Shown in pieces: positions 1 through 64,000 of a DNA stretch of 64,000 bases. A program made the translations under genes and the position numbers. A model generated the notes under the pieces. It was not told the DNA's origin. It saw only the letters and a list, made by a program, of their open reading frames with translations, and searched no databases. Every line of letters begins with the position of its first letter. Position 1 is the stretch's first letter. Source of the DNA: Gammaproteobacteria bacterium (GTDB lineage Bacteria > Pseudomonadota > Gammaproteobacteria > Burkholderiales > Burkholderiaceae_C); assembly GCA_018828125.1 (NCBI GenBank), contig JAHJWB010000003.1, forward strand, positions 1 through 64,000, written 5' to 3'.

Positions 1-427
1 ATGGAAAACTGCTGCAACCCGGGTTCGGTGAGTCGCCTTGCGGGTTCGGCTCATCGATGGGTTGAACTGTACGCCGGGGGTGTTCAGAGAAAAACTACCT
101 CGTCGCAAACTGACTGTTCTGGTATTGGAAACAATCAACCGCCCTTTTCTGTGCACAGCGGGGCGCGGTGCGGGGGTGGGTTGGCAGATCGCTTTGAACA
201 TGACCGCAATGGTGCCGGGGAGGGCGCCGGGCGTCGTCTCGTCGTGGTTTCGGTTCTTTTCGGTTTGTTTCGCGCCACGGTGAATGCAACAGGGGCGAAA
301 CAAATGCATCGAGCCCCAGGGCGATGTGCGAAACGGGGGGCGAATCGGGCTTGCGTGGGTTGCGCAATGGAGGCTTATGGGCTGAAATCTCTCTGTGCCT
401 GATCCAGGTCTCACGAGGGAGGTTTTC
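1..427. other. Upstream region without a convincing gene
   Basis: Open frames exist on both strands here, but their translations are rich in Arg, Gly and Cys, show no recognisable domain and have no convincing ribosome binding site. The region probably holds the promoter of the CBS-domain gene that starts at 428 and the end of whatever lies before the window. No strong promoter, repeat or RNA gene is visible. Confidence 0.5.
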
Positions 428-868
428 ATGACAAGTGTTGCCAAGATTCTTCAGTCCAAACCGGACGCCACGGTTCACACCATTGCGCCCACCACGTCGG
501 TGTATGACGCGCTCCAGCGCATGGCAGACAAGGGCATCGGTGCCCTGGTAGTCACCGAAGGCGATGCCATTGTGGGCATCTTCACCGAGCGCGATTACGC
601 GCGGAAGATTGCGCTGCTGGGCCGTACCTCAGCGGCCACTTTGGCGCGCGATGTCATGACCACCGCGGTGCGTTTTGTGCGGCCCGAGCAGACCAGCGAG
701 CAGTGCATGCAGATCATGAGCACCGGCCGCCTGCGCCACCTGCCGGTGGTGGACAGCGCTGGCAAGCTGGTGGGCATGATCTCCATCGGTGATTTGGTCA
801 AGGACATCATCTCCGAGCAGAAATTCATCATTGAGCAACTGGAGCACTACATCACCGGTAGCCACTGA
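428..868 (+). CDS. CBS-domain pair protein
   Basis: A 146-residue protein made almost entirely of two CBS domains (about residues 10-65 and 75-135), with the typical GIGALVV, GIFTERDYARKI and LRHLPVVD segments. CBS pairs bind adenosine nucleotides or S-adenosylmethionine and usually regulate another protein. Stand-alone pairs of this size are common in Betaproteobacteria, and their targets are mostly unknown. The ATG at 428 is chosen because GGGAGG lies just upstream; an in-frame start at 395 has no such signal. The gene is monocistronic: an intrinsic terminator follows directly and the next gene is convergent. Family assignment is firm; the cellular role is not known. Confidence 0.9.
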   Translation: MTSVAKILQSKPDATVHTIAPTTSVYDALQRMADKGIGALVVTEGDAIVGIFTERDYARKIALLGRTSAATLARDVMTTAVRFVRPEQTSEQCMQIMSTGRLRHLPVVDSAGKLVGMISIGDLVKDIISEQKFIIEQLEHYITGSH

Positions 869-872
869 ATGC

Positions 873-912
873 AAAAACGGGCTCTGACCGATCTGATCAG
901 AGCCCGTTTTTT
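873..912 (+). terminator. Intrinsic terminator of the CBS gene
   Basis: A perfect 14-bp stem (874-887 with 897-910, arm AAAACGGGCTCTGA) with a 9-nt loop ends in a T run at 907-912, five bases after the CBS stop codon. This is a textbook Rho-independent terminator on the plus strand. Confidence 0.9.
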
Positions 913-1040
913 GCTGGGGATAGTTTCCCTTCCGCCCGTCTACCGTTCTGGGATCACTGAGCGTTGAGCACGCGCGGCCGCCGCGCAAGAGCCGCCATGC
1001 TGCGCAGGCAGCGCTGGACTTGCGTGCGTTGGCAGCGTCC

Positions 1041-1100
1041 TCCTTTCCGAATCGCGACGCGATTCCAGAGAAGGGGGAAGGCGTGCAGCGCCTCAGTGGG
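1041..1100. repeat. Intergenic repeat B, copy 1 (3' end of nrtD)
   Basis: It contains an inverted core GAATCGCG/CGCGATTC followed by AGAAGGGGGAAGGCG and GCAGCGCCTCAG. Nearly the same order of blocks occurs at 4734-4800. This copy begins 13 bp beyond the nrtD stop (minus strand) and can fold, so it may act as a 3' stem-loop or terminator for nrtD. Confidence 0.7.
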
Positions 1101-1112
1101 TTGCACTCTGTT

Positions 1113-1925
1113 TTAAGCGGCTTTTTCTACATGCCCCTGGCGCGTGTACAAAAAGTCGATTACCGCTTTGCGGTAGTGCACATACTGAGGGTCTTCGGCC
1201 AGCTCCACACGCTTGCGGGGGCGGGGCAAGTCCACCGCCAGCACCTCGCCAATGGTGGCCGCGGGGCCATTGGTCATCATCACGATCTTGTCGGACAGCA
1301 GCACGGCTTCGTCCACGTCGTGGGTCACCATCACCACGGTGCTCTGCGTGCGGGCGACGATCTCCAGTAGCTCATCTTGCAGCTTGGCGCGGGTCAACGC
1401 GTCGAGCGCGCCAAACGGCTCGTCCATCAGCAGCACCTGGGGTTCCATGCTCAGCGCCCGGGCAATTCCCACGCGCTGCTTCATGCCGCCCGATATTTCG
1501 CCTGGGCGTTTTTGCGCAGCGGGGGTCAGGCCCACCAGGGCCAGTGCTGCGTCGGTGCGGGCCTTGAGCTGGGACTTGCTTTCCTTGCCGCCAAACACGC
1601 GCTCCACGGCCAGGTAGATGTTGTCGAAGCAGGTGAGCCAGGGCAGCAGCGAGTGGTTCTGGAACACCACGGCGCGCTCGGGGCCTGGGCCCTTGATCTC
1701 CTTGTTGGCACACAGCAGCGCACCGTTGGTGGGCGTGGTCAGCCCGGCGATCAGATTCAAGAGCGTGGACTTGCCGCAGCCCGAGTGGCCGATCAGCGCC
1801 ACGAACTCGCCCTTGGCAATCGTCAGGTTGATGTCGCGCAGCGCGGGGAACAGGCCCTTGGCCGTCTTGAAGGTCTGCTCGACGCCGTGGACTTCGATGA
1901 ACTTGGTGGTGAGAGATGCATGCAT
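1113..1925 (-). CDS. nrtD: Nitrate ABC transporter, ATP-binding protein
   Basis: This 270-residue ATPase energises nitrate/nitrite import with the NrtB permease and NrtA binding protein. It has Walker A GHSGCGKST, signature SGGMKQRVGIARAL, Walker B VLLMDEPFGALD and the switch His in VTHDVDEA. The C-terminus (VDLPRPRKRVELAEDPQYV...) is typical of the NrtD/TauB/SsuB group. The single ABC domain without a fused binding domain fits NrtD rather than NrtC. The ATG at 1925 is preferred because GGAG lies upstream; an upstream in-frame start at 1979 would add 18 unlikely residues. It is the last gene of nrtABD. Sulfonate or taurine transport is the alternative, but the neighbouring binding protein and nasT argue for nitrate. 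Confidence 0.88.
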   Translation of the reverse strand: MHASLTTKFIEVHGVEQTFKTAKGLFPALRDINLTIAKGEFVALIGHSGCGKSTLLNLIAGLTTPTNGALLCANKEIKGPGPERAVVFQNHSLLPWLTCFDNIYLAVERVFGGKESKSQLKARTDAALALVGLTPAAQKRPGEISGGMKQRVGIARALSMEPQVLLMDEPFGALDALTRAKLQDELLEIVARTQSTVVMVTHDVDEAVLLSDKIVMMTNGPAATIGEVLAVDLPRPRKRVELAEDPQYVHYRKAVIDFLYTRQGHVEKAA

Positions 1926-1986
1926 GAGGAGCTCCTGGTTTTTTCGAGGACCACCGTGGAACCGGCTTTGCCGGGCCACGGGCGGT

Positions 1987-2032
1987 GCCCCCTTGAGGGG
2001 GTGACGCGCCGTAGGCGCGGCTCAGGGGTGGG
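1987..2032. repeat. Intergenic repeat, B-like variant (3' end of nrtB)
   Basis: A GC-rich element with a CCCCCTTGAGGGGG palindrome and a GCGCC/GGCGC hairpin ending in CTCAGGGGTGGG. It starts directly beyond the nrtB stop codon on the minus strand, between nrtB and nrtD. I recognise the pattern as a common Comamonadaceae intergenic element. It may stabilise the nrtAB part of the message or reduce nrtD expression. Confidence 0.55.
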
Positions 2033-2995
2033 TCAAGATTTGACCTCTTCAAACGTGAATGCAGTGGCCAGCTTGATGAGCGCAAACTCCAGCACCAGCC
2101 CGACAATGCCGATCACGAAGATGGCGATGATGATGTTCTTGACGTTGAGGTTGTTCCACTCGTCCCACACCCAGAAGCCAATGCCCACGCCGCCGGTCAG
2201 CATCTCGGCAGCCACGATCACCAGCCATGCGGTGCCCACGGCCAGGCGCACACCGGTCAGCATGTAGGGCAACACGGCGGGGAAGAGGATCTTGGTGGCG
2301 ATCTTCCATTCGCTCAGGTTCAGCACGCGGGCCACGTTCATGTAGTCCTGCGGTACGCGCTGCACGCCCACGGCGGTGTTGATGATCATGGGCCAGATGG
2401 AGCAGATAAAGATCGTCCAGATGGCGGCCGGGTTGGCGCCCTTGAACACCAGCAAACCAATCGGCAACCATGCCAGGGGCGATACGGGTCGTAGCAGGCT
2501 GATCAGCGGGTTGAACATGCGCGACAGGAAGCTGAAGCGACCAATGACAAACCCGGCTGGAATGCCGACCAGCGCCGCCATGCCAAACCCGATGGCCACA
2601 CGTTCGAGCGACATCAGCACGTTCCATCCCACGCCCTGGTCGTTGGGGCCATTGCTGTAGAACGGGTTGCTGAAAATTTCCAGTGCCTGCAGCCAGGTGT
2701 CCTTGGGGTTTGGAATGCTGCCGCCTGTGGTGGTGGAGACCACCGCCCATAGGCCCACCAGCAAACCCAGGCCACACAGCGGCGGCAAAACGGCCATCCA
2801 GAAGCTGCGCGACAGGGCCGCCCAGTCGCGGGCCGGAGCTGCTGCGGACGCTGCCACGGGCGTAGCGGCAGCAGATTTCGAGTGTTTTTGGCCTCTAGCG
2901 CTTGTGGGTAAAGCGCTGCTAGCTACATTAGTCATAGCATTCTGTGCAGCCACGGGGGCTGCGTCCAGGGGGGAGTGAAAGACGGCACTGACCAT
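2033..2995 (-). CDS. nrtB: Nitrate ABC transporter, permease
   Basis: This 320-residue inner-membrane permease forms the channel for nitrate import with NrtA and NrtD. About six hydrophobic segments are visible. The EAA-type loop is ALVGIPAGFVIGRFSFLSRMFNPLISLLRPVSPLAWLPI written across two stretches (about residues 145-180), and the family ending WVWDEWNNLN...ALIKLATAF is present. ATG at 2995 has AGGAG in front; the upstream in-frame extension reads as low-complexity Arg/Pro. Residues about 21-40 (SSALPTSARGQKHSK) are encoded by a copy of an intergenic repeat (2891-2935), so the N-terminal cytoplasmic segment seems partly repeat-derived. It lies 59 bp after nrtA in the same operon. Confidence 0.88.
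   Translation of the reverse strand: MVSAVFHSPLDAAPVAAQNAMTNVASSALPTSARGQKHSKSAAATPVAASAAAPARDWAALSRSFWMAVLPPLCGLGLLVGLWAVVSTTTGGSIPNPKDTWLQALEIFSNPFYSNGPNDQGVGWNVLMSLERVAIGFGMAALVGIPAGFVIGRFSFLSRMFNPLISLLRPVSPLAWLPIGLLVFKGANPAAIWTIFICSIWPMIINTAVGVQRVPQDYMNVARVLNLSEWKIATKILFPAVLPYMLTGVRLAVGTAWLVIVAAEMLTGGVGIGFWVWDEWNNLNVKNIIIAIFVIGIVGLVLEFALIKLATAFTFEEVKS
2891..2935. repeat. Repeat A copy embedded in the nrtB 5' coding region
   Basis: GCCTCTAGCGCTTGTGGGT followed by AAAGCGCTGCTAGCTACAT matches the intergenic repeat at 8015-8054 (GCCTCTAGCGCTTGTCAG, ATAAGCGCTGGAAGCTAT) almost block for block, and matches 39346-39393 in the reverse orientation. Here it lies inside the reading frame of nrtB without breaking it. 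Confidence 0.7.
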
Positions 2996-3054
2996 GGGAA
3001 TCTCCTGTGTGCAGGGCTTGCGGGGCGGGTGGGATCGGCGGGTGGGCGGTATCG

Positions 3055-4299
3055 TCAGGCCTTGATCTTGAAACCGTCGGCGTACTTGGCGGGGTCTTTG
3101 CCATCCCACACCACACCGTCGATCAGCTTGCTGGTGCGCATCACGTCCTTGGGCACGCTGATCTTCATGGCGCTTGCAACCGACTTGTACAGGTCCACCT
3201 GGTTGATCTCTTTGGCAACGGCCAGGTAGTCAGGGTGGCTCTTGATCAAACCCCAGCGCTTGTGCTGCGTCAGGAACCACATGCCATCCGACAGGTAGGG
3301 GAAGTTCACCGCGCCGTCGTTGAAGAACTTCATGTGGTTGGGGTCGTCCCAGGTCTTGCCCATGCCGTTCTGGTAGCGGCCCAGAATGCGCTGGTTGATA
3401 ACGTCCACGCTGGTGTTGATGTAGGACTTCTGGGCCACGGTCTCGGCCATCTTCATCTTGTTGGACAGGCTGGCGTCAATCCAGCGGCTGGCTTCCAGCA
3501 CGGCCATCATCACGGCGCGCGTGGTGTTGGGGTTCTTCTTGACGAACTCGGCGGACGTACCCAGCACCTTCTCGGGGTGGTCCTTCCAGATGTCCTGCGT
3601 GGTGTTGGCGGTCACTCCGATGCCATCCATGATGGCGCGGTGGTTCCAGGGCTCGCCCACGCAGAAGCCGTCCATGTTGCCCACACGCATGTTGGCCACC
3701 ATCTGCGGCGGGGGCACGGTGATCAGCTTGGCGCCCGACAGCGGGTTGATGCCCGCAGCCGCCAACCAGTAGTGCATCCACATCGCGTGGGTGCCGGTGG
3801 GGAAGGTGCCTGCAAACGTGTATTCGCGCTTTTCCTTGGCCATCAGAGCGGCCAGCGATGGGCCGTCCACCGCGCCCTTGTCGGCCAGCGCTTTAGACAA
3901 CGAGATCGCCTGACCGTTGTTGTTGATGGACATCAGCACCGCCATGTCCTTCTTGGGGCCGGCAGTGCCCAGGTGCACACCGTAGACCAAGCCATACAGC
4001 ACATGGGCAAAGTCCAGTTCGCCGTTGACGAGCTTGTCGCGCACACCTGCCCAGCTGGCTTCTTTGGTGGGGATGATGGTGACGCCGTACTTCTTGTCAA
4101 AGCCCAGCACCGAGGCCATCACCACGCTGGCGCAGTCGGTCAGCGGGATGAAGCCGATCTTGACTTCCTTCTTCTCGGGGGCGTCAGAGCCCTGGGCATG
4201 CACCAGGGCGCGCAGGGCAGGGCTGACGCCCACGGCGCCTACGGTCGCGGCCTGCAGCACGGTGCGGCGGTTGAGACTGGTTTTCAGCAGATCGGTCAT
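3055..4299 (-). CDS. nrtA: Nitrate ABC transporter, periplasmic binding protein
   Basis: This 414-residue binding protein belongs to the NrtA/CmpA family. It begins with a twin-arginine-like signal (NRRTVLQAATVGAVG, residues about 9-24) and a cleavage region ending in VHAQ. The mature part starts VKIGFIPLTDCASVVMA and contains FPTGTHAMWMHYWLAAAGI and FCVGEPWNHRAI, which are hallmark NrtA segments. The ATG at 4299 has GAGGAAA upstream. It is the first gene of nrtABD; its leader carries an ANTAR-type RNA element and a terminator, and a sigma-54 type promoter lies between nasT and nrtA. NasS, the soluble nitrate sensor, is a homologue, but the export signal and the operon with permease and ATPase identify the transport component. 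Confidence 0.9.
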   Translation of the reverse strand: MTDLLKTSLNRRTVLQAATVGAVGVSPALRALVHAQGSDAPEKKEVKIGFIPLTDCASVVMASVLGFDKKYGVTIIPTKEASWAGVRDKLVNGELDFAHVLYGLVYGVHLGTAGPKKDMAVLMSINNNGQAISLSKALADKGAVDGPSLAALMAKEKREYTFAGTFPTGTHAMWMHYWLAAAGINPLSGAKLITVPPPQMVANMRVGNMDGFCVGEPWNHRAIMDGIGVTANTTQDIWKDHPEKVLGTSAEFVKKNPNTTRAVMMAVLEASRWIDASLSNKMKMAETVAQKSYINTSVDVINQRILGRYQNGMGKTWDDPNHMKFFNDGAVNFPYLSDGMWFLTQHKRWGLIKSHPDYLAVAKEINQVDLYKSVASAMKISVPKDVMRTSKLIDGVVWDGKDPAKYADGFKIKA

Positions 4300-4327
4300 G
4301 GGGCATTTCCTCGCATCGTTACAAAGC

Positions 4328-4391
4328 AAAAAAGGCGTCCTCTCCTGGGCTGGCTGCATTTGCAAACCGGCCTCGGAGAGGGACGCCTTTG
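4328..4391 (-). terminator. Leader terminator upstream of nrtA (attenuator)
   Basis: Read on the minus strand, AAAGGCGTCCC-TCTCC (4390-4375) pairs with GGAGAGGACGCCTTT (4345-4331), a 15-bp stem with one bulged base, and is followed by a T run (4333-4328). It lies about 30 nt before the nrtA start codon and downstream of the promoter, so it should stop most transcripts unless antitermination occurs. Confidence 0.9.
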
Positions 4392-4398
4392 TCCATGG

Positions 4399-4479
4399 CA
4401 AAGCCCATTGGGGGGCTTTGAGTCAGCACCATCCCGCCATTGGGTCAGTGCTGTCAGGGGTGGGACCTTCATTGGTCTC
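4399..4479 (-). ncRNA. ANTAR-type double hexaloop leader element of nrtA
   Basis: Hairpin P1 (4479-4462) has stem GAGACC/GGTCCC and loop AATGAA. Hairpin P2 (4453-4424) has stem CAGCAC...CCC/GGG...GTGCTG and loop AATGGC. Both are 6-nt loops with A at position 1 and G at position 4, the known signature of RNAs bound by ANTAR antiterminators (NasR, EutV, NasT). A third, 8-bp hairpin (4420-4399, CAAAGCCC/GGGCTTTG) sits between P2 and the terminator. The predicted transcript starts one base before P1. The expected ligand is NasT or the NasR-type protein encoded in this window. Confidence 0.85.
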
Positions 4480-4491
4480 GCCAGGGATTAC

Positions 4492-4506
4492 GCAAGCAGC
4501 GTGCCA
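4492..4506 (-). promoter_or_regulatory. Sigma-54 promoter of nrtABD
   Basis: On the minus strand TGGCAC-GCTGC-TTGC matches the -24/-12 consensus TGGCAC-N5-TTGC exactly, with GG and GC separated by 10 bp. The predicted start is near 4480, immediately before the P1 hairpin. An additional inverted repeat GCGCC-AGTTT-GGCGC lies at 4516-4530. Confidence 0.85.
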
Positions 4507-4630
4507 GCGTGTGATGCGCCAGTTTGGCGCCGCTAGCGCTATGCTCTTAATAGCTGCTTAGGCACGGTGGAAAAGCGCGAGCGGCCTGTTTGGTTTGAAA
4601 TGGCCAGAGCCGGTGCACGTGCCCTGGGCT

Positions 4631-4663
4631 GCACTGCCTTTGTGCGGCGCACCATTTGGGAGA
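4631..4663 (-). promoter_or_regulatory. Tandem NtrC-like enhancer sites of nrtABD
   Basis: GCAC-TGCCTTT-GTGC (4631-4645) has both perfect NtrC half-sites. GCACC-ATTTG-GGAGA (4649-4663) matches one half well. Their centres lie about 158 and 176 bp upstream of the predicted start, a normal enhancer distance for a sigma-54 promoter under NtrC control. Confidence 0.6.
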
Positions 4664-4733
4664 AGCCGGTGGATTTGGGCGCGGCCCAGGCCAGGGATGC
4701 CAAGCAAGGGCCGCCCCGCAGCGAGGGCATCGT

Positions 4734-4800
4734 CCCCCTTCCCGAATCGCGCCAGCGATTCGAGAGAAGGGGGAAGGCGCGCAGCGCCTCAGGGGGGTGT
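4734..4800. repeat. Intergenic repeat B, copy 2 (3' end of nasT)
   Basis: CCCCCTTCCCGAATCGCG...CGATTCGAGAGAAGGGGGAAGG followed by GCGCAGCGCCTCAGGGGGG. It shares core and order with the copy at 1041-1100 and ends 5 bp beyond the nasT stop (minus strand). It can form a long stem (CCCCCTTC with GAAGGGGG). It may terminate nasT before the separate nrt promoter. Confidence 0.75.
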
Positions 4801-4805
4801 CCCTG

Positions 4806-5432
4806 CTACCCCAGCAGGTCCATCACATCCAGCATGCGTTGCGCCACGTCCACCAGCTTCAGGCCCTTGTCCATCGCGGTCTTGCGCAGCTTTTCGTACG
4901 CGGCCTGTTCCGTCAGGCCCTGGCGCTGCATCAGCATGCCCTTGGCGCGGTCAATGGTCTTGCGGTCCTTCAGTTCGGTCTTGGCATCGGCCAGCTCGGC
5001 GCGCAGGGCCTGTTCATGCTGAAACCTCGCCATCGCCACATCCAGAATGGGTCGGATGCGCTGGGGCGACAAGCCCGCCACGATGTAAGCAGACACTCCT
5101 GCGGCCACCGCATCCTTCACGTGGGAGGTGTCTTCATCATTGGTGAACATCACGATGGGGCGGCGTTCGTTGCGCGTGGCCATCACCACGTGTTCGAGCG
5201 CGTCACGGGCCTCGCTTTCGGCGTCCACGATGATCAGGTCTGGCTGCAACTGGGCCAGACGGTCGCTCAGAAAGACGTCGGCAGGCAGGGTGGCGATGAG
5301 GTTGAAGTTGTTTTCCAGCAGCCCGATGCGCAGCGCCCGCGACCGCTCTGCCTGCAGCAGGGCGTGTTCGTCGTCAGGGTCGGTGACTGCCAGATCCGGG
5401 GCCACCACCACGATGCGCAAAGCCTCATTCAT
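4806..5432 (-). CDS. nasT: NasT-type ANTAR response regulator
   Basis: This 208-residue protein has an N-terminal receiver domain (about 1-120; acidic site in PDLIIVDAES) and a C-terminal ANTAR domain (about 140-200: ELKDRKTIDRAKGMLMQRQGL, then EQAAYEKLRKTAMDKG). ANTAR domains bind paired hexaloop hairpins in leader RNAs and prevent termination. In nitrate systems NasT is held inactive by NasS until nitrate is present, but no NasS-like gene is visible here. The start at 5432 begins MNEALRIVVVAPD; an earlier in-frame start at 5486 adds 18 residues. It is transcribed toward nrtA and separated from it by the nrt promoter and leader. Its likely targets are the nrtA, nirB and nirC leaders in this window. 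Confidence 0.88.
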   Translation of the reverse strand: MNEALRIVVVAPDLAVTDPDDEHALLQAERSRALRIGLLENNFNLIATLPADVFLSDRLAQLQPDLIIVDAESEARDALEHVVMATRNERRPIVMFTNDEDTSHVKDAVAAGVSAYIVAGLSPQRIRPILDVAMARFQHEQALRAELADAKTELKDRKTIDRAKGMLMQRQGLTEQAAYEKLRKTAMDKGLKLVDVAQRMLDVMDLLG

Positions 5433-5444
5433 GCCCTGAGCATA

Positions 5445-5484
5445 AGCAATTTTTACGCCATAAATTGGTGCATCGAAGCGGTGC
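5445..5484 (-). promoter_or_regulatory. Candidate sigma-54 promoter and NtrC-like site of nasT
   Basis: On the minus strand TGGCGT-AAAAA-TTGCT (5460-5445) fits the -24/-12 pattern with correct GG-N10-GC spacing. GCACC-GCTTC-GATGC (5484-5470) just upstream matches the NtrC site with one base off. The predicted start (about 5434) falls two bases before the nasT ATG, which would make a leaderless message, so the call is tentative. Confidence 0.4.
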
Positions 5485-5641
5485 ATACCCTCGTTTCCAG
5501 GGCCTTCGGGGGGCTTGGCGGCTTTCAGGGCCTGAAACTTGCTAATAGTGAGATGGGCGGCAGGGCATACCCGGTAGGCCTTTAGGAACAGCGTCGCATA
5601 TACATCCGGTCACATTGACATCTTCCTATGGAGTTTTTTGC

Positions 5642-6802
5642 ATGAACCAACACATCGACCGGCGCCGCTTTTCGGCCAGCTTGGCTCTGACGGCCCTTGC
5701 CGCGTCCATTCTCATGGCGGGTTGCAGCAAAGTGCCCGACACCATCAAGATCGGTGTGGCGCAGCCCCTGAGTGGCCCGCTGGGTGCCTTGGGGCAAGAC
5801 TTGCTCAACGGTGTGAACCTGGCCGTGGCCGAGCTGAACAAGGGCGGCTACACCGTAGACGGCAAGCGGGTAACGCTGGAGGTCGTGTCGGTGGACGACA
5901 AGGCCGACGCCGCCACCGGCAAAACCGTGGCCCAGCAACTGGTGGACGCGGGTGTGGTGGCGGTGGTCGGCCATCTCAACTCGGGTGTCAGCATTGAAAC
6001 GGCGCCCATCTACGCTGCCAAAGACATTGCGCAGATCGCCATCTCCACCAACCCCAAGTTCACGCAACTGGGCTTTTCGACCACCTTCCGCATGGTGGCC
6101 AACGACACCCTGCAGGCCCGCGCCATCGGCTCGTTTGCCGCCACGCAACTGGGCGCCACCCGCTACGCGGCACTCGACGACGGCACCCCCTATGGCAAGG
6201 GCCTGGCCGATGGCGCCGCCGAGCAGCTGAAGGCCGAGAAGAAAGAAGTGCTGGTGCGCAAGTCGTTTGACGACAAGACTGTGGCTTTTGACGAGCTCGC
6301 TGGCGAGTTGAAGGCTGCCAAGGTTGAAGTGATCGTCTCTACCCTCAACGACTTCCAGGCCCTGGCCTTGCTCGAAGCCTTGCGCAAAGTCGACCACACC
6401 AAGGTGAGCCTTTTGGGCGGCGACACCATCAAGACCACCGACATGACAAAGGGCATGGGCATGGTCGAAGGCATCTATGCCACGTCGCCCGTGCTGGAAG
6501 CCAAGGAGTTCACCACCGGCAAGCCCTTCCTCGAAAAATACATCGAGGCGTACAAGAAGCCGCCCGCATACGGTGGCCACTACAGTTACGACAGCATGTA
6601 TGTGCTGTCTGCTGCCATCCAGAAGGCCAAGTCGGCCGACCCCAAGGACATCACCAAGGCCATGCACAGCATCAACGGCTACGCACCGGTCATCGGCACC
6701 ATGACCTGGGACGACAAGGGTGAACAACGCTACGGCGCCGTGGGCGTGTACGAGTTGCGTGCCGGGGCGTGGGAGCTGCGCATGCGGTCGGACCGCTGGT
6801 AA
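5642..6802 (+). CDS. Branched-chain amino acid-type binding lipoprotein
   Basis: A 386-residue type I periplasmic binding protein of the LivJ/LivK family. It has a hydrophobic signal with lipobox (ILMAGC, Cys about 27), so the mature protein should be lipid-anchored. The fold starts with [23 protein letters not shown] and contains [19 protein letters not shown] and [13 protein letters not shown]. The ATG at 5642 has GGAG upstream and gives the intact signal peptide. No permease or ATPase is adjacent: the gene stands alone between nasT (divergent) and tsaD, with its own terminator, and so must share a transporter encoded elsewhere. The ligand is not identifiable from sequence. Confidence 0.87.
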
Positions 6803-6870
6803 CACCTGGGGCTTGCGAGACCTTCAGACAAGGCCCTCATACGGTTGCGTCCACGGGCGTTCATGTCTGC

Positions 6871-6905
6871 AAAACCCCTGCCGGTCACCGCCCGCAGGGG
6901 TTTTT
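6871..6905 (+). terminator. Intrinsic terminator between the binding protein and tsaD
   Basis: AAAACCCCTGC (6871-6881) pairs perfectly with GCAGGGGTTTT (6894-6904), with a 12-nt loop and T tract at 6901-6905. It separates the orphan binding lipoprotein gene from tsaD. Confidence 0.88.
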
Positions 6906-6945
6906 GCATCAGGCTGGGCAAGAGACCGGGTTTTACACTCGCGGC

Positions 6946-7998
6946 ATGAGCTTGTTGATCCTGGGTATTGAATCTTCGTGTGACGAAACGGGCGTGGCGT
7001 TGGTCCGCTCCACCGGCGATGCCGTGCCGACCTTGCTGTCGCATGCGCTGCACAGCCAGATCGAGATGCACCAGGCCTATGGCGGCGTGGTGCCCGAACT
7101 GGCCAGCCGCGACCACATCCGCCGCGTGCTGCCGCTGGCCACGCAGGTGCTCACCGAGTCGGGCCAGACACTGGCCGACGTGGATGTGGTGGCCTATACC
7201 CGCGGCCCCGGTCTGGCCGGGGCGCTGCTGGTGGGCGCGGGGGTGGCCTGTGCGCTGGGTGCGGCACTGGGTAAACCGGTGCTGGGCGTGCACCACCTGG
7301 AGGGGCATCTGCTGTCCCCCTTCCTGAGCGCTGACCCACCCGAATTTCCGTTTGTGGCGTTGCTGGTGTCCGGCGGTCATACCCAGCTGATGCGCGTGGA
7401 CGGTGTGGGCCGCTACGAAATCCTTGGCGAGACCATTGACGACGCCGCAGGCGAGGCGTTCGACAAGTCCGCCAAGCTCATGGGCCTGGGCTACCCGGGC
7501 GGGCCTGCGCTGTCGCGGCTGGCCGAGCAGGGCGACGCCACGGCGTTCAAACTACCGCGTCCCCTGCTGCACAGCGGCAACCTCGATTTTTCCTTTGCCG
7601 GGCTGAAGACGGCGGTGCTGACGCAAGCCAAGAAGCTGGGCGACGAGTTGGAGGCCCGCAAGGCCGACCTGGCCGCCAGCACCGAGGCCGCGATTGTGGA
7701 TGTGCTGGTGAAGAAGACGCTCACGGCGCTCAAGCAGACCGGGCTCAAGCGTGTGGTGGTGGCTGGCGGCGTCGGCGCCAACCGGCACCTGCGCGCGCAG
7801 CTGAATGCGGCCTGTGCGCAGAACAAGGTGCGGGTGCATTACCCCGAGCTGAACCTGTGCACCGACAACGGCGCCATGATCGCCATGGCCGCCGCCATGC
7901 GCCTGCAGGCAGGGCAGCAGGAGGCCCGAACCGACTATGCGTTTGACGTGAAGCCCCGCTGGCCGCTGGATGCAATCACCGCCGCATCGGTGGGCTAA
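6946..7998 (+). CDS. tsaD: tRNA threonylcarbamoyladenosine transferase
   Basis: A 350-residue protein of the Kae1/TsaD/Gcp family. With TsaB and TsaE it transfers the threonylcarbamoyl group to A37 of tRNAs reading ANN codons, and it is essential in most bacteria. The N-terminus [17 protein letters not shown], the metal-binding HHLEGHLLS (two His), the [10 protein letters not shown] segment, [23 protein letters not shown] and the C-terminal CTDNGAMIA are all present. Length is normal. The start at 6946 gives the canonical N-terminus; the longer in-frame extension runs back through the terminator. The gene stands alone. Confidence 0.97.
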
Positions 7999-8014
7999 AA
8001 TTTGACCAAAAATA

Positions 8015-8054
8015 GCCTCTAGCGCTTGTCAGATAAGCGCTGGAAGCTATTGAT
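8015..8054. repeat. Intergenic repeat A, copy 1
   Basis: GCCTCTAGCGCTTGTCAG followed by ATAAGCGCTGGAAGCTAT is an imperfect palindrome (AGCGCTT/AAGCGCT). Related copies are at 39346-39393 and 50371-50416 (reverse orientation) and inside nrtB at 2891-2935. It lies between the convergent tsaD and aldehyde dehydrogenase genes and may serve as a bidirectional 3' structure. The rest of 8055-8206 shows nothing recognisable. Confidence 0.75.
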
Positions 8055-8206
8055 TGCATAGCAAATCGGTTGCCTGGCATTCGGGGTGCGCCGCGCCGCA
8101 TGGCCAGCGAGCCTCTGTCGCTATTCGTCGATGGACCATGAATGCAAGCGCCGCTGACATTGATTGAACAAGCGCCAGAACTCCCCAATTACTCGGCACA
8201 CCCATG

Positions 8207-9658
8207 TCAGAACGGGTAGTGCCGAGGTGTTGTCTGCACGGTGATCCAGCGCAATTCGGTGAACTCGCGCACCCCGGCCATGCCGCCAAAGCGGCCGTAG
8301 CCCGAACTCTTCACGCCCCCAAACGGCATCTGGCCTTCGTCGTGCACCGTAGGGCCATTGACGTGGCAGATGCCCGACTCTATGCGCGCCGCAACGTTCC
8401 AGGCCTTCGCCACATCGCGGCTGAACACGGCGGACGAGAGGCCGAACTCGTTGTCGTTGGCGCAGGCAATGGCTTCTTCCACGCCGTTCACGCGCACCAC
8501 GGGCTTGACGGGGCCGAACGATTCCTCGCGGTAGATGTCCATCTCGGCCGTCACGTGGTCGAGCACCGTGGCCTGCATCAACGTGCTGTCGCTCTTGCCG
8601 CCGCAGACCAGCTTGGCGCCCTTGGCCAGTGCGTCGTCGATGAGGGCGTTGCAGCGGTGCACCGTGGCCATGTCCACCACCGAGCCCAGCACCACCGGCC
8701 CCTTGCGCGGGTCGCCCAGGGGCAAGGCCTTGGCGCGCTCGCCCAGCTTGCCCACGAACGCGTCGGCCACGGCGTTGTCCACGATGATGCGTTCGGTGGA
8801 CATGCAGATCTGGCCCGAGTTGGCGAACGCGCCAAACACGGTGCCCGCCACGGCGGCATCGATGTCCGCATCATCGAGCACCAGCAGCGGTGCCTTGCCG
8901 CCCAGCTCCAGCACCACGGGCTTGAGGTACTTGGCGCAGGTCTGCGCTATGATGCGGCCCACCTTGGTGGAGCCGGTGAAGTTGATGCGGCGCACCGCCG
9001 GGTGGGCCACGATGGCCTCGACCACGGCCCCTGCATCGGCCGGGGCGTTGGTCACAAAGTTCACCACGCCGGCAGGCAAACCGGCTTCCTGCAGCGCTTC
9101 GATGATGAGGCCGTGCGTGGCGGGGCACAGCTCGGAGCCCTTCAGGATCACGGTGTTGCCGCAGGCCAGGGGTGTGGCGATGGCGCGCACGCCCAGGATG
9201 ATGGGCGCGTTCCACGGTGCGATGCCCAACACCACGCCCGCAGCCTGGCGCACGCCCATGGCCAGGCTGCCGGGCACGTCGGAGGGGATCACTTCACCGG
9301 CAATTTGTGTGGTTAACGCTGCGGCCTCTTGCAGTAGGCCCGCCGCCAAGTGCACGTTGAAACCGGCCCACATGCCGGAGGCCCCTGTCTCTGCGGCCAT
9401 TGCGGCGGCGAAGGCGTCCACCTTGGATTCGAGTGCATGGGCGGCTTTCAGCAGCAGCGCGCGGCGGGCATTGGGCCCCAGGGCCGACCACGCGGGAAAA
9501 GCCTTGGCGGCTGCGTCCGCAGCGGCCACGGCATCGGCCACGGTGGCGGCAGGCGCGGTGGTGGCGACAGTGCCGTCGAGTGGGTTGCGGCGCTCAAAAG
9601 TGGCCCCGCCGGTGGCTTGAACGCTGGCACCGTTGATCAACATGGAAATGGCAGTCAT
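8207..9658 (-). CDS. NAD(P)-dependent aldehyde dehydrogenase (aromatic aldehyde type)
   Basis: A 483-residue ALDH-superfamily enzyme that oxidises an aldehyde to its acid. The catalytic Cys is in FANSGQICMSTER, the general base Glu in VVLELGGKAPLLV, and cofactor-binding segments include APWNAPIILGVRAIATPLACGNTV and NFTGSTKVGR. The C-terminus (GGMAGVREFTELRWIT) resembles salicylaldehyde/vanillin/benzaldehyde dehydrogenases, an inference only. The start at 9658 has AGGAGC upstream. It is the last gene of the liv-type operon (livKHMGF-aldehyde dehydrogenase), so its substrate is probably derived from the imported compound. Confidence 0.85.
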   Translation of the reverse strand: MTAISMLINGASVQATGGATFERRNPLDGTVATTAPAATVADAVAAADAAAKAFPAWSALGPNARRALLLKAAHALESKVDAFAAAMAAETGASGMWAGFNVHLAAGLLQEAAALTTQIAGEVIPSDVPGSLAMGVRQAAGVVLGIAPWNAPIILGVRAIATPLACGNTVILKGSELCPATHGLIIEALQEAGLPAGVVNFVTNAPADAGAVVEAIVAHPAVRRINFTGSTKVGRIIAQTCAKYLKPVVLELGGKAPLLVLDDADIDAAVAGTVFGAFANSGQICMSTERIIVDNAVADAFVGKLGERAKALPLGDPRKGPVVLGSVVDMATVHRCNALIDDALAKGAKLVCGGKSDSTLMQATVLDHVTAEMDIYREESFGPVKPVVRVNGVEEAIACANDNEFGLSSAVFSRDVAKAWNVAARIESGICHVNGPTVHDEGQMPFGGVKSSGYGRFGGMAGVREFTELRWITVQTTPRHYPF

Positions 9659-9660
9659 CA

Positions 9661-9727
9661 ATAGCTCCTGGATAACAACAAAAAGAAGAAAAAGAAAAGA
9701 GGAAAGAAAAGGACGAAGAACGAAAGT
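9661..9727. other. Purine-rich linker between livF and the aldehyde dehydrogenase gene
   Basis: About 55 bp of almost pure A and G on the plus strand (9676-9725), which is a polypyrimidine tract in the minus-strand message. It is very different from the GC-rich surroundings and leaves the livF-aldehyde dehydrogenase junction unstructured. Confidence 0.5.
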
Positions 9728-10438
9728 TCAGGCGACGCCCAAATAGGCCTGCCTCACGACATCGGATTGAAGAAGGGTGGATGCATCCCCTGACGCCACG
9801 GTGCGCCCGCGCTCCAGCACGTAGCCGCGCTGCGCGATCTGCAGCGCCTTGCGCACGTTCTGCTCCACCATCAGTACCGTCACACCCTGCGTGGCAATGC
9901 GCTGCACGATGGCAAGCAGTTCATCGACCATGCGCGGGGCCAGGCCCAGCGAGGGCTCGTCCAGCATCAGCAGGCGGGGGCCGCTCATCATTGCGCGGGC
10001 CACTGCCACCATCTGCTGCTCGCCGCCGCTCATGGTGCCCGCCAGTTGCTGCGCACGCTCCTTCAGGCGGGGAAAGTCTTCAAAGGCCTGCTGCAGACGC
10101 TCGCCCCGCACCCGCGATGGCACCAGCCAGCCGCCCAGTTCCAGGTTTTCGGTCACCGTCATCTGCGGGAAGAGCTGGCGGCCTTCGGCCACCAGAGCCA
10201 GGCCACGTTGCACGCACGCCGTGGCGTTCACGGCAGGCACGGGTTGACCGTCCAGCTGCACGGTACCCGTGCGCGGCAGCAGCCCGGCCAGCGCCTTGAG
10301 CAGCGTGGTCTTGCCCGCGCCGTTGGGGCCAACGATCACGGTGATGCCGGGCGCGGCCTCCAGTGTGAGGTCCTGCAGCACCTGAAAGCCGTGGTAGCCG
10401 GTCGTCAGGTTCTGCACTTGCAGGTGTGCGCCGCTCAT
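9728..10438 (-). CDS. livF: Branched-chain amino acid-type ABC transporter ATPase (LivF)
   Basis: A 236-residue ATPase of the LivF family, one of two nucleotide-binding subunits of a Liv-type importer. Walker A is [12 protein letters not shown], the signature is MSGGEQQMVAVARAM, Walker B is LLMLDEPSLGLAP and the switch region is MVEQNV. Its start overlaps the livG stop (ATGA), so translation is coupled. Together with the LivG, LivM, LivH and binding-protein genes upstream, the importer is complete. Substrate is not fixed by sequence; many such systems in this group carry aromatic or dicarboxylic acids. Confidence 0.92.
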   Translation of the reverse strand: MSGAHLQVQNLTTGYHGFQVLQDLTLEAAPGITVIVGPNGAGKTTLLKALAGLLPRTGTVQLDGQPVPAVNATACVQRGLALVAEGRQLFPQMTVTENLELGGWLVPSRVRGERLQQAFEDFPRLKERAQQLAGTMSGGEQQMVAVARAMMSGPRLLMLDEPSLGLAPRMVDELLAIVQRIATQGVTVLMVEQNVRKALQIAQRGYVLERGRTVASGDASTLLQSDVVRQAYLGVA

Positions 10439-11223
10439 GCCGTGGCTCCTTGTTCCGCTTTTACTGCGTGCTCTGCATGTTCTGCGGTATGGGTCATCTC
10501 ATCACCCAGATAGGCCTCGATCACCTGCGGGTTGCGCACCACCTCGGCGGGCGTGCCGTCGGCGATCTTGCGGCCCTGGTGCAGCACCAGCACGCGTTCC
10601 ACGTACTTGAGCAGTGTGGTCACCGCGTGTTCGATCCACACCACCGTCAGGCCCCAGTCATCGCGCAGGCGGCGGATGCGCTGGGCCATGGCGTCTACCT
10701 CGGCCTCAGTCAGGCCCGCGGCCACCTCGTCGAGCAGCAGCAGGCGTGGGCGCGTGCCCAGGGCCATGCCGATCTCCAGCAGGCGCTGCTGCGATGGCGT
10801 CACGTCGGCAGCGGGGCGGTCGGCCAAGTGCGCCAGGCCCAGCATGGCCAGGATTTCGCCTTCGCCGCGCAGCCCCTCGGGGCCCTGGCGGTGGCGGCCT
10901 GCGAACTGCATGCCAAAGCGCACGTTGTCGCGCACTGTCATGTCGGGGAACACGCGCGGCGTCTGGAAGGTGCGCGCAATGCCGTGGGCCGCATAGTGGT
11001 GCGGGCCCTTGCCAGTCAGGTCGTCGGTGCCGCTCACCAGCGTGCCCGAGGTGGGCGGCTGCACGCCAGAGATGGCGTTGAAGAACGTGGTCTTGCCCGC
11101 ACCGTTGGGGCCGATGATGCCGATCAGCTCGCCCGTGCGCAGTGTGGCGCTCACGCCGTCCACGGCCGTGAGGCCGCCAAAGCGCACGGTCACGGCGTCG
11201 ATGGTCAACAGGGCTTCAGCCAT
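10435..11223 (-). CDS. livG: Branched-chain amino acid-type ABC transporter ATPase (LivG)
   Basis: A 262-residue ATPase of the LivG family. Walker A is [12 protein letters not shown], the Q-loop region GIARTFQTPRVFPDMTV is typical of LivG, and Walker B is LLLLDEVAAGL, with Val after the catalytic Glu where Pro is usual, as in many LivG proteins. In place of the usual LSGGQQ, the signature region reads VTPSQQRLLEIGMAL, a degenerate LSGGQ motif. It overlaps livM by 8 bp at its start and livF at its end. It works as a heterodimer with LivF on the inner face of the membrane. Confidence 0.9.
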   Translation of the reverse strand: MAEALLTIDAVTVRFGGLTAVDGVSATLRTGELIGIIGPNGAGKTTFFNAISGVQPPTSGTLVSGTDDLTGKGPHHYAAHGIARTFQTPRVFPDMTVRDNVRFGMQFAGRHRQGPEGLRGEGEILAMLGLAHLADRPAADVTPSQQRLLEIGMALGTRPRLLLLDEVAAGLTEAEVDAMAQRIRRLRDDWGLTVVWIEHAVTTLLKYVERVLVLHQGRKIADGTPAEVVRNPQVIEAYLGDEMTHTAEHAEHAVKAEQGATA

Positions 11224-12148
11224 GGTGTGCCTCCACATCAGGTTTGCGCCGTTGCCACAGCGTGGCCAGGCCGTTGGGCAGGTACATCACGCACAAGATC
11301 AGCAGCAGGCCCAGCACCATCATGTAGCCATAAGGCAATTGCAGGCGCAGGGTCTCGGCCAGCAGGCTGAACACGATGGCCGCCAGGATGGGACCGCCGA
11401 TGCTGGTGGCGCCGCCAATCAATGCAATCAACACCGTCTGGAAGCCAATGAAAGGGCTGAACACAGCCGCGGGCTCGATGTACGTCCAGCGCACCGCCAT
11501 GGCCGCGCCCACGGCGCCCGCAAAAGCGGCCGTGATGCCAAACCCCATGATCTTCGCCAGCCGTGTGTCCACGCCGAGCGTCTGTGCGCGTTGCTCGTCC
11601 GCTCCGATGCCCGACAGCGCCAGGCCAAACCGGCTGCGCTGGATGGCAATGGATGCCGCGATGGCAGTGGCCGCAATCAGCAGCACGGTGAGGTACACGG
11701 TTTCGTTGCTAGGCACTACCGTCAGCACGCGGCCGACCGTGCCAGACACCTGCTTTTCAACAAAAGTCACGGCATGGCGGATCAGCTCGGTCATGCCGAA
11801 CGTGAGCACTGCAAAGTAGGTGCCGCGCAGGTGCAGCACGGCGGCACCCATCACCACGGCAACGGCTGTGGCAATCAGTGCGCCGCTCAAAATCACCAGC
11901 GGCCAGGGCAGTACCGCCAGCAGCGTGGCGCTGGTGTAGGCGCCAATCCCAAAGAAGGCCGATGTGGCCAGCGACAGGTAGCGTGTGGCGCCGCAGAACA
12001 GCGACCAGCTGGTGGCCAGCGCGATGTACATCAGGCAGCTGAGCAGCACGGAGGCCATGAACTCGGACACCAGCCACGGCAGGGTGGCGACCACCGCCAC
12101 CCCCGCAGCCAGCGCCAGCCAAGGTTTGTTGGAATGTAGGGAAGTCAT
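11216..12148 (-). CDS. livM: Branched-chain amino acid-type ABC transporter permease (LivM)
   Basis: A 310-residue inner-membrane permease of the LivM family with about 8-10 hydrophobic segments. Conserved stretches are LPWLVSEFMASVLLSCLMYIALATSW, YLSLATSAFFGIGAYTSA and the cytoplasmic loop IGADEQRAQTLGVDTRLAKIMGFGITAAFAG. It overlaps livH and livG by a few bases each. Length is usual for the family, in contrast to the extended paralogue at 56020-57354. Confidence 0.91.
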   Translation of the reverse strand: MTSLHSNKPWLALAAGVAVVATLPWLVSEFMASVLLSCLMYIALATSWSLFCGATRYLSLATSAFFGIGAYTSATLLAVLPWPLVILSGALIATAVAVVMGAAVLHLRGTYFAVLTFGMTELIRHAVTFVEKQVSGTVGRVLTVVPSNETVYLTVLLIAATAIAASIAIQRSRFGLALSGIGADEQRAQTLGVDTRLAKIMGFGITAAFAGAVGAAMAVRWTYIEPAAVFSPFIGFQTVLIALIGGATSIGGPILAAIVFSLLAETLRLQLPYGYMMVLGLLLILCVMYLPNGLATLWQRRKPDVEAHHG

Positions 12149-13023
12149 TTTTTCGAAAAGAGTCCGTTGGGGCGCCAGATCAGCACGCCGATGAACACTG
12201 CATAGCTCAGCAGCATCTTGAGAGACGGGCTGCTGAAGTGCATGCCCAGCGCCTCCACCACGCCCAGCAGCAGCCCGCCAGCCAGGCTGCCCGCCAAGCT
12301 GCCAAAGCCGCCCAGCGTGATGACGATGAGCGCAGTGACGGTATACGGCTCGCCCATCGACGGGGAGATTTCATACGTCATGGACAGCAGCGAGCCCGCC
12401 ACGCCCGACAGGCCCAAGCCGATGCCGAACATCATCGGGTGCAGGCGCCGGGTGTTGATGCCCACCAGCTGCGCGCCGGTGGGTGACTGCATCAGCGCCC
12501 GCACCGCCTTCCCCAGCAGCGTGAGCTTGAGCAGCGCCACCAGAGCCGCCGAAAGCGCCAGCGCGACACCAAACAGCACCAGCTTGTTTTCAGTGAACCG
12601 CATGCCCGCAATCTGCACCGGGTCGGCCAGGTATTCATACCCGCGCAGGTCGCCGCCCCAGATCAGGAGGGCGGTGTTCTGCACCAGGAACATCAGGCCA
12701 AAGCCCACCATCAGGCTGCGTGCCTCGAACACATCCACGTTGGGCGCGCGGGCGGCCAGGCGTTTGAAGCACAGCGCATGCACCACTACTCCCAGCACAA
12801 ACAGCGCGATGAACGCCAGCGGCATGAGCAGCAGCGGCGAGATGCCTGTGGCCGTGTGCGCCCACCAGGTCAGAAAGGCGCCGAGCATCAAAAACTCGCC
12901 ATGCGAGATGTTCATGATGCGCATCAGCCCGTATTGCAGATTGAGGCCCATGGCCACCAGCGCGTAGATGCCACCGGTAATGAGGCCACTGGCGACCAGT
13001 TCGGCCCAGGAAGTCAAAGACAC
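12145..13023 (-). CDS. livH: Branched-chain amino acid-type ABC transporter permease (LivH)
   Basis: A 292-residue inner-membrane permease of the LivH family. It carries the family start LVASGLITGGIYALVAMGLNLQYGLMRIMNISHGEFLMLGA, the loop AVRALMQSPTGAQLVGINTRRLHPMMFGIG and the C-terminal ITLGGFGSLAGSLAGGLLLGV. The start codon is GTG at 13023, with GGAAA upstream and only 19 bp from the binding-protein stop. It pairs with LivM to form the channel. Confidence 0.92.
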   Translation of the reverse strand: MSLTSWAELVASGLITGGIYALVAMGLNLQYGLMRIMNISHGEFLMLGAFLTWWAHTATGISPLLLMPLAFIALFVLGVVVHALCFKRLAARAPNVDVFEARSLMVGFGLMFLVQNTALLIWGGDLRGYEYLADPVQIAGMRFTENKLVLFGVALALSAALVALLKLTLLGKAVRALMQSPTGAQLVGINTRRLHPMMFGIGLGLSGVAGSLLSMTYEISPSMGEPYTVTALIVITLGGFGSLAGSLAGGLLLGVVEALGMHFSSPSLKMLLSYAVFIGVLIWRPNGLFSKK

Positions 13024-13042
13024 GTTGCAGTTTCCGAAAGGT

Positions 13043-14251
13043 TTATTTCCAGGCGGGTTTGCTGGTGTTGAGCTGTGCTGTGGCGCGGTCCTTGGGCCAG
13101 ACGACTTCGAAGTCGTTGCCTTGCCACTGGCTCACCGTGCCAGGAATCGATGCGTTCTCGCTGCCCTCGAAGCGGATGCCGCCCAGGATGGTCTTGAACT
13201 CGTTCTTGGCAATGTGCTCGCGCAGCGCCTTGCGGTCCAGGCCCGCCTTCTCCACGGCCTGCTGCAAGATCTGCAGAGCCGCCCACGAGTGGCCGCTGGC
13301 CCAGCGGTCGGGCTCTTTATTGAACTTCTTCACGTGTGCGTCGAAGTAGGCCTTGGCCTCGGGGCTGGTCTTCACGCTCCACGAGCCCATGCCGATCACG
13401 CCCTCGGTGTTGGCGGCCATCACGTTCTTGTAGAGCTGGAAGGCCGTGCCCACCGAGGCGTAGAAGAACTTGGGGTTCAGCCCCACCTCGCGCGCCTGGC
13501 GGCTGGCCAGAATGGTGTCGGGCGGGTAGGTGATGCCGATGAAGGCATCGGGGTTCTGGTCCTTGATGCCGCGCAGCACGGGCGCCAGGTCCTTCACGCC
13601 AAGTGGGTAGCTCTTGCGCTCCAGCACCTGGATGCTGGTCTTCTTCAGCGCGTTGTTCAGCGCGGCGAAGTTTTCCAGGCCAAACAGGTCGTCCATGTAG
13701 ACGATGGCAATGGTCTTGACGTTGTTGGCCACCAGCATGTCCACCAGCGCACCCATCATCTTGTCGGGCTGCTGCAGCAGCGAGAAGAAGTAGGGCAGGT
13801 TCATGTCGATCAGCTTTCGCGACAGCGCCGTGGGTGCCAGCAGCGGGTAGCCAAAGCGGTTAGCCAGCGGCGCGATGGCGAAGTTGGCGCCCGAACCCCA
13901 CGGCGGCAAGATGAGGTCCACCTTGTCGCTGCCCATGAGCTTTTCGTAGGTGCGCACGCAGGTTTCGGTCTCGCTGCGGTCGTCGTAGCCGATGAGTTCG
14001 ATGGGGCGTTTGGTGCCCTTGACGCTGAGGCCTCCCGCTGCGTTCACCTGTTCTGCCCACAGCAGGTAGTTGGGTTCCTGGCTAACCTGCGCGCCGGCCG
14101 CCCAGGGGCCGGTGCGGGCGATGGCGTAGCCGATGCGCACGGGGCTGCTGCCACTGCCCTGGGCCCACAGTTGCGGCGCGACGGCCAGAGTGCCGACGGT
14201 GGCTGCGGCCCCTTTGATCCACTGCCGCTTGGATGGTTGATGCTGCGTCAT
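13043..14251 (-). CDS. Periplasmic binding protein of the Liv-type importer
   Basis: A 402-residue type I binding protein that captures the substrate for the LivHMGF permease encoded downstream. It has an export signal with a basic start and hydrophobic core (KRQWIKGAAATVGTLAVAPQLWAQG, cleavage after about 30) and the fold VRIGYAIARTGPWAAGAQVSQEPNYLLWAEQVNAAGG. The subfamily (YLLWAEQVNAAGG...YDDRSE) often handles amides or aromatic compounds, an inference only. ATG at 14251 has GGAGAC upstream. It is the first gene of the operon and is divergent from an AraC-type regulator. Confidence 0.9.
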   Translation of the reverse strand: MTQHQPSKRQWIKGAAATVGTLAVAPQLWAQGSGSSPVRIGYAIARTGPWAAGAQVSQEPNYLLWAEQVNAAGGLSVKGTKRPIELIGYDDRSETETCVRTYEKLMGSDKVDLILPPWGSGANFAIAPLANRFGYPLLAPTALSRKLIDMNLPYFFSLLQQPDKMMGALVDMLVANNVKTIAIVYMDDLFGLENFAALNNALKKTSIQVLERKSYPLGVKDLAPVLRGIKDQNPDAFIGITYPPDTILASRQAREVGLNPKFFYASVGTAFQLYKNVMAANTEGVIGMGSWSVKTSPEAKAYFDAHVKKFNKEPDRWASGHSWAALQILQQAVEKAGLDRKALREHIAKNEFKTILGGIRFEGSENASIPGTVSQWQGNDFEVVWPKDRATAQLNTSKPAWK

Positions 14252-14318
14252 TTGTTGTCTCCTCGGATGTGAGCCCGCGTAGTGCAAGCCGTCCCTGGAT
14301 CGTAGGGAGACGTGTCAT

Positions 14319-14363
14319 TGCACGCTACGCTGAGCGTGCACAAAACGCTTGTCCGAGCGTGCA
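14319..14363. promoter_or_regulatory. Candidate operator for the AraC-type regulator
   Basis: In the divergent intergenic region GAGCGTGCA occurs twice (14332-14340 and 14355-14363), spaced 23 bp start to start. The first copy is also the right half of an inverted repeat TGCACGCT/AGCGTGCA (14319-14340). Direct repeats about two helical turns apart are the usual arrangement for AraC-family operators. Confidence 0.5.
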
Positions 14364-14468
14364 GGAGCCAGCGGGTTTACCCGGATTTCCGCGCAGGGCC
14401 AAGGAATAGGAGTGCGCCGGATAATCCGGCGAACGACAGGCGGCACCTGCTGCAAGATTGGAGACACC

Positions 14469-15452
14469 ATGGCCCACCCTTTGATGGAGGTATCCACCGA
14501 TACCGTGGCACCGCGCGACCGCCTGCACCTGTGGGGTGATGCGGTGTGGCGGCTGATTGGTGGCCTGGAGTCGGATGCCTTTGGCGACGAGGCCTTTGCG
14601 GGCCACATCGCTTCGGGCCAGGCGGGCTATGTCAACCTGTGCCAGCTCAGCGTCAGCCGCCACCGCGTTGTGCGCACCCCCAGCCTCATCCGCGGCAGCG
14701 ACCGGGCGTATATCAAGGTCGTGGCGCAACTGGAAGGGCGTGCCTGCTTCGAGCAGAACGGGCGCAAGGTATGGCTCTCGCCGGGCGAGTGGAGCGTGTA
14801 CGACACAACCCGCGCCTACGCTGTCAGCAACCCCGAAGCCGTGCGCCAGATGGTGTTGATGATTCCGAAGGAACAGTTGCCCGAGCGCAAGCTCAAGCTC
14901 GACGACCTGATGGTGCAGCGCTTTTCAGGCACCAGCGGTGTCTCACGCTTGGCCTGGGACACCATGCGGGCCGCGTTCTCCGAGCTGCCAACCATGTCCG
15001 ACGCCGCCGCCGACGGCGTGGCCGATGTGATCACGCACCTGGTGCAGCTTTCGCTGCTGGAGCGCAATGGGCAGCACAGCCTGTTGTCGCAACGCGAGGC
15101 CTTACGCGACCGCATCAGCCAATATGTCGACCGCCATCTGGGCGACCCGGACCTCACCATTGATCGCATGGCCCAGGCGCTCAACTGCAGCAAGCGGCAC
15201 CTTTACAACGCGGTGGCCGACGACGACGAAACGCTGGCCGCCATGATCCAGCGCCGCCGCCTGGAGGCCTGCCTGCGCGACTTGCGCCACCCTGCACAGA
15301 CCCAGCGATCCGTCACCGACATTGCGCTGTCCTGGGGTTTCAGCAACAGCGCCCATTTCAGTCGGGCCTTCCGTGCACATGTGGGGTGCAGCCCGAGTGA
15401 GTACCGTGTGCGGACCTGTGGCGAGGCCGCACTGGCGTTGCTGGCGCACTGA
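14469..15452 (+). CDS. AraC-family transcriptional regulator
   Basis: A 327-residue regulator with an N-terminal AraC-binding-like domain of the FeaR/NahR-like type (about 20-190) and a C-terminal double helix-turn-helix (about 220-318). Key segments are RISQYVDRHLGDPDLTIDRMAQALNCSKRHLY, SVTDIALSWGFSNSAHFSRAF and VGCSPSEYR. ATG at 14469 is chosen because the codons upstream look non-coding. It is transcribed away from the liv-aldehyde dehydrogenase operon and probably activates it in response to the transported compound or its aldehyde product. FeaR-like proteins often respond to aromatic amines or aldehydes, a family-based guess. Confidence 0.87.
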   Translation: MAHPLMEVSTDTVAPRDRLHLWGDAVWRLIGGLESDAFGDEAFAGHIASGQAGYVNLCQLSVSRHRVVRTPSLIRGSDRAYIKVVAQLEGRACFEQNGRKVWLSPGEWSVYDTTRAYAVSNPEAVRQMVLMIPKEQLPERKLKLDDLMVQRFSGTSGVSRLAWDTMRAAFSELPTMSDAAADGVADVITHLVQLSLLERNGQHSLLSQREALRDRISQYVDRHLGDPDLTIDRMAQALNCSKRHLYNAVADDDETLAAMIQRRRLEACLRDLRHPAQTQRSVTDIALSWGFSNSAHFSRAFRAHVGCSPSEYRVRTCGEAALALLAH

Positions 15453-15587
15453 GCTGTTTGGAGTGTTCCGATGCCGCGGGCGAGCGCTCGCGCATAGATA
15501 CGCTGGAGCAGCACAGGATGGCACGCGGCACGGCACATGGCCATGTCGACGCGTGCACCTCGCAGGAGTTACACGGGTCCGGTTCGT

Positions 15588-15655
15588 GCCCCAACTTGGT
15601 GAGGTCCTGCACTGCGGCGATGCGCGCCTTCCGGGGCGCTACACCCACTGGGGTG
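15588..15655 (+). promoter_or_regulatory. NtrC-like sites upstream of nirB
   Basis: GCCCC-AACTT-GGTGA (15588-15602) resembles the NtrC site GCACC-N5-GGTGC and is about 138 bp before the predicted start. CACCC-ACTG-GGGTG (15642-15655) is a perfect inverted repeat about 85 bp before it. Both are weaker than the nrt sites. The rest of 15453-15707 holds no gene. Confidence 0.4.
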
Positions 15656-15706
15656 CAGCCTTGCGCCTTCTCGAAGCCACAGAGGCCTAAATGCTTGAAA
15701 AATGGC

Positions 15707-15722
15707 CGGCATGCTTATTGCT
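15707..15722 (+). promoter_or_regulatory. Sigma-54 promoter of nirBD
   Basis: CGGCAT-GCTTA-TTGCT has GG (15708-15709) and GC (15720-15721) separated by exactly 10 bp and keeps GGCA and TTGC of the consensus. The predicted start is about 15733, four bases before the first hexaloop hairpin, the same geometry as at nrtA and nirC. Confidence 0.7.
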
Positions 15723-15732
15723 GGACACAGGG

Positions 15733-15938
15733 TGTCCGTCGGTGAAGCTGCCAACGTACTGATAAAAACCCCTCCGCTAATGATGGCGGAACACCCGGGC
15801 GAGCCGCGACCCTTGAGGTCGGCCGCTTGGTAGTTCCAACCCACGCCCGTGGTTCCGCGGAGGGTGTGTAGTGCCAACTGGCACGGCATATCCTGCACCC
15901 CTGATGCGGTTCACCGGGTTCTTGCAGGATGAGCAAGC
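15733..15938 (+). ncRNA. nirB leader RNA with ANTAR-type hairpins and a hairpin over the ribosome binding site
   Basis: P1 (15737-15756) has one internal mismatch and hexaloop GAAGCT. P2 (15773-15790) has stem TCCGCT/GGCGGA and hexaloop AATGAT (A1, G4). Both arms of P2 are complementary to the same downstream stretch: GCGGAAC (15786-15792) to GTTCCGC (15852-15858), and CCCTCCGC (15770-15777) to GCGGAGGG (15857-15864). The structures are therefore mutually exclusive. The last hairpin pairs ATCCTGCA (15890-15897) with TGCAGGAT (15923-15930), covering the AGGA that serves nirB. No T-tailed terminator is visible. This suggests control of translation, or a terminator I cannot see. Confidence 0.6.
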
Positions 15939-18482
15939 ATGAAAATCGTTCTTATCGGCCACGGCATGGTCGGCCACAAGTTCCTCGAAAGCCTGGCCGA
16001 GACCGGTGTCACCGGTGTGGAAGTCACCGTGCTCTGCGAGGAGCCACGCCCCGCCTACGACCGGGTGCATTTGTCGGCCTTCTTCAGCGGCACCTCAGCT
16101 GACGAACTCTCCCTGGTCGAGCCCGGCTTCTTCGAGCGCACCGGCTTCACGTTGCGTCTGGCCGCACGGGCCGCCTCGGTGGATCGCCGCACCCGCACTG
16201 TGACCACTGCCGAGGGCGAAGTCCTGCCTTACGACAAGCTCGTGCTGGCCACCGGTTCCAACCCTTTCGTGCCCCAGGTGCCGGGGCGCGAGCGCGAGCA
16301 CTGCTTCGTCTACCGCACCATCGAGGACCTGGAGGCCATGCTGGCCTCGGGTGCCAAGTCCAAGACCGGCGTGGTCGTGGGCGGCGGCCTGCTGGGCCTG
16401 GAATGCGCCAAGGCGCTGCGCGACATGGGCCTGGAGACCCATGTGGTCGAATTCGCCCCGCGCCTCATGGCCGTGCAGGTGGACGAGGGCGGCGGCCGCG
16501 TGCTGCGCGCCAAGATCGAGGAGCTGGGCGTGCAGGTGCACACCGGCCGCAACACCCAGGAGATCACCGATGGCGCCCGCGCGCGCCACCGCATGGTGTT
16601 CGCCGACGGCACCTGGCTGGAGACCGACATGATCGTGTTCTCCGCCGGTATCCGCCCGCGCGATGACCTGGCGCGCCAGAGCCTGCTGGCGGTCGGTCCG
16701 CGCGGCGGCGTGGCCATCGACAGTGCATGCCGTACCAGCGACCACGACGTCTACGCCATCGGCGAATGCGCCTCGTGGAACGAGCAGACCTTCGGCCTGG
16801 TGGCGCCCGGCTACGACATGGCGCGTGTGGCCGCCCGCCATATCGCAGGCGACGCCGACGCCGCCTTCGTGGGCGCGGACATGAGCACCAAGCTCAAGCT
16901 CATGGGCGTGGACGTGGCCAGCATCGGCGACGCGCACGCGAAAACACCGCACAGCCGCACCTGCCAGTACGTGGACGAGCGCCGCCAGGTCTACAAGAAG
17001 ATCGTCATCAGCGAAGACGGCAAGCAACTGCTGGGCGCCGTGCTGATCGGCGACGCCACCGAATACGGCACGCTGCTGCAGATGGCCCTGAACGGCATCG
17101 CGCTGCCCGAAAACCCCGAGTTCCTGATCTTCCCGTCCAGCGACGGCAAGGCCAAACCCGGCCTGGGCGTGGATGCCCTGCCCGACACGGCGCAGATCTG
17201 CTCGTGCAACAACGTCACCAAGGCCGGCATCTGCGATGCCGTGGGCAATGGTGCCTGCACCATCGCCGAGATGAAGGCCTGCACCAAGGCCGGCGCCACC
17301 TGCGGCGGCTGCGTGCCCCTGGTCACCCAGGTCATGAAGGCCGAGATGGCACGCCGTGGCATGGCTGTGAACAACCACATATGCGAACACTTCGCGTATT
17401 CGCGCCAGGAGATCTACCACCTGGTGCGCGTGGGCCAGATCAAGAGCTTCGAGGACCTGCTGGCCAAACATGGCAAGGGCATGGGCTGCGACATCTGCAA
17501 GCCCGTGGCTGCCAGCGTGTTCGCCTCGTGCTGGAACGAGTTCGTGCTCAAGAAGGAGCTGGCCGGCCTGCAGGACAGCAACGACTACTACCTGGGCAAC
17601 ATCCAGAAGGACGGCACCTACTCGGTGGTGCCGCGAATGCCCGGCGGCGAGGTCACGCCCGACGGCCTGATCGCCGTGGGCCAAGTGGCCAAGAAGTACG
17701 GCCTGTACACCAAGGTCACCGGCGGTGCGCGGGTGGACATGTTCGGCGCGCGGCTGGAGCAATTGCCGCTGATCTGGGAAGAACTGATCACGGCCGGCTT
17801 CGAGTCCGGCCATGCCTACGGCAAGTCGCTGCGCACGGTCAAGAGCTGCGTGGGCTCGACCTGGTGCCGCTATGGCGTGGGCGACAGCGTGGGACTGGCC
17901 GTGGAGCTCGAAAACCGCTACAAAGGCCTGCGCGCGCCGCACAAGATCAAGTTCGGCGTCTCGGGCTGCACGCGCGAATGTGCCGAGGCGCAGGGCAAGG
18001 ACATCGGCATCATTGCCACCGAAAAGGGCTGGAACCTCTACATCTGCGGCAACGGCGGCATGAAGCCACGCCATGCCGAGCTGTTCGCATCCGACCTCAG
18101 CAAGGAAGACCTGGTGCGCATGATCGACCGGGTGCTGATGTTCTACGTGCGCACGGCCGACCGGCTGCAGCGCACCAGCACCTGGCGCGAGAACCTGGAG
18201 GGCGGCCTCGACTACCTCAAGGAGGTGTTGCAAAAGGACAGCCTGGGCCTGTGCGCCGAACTCGAAGCCCAGATGCAGCACGTGGTGGCCACCTACCAGT
18301 GCGAGTGGAAGACGGCGGTGACCGACCCCGAGACGCGCAAGCGCTTCCGCTCGTTCGTGAACAGCGACAAGGCCGACGAGAACGTGCTCTTCGTGGAAGA
18401 GCGGGGACAGATCCGCCCGGCGCGCGCTGAGGAGCGTGGAACCGGCCCTGCCAAGGTCATCCCCATCCGCCAGGCAGCTTGA
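15939..18482 (+). CDS. nirB: Assimilatory NAD(P)H nitrite reductase, large subunit
   Basis: This 847-residue cytoplasmic flavo-ironsulfur-sirohaem enzyme reduces nitrite to ammonium with NirD. The N-terminal FAD/NAD(P)H oxidoreductase part has GHGMVGHKFLE and VVVGGGLLGLECAKAL. A BFD-like [2Fe-2S] domain follows (about 415-460: CSCNNVTKAGICDAV...CGGCVP). The sirohaem/[4Fe-4S] ligands are Cys637 and Cys643 (CVGSTWC) and Cys677 and Cys681 (CTREC). Length is normal. nirD follows 17 bp downstream. Expression probably depends on sigma-54/NtrC plus the ANTAR leader. The partner nitrate reductase gene is not in the window. Confidence 0.97.
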   Translation: MKIVLIGHGMVGHKFLESLAETGVTGVEVTVLCEEPRPAYDRVHLSAFFSGTSADELSLVEPGFFERTGFTLRLAARAASVDRRTRTVTTAEGEVLPYDKLVLATGSNPFVPQVPGREREHCFVYRTIEDLEAMLASGAKSKTGVVVGGGLLGLECAKALRDMGLETHVVEFAPRLMAVQVDEGGGRVLRAKIEELGVQVHTGRNTQEITDGARARHRMVFADGTWLETDMIVFSAGIRPRDDLARQSLLAVGPRGGVAIDSACRTSDHDVYAIGECASWNEQTFGLVAPGYDMARVAARHIAGDADAAFVGADMSTKLKLMGVDVASIGDAHAKTPHSRTCQYVDERRQVYKKIVISEDGKQLLGAVLIGDATEYGTLLQMALNGIALPENPEFLIFPSSDGKAKPGLGVDALPDTAQICSCNNVTKAGICDAVGNGACTIAEMKACTKAGATCGGCVPLVTQVMKAEMARRGMAVNNHICEHFAYSRQEIYHLVRVGQIKSFEDLLAKHGKGMGCDICKPVAASVFASCWNEFVLKKELAGLQDSNDYYLGNIQKDGTYSVVPRMPGGEVTPDGLIAVGQVAKKYGLYTKVTGGARVDMFGARLEQLPLIWEELITAGFESGHAYGKSLRTVKSCVGSTWCRYGVGDSVGLAVELENRYKGLRAPHKIKFGVSGCTRECAEAQGKDIGIIATEKGWNLYICGNGGMKPRHAELFASDLSKEDLVRMIDRVLMFYVRTADRLQRTSTWRENLEGGLDYLKEVLQKDSLGLCAELEAQMQHVVATYQCEWKTAVTDPETRKRFRSFVNSDKADENVLFVEERGQIRPARAEERGTGPAKVIPIRQAA

Positions 18483-18499
18483 AGAAGGACGAGAACACC

Positions 18500-18859
18500 A
18501 TGAGCGCACTCCCAATGAACAGCAGCACCGACTCCCTTGCCTGGACTGACATCTGCGCGGTCGACGACATCCTACCCAGCACCGGCGTCTGCGCGCTGGT
18601 GGCCGATCGCCACGTGGCCGTGTTCCGCACCGGCAGCGACCAGTTCTTTGCCATCGACAACGTGGACCCGAAGTCGGGCGCCAGCGTGCTTTCGCGCGGG
18701 CTCATCGGCAACCTTGGCGAGCGCGTGGTGGTTGCCTCGCCGCTGTACAAGAACCATTTCGACCTGCGCACCGGCGAATGCCTGGAGGCGCCCGAGCATT
18801 CGGTGCAGGCGCACGGCGTGCGCGCCGAGGGCGGACGCATCAGCGTGGCAGTCGCTTGA
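18500..18859 (+). CDS. nirD: Nitrite reductase small subunit
   Basis: A 119-residue Rieske-like-fold subunit required for NirB activity. It shows W-T-D-ICAVDDILPSTGVCALV, VAVFRTGSDQFFAIDN and the SPLYKNHFDLRTGECLE segment typical of NirD. Like other NirD proteins it lacks the Rieske Cys-His pairs. ATG at 18500 has GAAGGACG upstream; the same frame is open further up but overlaps the nirB end. It is co-transcribed with nirB. Confidence 0.95.
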   Translation: MSALPMNSSTDSLAWTDICAVDDILPSTGVCALVADRHVAVFRTGSDQFFAIDNVDPKSGASVLSRGLIGNLGERVVVASPLYKNHFDLRTGECLEAPEHSVQAHGVRAEGGRISVAVA

Positions 18860-18920
18860 ACGCTTTGGGAGGTGTCCGGCGGGGTTAGCATCTGCGTATC
18901 CTCAATCCCGGAGTCACCGC

Positions 18921-20234
18921 ATGCCCGACCTGGCCGCCGCGCCCCTGACCGTTTCCAGCCTCGTGCTGCGCTCGCGCCAGCTCGAGATCGATGCGGTGCA
19001 CCACCTGGCCAGCCGGGCCGCGCTAGTGGACGTGGTCGGCCAGCTGATCGAGGGCCTGCAGCGCGAGCGCGGTGCATCGGGCGTCTACCTGGCCTCCAAG
19101 GCACAGCGGTTTGGCGACCTGCGCGGTCGCATCGTGCAGGAGGTGGTGCTGCTGGAAGCCAAGCTGCGCGCGGAGTTTGCCCAGCATGTCGAGCCCGCAC
19201 AGGGCGCCACAGCCAAGGCCTTGTCGCTGATGGCGTGGGCGCTGCTGGGCCTTGATGCGCTGCCCGCGCTGCGCAGCCAGATCGACAAGCAGGCGATGGC
19301 GGCGCACGACTCGATTGCTGCCTTCAGCCACCTGATCGCGGGGCTGATCGAATTGGTCTTCCACGTGGCGGATGCGGCCGCTCTGCCCAGCGTCTCGCGC
19401 CAGCTCGTGGCCCTGGTGCACCTGGTGCAGGCGCAGGAAGAGGCGGGGCAGGAGCGGGCCATGGGTGCCTTGCTCTTCGCCTCGGGCCAGGGCAGCGACG
19501 CCCACCAGCAGCGCGTGCTGCACCTGATCGATGCGCAGGAGCGCAGTCTGCGCGTGTTTTCCGAATTTGCCGACCCGGCCCTGCGCACGCGCTGGGAGCA
19601 GCAGCAACTGGCCCCGGGCATGGCCCAGCTGGAACGCCTGAGGCGCACGCTGTGCGTGGCCCGCCCCGGCGCCGCGCTGGACAGCAACCTGAGCGACGCC
19701 TGGTTCGATGTGTCCACCGAGCGCATCAACGCGCTGTGGCTGCTGCAGGTCGAGCTGGTGCAGCGCCTGCGCGAAGATTGCGCGGCCCGCATCCTCGAAG
19801 CCCAGCAGGATCTGCAGGATTCCAGGGGCCTGCTGCGCGGCCTGCGCGACAACCCGCCGCAGCGCACGCACGCAGTGGATCGGTTCTTCGACATCGCCAT
19901 CGCTCCAGTGGCCGTGCCCGACCAGGCTGCTGGCGCGCATGCCGGTGAATCGGCCTCGCTGCTGGAGCTCCTGCAGACCCAGTCGGCGCGCATGGCCAGC
20001 ATGGAGGCCGAGCTCGAGGCCGCCCGCCGCACGCTCAACGAGCGCAAGGTGATCGAGCGCGCCAAGGGCGTGCTCATGGCCCGCCTAGGCATGAACGAGG
20101 AGGTGGCCTTCCGCGTGCTGCAAAAGACCTCGATGGACCAGAACCGCCGCCTGCTCGACGTGGCCGAGGCCACGCTGTCCCTGCCGGACCTGGTGTTCGC
20201 ACACCCCGAGCGCAAGGGTAACAAACCCGCCTGA
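18921..20234 (+). CDS. nasR: Nitrate/nitrite-sensing ANTAR antiterminator (NasR type)
   Basis: A 437-residue protein with a nitrate/nitrite-sensing NIT domain (about 35-300, starting LVDVVGQLIEGLQRERGASGVYLASKA) and a C-terminal ANTAR domain (about 370-430: ERKVIERAKGVLMARLGMNEEVAFRVLQKTSMDQNRRLLDVAE). In Klebsiella, NasR of this architecture binds nitrate or nitrite and antiterminates the nas leader. A short coiled coil (AELEAARRTLNERK) links the domains. The ATG at 18921 has GGAG upstream. It lies 61 bp after nirD and before the nirC leader, which makes nirB and nirC leaders its likely targets. Overlap with the NasT-type protein at 4806-5432 is possible. Confidence 0.9.
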   Translation: MPDLAAAPLTVSSLVLRSRQLEIDAVHHLASRAALVDVVGQLIEGLQRERGASGVYLASKAQRFGDLRGRIVQEVVLLEAKLRAEFAQHVEPAQGATAKALSLMAWALLGLDALPALRSQIDKQAMAAHDSIAAFSHLIAGLIELVFHVADAAALPSVSRQLVALVHLVQAQEEAGQERAMGALLFASGQGSDAHQQRVLHLIDAQERSLRVFSEFADPALRTRWEQQQLAPGMAQLERLRRTLCVARPGAALDSNLSDAWFDVSTERINALWLLQVELVQRLREDCAARILEAQQDLQDSRGLLRGLRDNPPQRTHAVDRFFDIAIAPVAVPDQAAGAHAGESASLLELLQTQSARMASMEAELEAARRTLNERKVIERAKGVLMARLGMNEEVAFRVLQKTSMDQNRRLLDVAEATLSLPDLVFAHPERKGNKPA

Positions 20235-20253
20235 TCCATGGTGGTGCCTTGCC

Positions 20254-20300
20254 TGCACCGCCTTGAGGCGCTTCGTGCGGTGCATGCGCCGCGCATGCAC
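20254..20300 (+). promoter_or_regulatory. Palindromes between nasR and nirC
   Basis: TGCACCGC (20254-20261) and GCGGTGCA (20277-20284) form an inverted repeat. GTGCATGCGC-C-GCGCATGCAC (20280-20300) is a perfect 21-bp palindrome. They lie 66-112 bp before the predicted nirC start and contain GCACC/GGTGC half-sites, so they may be NtrC enhancer sites, the nasR transcript end, or both. Confidence 0.4.
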
Positions 20301-20339
20301 GGAATGCGGGACTAAAAGCAGCTTCGGCTGCCCCAACGG

Positions 20340-20355
20340 GGGTACGGAAATTGCA
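20340..20355 (+). promoter_or_regulatory. Sigma-54 promoter of nirC
   Basis: GGGTAC-GGAAA-TTGCA has GG and GC separated by 10 bp and a perfect -12 block. The predicted start (about 20366) is one base before the P1 hairpin of the leader. Confidence 0.7.
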
Positions 20356-20366
20356 TGGGATGCATT

Positions 20367-20420
20367 GGAGGGTGGGCTAACGGCGGCCTGCCATCCACGG
20401 CCTGCGGTTGCCCGCAGGCC
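20367..20420 (+). ncRNA. ANTAR-type double hairpin leader element of nirC
   Basis: P1 (20367-20396) has a 12-bp stem with one mismatch and hexaloop AACGGC (A1, G4), closed by a T-G wobble as in the nirB P2. P2 (20399-20420) has stem GGCCTGCG/CGCAGGCC enclosing a hexaloop GTTGCC (G4 kept, A1 replaced by G). The two hairpins are 2 nt apart and an intrinsic terminator follows 22 nt later. Confidence 0.75.
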
Positions 20421-20442
20421 CAGGAATCGCGCATCCGAGGAT

Positions 20443-20503
20443 AACGGCGTCCATTGCGTTCCCCATCTGCATGGGGGGCGCAGCGGACGCCGTTTTCTTT
20501 TTT
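20443..20503 (+). terminator. Leader terminator upstream of nirC (attenuator)
   Basis: AACGGCGTCC (20443-20452) pairs with GGACGCCGTT (20485-20494). An inner hairpin CCCCAT-CTGC-ATGGGG lies at 20461-20476, and the tail is TTTTCTTTTTT. It lies 72 bp before the nirC start codon and downstream of the sigma-54 element. A further hairpin CCCAGGG/CCCTGGG follows at 20521-20540. Confidence 0.9.
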
Positions 20504-20575
20504 CGTCTCTTTGCGCGTTTCCCAGGGTGGACTCCCTGGGGCGCATGTCCGTCTCCCCGTCCCCAAGGAAATGCA

Positions 20576-21388
20576 ATGGCCTACCTCGCCCCCGCCGAGT
20601 TCGTGACCAAGATGGTCGATTCCGGTGAATCCAAGCTCCTGATGTCCACCCGCGACACGCTGATCCGCTCCTACATGGCTGGTGCCATCCTGGCGCTGGC
20701 GGCCGCCTTTGCGGTGACTGTCACGGTCAACACCGGCAACCCGCTGATCGGCGCCATGCTGTTCCCGGTGGGCTTCATCATGCTGTACCTGATGGGATTC
20801 GATCTCTTGACCGGCGTGTTCACGCTGGCGCCGCTGGCCGTGTTCGACAAGCGCCCCGGTGCCACCTGGGCCGGCGTGCTGCGCAACTGGGGCCTGGTGT
20901 TCGTGGGCAACTTTGCGGGTGCGCTCACGGTGGCGGTGTTCATGGCCATCATCTTCACCTTCGGCTTCAGCGAGGCGCCCAACGCCGTCGGCGAGAAGCT
21001 CGGCCACATCGGCGAGGGCCGCACGGTGGGCTACGCCGCGCATGGCGCGGCCGGCATGCTCACGCTGTTCGTGCGCGCCGTGATGTGCAACTGGATGGTG
21101 TCCACCGGCGTGGTCGCCGCGATGATGTCCACCAGTGTTTCGGGCAAGGCCATCGGAATGTGGATGCCGGTGATGATCTTCTTCTACATGGGCTTCGAGC
21201 ATTCCATCGTCAACATGTTCCTGTTCCCTACGGGGCTAATGCTGGGCGGCAAGTTCACTCTGATGGACTACCTGATCTGGAACGAGCTGCCCACGGTGCT
21301 CGGCAACCTGGTGGGTGGCCTGACCTTTGTGGGCGCCACGCTGTACTCTACGCATTACAAGACCGCGCCCAAGCGCAAGATCGCTTAA
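20576..21388 (+). CDS. nirC: Formate/nitrite transporter family protein (NirC-like)
   Basis: A 270-residue inner-membrane channel of the FNT family with six predicted membrane helices. Visible family features are GNPLIGAMLFPVGFIMLYLMGFDLLTGVFTLAPLAVFD, LVFVGNFAGAL, AVMCNWMVSTGV and GFEHSIVNMFLFPTGLMLGG (the central His region). FNT proteins move nitrite or formate; the neighbours (nirBD, ANTAR leader) indicate nitrite uptake or nitrite/nitrate exchange. AAGGAAA precedes the ATG at 20576. The kinase-phosphatase gene starts 9 bp after its stop. Confidence 0.9.
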   Translation: MAYLAPAEFVTKMVDSGESKLLMSTRDTLIRSYMAGAILALAAAFAVTVTVNTGNPLIGAMLFPVGFIMLYLMGFDLLTGVFTLAPLAVFDKRPGATWAGVLRNWGLVFVGNFAGALTVAVFMAIIFTFGFSEAPNAVGEKLGHIGEGRTVGYAAHGAAGMLTLFVRAVMCNWMVSTGVVAAMMSTSVSGKAIGMWMPVMIFFYMGFEHSIVNMFLFPTGLMLGGKFTLMDYLIWNELPTVLGNLVGGLTFVGATLYSTHYKTAPKRKIA

Positions 21389-21397
21389 GGCCTAGGC

Positions 21398-23134
21398 GTG
21401 CAGAACGCCTTGCGCGTCACGCTCGGTCAGCATTCCGAGGCAGGTCACAAGGGAGTCAACCAGGACTTCCACGGTGCCATGTTGCCCACGGGGCCGCAGC
21501 GCGGCACCAAGGGCATCGCGCTGGCGCTGGCCGATGGCATCGGCTCCAGCGCCGTGAGCCAGGAGGCCAGCGCGGCGGCGGTACGCGGCTTTCTGGATGA
21601 CTACTACGCCACTTCAGAAACCTGGTCGGTTCGCCGCTCGGCCCAGCGCGTGCTGGGCGCCACCAACGCATGGCTGCATGCGCAGACCCTGCGCAGCCAT
21701 GCCCGTTTCGACAAGGACCGCGGCTACGTCACCACCTTCAGCGCACTGATCCTCAAGGGCCGCGAGGTGCACCTGCTGCATGTGGGCGATGCGCGCATCT
21801 ACCGCGTGCACGCCACGGTGCTGGAGCAACTGACCGAGGACCATCGCGTGCACCTGTCCTCGGTCGAGTCCTTCCTGGGCCGTGCGCTGGGCATGGGGCC
21901 CAACGTGGAGATTGACTACCGTAGCCTGCCGGCCGAGGTGGGCGACCTCTACCTGCTGGCCACCGACGGGGCGTACACGCACCTGGATGTGGCGGGTGTG
22001 CATGCCGCCATCGCGCATGCTGACGACCTGGACGCAGCCGCGCGGGCGCTGGTCGCTTCCGCACAGGCGCGCGGGGCCACCGATGACCTGACGGTGCAGC
22101 TGTTGCGCATCGACGCGCTGCCCGAGGACCGGGCGCTGGCGCTCCTGCCGCCGCAGCGCGAGGGTCTGGCCCTGCCGCCGCCGCTGTCGCCGCGCATGCA
22201 GTTCGAGGGCTACACCATCGTGCGTGAGCTGCATGCGAGTTCGCGCAGCCACGTGCACCTGACCGTGGACGATGCCACGGGCCAGCAGGTGGTCATCAAG
22301 ACCCCTTCGGTGGACCTGGCCGCCGAGAAGGACTACCTGGACCGCTTTGTGCTGGAGGAATGGGTGGCGCGGCGCATCCACAGCCCGCATGTGCTGCGGG
22401 CCGCGAGCAGCGAGCGACCGCGCCAGCATGTCTATGTGGCCATGGAATTCGTCGAAGGCCAAACCCTCGGCCAATGGATGACCGACCACCCCCAGCCCGG
22501 CTTGGACGCCGTGCGCAGCCTCGTCGCCCAGATCGGCAAGGGCCTGCAGGCCTTCCATGCGCGCGAAATGCTGCACCAGGACATCCGGCCCGAGAACCTG
22601 CTGATCGACCGCAGCGGCACGGTGAAGCTCATCGATTTCGGGTCGGTGCATGTGGCGGGCCTTGCCGAGGGGACGGGCGCTACGCGCGCGGATGCCATTG
22701 CCGGCACGCTGCAGTACACCGCGCCCGAGTACTTCGTGGGCGGCGAGGGCGATGCCCGGTCGGACTTGTTCTCGCTGGCAGTGCTGACGTACCAGATGCT
22801 CACCGGCCAACTGCCTTACGGCCTGCAGGTGGTGCGCCTGCGTTCACCGGCCCAGCTCAAGCAACTGCGCTATGTGCCCGTGCGCCATCTGCGGCCCGAA
22901 TTGCCGGCCTGGCTCGATGGGGTGCTGCACAAGGCCCTGCAGCCGCAGCCGGTCAAACGCCAGGAGGCGGTCTCGGAATTCCTGCAGGACCTGCAATCGC
23001 CGGGCGCGCAGTTCCAGCGTCTGCGTGCGCCACCGCTGGTGGAGCGCAATCCGGTGATGTTCTGGCAGGCCGTGTCGTGCGTGCTGGGGCTGGCGGTGTT
23101 GGTGCAGTTGGGAATGCGCGCGTACGGAAATTGA
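21398..23134 (+). CDS. Bifunctional PP2C phosphatase-Ser/Thr kinase
   Basis: A 578-residue fusion. Residues about 1-245 form a PP2C phosphatase (NQDF with Asp23, ALADGIGSS with Asp46, LHVGDARIYR, LATDGAY, GATDDLTVQ). Residues about 265-535 form a Hanks-type kinase (VVIK Lys301, HQDIRPEN with catalytic Asp395, DFGS Asp413, GTLQYTAPE). The HRD motif reads HQD and the glycine loop is weak. A C-terminal membrane helix (about 553-572) anchors it. The start codon is GTG at 21398, 9 bp after nirC. Similar fusions sit in nitrate-assimilation clusters of Pseudomonas and other Proteobacteria. The targets are unknown; the opposed activities suggest it sets the phosphorylation state of a transport or assimilation protein. 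Confidence 0.9.
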   Translation: MQNALRVTLGQHSEAGHKGVNQDFHGAMLPTGPQRGTKGIALALADGIGSSAVSQEASAAAVRGFLDDYYATSETWSVRRSAQRVLGATNAWLHAQTLRSHARFDKDRGYVTTFSALILKGREVHLLHVGDARIYRVHATVLEQLTEDHRVHLSSVESFLGRALGMGPNVEIDYRSLPAEVGDLYLLATDGAYTHLDVAGVHAAIAHADDLDAAARALVASAQARGATDDLTVQLLRIDALPEDRALALLPPQREGLALPPPLSPRMQFEGYTIVRELHASSRSHVHLTVDDATGQQVVIKTPSVDLAAEKDYLDRFVLEEWVARRIHSPHVLRAASSERPRQHVYVAMEFVEGQTLGQWMTDHPQPGLDAVRSLVAQIGKGLQAFHAREMLHQDIRPENLLIDRSGTVKLIDFGSVHVAGLAEGTGATRADAIAGTLQYTAPEYFVGGEGDARSDLFSLAVLTYQMLTGQLPYGLQVVRLRSPAQLKQLRYVPVRHLRPELPAWLDGVLHKALQPQPVKRQEAVSEFLQDLQSPGAQFQRLRAPPLVERNPVMFWQAVSCVLGLAVLVQLGMRAYGN

Positions 23135-23274
23135 CGGAACCCTTGCGGTTCTGCGCGTGAGAGAAAGCGGGGGCAAAGCCCTGATGGGACAAGGCCTTTG
23201 CCGGACAGGGGCAAAAGGCATGCGCGGGGTGGAGCGCGGCCGCCAGGCAACGCTCCACTGCGCCGTGTATTGAC

Positions 23275-23664
23275 TTACTGGATGCTCAGCGTGGTGGCCT
23301 TGCTGACGGGCTCCACGCGCACCAGGGTGAGCGTGAGCACGCCGTTTTCAAGCTTGGCGGTGCTGGCTGCGGCATCAATGTCGGTGGCCAGCTCCCAGGC
23401 GCGCTGCACTTGGCGGGGCGCGCCTTCCACGCTGGACAGGCGCACCACATTGCCTTCAATGGCAATCTGCAGTTGCTCACGGGCGAGGCCGGGCACATCG
23501 AGCTGCAAGGTGGTGGCCTTGTCGTCCTGGGTGACGGTCACGCCGGCAGAGCGGGCCGGGGCTGCGTTGGAAAAGTTGCCGAGCAGAAAGCGTTGCAGCG
23601 CCAGGTCGGCAGAGCGGGGGGCGTTGTTGAATGCGGAACGGCGGGCGACGGGGGCGAAGATCAT
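23275..23664 (-). CDS. Small heat-shock protein (Hsp20/alpha-crystallin)
   Basis: A 129-residue ATP-independent chaperone with an alpha-crystallin domain (about 40-125): VTVTQDDKATTLQLDVPGLAREQLQIAIEGNVVRLSS, then ELATDIDAAASTAKLENGVLTLTL. The usual A-x-x-x-N-G-V-L motif is present as AKLENGVLTL. The N-terminal arm (SADLALQRFLLGNFSNA) is short and there is no clear I-x-I tail. AGGAG precedes the start at 23664. It is divergent from the binding-protein gene at 23761. Confidence 0.88.
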   Translation of the reverse strand: MIFAPVARRSAFNNAPRSADLALQRFLLGNFSNAAPARSAGVTVTQDDKATTLQLDVPGLAREQLQIAIEGNVVRLSSVEGAPRQVQRAWELATDIDAAASTAKLENGVLTLTLVRVEPVSKATTLSIQ

Positions 23665-23760
23665 GGAAAAGGACTCCTATACACTGCGCGGCTCTCGACG
23701 TGGTCGCCGCATGGACAGAACTTGTGTACGGCCGCAAGGGTTTTCAAGGGTAAAAAGAGC

Positions 23761-25107
23761 ATGAATAAATTGCGGTTCGCGGGCTTGAAATCAGGCGCTG
23801 CGGCATTACGTCATTCCGTTTTGGCTGCTGCGGCCACACTGATCTGCGCGCTGTCACCGGCCTCTGCCAGTTGGGCCCAGGGCACAACAGCCCCTGCAGC
23901 CACTGCCTCCTCCAAACCCGTGAAGATGGCGCTCATCGAAAGTCTCTCGGGGGCGTTCGCCAACACCGGCGAAGCCGTCTACCGCAACCTCTACTGGGCC
24001 ATGGAACGCGTCAATGCGCGTGGCGGCGTGGCTCTGCCCGTCAACGCGGGCGGCCCGCGCCTGCTGGCGCTGGAGCGCTACGACAGCAAGGGCCAGAACG
24101 AAGAGGCGCTATCAGCACTGCGCGCGGCCATTGACGATGGCGCGCAGGTCATCCTGCAGGGCAACTCGTCGGCTACGGCTGCGGTGCTGATCGAAGCCAT
24201 CAACAAACACAACGAACGTGAGCCGAACAAGCGCGTGCTCTTCCTCAATTACTCGGCGGTGGATCCGATTCTCACGAACGAGAAGTGCAGCTTCTGGCAC
24301 TTTCGCTTCGATGCCCATGCCGACATGCGCATGGCGGCGCTGATGGAAGTGATGCGCGAAGACAAGGCCATCAAGAGCGTTTACCTTATCGGCCAGGATT
24401 ACAGTTTTGGTCAAGCGGTGCTGCGCGAAGCCAAAAAGCAGCTGGCTGCGCAGCGTCCCGACGTGACTGTGGTGGGGGACGAGCTGCACCCGGTGGGCCG
24501 CGTCAAGGACTTTGCTCCTTATGCCGTGAAGATCAAAAACAGCGGCGCGCAGGCCGTGGTCACTGGCAACTGGGGCAATGACCTGACGCTGCTGGTCAAG
24601 TCAGCGCGTGAGGTGGGCTACGAAGGCAGCTTCTACACGTTCTATGGCAATGCTTTGGGGGCGCCTGCCGCCATGGGCGACGCGGGTATTGGCAAGGTCG
24701 TGGCCGTAGCCGATTGGTTGCCCAATGTGCCGGGCGCCCGGAGCGAAGGTTTTTACCAGGCGTTTCGCGCACGCTTTCCGCGCCCCCAGGACGACTATGT
24801 TCACATGCGCATGCAGCTCATGATTGAAGCGCTGGCGCAGTCGATTGAGCGCGCTGGCAGCACCGATGTACTGGCCATTGCGCGCCAGATGGAGAGCGCG
24901 CAGGTGGAGCTGGCGGGGCAGGGGGGCAGCATGCGTGCGGCAGACCATCAGTTTCAGCAGGCGCTGGCCGTGGGGGTGATGGACAGGAAGGGTGCGCCGG
25001 GCGTGAAGTTCGACGTGGAAGGCTCGGGCTACGGCTTCCGCGTAGTGCGGCAGATCACGCCGGCCAAGGCCCAGCAGCCACACACTTGCCAGATGCAGCG
25101 CTACTGA
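23761..25107 (+). CDS. Orphan Liv-type periplasmic binding protein
   Basis: A 448-residue type I binding protein with a long signal peptide (HSVLAAAATLICALSPASASWAQ, about 19-41). The mature fold begins VKMALIESLSGAFANTGEAVYRNLYWAMERVNARGG. It contains CSFWHFRFDAHADMRM, VKDFAPYAVKIKNSGAQAVVTGNW and the C-terminal HTCQMQRY, a pattern shared with the binding protein at 53677-54924 (CHFHHFRF, IQDFAPYVAKI, VITGNW, CKMQRPS). The two are paralogues of one subfamily, and the paired Cys residues may form a disulfide. No transporter genes adjoin; it may use the Liv importer at 55-59 kb. The ligand is unknown. Confidence 0.87.
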   Translation: MNKLRFAGLKSGAAALRHSVLAAAATLICALSPASASWAQGTTAPAATASSKPVKMALIESLSGAFANTGEAVYRNLYWAMERVNARGGVALPVNAGGPRLLALERYDSKGQNEEALSALRAAIDDGAQVILQGNSSATAAVLIEAINKHNEREPNKRVLFLNYSAVDPILTNEKCSFWHFRFDAHADMRMAALMEVMREDKAIKSVYLIGQDYSFGQAVLREAKKQLAAQRPDVTVVGDELHPVGRVKDFAPYAVKIKNSGAQAVVTGNWGNDLTLLVKSAREVGYEGSFYTFYGNALGAPAAMGDAGIGKVVAVADWLPNVPGARSEGFYQAFRARFPRPQDDYVHMRMQLMIEALAQSIERAGSTDVLAIARQMESAQVELAGQGGSMRAADHQFQQALAVGVMDRKGAPGVKFDVEGSGYGFRVVRQITPAKAQQPHTCQMQRY

Positions 25108-25126
25108 AACAGCGTTCGCCGATCCA

Positions 25127-25897
25127 TCATCGCCGGATGCGGTGTCCGGTCTTGAACACCCACCAGACCACCACGAGACACAGGGTCATGAACGCGAGTG
25201 TCATGCCCGTGCTCACGCCGATGTGGACGTCAGCCTGGCCGTAGAAAGCCCAGCGCAAGCCGCTGATCAGGTAGACCACCGGGTTGAACAGTGAGACGGT
25301 CTGCCAGAACGGCGGCAGCATGCTGATGCTGTAGAACGCGCCGCCCAGAAAGGTCAGCGGCGTGACGACCAGCAGCGGAATGACCTGCAGCTTCTGAAAG
25401 CTGTCTGCCCACAGGCCGATGATGAAACCGAACAGGCAGAAGGTGACCGCGGTGAGCACCAGGAAACCCACCATCCATAGCGGATGCGCCACTTCGTACT
25501 GCACAAAAAATCGCGCCGTGGTGAGGATGAGCACCGACACCAGCAGCGATTTGCTGGCCGCTGCGCCCACATAGCCCAGCAGCACTTCCACCCAGTTCAC
25601 CGGGGCGCTGAGCAGTTCGTAGATGGTGCCGGACCATTTGGGCATGTAGATGCCGAAGGCCGAGTTGGAAATGCTCTCGGATAACAGTGACAGCATGAGC
25701 AGGCCGGGAATGATGTAGGCGCCGTAGCTCACGCCACCAATGTCGCCCATGCGCGAGCCGATGGCCGAGCCAAACACGATGAAATACAGCGCCGTGGTGA
25801 GCACCGGGGCAATCAGGCTTTGCATCCAGGTGCGAAACGCACGGTGCATCTCGAAGCGGTAGATGGCGCTCACGCCATGCCAGTTCAGGCCGTTCAT
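25127..25897 (-). CDS. ABC-2 type exporter permease (YadH family)
   Basis: A 256-residue inner-membrane protein with six hydrophobic segments and the ABC-2 family pattern ([85 protein letters not shown]). Its start overlaps the stop of the ATPase gene (ATGA). The pair forms an exporter of the YadGH type, whose substrates are not established. Confidence 0.88.
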
Positions 25898-26877
25898 GCT
25901 TGGGGTGCTTTCTTCTGTTCTGAAGTGTCCTGGTGCACCAGGCTCACGAAGATGTCTTCCAGCGAGCTTTCGCTGGAGTGCAGGTCCTTGAAGTCAATAC
26001 CGTGCTCGGCCAGCGCGCGCAACAGAGCGGCGATGCCGGTGTCCTCCTGCTGGGTGTCGAAGGAGTAGGTCAGCGCAGTGCCGCCTTGGCTCAGCACCAA
26101 CGGCCAGCGTGCCAGTGCATCGGGCACCTGGTCCATCGGCTGCTGCAGGGTCAGCGTGAGCTGCTTCTTGCCCAGCTTGCGCATCAGCACGTCCTTGTCT
26201 TCCACCACGATCAGCTCGCCCTTGCGGATCACCCCGATGCGGTCGGCCATGTCTTCGGCTTCTTCGATGTAGTGGGTAGTGAGGATGATGGTGGTGCCGC
26301 CGTCGCGCAACTCGCGCACCAGGCGCCACATGTCATGGCGCAGTTCCACGTCGACGCCAGCGCTGGGCTCGTCCAGGAACAGGATTTTGGGCTCGTGCGA
26401 CAGCGCCTTGGCAATCAGCACGCGGCGTTTCATGCCGCCCGACAGCGCGAGGATCTTGCTGTCCTTCTTGTCCCAAAGCGACAGGTCCTTGAGGATCTTC
26501 TCGATGAAGGCCGGGTTGGGCGCCTTGCCGAACAGGCCCCGGCTGAAGTTGACGGTGGCCCACACGGTCTCGAACGAGTCGGTATGGAGCTCCTGGGGTA
26601 CCAGGCCGATGGCGGCCCGGGCGGCGCGGTACTCGTGCACGGTGTCATGGCCGTCGGCGGTGATGCGGCCTTCGGTGGCATTGCTCATGCCGCAGATCAC
26701 GCTGATGAGCGTGGTTTTGCCCGCGCCGTTGGGGCCAAGCAGGGCAAATATTTCGCCCCGGCGAATATCAAGGTCGATGTTCTTCAGCGCTTGGAAGCCG
26801 CCAGCATAGGTTTTGCTGACACCGCGTACGCGCACGATGGCGTCTGCGGCAGGTGTGGTCGAAGGTGGTGCAGGCAT
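25894..26877 (-). CDS. ABC-2 type exporter ATPase (YadG family)
   Basis: A 327-residue ATPase with Walker [13 protein letters not shown], signature [15 protein letters not shown], Walker [13 protein letters not shown] and switch [15 protein letters not shown]. The C-terminal about 90 residues ([16 protein letters not shown]...[18 protein letters not shown]) form the extension seen in drug/polysaccharide-type ABC-2 exporters. It is the first gene of the two-gene exporter operon; 163 bp of non-coding DNA separate it from mltB. Confidence 0.9.
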
Positions 26878-27040
26878 AGGGTGGCGGTCAGACAGGGGCG
26901 GGCTGCTGCAGTGACGTTGTCACGCCAGCGGTCGAAGCGCACGATTGTGGACCGACTGACGCTGCCTTGCTTGGGCGGGGACAAGGCGCCTGTCTATCTG
27001 CTTAATTTACAGGCAATGCCGCTGTGACTCCGTTGGTTGG

Positions 27041-28177
27041 TTACCGCTCCCGTGCTGCAGCCACCTCGCGCCCCAGTTCGATCACCGCCATGGCGTAGTA
27101 GCTGGACCAGTTGTAGCGCGTGATGGCGTAAAAGTTCTCGGTGCCCGCCACATAGCTGGGCGTGTCGCCGCCGTTTTGCAGCTCGACCAGCGCCAGCGGC
27201 CCCGGGTGCTGCAATCCAGCAGCATCCAGCATGGCGCCCTGGGCTTGCATGCTGGCAGCACTGAAGGTGGGCAGGATGTCAGGCAGCAGCAAGTCGTCCA
27301 GTTGCAGCCGACTGGCGTCGAATTGCACGCCAAAGTGGGTGGGCATGCCGGGCGTCCAGCCGTGGCCGATGAAGTAGTTGGCCACCGAGCCAATGGCATC
27401 GACGGGGCTGTTGAACAGGTCCACCCGACCATCGCCATCAAAGTCCACGGCGTAGCGCACCCAGCTTGACGGCATGAACTGGCCCAGGCCCATGGCGCCT
27501 GCGTAGCTGCCTTTGAGCGCAAAGGGGTCTGTGTTGCTGCGGTTGGTGAGGCTCAGAAACTGCTCCAGCTCGCGGCGGAAAAACTCGGTGCGTTCTTTGA
27601 CGCGGGGATGAGCTGCAGGGAAGTCGAACGCCAGCGTGGCCAGGGCGTCCATCACGCGGAAGGTTCCCATCTGCTGGCCATAGATGGTCTCCACGCCGAT
27701 GATGCCCACGATGATTTCGGCGGGCACGCCGTACTCGCGCTCGGCGCGCTCCAGCGCGGCACGGTGCTCTTGCCAGAAGCGCACACCGGCCCGGATGCGA
27801 ATGGGGTCGATGAAGCGGCTGCGGTATACGCGCCAGTTCTTGGCCGTGCCCTTGGGCGGTGGCAACATGAGCCGCGGCACTTGCGGCAAATGGCGGGCCT
27901 GACCGATGGCTTGGCGCACCCACTCGCGGTCCAGGTCGCGGCGCGTGGCCAGGTCGTCGGCAAACTGCAGTGCGTCCGCGCGGGTGGCGTACAAGATCTG
28001 GGGTTTGTCGGATGCAGACGTTGTCCTGTTGCCGTTGCGGCTCTTTCCGCTGCCGCCATGGCCGCTGTCATTCTGGGTAGGATTTTTAGAGGGTTTTTGG
28101 GCATTAACGCTTATTGGTATTACGCAAGCTGCTATCAATGCAATAGCTATTGCGATCCTTCGGAGATTCTTCGGCAT
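27041..28177 (-). CDS. mltB: Membrane-bound lytic murein transglycosylase B
   Basis: A 378-residue periplasmic enzyme that cleaves peptidoglycan to 1,6-anhydromuropeptides. The catalytic Glu is in EIIVGIIGVETIYGQQMGTFRVMDALATLAFDFPA, and SYAGAMGLGQFMPSSWVRYAVDFDGDGRVDL and GSVANYF follow, all characteristic of MltB (SLT_2 fold). A hydrophobic signal (RRIAIAIALIAACVIPISVNAQ) has no lipobox Cys at the cleavage region, so it may be soluble or anchored by its signal. Part of this signal is encoded by DNA that resembles intergenic repeat A. It follows the transglutaminase gene by 9 bp on the minus strand. Confidence 0.92.
   Translation of the reverse strand: MPKNLRRIAIAIALIAACVIPISVNAQKPSKNPTQNDSGHGGSGKSRNGNRTTSASDKPQILYATRADALQFADDLATRRDLDREWVRQAIGQARHLPQVPRLMLPPPKGTAKNWRVYRSRFIDPIRIRAGVRFWQEHRAALERAEREYGVPAEIIVGIIGVETIYGQQMGTFRVMDALATLAFDFPAAHPRVKERTEFFRRELEQFLSLTNRSNTDPFALKGSYAGAMGLGQFMPSSWVRYAVDFDGDGRVDLFNSPVDAIGSVANYFIGHGWTPGMPTHFGVQFDASRLQLDDLLLPDILPTFSAASMQAQGAMLDAAGLQHPGPLALVELQNGGDTPSYVAGTENFYAITRYNWSSYYAMAVIELGREVAAARER
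28106..28138. repeat. Repeat A-like sequence within the mltB signal peptide codons
   Basis: AACGCTTATTGGTATTACGC followed by AAGCTGCTATCAA resembles the repeat A pattern (agCGCTTat...aAGCGCtagcTGCTATca), though it is more diverged than the other copies. It encodes about residues 14-24 of the MltB signal peptide on the opposite strand. Confidence 0.4.
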
Positions 28178-28186
28178 GTCCAGTTT

Positions 28187-30229
28187 TCAGGTTTTGGTTG
28201 CGATGGCAATGTCAGGCCAAGGCAGAGCGCGGAACTCGCGCCGCAAATGGGTCAATTCGGTAGCAGGCTGAGGGGCGTAGCGCATTTGCTCCAGGCGCAG
28301 CAGCCAATCGGCCACGCCCTGGGCAGGCGCGCCGAATTGTGCGCGTACCCGCTCTGCCATGGCGCGGGGAGGCAATGTGTCAGGAAGCTGCAGGCCAGCG
28401 CGCGCCAGGCGCTGGCGCGTGCGCGCCAGCAAACGCAGCCAAGGGTCGTGCTGGCTGCGCTCCCACAGCGTCCAAAGCCCGCCGCCGCCCGCCGCGATCC
28501 CCACCAGAATGCCGAGCACTGTGGTCAGGTCCTGCCAGCTGGGAGATTCAAAGCCCAGGGCCTTGAGCAGATCGAACTGGCGGCTTTGGCTGTAGTTCAG
28601 TACCCACTGGCTCCAGCTGTTATTCACGGCCTCCCACACGGCACGAAGGTTCTGCACCATGCCGGGGCTGAAGGTGCCCATGGCGTTTGCAAACGCCCCC
28701 TGGGGCGGCCGCAGGCGCTGGAACGCTCCCACGCGGCCCGGCGAGACGGCACCTGTGGGGTCCACGCGCACCCAGCCGCGCCCTTCCATCCAGACCTCGG
28801 CCCAGGCATGGGCGTCAGCGTTGCGCACGGTCCAGTAGCCGTCCACCGGGTTGCGCTCGCCCCCCTGGTAGCCGGTGACGATGCGTGCAGGTACATCCAT
28901 GGCACGCATCAGCACGACAAAGGCGGACGAAATGTGCTCGCAAAACCCTTCCTTGCGGTCAAACCAGAATTCGTCGGCCGTGTGCTCGCCAAACACGCCC
29001 GGATCCAACGAATAGTTGTAGCCGCCGGTGCGCAGGCGCCGCAGCACGGCGTTCACCAGAACGTCGGTGCTGGCGTTTGCCAGTGCGGGGTCGGCACGCA
29101 TCTGCGCTGCAAGCTCCAACGTGCGGGGGTTGAAGCCGGGGGGCAGTTCGGTGTACACACGCAACTGCCGAATGGACTGCGGAGGGCCGTGGCGAAATTC
29201 AGGGTAGCTCACGGCCTGGTAACGCAGCACGTCCGTAATGGGGCGTGTGGTCATCCACTGCAGATCCTGGGTCATATAGGCCTGCATGTTGGGCAGCTTG
29301 GGGGCCTCAGGGGTGGCTTCCAGCACCATCAACCAGGGCTGCCGCTGCGGTTCTAGCGTCACTTCGTAGCGTACGGCGGGGCCGGTGACCTCCAGGTTGG
29401 CGGGTACGGCGACACGGGCGGCCCAGGGGCTGTCCTCACGAAAGGGCTCGGCTTGCCATTGTCGGCCGTCGAACGCGGCCATGACCGGCCCGCGGAAGTA
29501 CAACGCCGATTGGGGTGGAACGTCGGTATCGGCCCCTTCAAAACGCAGGCGAATGGCGATCCGCTCATCGAGCGCGATCTCCGCCATGTCGCCGATCTTC
29601 ATCGTGCCTGACAGTCCGCTGCGCCCGGTGAGGTTTTCGCCAGGCATGCCCCACAGCGGTGACATCCGCGGGAACAGCATGAACAGCGCCACCATGATGG
29701 GTGCACCCAGCAGCGCCATGGTCCCGGCAATCCGGAAGGTCTGCGCAAGCGGCGGGCGTCCCACGGGCATGTGGGCATTGACCAGCGCCATCAGCAGACC
29801 TAATAGTGCCACCAGCATGGCAGCGGCAGTCAGCAGAGACTGCGAGAAGAAGAAATTGCTGAGCATCGTGAAGAAGCCCAGGAAAAACACCACCATGGCA
29901 TCGCGCCGCGCGCGTAGCTCCAGCGTCTTGAACGCGAGCATCATCACCATGAGCGTGACGCCCGCGTCGCGCCCCAGAATGGTCCTATGTGTAAAGAGTG
30001 TGCCCGCCACGGCCAAGATAACCAATGCCGTAAGCAGCCATCGCCCCGGCAGCGGGCGTCCCCTGAAGGCCATCCAGCCGCGCCACAGCAGCATGCCGCC
30101 TGCCATGGCCGCGGCCCAGCCGGGCAGGTTGGTCACCTGGGGGGCAATCACCCACGCCGTGACGAAGAGCAGGAACAGGGTGTCCCGCGCATCGCGTGGC
30201 AGGGAGGCAAGGGTCTGGCGCAGGCTCAT
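28187..30229 (-). CDS. TgpA-type membrane transglutaminase (DUF3488)
   Basis: A 680-residue inner-membrane protein. The N-terminal part has about six membrane helices, followed by a periplasmic transglutaminase-like domain (about 380-520) with the Cys-His-Asp triad in EGFCEHISSAF, NADAHAWAEVW and GWVRVDPTGA, one further helix and a C-terminal DUF4129-like tail. The family includes Pseudomonas TgpA, which is essential there. The start at ATG 30229 (MSLRQTLASL) is preferred; a TTG at 30292 in the same frame would add 21 residues but has no ribosome binding site. It sits in the conserved order moxR-DUF58-tgpA. Confidence 0.88.
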   Translation of the reverse strand: MSLRQTLASLPRDARDTLFLLFVTAWVIAPQVTNLPGWAAAMAGGMLLWRGWMAFRGRPLPGRWLLTALVILAVAGTLFTHRTILGRDAGVTLMVMMLAFKTLELRARRDAMVVFFLGFFTMLSNFFFSQSLLTAAAMLVALLGLLMALVNAHMPVGRPPLAQTFRIAGTMALLGAPIMVALFMLFPRMSPLWGMPGENLTGRSGLSGTMKIGDMAEIALDERIAIRLRFEGADTDVPPQSALYFRGPVMAAFDGRQWQAEPFREDSPWAARVAVPANLEVTGPAVRYEVTLEPQRQPWLMVLEATPEAPKLPNMQAYMTQDLQWMTTRPITDVLRYQAVSYPEFRHGPPQSIRQLRVYTELPPGFNPRTLELAAQMRADPALANASTDVLVNAVLRRLRTGGYNYSLDPGVFGEHTADEFWFDRKEGFCEHISSAFVVLMRAMDVPARIVTGYQGGERNPVDGYWTVRNADAHAWAEVWMEGRGWVRVDPTGAVSPGRVGAFQRLRPPQGAFANAMGTFSPGMVQNLRAVWEAVNNSWSQWVLNYSQSRQFDLLKALGFESPSWQDLTTVLGILVGIAAGGGGLWTLWERSQHDPWLRLLARTRQRLARAGLQLPDTLPPRAMAERVRAQFGAPAQGVADWLLRLEQMRYAPQPATELTHLRREFRALPWPDIAIATKT

Positions 30230-30307
30230 GAAACGACGGGTTTCCGGGTGGTCGAGGCGCAGCGACGTTTGCGCTGTGTGGGTGGATGGCAATTCATGGG
30301 CAAAGGT

Positions 30308-31375
30308 TCAGCACAGGGCCAGTGCTTCCAGGCAGCGGCGGCGGTGGGCAGCGCCCGTATCCGGCGCAATCTCCATGCCGGGCAGGCGCAAGCCATAGTC
30401 CAGTCCCAGCCGGTCGGCCTGCAGAACCCAGGCGGTCAGACGGGAGATGCGGGCCTCAGGGTCGGGGAGGGACGCCAGGACCGGGTCTAGCCAGAGCTCA
30501 TGGCGCTGGGCCTGTTGTGAATCGCGACTGACCAGGTCGTCCGTACCCGTGCCCAGAGACTTGGCGGCCTTTTTCCAGACCACCAGCTTGAGCGGGTCGC
30601 CCCGGCGGTAGGCGCGCACGCCGTCGAACTCTCCAATGCCTTGGGACGGTGCGCTGCCGGTGCCGCCGCCGCGGGGCTCCCCCGCCGGCAAGGGGGGCGA
30701 AGGGATCTCGGGCGCGGGATACACCAACACCTGGGCTGCAGGGCGCCAGTAGGTCCATACGCGGAAGGTGCCCAAAGGAAACCGCGTTTCCACCGTCAGC
30801 GTGGGGATGCGGTGCAGCCCGCGCCGCTCGGGCGAAAACGCCACGTGCAAACTGGCTTGCCCTTGGGCCGGCACGTCGGTCCAGGCCCAGTGGTGGGGTG
30901 CGCCTGCCGTGCCGTGCACCGCCAGGCCAATGCCGTAACGCGGCGTCTTGCGGTCGCTGGACACTTGCACTTCAAACGTTGCGCTGGTTCCCATGAAATG
31001 CGGATCGGGCGCCTTTAAATGCAGCGTGATTCCACGGAGGGTGGCGTGGCAGATGTGCATGCCCACAACCGCGCTGCCCGCCAGCAAAAAGGTCAGCAGA
31101 TAGCCAAGGTTGAGCTGGTAGTTGATGGACGCAATCAGCAGGACCAGCAGCGTCAGCGCCAGCATCCATCCCGAGCCGGTGGGCACTATGTAGACGTTGC
31201 GCTGCGTCAGCGTCAAAGTGTCGCTCAACGGGCGGCGCGCCATCCACCAGCCCTCAAAGCGCTTGCGGATGGGGATGAGCGGGTTGAGCGACGCAATGGC
31301 TGCGCGCAACCGTCCGGCGGATGTGGAGGGCGTGGCGCGCGCTGAGGGCGCTGAATTTGATGCGGCAGTGGCCAT
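30308..31375 (-). CDS. DUF58-domain membrane protein
   Basis: A 355-residue protein with two adjacent membrane helices near the N-terminus (about 68-110: GWMLALTLLVLLIASINYQLNLGYLLTFLLAGSAVVG) and the DUF58 domain with GEFDGVRAYRRGDPLKLVVWKKAAK (residues about 260-285). DUF58 proteins have a von Willebrand-A-like fold and are nearly always next to a MoxR ATPase, as here. ATG at 31375 is used; the frame also opens with TTG 6 bases upstream. Function within the MoxR system is not defined. Confidence 0.88.
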   Translation of the reverse strand: MATAASNSAPSARATPSTSAGRLRAAIASLNPLIPIRKRFEGWWMARRPLSDTLTLTQRNVYIVPTGSGWMLALTLLVLLIASINYQLNLGYLLTFLLAGSAVVGMHICHATLRGITLHLKAPDPHFMGTSATFEVQVSSDRKTPRYGIGLAVHGTAGAPHHWAWTDVPAQGQASLHVAFSPERRGLHRIPTLTVETRFPLGTFRVWTYWRPAAQVLVYPAPEIPSPPLPAGEPRGGGTGSAPSQGIGEFDGVRAYRRGDPLKLVVWKKAAKSLGTGTDDLVSRDSQQAQRHELWLDPVLASLPDPEARISRLTAWVLQADRLGLDYGLRLPGMEIAPDTGAAHRRRCLEALALC

Positions 31376-31396
31376 GGGCAATGGACTCTGCCTGGA

Positions 31397-32317
31397 TCAG
31401 GGTAGTGGCACCGATTCGACCATGGCGCGCACCTGCTCCACGGCGCCGCGTCCGGCGTCGCCCACGGGCACCAGGCGGTGGGCAATGGTCTGGGGCAGCA
31501 CCGCCTGCACGTCGTCGGGCGCCACGTAGTCGCGGCCACTTATAAGGGCCTGGGCCTTGGCGGCGCGCACCAGCGCAATGCCAGCGCGCGGTGAGAGCCC
31601 CTGCAAGAACCAGCGGCCGGAGCGTGTCGCGGCGATCAGGTCCTGCACATAGTTGAGCAGCGGGTCGGCCGTGTGAATGGCCTGCACCTGGCGTTGCAGT
31701 TCGGCCAGTTCTTCGTCGGACAGCAAGGGCAACATGCTGTCGACCATGTCGCGGCGGTCGGCGCCGGCCAGCAGCACGCGTTCGGCGGCGCGGTCGGGGT
31801 AGCCGATGGAGATGCGCATCAGGAATCGGTCAAGCTGGGATTCCGGCAAGGCAAACGTGCCCAGTTGGTCGTGGGGGTTTTGCGTGGCAATCACGAAAAA
31901 TGGGTGGGGCAGTGCGCGGGTTTCCCCTTCGACCGACACCTGTTTTTCTTCCATGGCTTCGAGCAGTGCGCTCTGGGTCTTGGGGCTGGCGCGGTTGATT
32001 TCGTCGGCCAGCAGCACCTGGGCAAACACCGGGCCGGGATGAAACACAAAAGCTTCCTTGCCGCGTTCGTACACCGACACCCCGGTCAAGTCGCTGGGCA
32101 TCAGGTCGGCCGTGAACTGCACCCGCGAGAACTGCAGGCCGAAGGTGCGAGACAGGGCATGGGCCAACGTGGTTTTGCCCACGCCTGGAACGTCTTCGAT
32201 GAGCAGGTGTCCGCCTGCCAGAAGGCAGGCTACGCAGTCCTGTACCTGGGCGTTTTTGCCCACGATCACCGTGTTAAGCTGATCCAGTAACGATTTGATC
32301 TTGTGCTGTGCATTCAT
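31397..32317 (-). CDS. MoxR-type AAA+ ATPase
   Basis: A 306-residue AAA+ protein with Walker A EDVPGVGKTTLAHAL, Walker B VLLADEINRASPKTQSALLEAMEEKQV and sensor 1 FFVIATQNPHDQLGTFALPESQLDRF. MoxR ATPases act as chaperones for partner proteins with vWA-like domains; the partners are probably the DUF58 and transglutaminase proteins encoded downstream. It is the first gene of the four-gene unit moxR-DUF58-tgpA-mltB and is divergent from the deacetylase-like gene. Confidence 0.93.
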   Translation of the reverse strand: MNAQHKIKSLLDQLNTVIVGKNAQVQDCVACLLAGGHLLIEDVPGVGKTTLAHALSRTFGLQFSRVQFTADLMPSDLTGVSVYERGKEAFVFHPGPVFAQVLLADEINRASPKTQSALLEAMEEKQVSVEGETRALPHPFFVIATQNPHDQLGTFALPESQLDRFLMRISIGYPDRAAERVLLAGADRRDMVDSMLPLLSDEELAELQRQVQAIHTADPLLNYVQDLIAATRSGRWFLQGLSPRAGIALVRAAKAQALISGRDYVAPDDVQAVLPQTIAHRLVPVGDAGRGAVEQVRAMVESVPLP

Positions 32318-32359
32318 GGCGCGACGTTATCCGAAAAATACGAGACACGGGGATTGACT

Positions 32360-33313
32360 GTGAGCAAGACGGGCTATTTCACCCATCGGGATTGTTGGAA
32401 GCACGAGATGGGCCCGGGCCACCCCGAATGCCCCGAACGGCTGGATGCCATTGAAGACCGCTTGCTGATCACCGGGGTCGCCGATGCGCTGGAGCGGTAT
32501 GAAGCCCCCGAAGCATCGCTGGCCGACATCGAATTGGCCCATGGCCGCATGCACATTGCGGCACTGCGTGGCATGTCCGATCGCCTGAACGAAGAAATAT
32601 TGGCGGGTGGCCCCAGTTATGCCCAGATCGACACCGACACCTCCATCAACGCGCACACCTGGAGGGCATCCCTGCGTGCCGCCGGGGCGGCTCTGGCGGC
32701 TACCGACGCCGTTATGGCGGGCGAGGTGGAGAACGCGTTTTGCTCAGTGCGCCCCCCGGGTCACCATGCCTGCCGCGACAAGGCCATGGGTTTTTGCTTC
32801 TTCAACAACGTAGCGGTGGCCGCCAAATACGCGTTGCAACGATACAACCTGCAGCGCGTGGCGGTGGTCGATTTTGATGTGCACCACGGCAATGGCACCG
32901 AGGACATCCTGGCCAACGACCCACGTGCGCTGATGGTCAGCATCTTTCAGCACCCGTTTTACCCCTACAGCGGCGACCAGGACCCAGCACCCAACATGGT
33001 CAACGTGCCCGTGGCTGCGTACACCCGCGGGATGGACATCCGCGAGATCATCGAGATGAGTTGGATGCCCCGCCTGGAAGCCTTCAAGCCGGAAATGATT
33101 TTTGTCAGCGCGGGCTTTGACGGCCACCGCGAAGATGACATGGGCCAGCTGGGACTGACCGAACAAGACTATGCCTGGATCACCCAGCGTGTAAAGGATG
33201 TGGCGCGCCGGTACTCCAAAGGACGCATCGTGTCGTGTCTGGAGGGTGGCTATGTGATGGGGCCGCTCGCGCGCAGCGTGGAGGCGCATTTGCGCGTCTT
33301 GGCGGACTTGTAG
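32360..33313 (+). CDS. Histone deacetylase-family amidohydrolase
   Basis: A 317-residue protein of the arginase/deacetylase superfamily (class II HDAC-like). The zinc-site motif is VVDFDVHHGNGTEDI (Asp and His), RPPGHHACRDKAMGFCFFNNVAVAA carries the active-site His pair, and FVSAGFDGHREDDMGQLGLTEQDYAW and CLEGGYVMGPLARSV are the usual C-terminal blocks. Bacterial members act on acetylated polyamines or unknown small amides. The GTG at 32360 with GGGGA upstream is the likeliest start; TTG at 32354 is possible. It is divergent from moxR with a short intergenic region. Confidence 0.9.
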   Translation: MSKTGYFTHRDCWKHEMGPGHPECPERLDAIEDRLLITGVADALERYEAPEASLADIELAHGRMHIAALRGMSDRLNEEILAGGPSYAQIDTDTSINAHTWRASLRAAGAALAATDAVMAGEVENAFCSVRPPGHHACRDKAMGFCFFNNVAVAAKYALQRYNLQRVAVVDFDVHHGNGTEDILANDPRALMVSIFQHPFYPYSGDQDPAPNMVNVPVAAYTRGMDIREIIEMSWMPRLEAFKPEMIFVSAGFDGHREDDMGQLGLTEQDYAWITQRVKDVARRYSKGRIVSCLEGGYVMGPLARSVEAHLRVLADL

Positions 33314-33383
33314 CTTCCCCGTAGACGTCTCCGGCCTGGCAAAGCCAGTTCCGGCCGTCCAGGCTCCGCAGAACTCTGGAGAA

Positions 33384-34178
33384 ATGATGACGACGAATGC
33401 CGATGAATTGCTGAAGTTCACCCGCGATGCACGTGGCGTGGTCACGCTCACTCTGAACGACCCGTCTCGCTTCAATGCGCTGGGCAGTGAGATGCTTTCG
33501 GCCTTGCAGCAGGCTCTGGAAGACGCTGGCCGTGATGAATCGGTGCGTCTGGTGGTGTTGGCTGCTGCCGGCAAGGCGTTCTGCGCGGGTCACAACCTCA
33601 AGGACATGGCGGCCAACCCTGAGCTGGCGTACTACCAAAAGCTGTTTGCGCAATGCAGCCGCATGATGCTGACGATTCACAAGCTGCCTGTGCCTGTGAT
33701 AGCGCGGGTGCAGGGAATGGCCACGGCGGCAGGCTGTCAGTTGGTGGCCCAGTGCGATCTGGCGGTGGCTTCCGATAGCGCCAGTTTTGCCACGAGCGGC
33801 ATCCACTACGGTCTGTTCTGCGCCACACCCAGCGTGCCACTGGTGCGCAACGTGCCTGCCAAACGCGCCATGGAGATGCTGCTCACGGGGGATTTCATCG
33901 ATGCTCCCACCGCGTTGGCACAAGGATTGGTCAACCGCGTGGTGCCTGGCGACGCGCTGGATACCGAGGTCGAAAAGCTGGTGGAGGCCATCTTGCAAAA
34001 GCCCCGTGTGGCAGTGGCCATGGGCAAGGCGCTGGTGTACCAGCAGCGTGAAATGGGCATGGATGCGGCTTACCAGCTGGCAGGCCAGACCATGGCCACC
34101 AACATGATGGATGACGCCGCACAGGAGGGGGCTCGCGCCTTTGCAGAGAAACGCCAGCCCACCTGGAAGAATCACTGA
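33384..34178 (+). CDS. Enoyl-CoA hydratase/isomerase-family protein
   Basis: A 264-residue crotonase-fold protein. The oxyanion-hole segments are AFCAGHNLKDMA and QGMATAAGCQLVAQCDLAVAS. At the two positions where hydratases carry catalytic Glu, this sequence has Gln in AAGCQL and no acidic residue in ASFATSGIHYGLF. It therefore resembles ECHDC3-type members rather than true hydratases, and hydratase activity is doubtful. GGAG precedes the ATG (33384 or 33387). Its stop overlaps the start of the MscS gene by one base. Confidence 0.85.
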   Translation: MMTTNADELLKFTRDARGVVTLTLNDPSRFNALGSEMLSALQQALEDAGRDESVRLVVLAAAGKAFCAGHNLKDMAANPELAYYQKLFAQCSRMMLTIHKLPVPVIARVQGMATAAGCQLVAQCDLAVASDSASFATSGIHYGLFCATPSVPLVRNVPAKRAMEMLLTGDFIDAPTALAQGLVNRVVPGDALDTEVEKLVEAILQKPRVAVAMGKALVYQQREMGMDAAYQLAGQTMATNMMDDAAQEGARAFAEKRQPTWKNH

Positions 34179-35521
34179 TGGCAGGGTTTGCGAACGGCAC
34201 GGCCATGCTCGATGACGTGGGCAGCTGGTTTCAAGCGTTTGCGCAACCCACGGTGCTCATTGAATTGGGGGCGCTGGCACTTTGTGTGTTCCTGGCCTGG
34301 GGCGTGGTGACGGCGCTGGGCCGTGGTTTGGGGCAAGGGGATTCGCGCTCCATTCTGTTTGGTGCCCGCGTGGTGGATGGTGCGCTGTTCCCCATCATGT
34401 TGCTGGGCCTGGGATATCTGGCTCGCACCCTGCTGGTGGCCTGGGTGCCGCTGGCCGCATTCAAGCTGGTGATTCCGGTGCTCATGTCGCTGGTGGTCAT
34501 TCGCATCGGTGTCAAGGTGCTGCAGGTGGCGTTCCCGGAGTCGGCATGGGTGCGGCCCATCGAGCGATCCATCTCCTGGCTCGCATGGCTGGCAATGGTG
34601 CTCTGGGTGACGGGCCTGCTGCCGCGCGTACTGGATGAACTCGACAAGATCACCTGGAAGGTGGGGGCGTCGACCCTCTCGGTGCGCACCATGATTGAAG
34701 GCGCGCTCACGGCGGGCGCCGTGTTGCTGGTGGCGTTGTGGATCTCCGCGGCCATCGAGTCGCGTTTGCTGCGCTCGGCCACCGGTGGCGAGCTGTCATT
34801 GCGCAAGGCGGTGAGCAATGCCATGCGGGCTTTGCTGGTGTTTGTAGGCCTGATCATGGCGCTGTCTGCGGTGGGAATCGACCTGACCGCACTGTCGGTT
34901 CTGGGCGGCGCCGTGGGCGTGGGTATTGGCTTTGGCTTGCAGAAACTGGCGGCCAACTATGTGAGCGGCTTTGTGATCCTGGCAGAGCGCAGCATGCGCA
35001 TCGGCGACAACGTGAAGCTCGATGCCTTTGAAGGGCGCATCACGCAAATCAATGCCCGGTACACGGTTATCCGTTCGCCTTCCGGGCGCGAATCCATCGT
35101 GCCTAATGAATTGCTCATCACACAGCGGGTTGAAAACCTGTCGCTCTCGGACCCCCATGTGTGGATGTCGACCGTGGTCAGCGTGGCGTATGACAGTGAT
35201 GTGGATCTGGTCGGCCGACTGTTGTCAGAGGCGGCACTTGCCAGCCCCCGCGTGCTGCGAGACCCCGCGCCCAGCGCGGCCTTGTCCGCGTTTGGTGCTG
35301 ATGGGCTGGAGTTCACTTTGGGATTCTGGATTGCCGATCCCGAAAACGGTTCACTTGGCTTGCGGTCGGCGATCAATATGGCGGTGCTGCAGGCGCTGCG
35401 AGCGCATCAGATCGAGATTCCCTACCCGCAGCGCGTGGTGCATCTGCAGAGCCTTGAGTTGCCCTTGGCCGCGCCGCGCCCCATGGCTCAGGCGGGCAGT
35501 GAGCTACCCCCTGCCAACTGA
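34178..35521 (+). CDS. MscS-family mechanosensitive channel
   Basis: A 447-residue inner-membrane channel. About four or five N-terminal helices precede the pore helix region (LTALSVLGGAVGVGIGFGLQKLAANYVSGFVILAERSMRIGDNVKL, about 245-290) and the beta domain (GRITQINARYTVIRSPSGRESIVPNELLITQRVENLSLSD). The C-terminus contains the alpha/beta domain with LRSAINMAVLQALRAHQIEIPYPQRVV. It is larger than E. coli MscS because of the extra helices. It is translationally coupled to the upstream crotonase-fold gene. Confidence 0.92.
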   Translation: MAGFANGTAMLDDVGSWFQAFAQPTVLIELGALALCVFLAWGVVTALGRGLGQGDSRSILFGARVVDGALFPIMLLGLGYLARTLLVAWVPLAAFKLVIPVLMSLVVIRIGVKVLQVAFPESAWVRPIERSISWLAWLAMVLWVTGLLPRVLDELDKITWKVGASTLSVRTMIEGALTAGAVLLVALWISAAIESRLLRSATGGELSLRKAVSNAMRALLVFVGLIMALSAVGIDLTALSVLGGAVGVGIGFGLQKLAANYVSGFVILAERSMRIGDNVKLDAFEGRITQINARYTVIRSPSGRESIVPNELLITQRVENLSLSDPHVWMSTVVSVAYDSDVDLVGRLLSEAALASPRVLRDPAPSAALSAFGADGLEFTLGFWIADPENGSLGLRSAINMAVLQALRAHQIEIPYPQRVVHLQSLELPLAAPRPMAQAGSELPPAN

Positions 35522-35571
35522 AGCTGGCGCACAGCAGGCGCAATGCGCCAACCCAAGGTGACAGCTTGCTA

Positions 35572-35602
35572 TAGACAGGGGTACTGGTCACTCGCCTATA
35601 AT
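35572..35602 (+). promoter_or_regulatory. Candidate sigma-70 promoter of etfBA
   Basis: TAGACA (35572-35577) and a perfect TATAAT (35597-35602) are separated by 19 bp, about 130 bp before the etfB start. It is one of few AT-rich stretches in the window. The long leader up to 35739 shows no clear structure. Confidence 0.5.
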
Positions 35603-35739
35603 CTCGAAAAAGAACGATCGTGCTTTTTTATGAATGCCCTTGAGGTATTGGGCCGTAACGCTTTCCCGTTGCAGTGCGGCATAGAATGTTCCAGTTTACG
35701 TAAACGTCAATTCAACCAACTCTATTAGGAGCCGCAGCA

Positions 35740-36489
35740 ATGAAGGTTTTGGTCCCTGTCAAGCGCGTGGTGGACTACAACGTGAAAGTTCGAGTCAAGT
35801 CGGACAACACGGGTGTGGACATCGCGAACGTGAAGATGAGCATGAACCCCTTTGACGAAATCGCCGTTGAAGAGGCCGTGCGCCTGAAAGAAAAAGGCCT
35901 GGTGACCGAAGTCATCGCTGTCTCCTGCGGTGTGACGCAGTGCCAGGAAACCCTGCGCACCGCCATGGCCATTGGGGCTGACCGCGCCATCTTGGTCGAG
36001 ACAGACGTCGAGTTGCAGCCCCTGGCCGTCGCCAAGATCCTCAAGGCGCTGGTGGACAAGGAACAACCTGGCCTCGTGATCCTGGGCAAACAAGCCATTG
36101 ACGACGACGCCAACCAGACTGGCCAGATGCTGGCGGCCCTTGCAGACCTGCCCCAGGCCACGTTCGCCAACAAGATCGAACTCTCCGCCGACAAGGTCAG
36201 CGTGACCCGCGAAGTGGATGGCGGCCTGGAAACCCTGGACCTGACGCTCCCCGCCGTCATCACCACCGACCTGCGACTGAACGAGCCCCGCTACGTCACC
36301 TTGCCCAACATCATGAAGGCCAAGAAGAAGCAGCTCGATACGGTCAAGCCGGAAGACCTCGGAGTGGACGTGGCTCCGCGCCTGAAGACCCTGAAGGTGA
36401 CCGAGCCCGCCAAGCGCGGCGCGGGTGTGAAGGTGGCTGACGTGGCCGCCCTGGTGGAGAAACTCAAGAACGAAGCGAAGGTGATCTAA
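35740..36489 (+). CDS. etfB: Electron transfer flavoprotein, beta subunit
   Basis: A 249-residue subunit that binds AMP and forms a heterodimer with EtfA, moving electrons from acyl-CoA dehydrogenases to ETF-ubiquinone oxidoreductase. The start [20 protein letters not shown], the recognition-loop region [32 protein letters not shown] and the C-terminal [20 protein letters not shown] are canonical. TAGGAG precedes the ATG. etfA starts directly after the stop. Confidence 0.96.
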
Positions 36490-37422
36490 ATGTCGGTACT
36501 CGTTATTGCTGAACACGACAACGCGTCCATCAAGGGCGCCACGCTGAACACCGTCACGGCTGCTGTGGCCTGCGGTGGCGACGTGCACGTACTGGTGGCC
36601 GGCCACAATGCGGGCGCCGCGGCTTCTGCTGCCGGCCAGATCGCTGGTGTCGCCAAGGTCATCCATGCCGATGCCCCTGGTCTCGAACACGGCTTGGCCG
36701 AGAACGTCGCCGCCCAGGTTCTGGCCATCGCCAGCAGCTACAGCCACATCCTGTTCCCCGCCACCGCGAGCGGCCGCAACGTGGCTCCCCGCGTGGCCGC
36801 CAAGCTGGATGTCGCGCAGGTGAGCGACATCACCAAGGTGGTCTCTGCCGACACCTTCGAGCGCCCCATCTACGCCGGTAACGCCATTGCTACCGTGCAA
36901 AGTGCTGACGCCGTGAAGATCATCACCGTGCGTGCCACAGGCTTTGATGCCGCAGCCGCCACTGGCGGCTCCGCCGCCGTCGAGACCGCTGCCGCCACGG
37001 CAGACGACGGCAAGAGCAAGTTCATGGGCAGCGAAATCGCCAAGAGCGACCGCCCCGAACTGACCGCCGCCAAGATCATCGTCTCGGGTGGCCGTGCGCT
37101 GGGCAGCAAGGAAAAGTTCGACGAAGTCATGACCCCGCTGGCCGACAAGCTGGGCGCTGCCCTGGGCGCCAGCCGCGCAGCGGTGGACGCGGGCTACGCC
37201 CCCAACGACTGGCAAGTGGGTCAGACCGGCAAGATCGTGGCACCGCAGCTGTATGTGGCCGCCGGGATCTCGGGTGCCATCCAGCACTTGGCCGGCATGA
37301 AGGACTCCAAGGTGATCGTGGCGATCAACAAGGACCCTGAAGCCCCGATCTTCAGCGTGGCCGACTATGGGCTGGAAGCAGACCTGTTCACGGCCGTGCC
37401 AGAACTGGTCAAGGCCCTGTAA
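36490..37422 (+). CDS. etfA: Electron transfer flavoprotein, alpha subunit
   Basis: A 310-residue FAD-binding subunit. The C-terminal FAD domain has [91 protein letters not shown] (read as consecutive conserved blocks), including the SRAAVDAG and GISGAIQH motifs. The N-terminal domain starts [22 protein letters not shown]. It follows etfB with no gap. An intrinsic terminator follows. Confidence 0.96.
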
Positions 37423-37439
37423 GAACGCGCCCTGCGCAC

Positions 37440-37470
37440 ACAAAGGCATCGCTTGCGATGCCTTTTTTTT
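37440..37470 (+). terminator. Intrinsic terminator between etfA and the acyl-CoA dehydrogenase gene
   Basis: AAAGGCATCG (37442-37451) pairs with CGATGCCTTT (37456-37465) around a CTTG loop and ends in eight T residues. It lies 26 bp before the next start codon, so the dehydrogenase is either read through at reduced level or has its own promoter. Confidence 0.9.
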
Positions 37471-37495
37471 GACGAAATTTCCCTCGGAGACAACC

Positions 37496-39286
37496 ATGAG
37501 CTACACCGCCCCCGTCAAGGACATGCTGTTCGCCATCGAGCACCTGGCCAACATCGAACAGATCGCACAGATCCCCGGCTTTGAAGACGCCGGGCTCGAC
37601 ACTGCGCAAGCCGTGCTCGAAGAGTGCGCCAAGTTCAACGAAGGCGTGCTGGCTCCGCTGAATTTCGAGGGTGACAAGAATCCATCGAGCTGGAAAGATG
37701 GCGTGGTCACCACCACTCCCGGGTTCAAGGACGCCTTTCGCCAGTACGGTGAAGGCGGCTGGCAGGGCCTGCAACACCCGGCCGACTTCGGCGGCCAGGG
37801 CCTGCCCAAGACCATTGGCGCGGCCTGCATCGAGATGACCAACAGCGCCAACATGAGCTTTGCGCTGTGCCCGCTGCTGACGGATGGCGCTATCGAGGCC
37901 CTGCTCACCGCAGGCAGTGACGAGCTCAAGGCGACCTACCTCGAAAAGCTGGTGACCGGCGAATGGACCGGCACCATGAACCTGACGGAACCTCAGGCAG
38001 GCTCGGACCTGGCCTTGGTGCGGACGCGTGCCGAACCCCAGCCTGACGGCACTTACAAGATTTTTGGCACCAAGATCTTCATCACCTACGGTGAGCACGA
38101 CATGGCCGAGAACATCGTGCACTTGGTGCTGGCCCGCGTGCAGGGCGCGCCCGAGGGCGTGAAGGGCATCAGCCTGTTTGTGGTGCCCAAGTTCATGGTC
38201 AACAAGGACGGCAGCCTGGGCGCCCGCAACGACGCGCACTGCGTGAGCATCGAACACAAGCTGGGAATCAAGGCATCGCCAACGGCCGTGCTGCAGTTTG
38301 GCGACCATGGCGGTGCGGTGGGCTACCTGGTGGGCCAGGAGAACCGCGGCCTCGAATACATGTTCATCATGATGAACGCCGCCCGCTACGCCGTGGGCAT
38401 GCAGGGAATAGCGATTTCTGAACGCGCTTACCAGAAGGCCGTGCAGTACGCCAAAGACCGCGTGCAAAGCCGCCCCGTGGACGGCAGCATCGCCGCAAGC
38501 GCCGCCATCATTCACCACCCCGATGTGAAGCGCATGCTCATGACCATGCGCGCCACTGTCGAGGGCTGCCGCGCCATGGCCACGGTGGCTGCCGCTGCGT
38601 TTGACGCTGCCCACCACCATCCTGACGCCGACACGCGCCAGCAGAACCAGGCGTTCTATGAATTTATGGTGCCGCTGGTCAAGGGCTACAGCACCGAGAC
38701 CAGCCTCGAAGTGACGAGCCTGGGCGTGCAGGTGCATGGCGGCATGGGCTTCATCGAAGAAACCGGTGCCGCGCAGTACTACCGCGACGCCAAGATCCTG
38801 ACCATCTACGAAGGCACGACAGCCATCCAGGCCAACGATCTGGTCGGCCGCAAGACCGCGCGCGATGGAGGTCAGGTGGCCAAGGGCATTGCCGCGCAGA
38901 TGGAGAAAACGGAAGCTGACCTGCTGACCAGCAGCACACCCGCGGCGCTGGCGGTGGCCAAGCGTCTGACGGCAGCGCGCAAAGCGTTGGTTGATGTGGT
39001 CGACTTTGTGGCCGGAGGCACCAAGGCCCAGCCCAACGCCGTGTTTGCGGGCAGCGTGCCGTACCTGATGCTTGCCGGCAATGTGGTAGCGGGCTGGCAA
39101 TTGGCACGCAGCCTGCTGGTGGCGCAGGACCTGTTGCAAAAGGGACAGGACGCAGCCTTCATGCGCGCAAAAATCACCACAGCCCAGTTTTATGCCGACC
39201 ACATTTTGGTGAAGGCCCCTGGCCTGCGCGACTCCATTGTGGAAGGCGCAGCGAGCGTGACCGAGCTGGCGCTGGAATCGTTCTGA
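37496..39286 (+). CDS. Acyl-CoA dehydrogenase (large, DmdC-like subfamily)
   Basis: A 596-residue FAD enzyme that introduces an alpha-beta double bond into an acyl-CoA and passes electrons to EtfAB. Conserved blocks are WTGTMNLTEPQAGSDLALVRT, IFGTKIFITYGEHDM, QVHGGMGFIEETGAAQYYRDAKILTIYEGTTAIQANDLVGRK (catalytic Glu in YEGTTAIQ), plus the C-terminal domain typical of the about 600-residue subfamily (including 3-methylmercaptopropionyl-CoA dehydrogenases). CGGAG precedes the ATG at 37496. Chain-length specificity cannot be read from sequence. Confidence 0.92.
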   Translation: MSYTAPVKDMLFAIEHLANIEQIAQIPGFEDAGLDTAQAVLEECAKFNEGVLAPLNFEGDKNPSSWKDGVVTTTPGFKDAFRQYGEGGWQGLQHPADFGGQGLPKTIGAACIEMTNSANMSFALCPLLTDGAIEALLTAGSDELKATYLEKLVTGEWTGTMNLTEPQAGSDLALVRTRAEPQPDGTYKIFGTKIFITYGEHDMAENIVHLVLARVQGAPEGVKGISLFVVPKFMVNKDGSLGARNDAHCVSIEHKLGIKASPTAVLQFGDHGGAVGYLVGQENRGLEYMFIMMNAARYAVGMQGIAISERAYQKAVQYAKDRVQSRPVDGSIAASAAIIHHPDVKRMLMTMRATVEGCRAMATVAAAAFDAAHHHPDADTRQQNQAFYEFMVPLVKGYSTETSLEVTSLGVQVHGGMGFIEETGAAQYYRDAKILTIYEGTTAIQANDLVGRKTARDGGQVAKGIAAQMEKTEADLLTSSTPAALAVAKRLTAARKALVDVVDFVAGGTKAQPNAVFAGSVPYLMLAGNVVAGWQLARSLLVAQDLLQKGQDAAFMRAKITTAQFYADHILVKAPGLRDSIVEGAASVTELALESF

Positions 39287-39345
39287 AGATTGTTGAGTGC
39301 TGTGAGGAGACGAGGCCTCGCATTGAAAGGCCACTTGATATAAAA

Positions 39346-39393
39346 ATGATAGCTTTTGACGCTTGATAGATAAGCGCTAGAGGCATATTTCAT
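39346..39393. repeat. Intergenic repeat A, copy 2
   Basis: ATGATAGCTTTTGACGCTTG followed by ATAGATAAGCGCTAGAGGC is the reverse orientation of the 8015-8054 copy (GCCTCTAGCGCTT...AGCTAT). It lies between the acyl-CoA dehydrogenase and nitronate monooxygenase-like genes, ending about 28 bp before the latter's start codon. Confidence 0.75.
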
Positions 39394-39421
39394 CCCAAAT
39401 TTTGTTCAGGAAATTGATCCC

Positions 39422-40375
39422 ATGTCCAAACTGCCTCCCGTATTGCAAAACCTGTCGCTGCCCGTCATTGGCTCGCCGCTGTTCATCATCAGCAACCCCA
39501 AACTCGTGATTGAGCAGTGCAAGGCCGGCGTGGTGGGCTCCATGCCCGCGCTCAATGCCCGCCCCGCCGAGTTGCTGGACGAATGGCTGGCCGAAATCAC
39601 CGAGACCCTGGCCGCCTACAACAAGGCCAACCCCGACAAGCCCGCAGCGCCCTTTGCCATCAACCAGATCGTGCACAAGAGCAACGACCGGCTGGACCAC
39701 GACATGCAGGTCTGCGCCAAGTACAAAGTGCCGATCATCATCACCAGCCTGGGGGCCCGCGAGGACGTGAACCAGGCCGTGCACGCCTGGGGCGGCATCG
39801 TGCTGCACGACATCATCAACAACAAGTTTGCCCACAAGGCGATTGAGAAAGGCGCGGATGGCCTGGTGGCCGTGGCGGCTGGTGCCGGTGGCCACGCGGG
39901 CGTGAAGAGCCCGTTTGCGTTGATCCAGGAAATCCGCCAGTGGTTCGACGGCCCCATCGCTTTGAGCGGTTCCATCGCCAGCGGCGACGCGGTGCTGGCG
40001 GCGCAGGCCATGGGGGCAGATTTTGGCTACATCGGTTCGGCCTTCATTGCCACACACGAAGCGCGTGCCAGCGACGACTACAAGCAGGCCATCGTCGCCG
40101 GCAGCTCTGATGACATCGTCTACAGCAACCTTTTCACCGGTGTGCACGGCAACTACCTGGCGCCCTCGATCCGCGCGGCGGGCATGGACCCCGACAACCT
40201 GCCCGAGTCCGACCCCAGCAAGATGAACTTCGGTGGCGACTCCAAGAAGGCCTGGAAAGACATCTGGGGCTGCGGCCAGGGCATTGGCGCTATCAATGCA
40301 GTGACCAGCACCGCCGAGATGGTGGCCAAACTGCGCAGCGAATACCAGGCCGCCCGCGCCCGCCTCAAGCTTTAA
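39422..40375 (+). CDS. Nitronate monooxygenase-family FMN enzyme
   Basis: A 317-residue TIM-barrel flavoprotein of the NMO/2-nitropropane dioxygenase family. Blocks include PVIGSPLFIISNPKLVIEQCKAGVVGSMPALNARP, the phosphate-binding VAVAAGAGGHAG and ALSGSIASGDAVLAAQAMGADFGYIGSAFIATHEA. True NMOs oxidise propionate-3-nitronate; some homologues are enoyl-ACP reductase-like, so the reaction is not certain. Its neighbourhood (acyl-CoA dehydrogenase, ETF) fits acyl metabolism as well. Confidence 0.87.
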   Translation: MSKLPPVLQNLSLPVIGSPLFIISNPKLVIEQCKAGVVGSMPALNARPAELLDEWLAEITETLAAYNKANPDKPAAPFAINQIVHKSNDRLDHDMQVCAKYKVPIIITSLGAREDVNQAVHAWGGIVLHDIINNKFAHKAIEKGADGLVAVAAGAGGHAGVKSPFALIQEIRQWFDGPIALSGSIASGDAVLAAQAMGADFGYIGSAFIATHEARASDDYKQAIVAGSSDDIVYSNLFTGVHGNYLAPSIRAAGMDPDNLPESDPSKMNFGGDSKKAWKDIWGCGQGIGAINAVTSTAEMVAKLRSEYQAARARLKL

Positions 40376-40615
40376 GGCGCGTCACGCGGGGCGTCATCGC
40401 GCCGTCGAAGACTCCTTCGTGGTGGTGCACGGCTATATCCCTTCGCCCGCAATGCGCTTGGTACGCACCGCGGGCGAAGTTGTTTCTGGCGCTCCTGATG
40501 CAAGGGCAAACCCCCATCAACGCAACGCAGCCGCTGCAGATAATGGTGATGAACAATAACCAAAGCGTGTGGACTTTGGCCATTGTTCTGCTTTTTTTTG
40601 CAAGGTGGGGCCGTC

Positions 40616-41749
40616 ATGTTTCGTTCTTTTGTGCTGCTGTTTGCCGCTTTGTGTGCGGGCGGTGTGGCCCATGCCCGCAATGAGGGGGTGACAGCCGACG
40701 AGATCCGGCTCGGGGCGTCGGCGGTGCTCTCTGGGCCGCTGGGGGCGCAAACCGTGCAGTACGGCGAAGGCTCGCGGCTGATGTTCGACGCGGTCAACGC
40801 CCAGGGTGGGGTGCATGGCCGCATGATTCGCTACACCACGCTGGACGACGCTTTTGATGCAAAGAAGGCGGTCTAAAACACGCTCCAGCTGCTGGAGACC
40901 GACAAAGTCTTCATGATCTACAACAACACCGGCACCGCTCAGACGGCGGCCATCCTGCCGCTGATCAAAGAGCACCGCACGCTGATGTTTGGCCCGGTCA
41001 CGGGCGCATCGGTGTTTCGTGAAACCTTCCACCCGCAGGTGTTTCATGTGCGCGCGGGCTACGCCAACGAGGCCAGCAAGATCGTCTCGCAGTTGCGCCA
41101 ACAGGGTGTGAGCCGCGTGGCGGTGTTCTACCAGGACGACGGGCTGGGCAAAACCCTGGCGGCCGAGTTGAAGAAGGCGTCGGACGATGAAAAGCTGCCG
41201 TTCATCGCCGAAATCAAGGTCAACCCTCAACAACCCGACTTTGCCGCGGCAGCCGCAGCGACCGAAAAGGCGCAGCCGCAGGCGGTGATCGTGGCTACGG
41301 CAGGTGCCACCTTTACCCACTACATCAAGGCCGTGCAGTTGACGGCTGCACGGCCTGCGTATTACGGCTTTTCTGTGGCAAGCCTGGATGTCATCAACCG
41401 CGAACTGAAGGAAAAATCGCGTGGCATTATCCTGGCGCAGATCATGCCGTCGCTGCGCAACACCACCATTCCGGTGGTGGCCGAATACCTGAGCCTGCTG
41501 CGCGCCAAGTCACCCGCGGCGCAGCCCTCGGCGTCACAGTTTGAAGGGTTTGTGCATGCGCGGTTGCTGGTGGAGGGCCTGCGCCGCGCGGGCCGCAACC
41601 TGACCACCGAGTCTTTCACCAAGGCCATGGAAGACGCGGGCGAAATCTCGTTCGGGCGATTCAACGTGAAGTATTCGCCCAAGAACCACAACGGCTCTAC
41701 CTATGTGGAACTGGCCATCGTGGACGCAGAAGGCAGCCTGAGATATTGA
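40616..41749 (+). pseudogene. Liv-type periplasmic binding protein, interrupted by a stop codon
   Basis: The reading frame starts with a signal peptide (MFRSFVLLFAALCAGGVAHA) and a normal binding-protein start (IRLGASAVLSGPLGAQTVQYGEG). It meets a TAA at 40874-40876 and continues in the same frame as ...NTLQLLETDKVFMIYNNTGTAQTAAILPLIKEH to a normal C-terminus (VKYSPKNHNGSTYVELAIVDAEGSLRY). Restoring one sense codon, for example CAA, would give a full 377-residue protein. The flanking sequence is otherwise intact, so the loss is recent or is a sequencing error. AAGGTGGGG precedes the ATG. The region 40376-40615 upstream holds no gene I can support. Confidence 0.85.
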
Positions 41750-41777
41750 GCGCCCTGCGGCGTTGATTGCGCCCTGC

Positions 41778-42785
41778 CTACAGCCCGTACGTCAGCTCGC
41801 GTGCCTTGCCCCAGAACACGCGGTACATGAAGATGGTGTAGATGATGATGACGGGCAGCGTGATCGCCACGCCGATCCCGATGACCACCAGAGACTCGGT
41901 CGCGCTGGCGGCGTCCCACACGGTCAGCCGGTCAATCACGATGTAGGGATAGATGCTGTAGGCCAGACCAAAGAAGGCCAGCACAAAGATCACCACGGTA
42001 GCCACAAACACGATCCAGCCATAGCCTGCCTGCACCACACGCGGTGTTGCCAGCACATGGCGGATGGCAAAAAACGCCGCCACGCAGGCCAGCGGAATGG
42101 GCAACAACGCAAACAGCTCAGGCAACACAAACCACTTGGCAAACACCGTGTGGCTGACCAGCGGGGTGGCCAGCGAGATGCCCGCCAGGGCCAAGCCCAT
42201 CGGCCACAACACGCGCTGACCCCAGCGCGCCGCCTTGTGCTGCAGGTCGCCGTCGGTCTTCATCAGCAGCCAGCCCACGCCCAGCGAGGCGTAGGCGGCG
42301 GGCAAGGTCAGCGCAATGCCTGCAGAAAACAACAGGCCCCAGGCGTCGCCCTGGAAGCCGGTGACATACGCACCCAGCATCCAGCCCTGTGCCATGGTGG
42401 TGACCAGCGAGCCACCGGCAAACAGCCGGTTCCACGTGGCCTTGTGCGAGTCGCGGGCCTTCACGCGAAAGTCAAATGCAACGCCTCGAAGCGTGAGGCC
42501 CAGCAGCATGACCGCCACCGGCAGGTACAGGGCCGTCAGCACAATGCCATGCGCCATCGGAAAGCAGATCAGCAGTACGCCCACCCCCAGCACCAGCCAG
42601 GTCTCGTTGGCGTCCCAGAACGGGCCAATGCTGGACACCATTACGTCCTTCTCCGTATCGCTGGCAAAGGGCAACAAGATGCCCACGCCCAGGTCGTATC
42701 CATCCAGGATCACATAGGCGAGCAGCGCCAACCCCATCACAGCCATGAAGGCCAGGGGCAGGGTATGGGCCAGGGTCATTTCCAT
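41778..42785 (-). CDS. cydB: Cytochrome bd ubiquinol oxidase, subunit II
   Basis: A 335-residue inner-membrane protein with eight to nine helices. Family blocks are LLAYVILDGYDLGVGILLPF, IGPFWDANETWLVLGVGVLLICFP, LRGVAFDFRVKARDS and, near the C-terminus, VVIGIGVAITLPVIIIYTIFMYRVFWGKA. With CydA it reduces oxygen at the expense of ubiquinol. It is the last gene of gbsR-cydAB; no short CydX-like frame follows before the convergent pseudogene ends 28 bp away. Confidence 0.95.
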   Translation of the reverse strand: MEMTLAHTLPLAFMAVMGLALLAYVILDGYDLGVGILLPFASDTEKDVMVSSIGPFWDANETWLVLGVGVLLICFPMAHGIVLTALYLPVAVMLLGLTLRGVAFDFRVKARDSHKATWNRLFAGGSLVTTMAQGWMLGAYVTGFQGDAWGLLFSAGIALTLPAAYASLGVGWLLMKTDGDLQHKAARWGQRVLWPMGLALAGISLATPLVSHTVFAKWFVLPELFALLPIPLACVAAFFAIRHVLATPRVVQAGYGWIVFVATVVIFVLAFFGLAYSIYPYIVIDRLTVWDAASATESLVVIGIGVAITLPVIIIYTIFMYRVFWGKARELTYGL

Positions 42786-42808
42786 GGGGACCTCCTTTGA
42801 ACTGGGTT

Positions 42809-44200
42809 TCAGGCCGACTTGGGCTGGTTTGACGGTTGTGTCAACGGTTGCGGCGAGGGTGGCGGCACTGCAGGCACGGGCATGGTAGGGTGCTCGGCCA
42901 TGTACTTGATCACACCCACATAGGCGGCCAGCAGCAGCACATACACCACGAGGTACGCCACCAGCGTGGTGGCGACCATGCCCGGCGCATGGGGCGCCAC
43001 GGCGTCAGCCGTCTTGAACAGGCCGTACACCAGATAAGGCTGGCGCCCGATCTCCGTCACATACCAACCTGCCAGCGTGGCCACCCAGCCCGAAAACGTC
43101 ATGCCCACCAGCGTGTACAACAGTGCGCGCGGCAACGTCGCTGGGTCTTGCCCGCGGCGGCGATACAGCACAAACGCGCCGCCCCAGGCCACAGCCAGCA
43201 TCAGCATGCCCACGCCCACCATCACGCGGAACCCCCAGAACACCGGTGCCACGGGGGGATGGGCGCCCGGAAACTCATTGAGCCCCTTAAGTTCGGCATT
43301 GATGTCGTGCGCCAAGATGAGGCTGGCGAACTTGGGGATTTGCAGCGCGTAGTCTGTGCGGCCCACTTCTTCGTTGGGCAGGCCGAACAGCGTGAGCGGC
43401 GCACCCTTTTCGGTGTGCCAGATGCCTTCAATGGCGGCGACCTTGGCGGGCTGGTGCTCCAGGGTGTTCAGGCCATGCAGATCGCCCATGAAGATCTGCA
43501 GCGGGATCACCAGCGCCACCGCCGTGATGGCCGTACGCAGTGCCTTGCGCGTGCCGTCTGTCGCCGTTCCCTTGATAAGCTGCCAAGCGCTCACGCCTGC
43601 AATCAAGAAGCCTGCAGTCAACGCAGACGCCAGCAGCTTGTGCCCCAGGCGATAGGGGAAGGATGGGTTGAACACTATCGCCAGCCAGTCCACTGCATGG
43701 AACTTGCCATCGATGATCTCGTAGCCTGCGGGCGTCTGCATCCATGAGTTCAGACTCAGGATCCAGAAGGCCGACAACGTGGTACCAAAGGCCACCATCA
43801 GCGTCGCCGTCAGGTGCACCCGCTCCGACACGCGGCCCCGGCCGAACAGCATGATGCCCAGAAAGCTGGCCTCCAGAAAAAACGCGGTCAGCACCTCGTA
43901 GCCCAGCAGCGGACCGGCGATGTTGCCCACATGCTCCATGAAGCCGGGCCAGTTGGTGCCGAACTGAAAACTCATGGTGATGCCCGACACCACACCCAGC
44001 GCAAAGGTCAGCGCGAACACCTTGGTCCAGAAGTAGTAAGCCTGCTCCCAACCCAGCGCCGCTGGCGTGCCTCGCGTGGCGGTATAGCGCAAACGGAAGA
44101 ACACCAGAAACCAGCACAGTGCAATCGTGATGGTGGGAAACAGGATGTGAAAGCTGATATTGGCTGCGAACTGGATTCGCGACAGCATGAAGGCATCCAT
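42809..44200 (-). CDS. cydA: Cytochrome bd ubiquinol oxidase, subunit I
   Basis: A 463-residue inner-membrane subunit carrying haems b558, b595 and d. The start MLSRIQFAANISFHILFPTITIALCW gives the haem-ligand His, SFQFGTNWPGFMEHVGNIAGPLLGYEVLTAFFLEASFLGIMLFG (conserved Glu residues) follows, and GWYVTEIGRQPYLVYGLFKTADAV is the quinol-side block. At 463 residues it lacks the long Q-loop insert of E. coli CydA and so resembles the short-loop (cyanide-insensitive, CIO) class. It starts 3 bp after the regulator gene's stop. Confidence 0.94.
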   Translation of the reverse strand: MDAFMLSRIQFAANISFHILFPTITIALCWFLVFFRLRYTATRGTPAALGWEQAYYFWTKVFALTFALGVVSGITMSFQFGTNWPGFMEHVGNIAGPLLGYEVLTAFFLEASFLGIMLFGRGRVSERVHLTATLMVAFGTTLSAFWILSLNSWMQTPAGYEIIDGKFHAVDWLAIVFNPSFPYRLGHKLLASALTAGFLIAGVSAWQLIKGTATDGTRKALRTAITAVALVIPLQIFMGDLHGLNTLEHQPAKVAAIEGIWHTEKGAPLTLFGLPNEEVGRTDYALQIPKFASLILAHDINAELKGLNEFPGAHPPVAPVFWGFRVMVGVGMLMLAVAWGGAFVLYRRRGQDPATLPRALLYTLVGMTFSGWVATLAGWYVTEIGRQPYLVYGLFKTADAVAPHAPGMVATTLVAYLVVYVLLLAAYVGVIKYMAEHPTMPVPAVPPPSPQPLTQPSNQPKSA

Positions 44201-44203
44201 GGC

Positions 44204-44794
44204 TCAGGCTCCTTGGTTGTTGCTCTTGGCGGTACCCGCGTTCTTGCCGGTCAACCGGTCTTTGAATTCCAGCACCCGCGTCACGGCGCTGCCCATGCCC
44301 ATCAGCTGCATGGCGGTCTCGGGCGCCAAGCGTTGCACATCATCAAACCAGGTCATCAACCGGTCAATCAGTTCGTGCATCTCGCGAATGCGCTCTTGCG
44401 CATGGCGCTCCTGGGCAGAGCTGGGTTCTTCCAGCAAGGCCATGCGCAACATCGAGAGCGTGGGTTCTATCTCACGGCGGCGGCGCTCCTCGGCCAGAAC
44501 GCGAAAGATGTCCCACACGTCCTTGGGCGCTTCAAAATACTCGCGGCGGTCACCGGGCTGGTGGCTCAGCTTGACCAGCCGCCAGGCCTGCAACTCCTTG
44601 AGACCCATGCTCACGTTCGAGCGGGAGAACTCCAGCGTTTCTGCAATCTCGTCGGCATTGATCGGGCGTGGCGACAGGAAGATGAGGGCATACATCTGAC
44701 CAACCGTCCGGTTGATGCCCCAACGGCTCCCCATCTCGCCAAAATGGGCCACAAACTGGCGGTTCAGTGGCGGTAAATGATTGACGTAGCTCAT
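44204..44794 (-). CDS. GbsR/MarR-family transcriptional regulator
   Basis: A 196-residue winged-helix protein. RTVGQMYALIFLSPRPINADEIAETLEFSRSNVSMGLKELQAWRLV is the helix-turn-helix region (about 28-75), and the C-terminal part is helical and probably used for dimerisation. The family includes GbsR of Bacillus, a repressor of glycine-betaine synthesis. Here it is the first gene of an operon with cydAB, so it probably controls the oxidase and itself. A 28-bp perfect palindrome lies 28 bp upstream of its start codon. Its start codon overlaps the stop of a 4-codon upstream ORF that owns the only good Shine-Dalgarno sequence. Confidence 0.85.
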   Translation of the reverse strand: MSYVNHLPPLNRQFVAHFGEMGSRWGINRTVGQMYALIFLSPRPINADEIAETLEFSRSNVSMGLKELQAWRLVKLSHQPGDRREYFEAPKDVWDIFRVLAEERRRREIEPTLSMLRMALLEEPSSAQERHAQERIREMHELIDRLMTWFDDVQRLAPETAMQLMGMGSAVTRVLEFKDRLTGKNAGTAKSNNQGA

Positions 44795-44805
44795 AGAGCC
44801 CGCAT
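44791..44805 (-). CDS. Four-codon upstream ORF of the GbsR-type regulator
   Basis: On the minus strand AAGGAG (44815-44810) sits 4 nt before ATG CGG GCT CTA TGA (44805-44791). Its TGA overlaps the regulator's ATG as ATGA. The same AAGGAG is 15 nt from the regulator start, too far for efficient use, so the minimal ORF (Met-Arg-Ala-Leu) may feed ribosomes into the regulator by termination-reinitiation. Confidence 0.45.
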   Translation of the reverse strand: MRAL

Positions 44806-44821
44806 TTTGCTCCTTATTTCT

Positions 44822-44849
44822 TGAATTTTCAGTAATTACTGAAAATTCA
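44822..44849. promoter_or_regulatory. 28-bp perfect palindrome, probable GbsR operator
   Basis: The left arm TGAATTTTCAGTAA is followed immediately by its exact reverse complement TTACTGAAAATTCA. The element is AT-rich in GC-rich DNA, has no spacer, and lies where the promoter of the regulator-cydAB operon is expected. Autoregulation by the encoded MarR/GbsR-type dimer is the simplest reading. Confidence 0.7.
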
Positions 44850-45005
44850 GTAGCAAGGGTTTAAGAACTCGCTGGCGGGTCGTACCACCGGGTGTCTGGA
44901 GCTGGGCCACCGAAAAAGCCGCTTCCGACGACAATAGAAGGCTTTTGTTGGTGCGGCGTGGGTCCACGCTGCTAAACCTCCTTCTCCCACCGGCTTCCGT
45001 TTCGC

Positions 45006-46133
45006 ATGCGCTCTGCAATCTCTCGCTCACCGCTGATCGATATGGTCAAAGGCATGGCGTGTATCACCATCGTCTGGCACCACCTGGCCTTTTACGGGCC
45101 GATGTCAGACATCGCCCTGCCATTGGCTCCCGCACTGATGGCCTGGCTGTATGACTACGGCCGCATGGCGGTGCAGGTGTTTCTGGTGGTGGGCGGTTAC
45201 CTCGCAGCGGGCAGCCTGGCGCCACAAGGCGTAGCGCGGTTTGACCAGGCCGGCAGCGCCATCGCCAAAAGGTTTGTCAGGCTGGTTGTGCCGTACGCAG
45301 TGGCGCTGGTACTGACGGTGGTGGTGTCTGCGTTGGTGCGTACCTCGTTGGATCACCCCTCCGTGCCGAGCGAGCCCACCTTGGCGCAGTTGCTGGCCAA
45401 CGCTTTGCTGTTGCAGGACCTGGTGCGCCAAGACGCGTTGTCGGCGGGGGTTTGGTATGTGGCCATCGACTTTCAGCTGTTCACGCTGAGCGTGCTGATG
45501 TGGGCCGGTGTGCGCGCGTTGCCTGGGGCATGGGCGCAGCGGCACGCGGTGGTCCTGGCGCGCGGATTGATCGTGGCGGGCATTGCTGCGTCGTTGTGGT
45601 TCTTCAATTGCATATCGGCACTGGACATGTGGGCGCTGTATTTTCTGGGGTCTTACGGCTTGGGCATGCTCGCCTATTGGGCGGTGCGTTCACCCAGGCC
45701 TTCACTGTGGCTGATGGCTATCGTGGCATTGGGTGGGGTGGCGTTGGCGCTTGACTACCGGGGCCGCGTGGCCGTGTCGGTGCTCACCGCTTCAGGTCTT
45801 GTGCTGGCATTGCGCTCTGAGCGCGTGCGGTCTTGGGCCGACCTGTCCGTGTGGGCTCCGCTTGTGCAGCTGGGTCAGATGTCGTACTCGGTGTTCCTGG
45901 TGCACTTCGCGGTGTGCCTCATGGTCAATGCGTTGGTAGCCACCATGTGGCCTGATTCTCTGGGGATCAATGCCCTGGGCATGTTGATGGCGTTCGTGCT
46001 CTCTCTGCTGGCGGGTCGGTGGATGTACTTGCGGGTGGAGCGGCATGTGCCGTCGTGGTCCACGGCATTGCGCTGGCAAGCCGGGCTGGTGGGAACGGGC
46101 CTGCTGGTGGTGGTGTCCAGCCACTGGGCTTGA
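45006..46133 (+). CDS. Acyltransferase family 3 membrane protein
   Basis: A 375-residue inner-membrane protein with about ten helices and the Acyl_transf_3 start IDMVKGMACITIVWHHLAFYG, which supplies the conserved His pair. VQVFLVVGGYLAAGSL and SYSVFLVHFAVCLMVN are further family blocks. Such proteins O-acylate surface polysaccharides or small molecules, or act in glucan modification (OpgC type). The start at 45006 is kept because the conserved LID-MVKG motif needs residues upstream of the second Met. No related glycan genes adjoin, so the acceptor is unknown. Confidence 0.85.
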   Translation: MRSAISRSPLIDMVKGMACITIVWHHLAFYGPMSDIALPLAPALMAWLYDYGRMAVQVFLVVGGYLAAGSLAPQGVARFDQAGSAIAKRFVRLVVPYAVALVLTVVVSALVRTSLDHPSVPSEPTLAQLLANALLLQDLVRQDALSAGVWYVAIDFQLFTLSVLMWAGVRALPGAWAQRHAVVLARGLIVAGIAASLWFFNCISALDMWALYFLGSYGLGMLAYWAVRSPRPSLWLMAIVALGGVALALDYRGRVAVSVLTASGLVLALRSERVRSWADLSVWAPLVQLGQMSYSVFLVHFAVCLMVNALVATMWPDSLGINALGMLMAFVLSLLAGRWMYLRVERHVPSWSTALRWQAGLVGTGLLVVVSSHWA

Positions 46134-46169
46134 GGCGGCGTCGCGGCACGCCCACGTGCGGTGCGCCGC

Positions 46170-46571
46170 TCACTGGTGGCGCTGCAGATTGCGCTCGCGG
46201 CGTTTGCGTTGCTTGTCCAGAAACCAAGCCATGAACGGCAGCAACAGCATCGAGCCCGGAATCACCCAGATGAACAGATAGGGGCTGACGGACGAGGCCG
46301 ACCGCATCACATCGCGCAGATGCGCGCGCTCTTCAGCGTTCCAGTTGCCTTGGCGGCGCTGCTGCACCAGCCACACCACCGACCCCTTCATAGTCGCCAT
46401 CTCGCGCTTGAGGCGGCTTTTCTCACGGCTGTTGCCCGCCAAAAACGAGCAGAACCACTCCGGCGCCCGCTCCATGCGGCGCTGAAACGCGGTGGTCGAG
46501 TCCGGGTCGAAGGTTTCGGGCAGTGCGGTGGGGTCGTTGGAGGGGGATGGCGTGGTCATGGCGGGTGCCAT
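46170..46571 (-). CDS. Small LETM1-like membrane protein
   Basis: About 133 residues from the ATG at 46571; a GTG at 46610 or ATG at 46559 are other possible starts, and none has a strong ribosome binding site. The middle is basic (EKSRLKREMATMKGSVVWLVQQRRQG). The C-terminal part, EERAHLRDVMRSASSVSPYLFIWVIPGSMLLLPFMAWFLDK, resembles the core of the LETM1 family (a Pro-containing helix with V-P-F/Y-x-x-F-I-x-x-P). One or two membrane segments are likely. Function in bacteria is unknown; LETM1 proteins are implicated in cation/proton exchange in mitochondria. Confidence 0.6.
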   Translation of the reverse strand: MAPAMTTPSPSNDPTALPETFDPDSTTAFQRRMERAPEWFCSFLAGNSREKSRLKREMATMKGSVVWLVQQRRQGNWNAEERAHLRDVMRSASSVSPYLFIWVIPGSMLLLPFMAWFLDKQRKRRERNLQRHQ

Positions 46572-46629
46572 TGTCACTGCGGGCGCAGACAACGCCAAGC
46601 GTGTTTTCACCTTGCGCTGCGGCGCGCCG

Positions 46630-47640
46630 TCAATCGCTTTGAATGTTGCGCGCCTTGATCAGTGCGCCAAACCGCGCGCTGTCTGCGGTGGCGCGGCTGT
46701 TGAACTCCGCAGGCGACATGGGTGCTGGCACGCCGCCTAGTGCGTTGATGCGCTCCTGCACGGCGGGAGTCGCAAGGGCCTTGTTGATTTCGCGGTTCAG
46801 CCGGTTCACCACGTCAGCCGGGGTGCCCGCGGGCGCATAAAAGCCGAACAAGGTGTCGGCATCAAACCCTTTGAGGCCCGATTCATCCAGCGTGGGCACG
46901 TCCGGGAACAGCGGCGAGCGTTTGGCGCTGCCCACAGCCAAGAGCTTGAGCTTGCCCGCCTTCACATGCTGCAGACCAATGCCCGGGTCAAACATGAAAT
47001 CCACCTGTCCCCCCAGCAGGTCCTGCATGGCGGGTGCTGCGCCGCGGTACGGCACATGCACAGCAAACACATCGGCCTGGGCTTTCATCATTTCTGCGGC
47101 CAGATGCGGCGAGCTGCCATTGCCGGGGGTGCCAAACGTTAGCTTGCCCGGGTTGGCCTTGAGGTGGGCCAGAAACTCCTGAACGTTGTTGACCGGCAGC
47201 GTGGGTTTCACCTCCAGAAAAACCAGCACGCGCGCCGCTGCCGCCACCGGCGTCAAGTCCTTCACGGGGTCGAACGGCATCTTGGGATACAGGTGCGGGT
47301 TGACCGACACCATGCCGCCCGAGCTCAGCAGCAGCGTGTAGCCGTCGGCAGGCGATTTGGCCGCAGCGTCTCCCCCAATGTTGCCGCCCGCGCCCCCTCG
47401 GTTTTCAATGACCACCGGTTGTCCCAGCGCGGTTTGCAGCGGCAGCGATACGGCGCGTGCAATCTGGTCGGCAGCGCCGCCCGCAGGGAAGTTCACGATG
47501 ACCTTGATCGGCTTGCTGGGCCAGGTGTCTGCCACCGCGGCGAAAGGCAGCGCGAGCGCACAAGCCGCGCAGGCCAGCGCGATGGCGTTGCGCAGGTGCT
47601 GCGTTCGGTGGAGGTGGTTTTTGTGTTGGGTTGATGGCAT
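46630..47640 (-). CDS. Bug-family tripartite tricarboxylate-type binding protein
   Basis: A 336-residue periplasmic protein with a signal peptide (ALACAACALALPFAAVADTWP) and the Bug/TctC pattern WPSKPIKVIVNFPAGGAADQIARAVSLPLQTALGQPVVIENRGGAGGNIGGDAAAKSPADGYTLL. FVPYRGAAPAMQDLLGG-like (HVPYRGAAPAMQDLLGG) and GFYAPAGTPADVVNRLN follow. Bug proteins bind carboxylated ligands and are very numerous in Bordetella and Comamonadaceae. GGAG precedes the ATG at 47640. It lies 101 bp beyond the benzoylformate decarboxylase gene on the same strand, so it may bind an aromatic keto- or hydroxy-acid; this is inference. Confidence 0.92.
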   Translation of the reverse strand: MPSTQHKNHLHRTQHLRNAIALACAACALALPFAAVADTWPSKPIKVIVNFPAGGAADQIARAVSLPLQTALGQPVVIENRGGAGGNIGGDAAAKSPADGYTLLLSSGGMVSVNPHLYPKMPFDPVKDLTPVAAAARVLVFLEVKPTLPVNNVQEFLAHLKANPGKLTFGTPGNGSSPHLAAEMMKAQADVFAVHVPYRGAAPAMQDLLGGQVDFMFDPGIGLQHVKAGKLKLLAVGSAKRSPLFPDVPTLDESGLKGFDADTLFGFYAPAGTPADVVNRLNREINKALATPAVQERINALGGVPAPMSPAEFNSRATADSARFGALIKARNIQSD

Positions 47641-47741
47641 GCTGTGTCTCCTATAAAAGCGGGGGGGGCCGGTATACCGGCTCTTGTCGGGGTGGATGTT
47701 GGCGTTGTGGGGGGATGGCTGGTGTCTGGCGGCAGCCGATG

Positions 47742-49370
47742 TCAGGCCACTTCCACCTCCACCAGGATGGAGCGGGGGCTGGCCAGCGCGTCGCGCAGCA
47801 CTTGGTGCAATTGGGCGGGGTCGCTCACCTGCACCGCCTCGCACCCTTGGCCGCGGGCCAGTGCCAGGAAGTCGAGGTCTGGCAGGTCGGTGCCTTCCAG
47901 CTTGTCGCCTTCATGAAACCCGAAGGTGGGCGCAAACTCCTGCAGCGCCGCATAGCGCCGGTTCTTGAGGATGATGAAGGTGATGGGCAGCTTCAGCTGC
48001 GCCGCGCTCCACAGGGCCTGGATGGAGTACATCGCCGAACCATCTCCGATCAGCCCGATCACCTTGCACTGCGGCTTGGCCAATGCCACCCCCACGGCGG
48101 CGGGCATGGCGTAGCCAAGGCCTCCGCTGCACATGGTGTAGAAGGTTTCGCTTTGCACGATGGGCAGGTAGGCCTGCATGGCAGCGCGGGAGCTGGGGGC
48201 TTCTTCCACCACGATGGAGGCCGCGTCGCGCACCTCGGCCAGGGTCTGCATCACATACGGCACGCTCATCAGCGGGCCAGTGGGTTCGGCACGCGGGGGG
48301 ATTGCGCGGGGTGGGGGCGGCGTGCGTGGCGACGGGGCAGGGCGCGCCAGCAGGTCCAGTACGCCCAGGCGGATGCCGCCCACGGCAGACGTGCCTTCGG
48401 GTGTCCACGCGGCGGTGGTGGGGTCTTCAATCAGCTGCACCAGTTGTGCGCCGGGTGGCACGTGGGGCCCAAAGCCCTCGACGTGGTACGTGAAGGCGGC
48501 GGCACCCAGTGCAAAGACCAGGTCGTGACCCGACAGCAGCGCCACGATCTTCTCGCGCATGGCGGGCAGCACCCCGGCAAACAGGCGGTGGTTCTGCGGA
48601 AAACCACAGCGGCCCGACATGGGCGCCACCCACACGGCTGCGTTGTGCCGCTCGGCCAGGGCCACCACATCGTCCCAAGCGCCGTCGCGGTCGACCGCCG
48701 CACCCACCACAAACACGGGCCGCTGTGCGGCATCCAGTGCGGTGCCAATCGCATCCAGCACATGCGGCTCAGGCCGCGTCTCGGTGCTGACCGTGCGGGC
48801 CTTCAGGGGGTCGCAGGGCTTGTCCCAGTCGTCTGCCGGGATGGACACCAGCACCGGCCCACGCGGCTGCTGCATGGCGATGTAGTAGGCGCGGGCAATG
48901 GCCAGCGGCACGTCTTCGGCGCGGGCGGGCTCCACGCTCCACTTCACGTACGGTTTGGGCAGCTCGGTGGCCTGGCCCGAGAACAGGAACGGGTCGAACG
49001 GCAATATGGATCGCGCCTGCTGCCCGGCGGTGATCACCATGGGCGTGCGGTTCTTGTGCGCGGTAAAGATGTTGCCCATGGCGTGGCCCACGCCGGCGGC
49101 CGAATGCAGGTTGACGAAGGCCGCGTTGCGCGTGGCCTGGGCATAGCCGTCGGCCATGCCCACCACCACGGCCTCCTGCAGGCCCAGGATGTAGCGAAAG
49201 TCGCTCGGGAAATCCAGAAACAGCGGCAGCTCAGTGGAGCCCGGGTTGCCAAAAATGGTGTTGATCTGAAAGCCGCGCAGCAGGTCCAGCACCACCTCGC
49301 GCACGGTGGGGCGGGCGGATGGCGTGGGGCGCGCAGCAGTTGCAGTGGTCGACGAGGAGGCCTGGGTCAT
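47742..49370 (-). CDS. mdlC: Benzoylformate decarboxylase (ThDP enzyme)
   Basis: A 542-residue thiamine diphosphate enzyme converting benzoylformate to benzaldehyde and CO2. Signature residues match the BFDC subgroup: Ser in FGNPGSTELPLF, the cofactor Glu in LQEAVVVGMADGYA, the active-site His in NLHSAAGVGHAMGN, and a second His in GRCGFPQNHRLFAG. The ThDP motif is GLIGDGSAMYSIQALWSAAQLKLPITFIILKNRRYAAL. Slightly longer than usual because of a Pro-rich linker (SPRTPPPPRAIPPRAEP) before the third domain. The start at 49370 (MTQASSS) is preferred over 49430. It is divergent from a LysR gene and followed by the Bug protein gene; no mandelate dehydrogenase is in view. Confidence 0.88.
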   Translation of the reverse strand: MTQASSSTTATAARPTPSARPTVREVVLDLLRGFQINTIFGNPGSTELPLFLDFPSDFRYILGLQEAVVVGMADGYAQATRNAAFVNLHSAAGVGHAMGNIFTAHKNRTPMVITAGQQARSILPFDPFLFSGQATELPKPYVKWSVEPARAEDVPLAIARAYYIAMQQPRGPVLVSIPADDWDKPCDPLKARTVSTETRPEPHVLDAIGTALDAAQRPVFVVGAAVDRDGAWDDVVALAERHNAAVWVAPMSGRCGFPQNHRLFAGVLPAMREKIVALLSGHDLVFALGAAAFTYHVEGFGPHVPPGAQLVQLIEDPTTAAWTPEGTSAVGGIRLGVLDLLARPAPSPRTPPPPRAIPPRAEPTGPLMSVPYVMQTLAEVRDAASIVVEEAPSSRAAMQAYLPIVQSETFYTMCSGGLGYAMPAAVGVALAKPQCKVIGLIGDGSAMYSIQALWSAAQLKLPITFIILKNRRYAALQEFAPTFGFHEGDKLEGTDLPDLDFLALARGQGCEAVQVSDPAQLHQVLRDALASPRSILVEVEVA

Positions 49371-49434
49371 GGAGAAAGTGCGTGCTGAGAGACGGAGTCC
49401 GATCTTCGGCGGCCATGCTTCATCCATCAATACA

Positions 49435-50361
49435 ATGAAGCGACTAAGCGGTATTCATTCAGTGCATATCAAAGACATCGACCTCAACTTGCTGCGTCTG
49501 TTCGATGCAGTGCATCGCACCCGCAATGTCAGCCGGGCGGCGGACCTTCTGGATCTGACTCAGCCCGCAGCCAGCCAGGCACTCACGCGCCTGCGCCTGC
49601 TGATCAAGGACCCCTTGTTTGTGCGCGCAGGCGGCGGCGTGCAGCCCACGCCCAAGGCCGACCGGCTGGCCGATGCCGTGCGCAGTGCGCTAGGCATGCT
49701 CGAAGAAGCGCTCAGCGAGTCCGCGCTTTTCGACCCGCTGCAATCTCGCAAGGTGTTTCGCATCCACATGAGCGATATCGGAGAAGGGCGCTTTTTGCCT
49801 GCTTTGATGCAGGCGCTTCAAAAGCAGGCGCCAGGCGTGCGACTGGAAACCTTGCCCGTGCCCCGCAGCGACATCGCGGCCATGCTCGACAGCGGGCGCA
49901 TCGACTTTGCCTTCGGCTTTTTGCCCACCGTGAAAGACACACGCAGGGTGCAGTTGCTTAAAGACCGCTACATCGTGCTGCTGCGCGCGGGCCACCCGTT
50001 CAGCCTGCGCAAGCGCAGCGGTCCCGCCTTGCTGCGTGACCTGCGGCAACTGGAGTTTGTGGCTGTGCGCACGCATTCAGACACCTTGCGCATCCTGGAG
50101 ATGCTGCAGTTGCAAGACCGCCTGCGCCTCACCGCCGAGCACTTCATGGCGCTGCCTTCCATCGTGCGGGGCACCGACCTCGCCGTGGTCATGCCGCGCA
50201 ACGTCGCCCAGACCTTTGCCGCCGACGCGGGCTACACCATCATCGAACCCGCGCTGCCGCTGCGCGACTTCACCGTGTCATTGCATTGGAGCCGCCGGTT
50301 TGAAAGTGACCCCGGCAACCAGTGGCTGCAAAGCGTGATCGTGCGGCTGTTCAGTGAATAG
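49435..50361 (+). CDS. LysR-family transcriptional regulator
   Basis: A 308-residue LysR protein with N-terminal winged helix (about 10-70: IDLNLLRLFDAVHRTRNVSRAADLLDLTQPAASQALTRLR) and a C-terminal effector domain starting at about residue 100 (KVFRIHMSDIGEGRFLPALM). The effector domain is of the NodD/NahR/PcaQ-like aromatic-responsive type. ATG at 49435 is used; GTG at 49462 is also plausible because HIKDIDLNLLRLF is the usual start region. It is divergent from mdlC with 64 bp between start codons and probably controls it. Confidence 0.9.
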   Translation: MKRLSGIHSVHIKDIDLNLLRLFDAVHRTRNVSRAADLLDLTQPAASQALTRLRLLIKDPLFVRAGGGVQPTPKADRLADAVRSALGMLEEALSESALFDPLQSRKVFRIHMSDIGEGRFLPALMQALQKQAPGVRLETLPVPRSDIAAMLDSGRIDFAFGFLPTVKDTRRVQLLKDRYIVLLRAGHPFSLRKRSGPALLRDLRQLEFVAVRTHSDTLRILEMLQLQDRLRLTAEHFMALPSIVRGTDLAVVMPRNVAQTFAADAGYTIIEPALPLRDFTVSLHWSRRFESDPGNQWLQSVIVRLFSE

Positions 50362-50370
50362 CTGTTTCGC

Positions 50371-50416
50371 TCAAAATTGATAGCTACTAACCCTTTACCA
50401 GTAAGCGATAGAGGCC
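50371..50416. repeat. Intergenic repeat A, copy 3
   Basis: TCAAAATTGATAGCTACTAA, then CCAGTAAGCGATAGAGGCC. It has the same order as 39346-39393 (ATGATAGCT...AAGCGCTAGAGGC) with some changes. It lies just after the LysR stop codon, between convergent genes. Confidence 0.7.
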
Positions 50417-50496
50417 TAAAAGGCTTGATATTTGCAATGTAAGGGTGCCGCGAAAGTTCAACTCTCCAGCCCCTCGTCGCTCCTGCATCATCACCT

Positions 50497-52527
50497 TCAG
50501 CGGGCAGCGGGCTCCCCTTCCGCTGTCAATGCCGACGTGGTGTTTTGAACCCCCTCCTTCGCGCCACCACTGAGCGTCCACAGCCGCAAGGCAACGTGGA
50601 TTTCCAGCGCTCGCAGTGCATTGCCCCAGTGGCCTGCCAGTCCCTCAGCGGTGGTCAGCCGCTGCCGCATCGTGTTCACGTGGATGCCCAGCCGCTCGGC
50701 GGCGGCCTTGGCGTTCTGGTTGCAGTCAAAGTACGCGAGCAATGTGGCGACCAGCTCGGAGCCCCGCTTCTCGTCGTGGGCGATGAGGGCGCCAATGGTG
50801 CTTTTGAGGTACGCATGCAGGCTGGCCTGGTCGTGCGTTTCAAACAGAGTCGAGTACAGCGCCAGCTCGTTTTGCCCCACGATGTGCCCCCGCATGCCGA
50901 TGCGCGCCAGCACGGGCAGCGCGCGGCGCAGGGACGAATACAGCGCAGGAATCTCGGACGGTTGCGGGATCGGTCGCGACAGCACGCCCAGATACGCCGC
51001 CCCGAAATGCTGGCGGGCAGCGTCCTCGATGGTGCGGCGCACGTCGTCGGCCCGCGTGGTGGCGCACAGAATGGTCAGCACGCCATCAATCTCGTCAAAC
51101 AGGGTGTGCGGCAGCAGTGGCGTGGACCGAAGGCGCCGCAGCAAGTAGCTGGCCTCTGTGGCACGCGTCTCCAGCAACAACAGCGATGTGGGGCGCGACA
51201 GGGCCACGCCAAACCGGTCGGCGCGGTCGCTCAGCAGGTGCAGGTCGTCCTGGCGGGGCGACAGCAAACCCCGCAGCAAACTTGACAGGTCGCGGCTTTG
51301 CGATGCCTCGGTGCGCTCGCGCGACAGCAGTACGATGCCCACAATGCTTGCGCACCGCTCGTAGGTGCGCACGGCCAGCCCGTCAAGCGGCTCGGTGCGA
51401 AACAGCAGCATGGTGCCGAGCACATCGTTGCCTCCAATCACGGCGTTGAGGCGGCAGGTTTCTCCGTCGGCCTCATACGCCAACACTGAGCGGCCAATGC
51501 GTCGGCTTTCGCCCAGCGCCCGCGCCAGGGCTTCGCTGTGGTCGCCATGTGGGTGGTAGGCGGTGGCGCCTTGGCCCCCATAGCCGTCGGCCACGCCGGT
51601 GCCGATGGTCTGTCCCACCTCGTCCAGCACCAGCACCGCGCCTTCCATGATCTCGGCCACCGACTGGCAAATGGTGGCCAGCGTGGCGCCTTTGGCCAGC
51701 AGCGAGGTCATCTGGTCGTGCGCCTCTGCGGCCGCCTGCACGCCCTGTGCGTGCTGCGCCAGCTGCGTGTGGGCCAGCTCTGCGCTGCGAAGCGCAGCAT
51801 GGGTCTGCTCAAACGCCATGGCGTTCTTGATGGCGACGGCCGCATGTGTGGCCAGGGTGCTGAGGATGGAGATGTTGTGTGTGGTGTGGGTGCGGTGGTA
51901 GCGGTCGGCCACAAACAGCAGGCCGATCACCTCGTCCTCCCACAACAGGGGCACGCCCACCACGGCCGCGATGCCTTCCTCGCGAAAGGTGATGTCCAGC
52001 TGCGGGTCGTGCGGAAAGCGTGTGTCGTGCAAATAGTCGGCGGTGGTGAACGGCAGCCGGGTCTTCACCACCACGCTCACGATGCCCAGGTCGCGCCCTG
52101 CCAGCATCTGGCCCGTTCCGCGGGCCAGTGCGCCGTCGGCCGTCAGCACGTGAAAGGCGTCCAGGCTGGCGTCGTAGGCCGACAGCCACGCCACCTGCGA
52201 CCCGAGCAACCGCCGCGCCCGGGACACCACCATGCGCAGCAGCTCGGGCAGGTCGAGGCGGCTGGACAGGTCGCGCGCCGATTCGATCACCGCCAGCATG
52301 CCGCTTTCGCGCTGGTGCTGCACATCCAACCGGTGACGAATGGCCATGGCCATGCGCACCAGTTCCACCAGGTCGGACTTGCGAGGGCTGTCCTCGGGCA
52401 GTGCCTCCACCCGGGCCATGCAGGCCGACAGGTCTTCGGCAGAGTCCGCCCGGTGCAAAAGCTCGATCAGTTCCTCGCCAATGCGGTCGCTCGCATCGGT
52501 GTCAACGCTACTTACAGCACGGGTCAT
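50497..52527 (-). CDS. GAF-domain PucR-type transcriptional activator
   Basis: A 676-residue regulator. A GAF domain (about 110-260: LDLPELLRMVVSRARRLLGSQVAWLSAYD...IAAVVGVPLLWEDEVIGLLFVADRYHRT) is followed by a second sensor-like part (about 290-420). The C-terminal helix-turn-helix of the PucR/CdaR group is at about 605-655 (LVATLLAYFDCNQNAKAAAERLGIHVNTMRQRLTTAE). Start at 52527 has GGAG upstream; the frame continues upstream but is non-coding in character. It is divergent from the SDR-liv-BKACE-esterase cluster and is its obvious candidate activator, with a small-molecule ligand sensed by the GAF domain. Confidence 0.85.
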   Translation of the reverse strand: MTRAVSSVDTDASDRIGEELIELLHRADSAEDLSACMARVEALPEDSPRKSDLVELVRMAMAIRHRLDVQHQRESGMLAVIESARDLSSRLDLPELLRMVVSRARRLLGSQVAWLSAYDASLDAFHVLTADGALARGTGQMLAGRDLGIVSVVVKTRLPFTTADYLHDTRFPHDPQLDITFREEGIAAVVGVPLLWEDEVIGLLFVADRYHRTHTTHNISILSTLATHAAVAIKNAMAFEQTHAALRSAELAHTQLAQHAQGVQAAAEAHDQMTSLLAKGATLATICQSVAEIMEGAVLVLDEVGQTIGTGVADGYGGQGATAYHPHGDHSEALARALGESRRIGRSVLAYEADGETCRLNAVIGGNDVLGTMLLFRTEPLDGLAVRTYERCASIVGIVLLSRERTEASQSRDLSSLLRGLLSPRQDDLHLLSDRADRFGVALSRPTSLLLLETRATEASYLLRRLRSTPLLPHTLFDEIDGVLTILCATTRADDVRRTIEDAARQHFGAAYLGVLSRPIPQPSEIPALYSSLRRALPVLARIGMRGHIVGQNELALYSTLFETHDQASLHAYLKSTIGALIAHDEKRGSELVATLLAYFDCNQNAKAAAERLGIHVNTMRQRLTTAEGLAGHWGNALRALEIHVALRLWTLSGGAKEGVQNTTSALTAEGEPAAR

Positions 52528-52839
52528 GCGCGCGGTCTCCACAGGGTAGGGCAGGTGTCTTGAAAGGGCGCACACGGTAGCGCCCAGGGCCCGCAGTGTG
52601 AGGCCTCGGCACCGCATTTGTCCCCTGCAATGCGCTGTGATTCGGGTTTCCACGGAGTGTTTTGCACACATCGGTGTGGGGGTCTCGGTGTGTTGTTTCC
52701 ACATAGCGATGGCTCGGTAACTCAGAGACAGTCTGGGTGTGCGCCCAAGGGCCGGCCTGTGAAGGCCCTGAACCCCCTTGCCCCACCCGTCTTTCAGCCC
52801 GCCAGGTCAATCGCAACGCAACCGTTTTTTTGTTTTTTT
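52528..52839. promoter_or_regulatory. Divergent control region of the PucR-type gene and the catabolic cluster
   Basis: This 312-bp gap has no gene. It holds a TTTCCAC direct repeat (at about 52648 and 52697), a CACA-TCGG-TGTG inverted repeat (52667-52678) between them, and a T-rich stretch (52824-52839) just before the SDR start codon. These could bind the GAF/PucR-type activator; no clear sigma-70 or sigma-54 promoter stands out. Confidence 0.35.
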
Positions 52840-53631
52840 ATGAGCACCATGAATTCTTTGGTTCCCCAGCCCGGTCTGCGTGTGCTGGTGACCGCAGGCG
52901 CCAGCGGCATCGGCGCCGCCATTGCCCGCGCCTTCAGCGAGGCCGGGGCCAGCGTTCACATCTGTGACATCGACCGCTCGGCGATTGACCGCCTGGTGAC
53001 GGCGCTGCCAGGTGTCACCGCCAGCGTGGCGGATGCGTCGGTCGAGCGCGATGTGGACCTGGTGTTTGAAGACGTGGTGGGCAGCTTTGGCGGCCTGGAT
53101 GTGCTGGTCAACAACGCCGGCATTGCCGGGCCCACGGGGCCCATCGAAGACATCAGTGCTGCCCAGTGGCAGCGCACCATGGACGTCAACCTGAACAGCC
53201 AGTTTCTCTTTGCGCGGCGTGCCGTGCCGCTGCTGCGCCTGTCGGCCCACAGCCCCTGCATCGTGGCCATGAGTTCGGTGGCGGGGCGGCTGGGCTACGC
53301 CTACCGCACACCCTACGCGTCCACCAAATGGGGCGTGGTGGGGCTCATGAAATCGCTGGCGGTCGAACTGGGGCCTTCAGGGGTGCGCGTCAACGCCATC
53401 TTGCCCGGCACGGTGGAGGGGGAGCGCATGAGCGGCGTGATCGCCGCGCGCGCCCACGCCACGGGCGTGGGTGTGGATGCGATGCGCGACGAATACATCC
53501 GCAAGATTTCGCTGCGCCGCATGGTGACACCCGAAGACGTCGCTGCCACCACGCTGTTCCTGTGCTCCCCAGCGGCCCGCAACATCACCGGCCAAGCCAT
53601 CAGCGTGGACGGAAATCTTGAGTACCTGTAA
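52840..53631 (+). CDS. Short-chain dehydrogenase/reductase
   Basis: A 263-residue NAD(P)-dependent oxidoreductase of the classical SDR type. It has the cofactor motif TAGASGIGAAIARAF, an Asp after beta-2 (CDIDRS) that favours NAD, NNAGIAG, catalytic Ser in AMSSVAG and YxxxK in PYASTKWG. The start codon (52840 or 52849) lacks a clear Shine-Dalgarno and follows a T run. It is the first gene of the cluster leading into the Liv-type importer; the substrate is probably a hydroxy compound produced in or taken up by this system. Confidence 0.88.
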   Translation: MSTMNSLVPQPGLRVLVTAGASGIGAAIARAFSEAGASVHICDIDRSAIDRLVTALPGVTASVADASVERDVDLVFEDVVGSFGGLDVLVNNAGIAGPTGPIEDISAAQWQRTMDVNLNSQFLFARRAVPLLRLSAHSPCIVAMSSVAGRLGYAYRTPYASTKWGVVGLMKSLAVELGPSGVRVNAILPGTVEGERMSGVIAARAHATGVGVDAMRDEYIRKISLRRMVTPEDVAATTLFLCSPAARNITGQAISVDGNLEYL

Positions 53632-53676
53632 CGCGCCCGTATTCCGGTACGCCCCATATCAACAAAAGGAGACTGT

Positions 53677-54924
53677 ATGAAGATGATCCAAACCCTTGGC
53701 GTGACTGCCATTGCCGCAGCCTGCATGGCCGCCAGCGGCGCCGTGTCGGCCCAGACCGTCAAGATTGGCGTGATCGAAACGCTGTCCGGCCCCCAGGCCG
53801 CGTCGGGCCTGATGTACCGTACAGCAGCCCGCTACGCCGTGGACCGCATCAATGCGCAAGGCGGCTGGAACGGCCAGCCCGTGCAGCTGCTGGAGTACGA
53901 CAACCAGGGTGGCCCAACGGGCGCTGCCGACAAGCTCAAGACCGCCATCTCGGACGGCGTGCACCTGATCGTGCAAGGCGCGTCGTCGGCGGTGGGTGGC
54001 CAGCTGACCGAAGACGTGCGCAAGCACAACCTGCGCAATGCGGGCAAGGAGATCGTCTACATCAACGTGGGTGCCGAGGCCCTGGAGCTGACGGGCGAGA
54101 AGTGCCACTTTCACCACTTCCGTTTTAGCGGCAACGCCCAGGTGCGCACCAAGGCGCTGGTGCAGGCCATGAAGGGGGCTGGCGCCCTGGGCTCGCGGGT
54201 CTACGCCATCAACCAGAACTATTCCTGGGGCCAGGATATGGAACAGGCCACGGTGGACAACGCGTCCGCAGGCGGCTACCAGGTGGTCGAAAAGACCTTG
54301 CACGACGTCAATCGCATTCAGGATTTCGCCCCCTATGTGGCCAAGATCGGCGCCGCCAAGGCCGATACGGTGATCACCGGAAACTGGTCGAACGACCTGC
54401 TGTTGTTGATGAAGGCCACCCGTGCAGCAGGCCTCAAAACCCGCTTTGGCACCATCTTTCTGGACCAGCCCGGCAACATCGCCAACGCGGGTGACCTGGC
54501 GGTAGGCCACTTCATTGCGCACACCTTCAACGCCGAAGCTGGTAGCGCCGAGGGCGAGAAATTCGTCAACGACTACCGGACCAAGATGGGAAATGCGCCG
54601 GTGGCGACCGACCCCCAGACGGTCCACGGCCTGCTCATGGTGGGTGACGCGCTGGCACGTGTGAAGACTGAAGGGGGCAAGTTCAACGTGAACGCATTTG
54701 CGCGTGCGCTGGAGACCGCCAAGATCACCACCCCCATTGGCGAGATCAGCATGCGGGCCGAAGACCACCAGGCGCTGCTGCCTGTGGTGGTGTCCACGGT
54801 GACCAAGGACGCCAAGTTCAAGGTGGACGGCACCGACATGGGCTTCAAGCCCGTCAAGCTGTTCACAGCGCAGGAGGCCGCCACGCCCGCGCAGGCGAGC
54901 TGCAAGATGCAGCGCCCCTCGTGA
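53677..54924 (+). CDS. Liv-type periplasmic binding protein of the catabolic cluster
   Basis: A 415-residue type I binding protein with a signal peptide ending SGAVSAQ (about residue 25) and fold start VKIGVIETLSGPQAASGLMYRTAARYAVDRINAQGG. It shares CHFHHFRF, IQDFAPYVAKIGAAKADTVITGNW and a Cys-containing tail (ASCKMQRPS) with the orphan protein at 23761-25107. AAAGGAG precedes the ATG. The importer permeases and ATPases follow after a 149-bp gap containing a hairpin. Confidence 0.9.
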   Translation: MKMIQTLGVTAIAAACMAASGAVSAQTVKIGVIETLSGPQAASGLMYRTAARYAVDRINAQGGWNGQPVQLLEYDNQGGPTGAADKLKTAISDGVHLIVQGASSAVGGQLTEDVRKHNLRNAGKEIVYINVGAEALELTGEKCHFHHFRFSGNAQVRTKALVQAMKGAGALGSRVYAINQNYSWGQDMEQATVDNASAGGYQVVEKTLHDVNRIQDFAPYVAKIGAAKADTVITGNWSNDLLLLMKATRAAGLKTRFGTIFLDQPGNIANAGDLAVGHFIAHTFNAEAGSAEGEKFVNDYRTKMGNAPVATDPQTVHGLLMVGDALARVKTEGGKFNVNAFARALETAKITTPIGEISMRAEDHQALLPVVVSTVTKDAKFKVDGTDMGFKPVKLFTAQEAATPAQASCKMQRPS

Positions 54925-54949
54925 TGTGACGTGACGCGCTGACGTCCTG

Positions 54950-54970
54950 GGCGCCCCCCGGTGGGGCGTC
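54950..54970 (+). terminator. Intercistronic stem-loop after the binding-protein gene
   Basis: CGCCCC (54952-54957) pairs with GGGGCG (54963-54968), followed by a weak T-rich stretch (CCCTTTTCTCC). Such hairpins commonly reduce expression of permease genes relative to the abundant binding protein; full termination is not expected. Confidence 0.4.
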
Positions 54971-55073
54971 CTGCCCTTTTCTCCTTGATGTTCCTGGCTT
55001 TCGGCGGGCGTGCCACAAGCGCCCGCTGTGGCTGCCCCTTTGCCCGCGCATCGCCCACACCTTTCCCACACGT

Positions 55074-56015
55074 ATGGACACCTTCATCGTTTCGTTGCTC
55101 AACGGGACCATCTACGGCTTGCTGCTGTTCATGGTCTCGGCCGGGCTCACGCTCATCTTCGGGATGATGGGTGTGCTGAACTTCGCCCACGCATCTTTCT
55201 ACATGCTGGGGGCGTACTTTGCCTACACCCTGACAGACGTCCTGGGGTTCCCGCTGGCCCTGGTGGCGGCCACCGTGCTGGTGGGGCTGGTGGGTGTGGT
55301 GGTGGAAAAATATTTTCTGCGCCGCGTGCACCACCACGGCCACGCGCACGAGCTGCTGCTGACCTTCGGGCTGTCCTTCATCATTGCCGAGCTGATCAAG
55401 CTGTTCTTCGGCAACTTCCCCGTCAACTACCGCATCCCCTCGGGGCTGGATTTTTCGGCCTTCACGATCGGGTCGGCCAGCTACCCGGCGTACCGCGTGT
55501 TCATGGGGGTGGTGGCGGTGGTCATGTTTGTGGTCATTTACCTGCTGCTCACCCGCACCCGCGTGGGCATCGTGGTGCGCTCTGCCATCTACAAGCCCCA
55601 CATGGCCGAGGCCCTGGGGCACAACGTGCCGCTGGTGTTCATGAGCGTGTTTGGCGTGGGCGCAGCCCTGGCGGGCCTGGCGGGAGCGGTGGCCGGGGCC
55701 TTCTACACCACCAACCCCAACATGGCGCTGGAGCTGGGCGTGATGGTTTTTGTGGTCGTGGTGGTGGGCGGCCTGGGGTCGCTGGAAGGCGCCATGCTGG
55801 CCTCGCTGCTGATCGGTGTGATCACCTCGCTGGCCGTGGCCATTGATGCCAGCCTGGCGGACCTCCTGGCAGTGGTGGGCGCAAGAGACTGGGCCGAAGG
55901 CGTGGGCGGCTTGCTCACGCTCAAGCTGTCCAGCCTGGCGGCCACCTTGCCGTTTGCGCTGATGCTGCTGGTGCTGCTGATCCGGCCCTCGGGCCTCATG
56001 GGCGAGAAGGCCTGA
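55074..56015 (+). CDS. livH: Liv-type ABC transporter permease (LivH)
   Basis: A 313-residue inner-membrane permease. Family blocks are LLNGTIYGLLLFMVSAGLTLIFGMMGVLNFAHASFYMLGA, the EAA-type loop GIVVRSAIYKPHMAEALGHNVPLVFMSVFGVGAALAGLAG and VVGGLGSLEGAMLASLLIGVI. A short insert near the C-terminus (LADLLAVVGARDWAEGVGGLLTLKLSSLA) is longer than in the paralogue at 12145-13023. It is followed after 4 bp by livM. Confidence 0.91.
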   Translation: MDTFIVSLLNGTIYGLLLFMVSAGLTLIFGMMGVLNFAHASFYMLGAYFAYTLTDVLGFPLALVAATVLVGLVGVVVEKYFLRRVHHHGHAHELLLTFGLSFIIAELIKLFFGNFPVNYRIPSGLDFSAFTIGSASYPAYRVFMGVVAVVMFVVIYLLLTRTRVGIVVRSAIYKPHMAEALGHNVPLVFMSVFGVGAALAGLAGAVAGAFYTTNPNMALELGVMVFVVVVVGGLGSLEGAMLASLLIGVITSLAVAIDASLADLLAVVGARDWAEGVGGLLTLKLSSLAATLPFALMLLVLLIRPSGLMGEKA

Positions 56016-56019
56016 CACC

Positions 56020-57354
56020 ATGAACACTCGCAACCTTCTCATCGGCACCCTGTGCCTGGGCGCTGCCATTCTGGCGGGCCTGCCCTTCCTGCTGTCCACG
56101 GGGCTGCTCAACGCCGCCATCCAGATGCTGATTGCCGCATTGTTCGCGTCCGCGTTCAACGTCGTGTGCGGCCAGGCAGGCATGTTGTCGTTCGGCCACG
56201 CCGCCTACTTTGGCGTGGGTGCTTTTGCCACGGTGCATGCCATGAATGCGCTGGGCGGCACCGGCATCGTGCCCACGCCATTGCTGCCGCTGGCCGGTGC
56301 CTTGGGTGGGCTGGTGGTGGGCGTGATTGCCGGGTGGTTCTCCACCCAGCGCACGGGCACCTACTTCGCCATGATCACGCTGGCCATTGCCGAGCTGCTG
56401 CACTCGATCGCCCCGCACATCAAAACCGTGTTCGGCGGCGAGGCCGGCGTCTCCAGCATGCGCATGCCGTCGCTGGGGCTCACCTTTGGCTCCACCACCG
56501 AGGTGTACTACCTCGCGCTGGTGTGGGTGCTGGCATCGCTCGGGCTGCTGTACCTGTACACGCGTACACCGCTGGGGCGCCTGGCCTTGGGCCTGCGGGA
56601 GAACCGCCACCGCCTGGCCTTCCTGGGCTACGACACGCACAAGCTCAGCGTGCTGGTGTTCACCGTGTCGGCGATGTTCTCGGGCATCGCGGGGGGGCTG
56701 CAGGTTATCAACAACGAGGCAGCCAACTATGTGCTGTTCGAGAGCACGCTGTCGGCGGCGGCCGTGCTCAACACGTACATCGGTGGGGTGGGCACTTTCC
56801 TGGGCCCGGCGCTGGGCGCGGCGCTGATGACGTTCTTTGGCTACGCGGTGTCGGACCTCACGCAGTCTTGGCTGTTGTACCAGGGCATCTTGTTCGTGGT
56901 GGTGATGATGTTCATGCCCCAGGGGTTGGCGGGCCTGTTCAGCGGCACGGCAATGCTGTGGCGCAGGTTCGGGGTGTTGCGCTTGCTGCCACTGATGGCC
57001 AGCTTCGTGGCTGCCACCGCGCTGCTGGCAGGCGGCACGGCCTTTGTGGTGGAGGCGCTGCGGCGCCTGTTCTCGCGCGACTACCGCGCCATGCTGGGCG
57101 CCGATCCGTCGGCCCCCTGGCCCGCCATCCCGCTGTACGGGGTGGACTGGGCTCCGGGCGCCATCAGCACCTGGCTGGTTCCGGTGGTGCTGCTGGGTGT
57201 GGGCGGCGCTCTGGCCTATGTGGCGCGCAGGTGGCTGCAAGGGCTGCTGGACGAGCGTGAGGGCGGCGCCAGCCTGGCCTCCGTGGCGTCCACTGCTTCC
57301 CCCAATGTCACCGCCACTGCCCCTGCCACCGTCTCCGCCAAGGAGTCTGCATGA
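56020..57354 (+). CDS. livM: Liv-type ABC transporter permease (LivM) with C-terminal extension
   Basis: A 444-residue permease. Residues 1-about 315 form a normal LivM (AGMLSFGHAAYFGVGAFATV, LGLRENRHRLAFLGYDTHKLSVLVFTVSAMFSGIAGGLQV, YIGGVGTFLGPALGAALMTFFGYAVSDLTQSWLLYQGILFVVVMMFMPQGLAG). About 120 further residues follow, with two additional hydrophobic segments (LLPLMASFVAATALLAGGTAFVVEAL and ISTWLVPVVLLGVGGALAYVAR) and an Ala/Ser/Thr-rich tail. The paralogue in this window is 310 residues. Its stop overlaps the livG start (ATGA). Confidence 0.9.
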   Translation: MNTRNLLIGTLCLGAAILAGLPFLLSTGLLNAAIQMLIAALFASAFNVVCGQAGMLSFGHAAYFGVGAFATVHAMNALGGTGIVPTPLLPLAGALGGLVVGVIAGWFSTQRTGTYFAMITLAIAELLHSIAPHIKTVFGGEAGVSSMRMPSLGLTFGSTTEVYYLALVWVLASLGLLYLYTRTPLGRLALGLRENRHRLAFLGYDTHKLSVLVFTVSAMFSGIAGGLQVINNEAANYVLFESTLSAAAVLNTYIGGVGTFLGPALGAALMTFFGYAVSDLTQSWLLYQGILFVVVMMFMPQGLAGLFSGTAMLWRRFGVLRLLPLMASFVAATALLAGGTAFVVEALRRLFSRDYRAMLGADPSAPWPAIPLYGVDWAPGAISTWLVPVVLLGVGGALAYVARRWLQGLLDEREGGASLASVASTASPNVTATAPATVSAKESA

Positions 57355-58106
57355 CCGAATCCATTCTCACCCTTCAAGGGCTCACCAAGTCGTTTGGGCC
57401 CACGCAGATCATCCGTGGCGTCGATCTGGACCTGCGCAGTGACGAGCGCCATGCGCTCATCGGGCCGAACGGGGCGGGCAAGTCCACCCTGTTCCATCTG
57501 ATCTCGGGCAACCTCAAGCCCACCGCGGGCGAGATTGTGTTCAACGGCCAGCGCATCGACGGCCAGACGCCCCAGGCTATCAACCGCCGTGGCCTGGCGC
57601 GGTCGTTCCAGATCACCAATATTTTCCCCAAGCTCTCGGTGTTTGAGAACCTGCGCCTGGCGGTGATGCGATCGCACGGGCTGCAGTACACGTTCTGGCG
57701 TTTTATCGACAACGCCGCGGGTGTGCGTGAGCAGACCGAGCGCCTGCTGGAGCAGGTGCGCCTGCAGCCCAAGGCGACCATGATGGCCGCCGAGCTGTCG
57801 TACTCCGAGCAGCGCTCGCTGGAGATCGCCATGACGCTGGCCAGCGACCCCAAGGCCATCCTGCTGGACGAACCCATGGCGGGCATGTCCAACGAAGAGA
57901 CGGCCTACACCGCCGAGCTGATCTGCGAGGTGACGCGGGGCAGGGCGCTGCTCATCGTCGAGCATGACATGCAGGTGGTGTTCTCCATCAGCGACCGCAT
58001 CAGCGTGCTGGTGTACGGGCAGGTGATTGCCACGGGCACGCCCGACGAGATCCGCGACAACGCGGCCGTCAAGGAAGCGTATCTGGGCGAGGAGGTGGCA
58101 GCATGA
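57351..58106 (+). CDS. livG: Liv-type ABC transporter ATPase (LivG)
   Basis: A 251-residue ATPase with Walker A IGPNGAGKSTLF, the LivG-type GLARSFQITNIFPKLSVFENLRLAV, signature ELSYSEQRSLEIAMTL (degenerate LSGGQ) and Walker B ILLDEPMAGM. It overlaps livM and livF by 4 bp on both sides (ATGA), so the subunits are translationally coupled. Confidence 0.93.
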   Translation: MTESILTLQGLTKSFGPTQIIRGVDLDLRSDERHALIGPNGAGKSTLFHLISGNLKPTAGEIVFNGQRIDGQTPQAINRRGLARSFQITNIFPKLSVFENLRLAVMRSHGLQYTFWRFIDNAAGVREQTERLLEQVRLQPKATMMAAELSYSEQRSLEIAMTLASDPKAILLDEPMAGMSNEETAYTAELICEVTRGRALLIVEHDMQVVFSISDRISVLVYGQVIATGTPDEIRDNAAVKEAYLGEEVAA

Positions 58107-58834
58107 CGTCAGCCATGACCGCAGGCCCCCCGCTGCTGAGCGTGGACCAGCTGCACGCCCACTACGGCAAGAGCCACATCCTGCACGGTGTCACGTTTGA
58201 CGTGAGGCAGGGCGAAGTGCTGAGCCTCCTGGGCCGCAATGGCTCGGGACGTTCCACCACCATGAAGGCCCTCATGGGCCTGTTGCCGCCGACGGGCGGC
58301 AGCGTGCACCTGCAGGGGCGCGGGCTGACCGGGCAGCGGCCCTACACGATCTGCCGCGCCGGGCTGGCCTACGTGCCCGAAGAGCGCGAGGTGTTCACCA
58401 ACCTCACCGTGGACGAGAACCTGCGCATGGGCGAGCAGGCCACGGTGCCCGGCGCGGTGACCTGGACCATCGAGCAGATGTTCGACTACTTTCCACGCCT
58501 GAAGGAGCGGCGCAACACCAAGGCGGGAAGCCTGTCGGGCGGCGAGCAGCAGATGCTGACCATCTGCCGGTCGTTGTTGGGCAACCCCTTGGTGCTGTTG
58601 ATTGACGAGCCCACCGAAGGCCTGGCTCCCAAGATCGTCGCCGCCGTGGCCGACTGCATCCGCGACATGCACCGCCGAGGTGTGTCGGTGGTGCTGGTCG
58701 AGCAGAAGCTGGCCATTGCGCTCAAGGTGTCCACCCGCGTCTGCGTGATGGGCCACGGACGCATCGTGTTCGAGGGCACACCGCAGGCCCTGATGGCCGA
58801 TGAGCAACTGCTGGCCGACTGGCTGGCGGTCTGA
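58103..58834 (+). CDS. livF: Liv-type ABC transporter ATPase (LivF), Walker A Lys replaced by Arg
   Basis: A 243-residue LivF-type ATPase. The Walker A reads LGRNGSGRSTTMKAL, with Arg (codon CGT) where Lys is almost universal. The signature LSGGEQQMLTICRSL, Walker B VLLIDEPTEGLAP and the VLVEQKL switch region are intact. The partner LivG keeps a normal Lys, so one site of the heterodimer may be weak. I recall similar GRNG-x-GRSTT variants in other betaproteobacterial LivF proteins, so the change is probably tolerated. Confidence 0.9.
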   Translation: MTSAMTAGPPLLSVDQLHAHYGKSHILHGVTFDVRQGEVLSLLGRNGSGRSTTMKALMGLLPPTGGSVHLQGRGLTGQRPYTICRAGLAYVPEEREVFTNLTVDENLRMGEQATVPGAVTWTIEQMFDYFPRLKERRNTKAGSLSGGEQQMLTICRSLLGNPLVLLIDEPTEGLAPKIVAAVADCIRDMHRRGVSVVLVEQKLAIALKVSTRVCVMGHGRIVFEGTPQALMADEQLLADWLAV

Positions 58835-58898
58835 GTCGGACGAAGGCCGAGACACCCCATACCCACCCCCATAGACCAGACGAACCAGACGACACACC

Positions 58899-59840
58899 AT
58901 GCTCGATACCCAGAACAAAGTCATCATCTCCTGCGCCGTCACGGGCTCGGTGCACACCCCTAGCATGTCGCCCTACCTGGCGCTCACGCCCGATCAGATT
59001 GCCCAGCAGGCCATCGAGGCGGCCAAGGCGGGCGCTGCCATCCTGCACCTGCATGCGCGCAACCCGGCCGACGGCAGTCCCACGGCCGACCCGGCCGTGT
59101 TCGACCAGTTCGTGCCGCGCATCAAGGCGGCCACCGACGCCGTGATCAACATCACCACGGGCGGCAGCACGCGCATGACGCTGGAGGAGCGACTGGCTTA
59201 CCCGCTCAAGGCCCAGCCCGAGATGTGCTCGCTCAACATGGGCTCGATGAATTTTTCCATCCACCCGGCGGCCCGCAAGATCCATGAGTGGCGCCACGAC
59301 TGGGAGAAGCCCTATATCGAGGGCATGGAAGACCTGATCTTTCGCAACACCTTTCGGGACATCAAGCACATCCTGAAGGTGCTGGGCGAGGACTGCGGCA
59401 CGCGCTTCGAGTTTGAATGCTATGACGTGGGCCACCTGTACAACCTGGCGCACTTTGTGGATGAAGGGCTCATCCAGGGGCCTTTGTTCATCCAGGCCAT
59501 CTTCGGCATTCTGGGCGGCCTGGGCCCCGACCCTGAGAACCTGTACGTGATGCGGTCCACGGCCGACCGGCTGTTCGGGCGCAATGGTTACCGCTTCTCG
59601 GTGCTGGGCGCCGGGCGCCACCAGATGCCGCTGCTGACCATGGGCGCGGTGATGGGCGGCCATGTGCGCGTGGGGCTGGAAGACAGCCTGTACCTGGGAA
59701 AAGGCGAGCTGGCCACATCGTGCGCCGAGCAGGTGCGCAAGATCCGCCGCATCCTGCAAGAGCTGTCATTGCCGGTTGCATCGCCCGCCGAGGCGCGCGC
59801 CATGCTGGGCCTCAAAGGGGCGGACAAGGTTGCTTTCTGA
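58899..59840 (+). CDS. BKACE-family beta-keto acid cleavage enzyme (DUF849)
   Basis: A 313-residue TIM-barrel protein. BKACE enzymes condense a beta-keto acid with acetyl-CoA to give acetoacetate and a new acyl-CoA; Kce, the 3-keto-5-aminohexanoate enzyme, is the founder. The Zn-binding motif HLHAR (His50, His52), ISCAVTGSVHTPSMSP, INITTGGSTRMTLEERLAYP, FECYDVGHLYNLAHFVDEGLI and the C-terminal GGHVRVGLEDSLYLGKGELA are all family hallmarks. Substrate class cannot be read reliably. Position between a Liv importer and an SDR suggests the imported compound is oxidised to a beta-keto acid and cleaved here. Confidence 0.9.
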   Translation: MLDTQNKVIISCAVTGSVHTPSMSPYLALTPDQIAQQAIEAAKAGAAILHLHARNPADGSPTADPAVFDQFVPRIKAATDAVINITTGGSTRMTLEERLAYPLKAQPEMCSLNMGSMNFSIHPAARKIHEWRHDWEKPYIEGMEDLIFRNTFRDIKHILKVLGEDCGTRFEFECYDVGHLYNLAHFVDEGLIQGPLFIQAIFGILGGLGPDPENLYVMRSTADRLFGRNGYRFSVLGAGRHQMPLLTMGAVMGGHVRVGLEDSLYLGKGELATSCAEQVRKIRRILQELSLPVASPAEARAMLGLKGADKVAF

Positions 59841-59892
59841 CACGCCAATTCTCGGTATCCCCCAACCATTTTTTATTTCAAAAGTGAGACCC

Positions 59893-60804
59893 ATGAGCAA
59901 GCTATTGCAGAACAAGGTGGCCATCGTGACCGGAGCCGGCGGAGGCCTGGGCCGGGCGCATGCGCTGGAGCTGGCGCGCCACGGTGCCCGCGTGGTGGTG
60001 AACGACCTGGGCGGTGACCGCGCAGACTCTGCCGCTCAACGTGTGGCCGACGAGATCAGCGCGGCCGGTGGCGAGGCCCTGGCCGACGGTGGCGACGTCA
60101 CGCAGCCAGCGCAAATGCAGGCCATGGTCGACAAGACGGTGGCGCATTGGGGGCGCGTCGATATTCTGGTGAACAACGCGGGCATCCTGCGCGACAAGTC
60201 GTTTGCCAAGATGACGCTGGACGACTTTCGCCTGGTGATGGATGTCCATGTGATGGGCGCCGTGAACTGCACCAAGGCCGTGTGGGACCTGATGCGCGCA
60301 CAGGGCCATGGCCGCATCGTCATGACCACGTCGTCATCGGGCCTGTATGGCAACTTTGGCCAGGCCAACTATGGCGCGGCCAAGATGGCCCTGGTCGGCC
60401 TGATGCAGACCCTGGCGCTGGAGGGCATGAAGCACGACATCCGTGTGAACTGCCTCGCACCCAGCGCCGCCACGGGCATGACAGACGGCGTGCTGCCCGC
60501 TGACGTGCTGGCCAGCCTGGCGCCAGCGCGCGTCAGCCAGGGGCTGGTGGCACTGGTGGCCGACGACGCTCCCACCCGCATGATCTTGCTGGCGGGCGCT
60601 GGCAGCTTTGAATCAGCCCACATCACCATGACCCACGGCATCCATGTGGACGACACGCCCCACGCAGCCGAGGCCGTGCGCAGCCGTCTGCCGCAGGTGC
60701 AGGCGCGCGCGCAGGAGGTGGTGCCTGCGTCGGGCTGGGAACAGTACAAGCACGAGCTGGCCAAGGCGGGGCTGCTGGAGGCGGACGCCGCCAGCGCCGC
60801 CTAG
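59893..60804 (+). CDS. Short-chain dehydrogenase (hydroxyacyl-CoA type)
   Basis: A 303-residue SDR of the type found in the first domain of peroxisomal multifunctional enzyme 2. It has VAIVTGAGGGLGRAHALELARHGARVVVNDLGG, NNAGILRDKSFAKM, SSSGLYGNFGQANYGAAKMAL (Ser, Tyr, Lys) and a C-terminal extension (about 60 residues beyond the usual SDR end). The VVNDLGG segment with Asp after beta-2 favours NAD. It probably oxidises a 3-hydroxyacyl compound next to the BKACE step. The Shine-Dalgarno is weak (GTGAGA). Confidence 0.88.
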   Translation: MSKLLQNKVAIVTGAGGGLGRAHALELARHGARVVVNDLGGDRADSAAQRVADEISAAGGEALADGGDVTQPAQMQAMVDKTVAHWGRVDILVNNAGILRDKSFAKMTLDDFRLVMDVHVMGAVNCTKAVWDLMRAQGHGRIVMTTSSSGLYGNFGQANYGAAKMALVGLMQTLALEGMKHDIRVNCLAPSAATGMTDGVLPADVLASLAPARVSQGLVALVADDAPTRMILLAGAGSFESAHITMTHGIHVDDTPHAAEAVRSRLPQVQARAQEVVPASGWEQYKHELAKAGLLEADAASAA

Positions 60805-60943
60805 CAAGGCGGCCGCCGCGCACATTTGGCGCACGTGTCAGGTGTGGGGCGCGCACATAGCCCTGGCGTGCGAACCCCCACAGACTGGGCAGAGGCGTTG
60901 CCACCGCGCACCGCCTGCCATCCAACGACAACAAGGAGACAAC

Positions 60944-62656
60944 ATGCGACAACCCTTCTTCCATGCCCTGAGCACCCCTGCGCGGTGGTTCATTGTGGCC
61001 ACCGCGGCGGCTGCAACCGCAGCCTGTGGTGGCAGTGACAGCCGCGAGGCCGCCGCCACCCCGCTGAGCTGCGACAAGCTTGCGGAACTGACCATCCCAG
61101 CTTCGGTCATCGGCCTGCCCACGTCCGGCGGCAGCGTGCTGACGGCCACGTCGGTAGAAGCCACCGGCAGCGGCGCCACGCTGATACCTGCGCACTGCCT
61201 GGTGGTGGGGCGCATCGCACCGGTCGACACGGCGGCGCCGGACATCCGCTTCAACGTTGCCTTGCCCGCCACCTGGAACAACAAGACCATGATGTTCGGC
61301 GGCGGTGGCTTCAACGGCTCCATCCCCAACGTGCGCGGCAACGTGTCCAATGGCCCTGTCGATCAGGCCACACCCATCGGCCGTGGCTATGCCACGTTCG
61401 CCAGTGACTCGGGCCACCAGGCCAACGCCTACGGTTCGCAAGACGGCACCTGGGGCCTGAACGAAGAGGCGGTGCGCAACTTTGGCGGCGACGCGCTCAA
61501 GAAAACCCGGGACGCGGCGCTGCACATCATCAAGGCGCGCTATGCAGCCAGCCCGCAAAAGTCGTACTTTGCAGGCGGCTCCACCGGCGGGCGCGAGGCC
61601 CTGGCCGCCATCCAGCGCTGGCCTGCCGACTGGGACGGCGCCATCGCCTGGTACCCCGCCTGGAACGACGCCGCAGCGCTGCTGGGCGGCCACCGCAGCA
61701 ACATTGCCTTGGCCAAGCCAGGTGCCTACCCCAACACCCCCAAGCGTGCGCTGGTGTACCGCGCCGCCATGGAAGCCTGCGACGCACTGGATGGCGTGCA
61801 GGATGGCCTCATCAGCGACCAGCGCCAGTGCAATGCACGGTTCGACCCTGCCACCGCCACCGTGAGCGGCGCGGCACTGCGCTGCGCGGGCGGGGCGGAC
61901 ACGGGCGATGCCTGCCTGTCCGACGCGCAGATCGGAGCACTGAAGGTGATGAACACCGACACGGTCTTCAACTTCAAGCTGGCCAGCGGCGAAACCCGCT
62001 ACCCCGGCTACAACGTGTGGGGCGCAGACCTGGGTATCACCTCTAACCCATCGCCCGTGCAACCGGTGGTGACCTTCCTGGCGCTGGGAACCACCGCACC
62101 CACCATGCCCATGCCGCGCTCGGCGCCGTATATCAGCGTGCTGGTGGACCAGTGGATCAAGTATTCGGTCACGCGCGACGCCAACTTCAATTCGCTGCTG
62201 CTCGACCCCGAAAACCCCGGCCCCTACGCCACGCGCATCAGCGACCTGAGCCGCCAGCTGGACACCAGCACCGACATCTCGGCGTTTGCCGCACGCGGGG
62301 GCAAGCTGCTGCTGGCCCATGGCCTGGCCGACGTGCTGGTCAGCTCCCGCGCCACCGAGGACTACTACCGGCGCCTTCAAACACAGCTGGGCACCGACCG
62401 CGTGAAATCATTTGCCAGGTACTACGAAGTGCCTGGCCTGGGCCATGCCGTCAGCACAGCCTTCAACGCCACTTGGGACTCGTTGACCACGCTGGAGCGC
62501 TGGACGGAACAGGGCGTCAGCCCCTCCGGCCAGGTCACCACCGACGTGACGGGCGTTCCCGGCCGCACCCGCCCGCTGTGCGACTACCCCCAGTGGCCCA
62601 AGTACAAGGGCACGGGCGACGTCAACGCCGCCGCATCGTTTGTGTGTGCTGAGTAG
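60944..62656 (+). CDS. Tannase/feruloyl esterase-family lipoprotein
   Basis: A 570-residue alpha/beta hydrolase with a lipoprotein signal (ATAAAATAAC, Cys28), so it is anchored on the outer side of a membrane. The nucleophile is Ser213 in FAGGSTGGREAL; Asp463 (LAHGLADVL) and His501 (GLGHAVS) complete the likely triad. Family members include tannases, feruloyl esterases and MHETase. Most of them carry a CS-D-HC arrangement, with Cys next to Ser and after His joined by a disulfide; here these positions are Gly212 and Ala502. AAGGAGA precedes the ATG. As last gene of the cluster it may release the imported compound from an ester. Confidence 0.87.
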   Translation: MRQPFFHALSTPARWFIVATAAAATAACGGSDSREAAATPLSCDKLAELTIPASVIGLPTSGGSVLTATSVEATGSGATLIPAHCLVVGRIAPVDTAAPDIRFNVALPATWNNKTMMFGGGGFNGSIPNVRGNVSNGPVDQATPIGRGYATFASDSGHQANAYGSQDGTWGLNEEAVRNFGGDALKKTRDAALHIIKARYAASPQKSYFAGGSTGGREALAAIQRWPADWDGAIAWYPAWNDAAALLGGHRSNIALAKPGAYPNTPKRALVYRAAMEACDALDGVQDGLISDQRQCNARFDPATATVSGAALRCAGGADTGDACLSDAQIGALKVMNTDTVFNFKLASGETRYPGYNVWGADLGITSNPSPVQPVVTFLALGTTAPTMPMPRSAPYISVLVDQWIKYSVTRDANFNSLLLDPENPGPYATRISDLSRQLDTSTDISAFAARGGKLLLAHGLADVLVSSRATEDYYRRLQTQLGTDRVKSFARYYEVPGLGHAVSTAFNATWDSLTTLERWTEQGVSPSGQVTTDVTGVPGRTRPLCDYPQWPKYKGTGDVNAAASFVCAE

Positions 62657-62732
62657 CCGGTAGTGGCCGGGGCAGGGGGCCTGCCCGCAGCGCGGTCTGG
62701 TGGGCGCGTCTGCGGGCAATCGGGTACGATGG

Positions 62733-62748
62733 CTGTATGAAAACACAG
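62733..62748 (+). promoter_or_regulatory. LexA (SOS) box upstream of the radical SAM gene
   Basis: CTGTATGAAAACACAG has the CTGT-N8-ACAG pattern of the gammaproteobacterial LexA site, which is also used in Betaproteobacteria. It lies 46 bp before the start codon. In Pseudomonas aeruginosa the homologue PA0069 is, as I recall, a member of the LexA regulon. Confidence 0.7.
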
Positions 62749-62794
62749 TTATCAAGTCGCCGCGGAGGCAACCAGCGCCTTGCCCTGACCCACC

Positions 62795-63976
62795 ATGCCC
62801 CCCACCGTTACCGACACGTCTGACATTCCCACACCGCCTGAAGAGGTCCGCATACCCTTGCAGGCCATTCGCGGCCGGGGCGCGGCCTCGGCCATGGCCC
62901 ACCGGTTTGTGCGGGATGCGCGCGAAACGGTGGACGACGGGTGGAACCACGCGCCCTGGCCAGATGAAAGCGGCATAGATCACGCAGACGGCACCGAACC
63001 CGCCCCCGCGCTGGCCACCCGCGTGCATCTGGAGACCGCGCGCAGCGCCATCTGCGCCAATGACTCGCCAGACATCTTCTTTGAGCTGTCCGTCAACCCC
63101 TACCGTGGCTGCGAGCACGGTTGCATTTATTGCTACGCTAGGCCCACCCACAGTTACCTCAACTGGTCGCCGGGGCTGGACTTTGAAACGCAGATCATCG
63201 CCAAGCAGAACATCGCGCAGTTGCTGCGCAGCGAGCTGTGCGCGCCGCGCTATGTACCGCGTTTGCTCAACATCGGTTCGGCCACCGATTGTTATCAGCC
63301 GGTGGAGCGCGACCTGCGACTCACCCGCAGCCTCATCGAAGTGATGCGCGACGCGCGCCACCCGTTTTCACTCATCACCAAGTCAAGCGGCGTCGAGCGC
63401 GACCTGGACCTGCTGGCGCCGCTGGCCGCGCAGCGGCTGGCCGCCGTGTACGTCACCATCACCACGCTGGACCCGGCCCTGGCCCGCCGCATGGAGCCCC
63501 GCGCCGCCGCGCCCCACCGGCGCCTGCGCACCATCCGCGCGCTGGCCGATGCAGGTGTGCCCGTGGGCGTGAGCGTGGCGCCGCAAATTCCTTTCATCAC
63601 TGAAGACATGGAGCAGGTGCTGGAGGCTGCACACGAGGCCGGTGCCCGCAGCGCCTTCTACACCGTGCTGCGCCTGCCGTGGGAGCTGGACACGCTGTTC
63701 CGTGAATGGCTGCAGGTGCACTACCCGCAGCGCGCCGCCCGCGTGATGGCGCGGGTGCAAGACCTGCACAACCTTACGGACGCCCAGCGCGTCGCGGGCA
63801 AAACCTACAACAGCGACTTCGTGTCCCGCATGAAAGGCAGCGGCCTGTGGGCCGACCTGGTGCGCCAGCGGTTTGCCACCACCTGCCGCAAGCTGGGGCT
63901 GAACCGCGAACGGGTGGAGCTGGACCTGGCCCAGTTTCGTCCGGGGTTGCTGCAAGGGCAGAGCAGCCTGTTTTGA
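62795..63976 (+). CDS. PA0069-family radical SAM protein
   Basis: A 393-residue protein of the radical SAM group related to spore photoproduct lyase-like proteins. The 4Fe-4S cluster motif is CEHGCIYCYARP (Cys-x3-Cys-x2-Cys), preceded by ELSVNPYRG. Other family blocks are LNIGSATDCYQPVERDLRLTRSLIEVM, ITKSSGVERDLDLLAPLA and VSVAPQIPFITEDMEQVLEAA. It is expected to be cytoplasmic and to act in DNA damage response, given the SOS box. The reaction is not established. The start at 62795 is the first Met after the LexA site; the stop is within the window. Confidence 0.9.
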   Translation: MPPTVTDTSDIPTPPEEVRIPLQAIRGRGAASAMAHRFVRDARETVDDGWNHAPWPDESGIDHADGTEPAPALATRVHLETARSAICANDSPDIFFELSVNPYRGCEHGCIYCYARPTHSYLNWSPGLDFETQIIAKQNIAQLLRSELCAPRYVPRLLNIGSATDCYQPVERDLRLTRSLIEVMRDARHPFSLITKSSGVERDLDLLAPLAAQRLAAVYVTITTLDPALARRMEPRAAAPHRRLRTIRALADAGVPVGVSVAPQIPFITEDMEQVLEAAHEAGARSAFYTVLRLPWELDTLFREWLQVHYPQRAARVMARVQDLHNLTDAQRVAGKTYNSDFVSRMKGSGLWADLVRQRFATTCRKLGLNRERVELDLAQFRPGLLQGQSSLF

Positions 63977-64000
63977 CGGGCGGTGCCGAAAAAATATGAG

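Follow-up and report, generated by a model that had tools for sequence, protein, structure and literature searches.

A nirB leader of Acidovorax-type bacteria as a candidate protein-controlled translational attenuator

How could an ANTAR protein control a nitrite reductase operon in whose leader ANTAR-type hairpins are followed by no T-tailed terminator? The question is raised by the DNA upstream of nirB in a stretch of 64,000 nucleotides, here called the window, which is the start of a contig from an Acidovorax-like host. Antitermination is what ANTAR proteins are best known for. The original prediction for this leader coupled its hairpins instead to how accessible the ribosome-binding site is, with no terminator involved. 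Comparison and folding favour this idea for one group of leaders, called Acidovorax-type below, but in other genera, where no Shine-Dalgarno (SD) switch is seen, it does not carry over. We give a probability of about 0.55 to the reading that leaders of the Acidovorax type are protein-controlled translational attenuators for nirBD-nasR; the whole case is built from folding theory and comparison.

The closest named nirB relatives, among the best 80 of 570 loci, belong to Acidovorax, and genus mates which share this nirB type have NirB identities of 87-97%. The leader is closed by the nirB ATG at 15939 (Table 1). The second gene is named nirD because of its Rieske_2 domain and its place after nirB, and since this frame is followed by one with NIT and ANTAR domains we take the three genes to be a putative operon nirB-nirD-nasR. 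The likely start of nasR is the Met at 18921; several close relatives align only from residue 129 on, which is this Met. The start of the open reading frame at 18537 was rejected as the nasR start, the first ~100 residues from there being nirD read out of frame. ANTAR matches in the genome (E up to 0.001) number two, NasR and a NasT-like protein. No nasS was recognised adjoining nasT (window 5582-6805): the minus strand frame beside it (5585-6802) has no NCBIfam match, and a plus strand frame (5615-6802) resembles a branched-chain amino-acid binding protein with 134 bits, under the family cut-off.

Table 1. Positions in the window of the leader elements, the nirB operon and the nasT-like gene. 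Pairings are predicted.
Feature	Position	Strand	Basis or remark
Sigma-54 (-24/-12) promoter element, CGGCATGCTTATTGCT	15707..15722	+	Weighted match to consensus; predicted start 15733
P1, first ANTAR-type hairpin, hexaloop GAAGCU (G1, G4)	15737..15756	+	Outer stem covaries
Segment 1, CCCUCCGC, 5' arm of P2 and flank	15770..15777	+	Would pair with segment 2 (OFF)
P2, second ANTAR-type hairpin, CCGCU-AAUGAU-GGCGG	15774..15789	+	Hexaloop AAUGAU, A1/G4
P3, stem GGAAC/GUUCC	15788..15837 (15788-15792 with 15833-15837)	+	Just 3' of P2
Segment 2, GCGGAGGGUGUGU	15857..15869	+	Would pair with segment 1 (OFF) or segment 3 (ON)
P4, hairpin GUGCC-AACU-GGCAC	15871..15884	+	Minimum-energy fold of 3' fragment; would be lengthened by 2:3 in ON form
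Segment 3, GCAUAUCCUGCA	15886..15897	+	15889-15897 would pair with SD (OFF), 15886-15894 with segment 2 (ON)
Segment 4, UGCAGGAUG, nirB SD AGGA at 15926-15929	15923..15931	+	Pairing, accessibility
nirB, nitrite reductase large subunit	15939..18482	+	PRK14989 1338.7 bits, TIGR02374 1096 bits
nirD-like, 119 aa, Rieske_2 domain	18500..18859	+	PF13806 130.3 bits
nasR, NIT and ANTAR protein, 437 aa	18921..20234	+	PF08376 142.2 bits, PF03861 76.2 bits
nasT-like, response-regulator/ANTAR protein	4806..5486	-	Sole other ANTAR match in genome

The loci used for comparison came from NirB searches (L029-L058) and from the best 80 of the 570 named loci. Removal of 15 duplicate leaders reduced these 110 loci to 95 distinct upstream regions. 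A P2-like motif is present in 80 of them and lies at -215 to -145 in 69. Segment 2, searched for as GCGG[AG]G, is found in 48 of the 69 leaders; among the 21 without it are L048 and L050 from the genus itself, which thus stand outside the accessibility test described below. Two of the 48 were dropped for having no AGGA. The remaining 46 fall into an Acidovorax-type set of 23, made up of 21 genus leaders and two on MAG contigs (L049, labelled Rhodoferax, and L067, labelled Aquabacterium), and a second set of 23, of which 15 are labelled Variovorax and the remainder come from Pseudorhodoferax, Xenophilus, Paracidovorax and unclassified MAGs. It should be noted that this division was fixed before the accessibility test, but after the earlier folds and pairings were known. 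Clustered at 90% identity, the Acidovorax-type leaders form 18 groups, at 80% 12, and at 70% 7. A separate alignment, A2, contains 52 of 66 thinned leaders, 14 having been dropped by eye; of these 14, nine have a G4 hexaloop hairpin with at least 6 pairs 5' of P2, and five have a weaker one or none.

The promoter agrees with what was first read: the sigma-54 element CGGCATGcttaTTGCT puts the predicted start 4 bases 5' of P1. When scored against the sigma-54 consensus TGGCACGN4TTGCW, 45 of the 46 leaders reach a score of at least 24, as against 0.18% of base shuffles. The distance from the element to P2 is 61-70 nt in 40 leaders and 79-80 nt in 6, the latter sitting at the edge of the search, which was restricted to 80-45 nt upstream of P2. 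For NtrC-like sites no claim is made; measured by mismatches to the NtrC site consensus the best one of the window has 3, which is equalled by 11% of shuffles, and sites with at most 2 mismatches occur in 23 of the 46 leaders.

The usual rule for the loops of ANTAR RNAs is A at position 1 and G at position 4, and the P2 loop AAUGAU is of this A1/G4 kind, as originally predicted. The comparison supports the two adjoining hairpins with six-base loops, P1 and P2, jointly. In the A2 alignment loop position 4 is G in both hairpins in 52/52 leaders, and A1 is found in P1 in 34 of 51 leaders and in P2 in 50 of 52, the search pattern having settled part of the P2 letters beforehand. The conservation of P2 is partly there by construction since the leaders were chosen via the P2 pattern; P1 was not selected by a pattern, yet 14 leaders had been excluded from the alignment by eye. 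The covariation score of P1/P2 in the 52 leaders is 0.192 compared to 0.136 after shuffling (0/500 as high), with the two-sided changes behind it all located in P1. The five pairs of P3 are all invariant in A1, the alignment of 23 leaders. Rfam gave no matches in the window at gathering and none for 15650-15970 at E up to 5, and with our own model of P1-P2, R1, the genome yielded no further site at E up to 1; the leader of nrtA, whose loops differ, was missed.

In the minimum-energy fold of the window leader P1 is present and P2 is replaced by a helix between segments 1 and 2, the 1:2 helix. The original prediction had both arms of P2 complementary to 15852-15864. This is retained for the 5' arm, which pairs with 15857-15864 over 8 bp; the helix is found in 48 of the 69 leaders that have P2 at -215 to -145, with compensatory changes at the outermost pair (CG 21, GC 13, AT 4, TG 3, TA 1, unpaired 6). 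The 3' arm (GCGGAAC) does match 15852-15858 in the window, but the match is a local one because only 11 of the 80 leaders with a P2-like motif have it. The way the search was set up partly guarantees the first six pairs of the 1:2 helix, but not the outer ones. When partners were permuted over six pairs, disregarding how the leaders are related, the leaders' own combinations scored 220 compared to a mean of 188.8 and a maximum of 210, none of 10000 permutations being as high. The changes fall in separate genera, and the helix is therefore real in our reading. It cannot form together with P2, so the two structures are mutually exclusive. Counted from the first base of P2, segment 2 begins 73-103 nt downstream in all but one of the 48 leaders, and 55 nt downstream in that one.

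The SD hairpin of the original prediction, ATCCTGCA paired with TGCAGGAT, is also present, with 9 bp including one U-G pair; the part of segment 3 that pairs with the SD is UAUCCUGCA (15889-15897). Of 500 shuffles that keep the dinucleotides of the 72 nt upstream, 1% yield a stem as good as that of this hairpin. A test for such contiguous stems covered 39 leaders. It gave p<=0.05 in 15 of the 23 Acidovorax-type leaders (in L039 via a different stem), the remaining 8 being not significant, and in L048 and L074 among the 16 others covered; interrupted stems are missed by this test, and ensemble accessibility was used afterwards. Absent from the first reading was a further pairing, that of segment 2 with segment 3 (15861-15869 with 15886-15894). 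Segment 3 (CAUCCU or alike) also pairs with the SD (AGGAUG), and the 2:3 pairing would therefore couple the competition at P2 to the SD. Folded from segment 2 on, 18 of the 23 Acidovorax-type leaders have 2:3 (AGGGUG/CAUCCU or alike) around P4 as the minimum-energy fold.

With segment 2 held, the computed mean SD accessibility in the 23 Acidovorax-type leaders is 0.078, compared to 0.363 when the intervening region is shuffled; the SD is under its shuffled mean in 23/23 and has p<=0.05 in 14. Freeing segment 2 raises the computed mean to 0.428, a gain of 0.35 compared to 0.08 for shuffled sequences. The gain exceeds the shuffled mean in 20 of the 23 leaders (p<=0.05 in 8) and is at most 0.1 in five of them (L033, L034, L040, L045 and L049); in L033 and L040 the SD remains masked. 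The same calculation for the other 23 leaders takes the SD accessibility from 0.376 to 0.355, and 0/23 are significant by either measure.

In folds of the whole leader the gain on enforcing P2 instead of the 1:2 helix is modest, from a mean of 0.13 to 0.29 in the Acidovorax-type set. SD access rises by more than 0.05 in 17/23 leaders and falls in 1. The rises number 14 both at 30 C, against one fall, and under other parameters, against two. In the window's own leader access goes from 0.00 to 0.20, and the Andronescu parameters make this 0.05 to 0.90. If the unconstrained fold is compared to the one with P2 enforced, access is up in 18 of 23 leaders (among them L061 with a gain of just 0.04), flat in 3 and down by 0.01 in 2, and the leaders of other genera are mixed.

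The model which we propose on this basis hypothesizes that the leader is made from the sigma-54 promoter and that, as long as no ANTAR protein is bound, segment 2 takes segment 1, the 5' arm of P2. Segment 3 would then base-pair to segment 4 and hide the ribosome-binding site of nirB (OFF). In response to nitrate or nitrite NasR would bind P1 and P2 and thereby lock segment 1 in P2; segment 2 would now pair with segment 3, extending P4, and the ribosome-binding site would be freed (ON). This is the logic of an attenuator in which 1:2 and 3:4 alternate with 2:3, the output being translation start, and pairing together with constrained folding indicates such exclusivity for the majority of the 23 leaders of the Acidovorax type. 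Attenuators of the trp type in amino-acid biosynthesis have four segments with 1:2/3:4 against 2:3. The proposal for nirB shares this four-segment logic; in the trp type it is the ribosome that captures segment 1 and segment 4 is a terminator arm, whereas here a protein-bound hairpin and the SD would have these roles. Averaged over the 23 leaders, folding puts the OFF form 2.3 kcal/mol below the form with P2, although in four of them (L037, L039, L049 and L061) P2 is the lower in energy to begin with. A gap of this size is one that a bound protein may plausibly close.

The alternative which survives best, though we consider it unlikely, is that the leader acts via transcription termination as in the nirBD operon of Pseudomonas, and that NasR or NasT prevents the termination. 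The 1:2 helix would then belong to a structure that terminates or pauses transcription with no T-tail, or Rho would stop transcription in the leader. High-GC leaders may terminate by Rho, which makes the latter version possible on general grounds, and 1:2 is conserved even in leaders where the SD is not switched. There is also a precedent in the Pseudomonas nirBD leader (NalA), with a sigma-54 promoter and antitermination by NasT according to the cited parts of PMC12830290. What speaks against termination is that no T-tailed terminator is conserved. The original statement that none follows P2 was borne out, a scan of 15400-16100 giving a single match, on the minus strand. In scans which admit loops only up to 8 and 10 bases, T-tailed terminators are not enriched in the leaders (12/46 compared to 13/46 reverse complements), and an intrinsic terminator with a stem excluding P2, as expected of an antitermination leader, was not found on the plus strand of the scanned stretch. 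Furthermore, the long distance from P2 to segment 2 with structured RNA in between is unlike a terminator stem, and termination leaves the SD masking in the Acidovorax-type set unexplained.

One could also hold that the SD hairpin and the 2:3 pairing have arisen by chance in a GC-rich, slowly changing sequence and that P1, P2 and the 1:2 helix alone matter. Segments 1-4 are near-invariant in the A1 alignment and 2:3 and 3:4 show little covariation of their own in the 23 leaders; because the four segments hardly vary, these two pairings rest on conservation and folding, not on covariation. The leaders are related sequences, 7 groups at 70% identity, and in 8 of 23 the contiguous SD stem is not significant. 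Against this, every one of the 23 leaders lies under its own shuffled mean when segment 2 is held, and segment 3 is kept in most leaders while the intervening P4 varies in length and sequence. A mere coincidence seems to us rather improbable. Rho-dependent polarity occurs in untranslated mRNA, and a mixed form, in which translation is switched and such polarity in untranslated nirB mRNA amplifies the effect to the transcript level, would fit the terminator scan and the accessibility data as well as a purely translational model; we rank it as somewhat less probable again. Finally, an upstream ORF, placed behind the GGAGG in segment 2 and running into the nirB start, might control nirB by being translated; we set this aside as very improbable. 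The window does have such a frame, of 23 codons and ending with TGA over the nirB ATG, but frame, start and length are not conserved. In the window this frame (15871-15942) has a GTG start and looks like a chance frame; L037 has none, in L058 it stops early, and other leaders have different frames and lengths.

Turning back to the translational attenuator, the original prediction left the partner as either NasT or NasR. The leader (R1, E below 1e-6) is present in 23 of 47 genomes of the genus, the window's own included, and an ANTAR match adjoins nirB in 22 of these 23, the exception being G035, where nirB lies at a contig end. Because of this linkage, and because nasR is located in the operon, NasR is, judged from gene order, the likely regulator of the nirB leader; NasT is less favoured. 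As nasR is within the same operon, linkage alone is no proof of NasR binding. Short frames of NasT size with an ANTAR match are found also in genomes without the leader, and a nasR match after nirBD is found also in Aquabacterium records whose leaders are without segment 2, but in only 3 of 17 Variovorax loci (L075, L113 and L114). A third leader type, with P1/P2 but no conserved segment 2, was seen in L073, L076-L078, L096, L121, L128 and L130-L133; these are mostly from Aquabacterium, also from Malikia and unclassified Burkholderiales, and 10 of the 11 have a nasR match after nirBD.

The competition between P2 and anti-P2 is kept, with covariation, in Variovorax and relatives and in one Uliginosibacterium leader (L085, L088, L101, L108, L117, L118, L137 and others). 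In those with an AGGA SD folding gives no link to the SD, and T-tailed terminators are not enriched. Since the other 23 leaders keep 1:2 without an SD switch, the helix must serve another role there, and the idea of an SD switch does not generalise; as far as seen, the translation-switch variant is restricted to Acidovorax-type leaders. We would give even odds to the more detailed version of the model, in which NasR captures one arm of the four-segment attenuator and unmasks the nirB ribosome-binding site, the operon encodes NasR itself and hence a positive feedback, and the arrangement arose in the Acidovorax lineage from an older P2/anti-P2 competition that has another output in related genera. 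If true, one ancestral half of a switch would have been wired to different outputs in sister genera. The Xenophilus leader L094 has no P4, and its segments 2 and 3 abut (GGGUGC-GCCU-GCACCC); with a CCUGCAC/GUGCAGG pairing over the SD it is a compact form of the layout, and its computed accessibility hardly shifts.

The photoreceptor NmPAL carries an ANTAR domain. The original remark that few ANTAR elements act on translation is fair, but they are not absent: translational ANTAR RNAs are already known, in the parts of the literature cited here, from mycobacterial repression (PMC8164766), as a bare prediction (PMC3369931) and as an engineered light switch (PMC11381354). According to the cited sections of PMC3369931, a terminator overlaps about 30% of the ANTAR RNAs predicted for organisms with ANTAR proteins, and for others translational control was suggested. 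In the actinobacterial ANTAR RNAs covered by the cited sections of PMC8164766, about 37% lie over a ribosome-binding site or AUG, and binding represses in mycobacteria. The leader described here would likewise act at translation; it differs in that the ribosome-binding site or AUG overlaps the ANTAR motif there, whereas here the SD is ~140 nt downstream and binding would activate by refolding the RNA. Neither a ribosome-binding site nor a start codon is located inside P1-P2, P2 ending at 15789 and the SD lying at 15926-15929. In the synthetic, light-driven NmPAL riboptoregulator binding of the aptamer by the photoreceptor breaks a cis-repressed form with blocked SD and induces translation (PMC11381354, cited part); the leader here is a natural one. 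The Klebsiella nasF leader shares with our proposal the nitrate-sensing NasR and a two-hairpin RNA, but as described in the cited part of PMC7496416 it has an intrinsic terminator, and here nasR is inside the operon under its proposed control. With the Pseudomonas nirBD leader (NalA) and NasT, reviewed in PMC12830290, the likeness extends to nirBD, the sigma-54 promoter, the ANTAR protein and a leader which refolds on binding; the cited part reports that system as transcription antitermination, whereas the nirB leader here has no T-tailed terminator and a computed masked SD. In the open-access literature covered, no title, abstract opening or passage describes a natural leader in which an ANTAR RNA makes a ribosome-binding site free. 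The model, if true, would have a natural ANTAR protein switch translation on rather than prevent early stops of transcription.

The nrtA leader is located on the minus strand at window 4540-4297. It has a sigma-54-like element, TGGCACGctgcTTGCG, two A1/G4 hexaloop hairpins (GACC-AAUGAA-GGUC and CCC-AAUGGC-GGG) and, as read from the fold, a long stem ending with UUUUUU at 4390-4328, with the probable nrtA ATG at 4299. Its terminator is absent from the output of the terminator scan, probably since loops were limited to 3-8 bases. By its sequence this leader has the classical antitermination layout, in the same genome as the nirB leader; the two, one with a terminator and one with none, would make a clean test pair within one genome.
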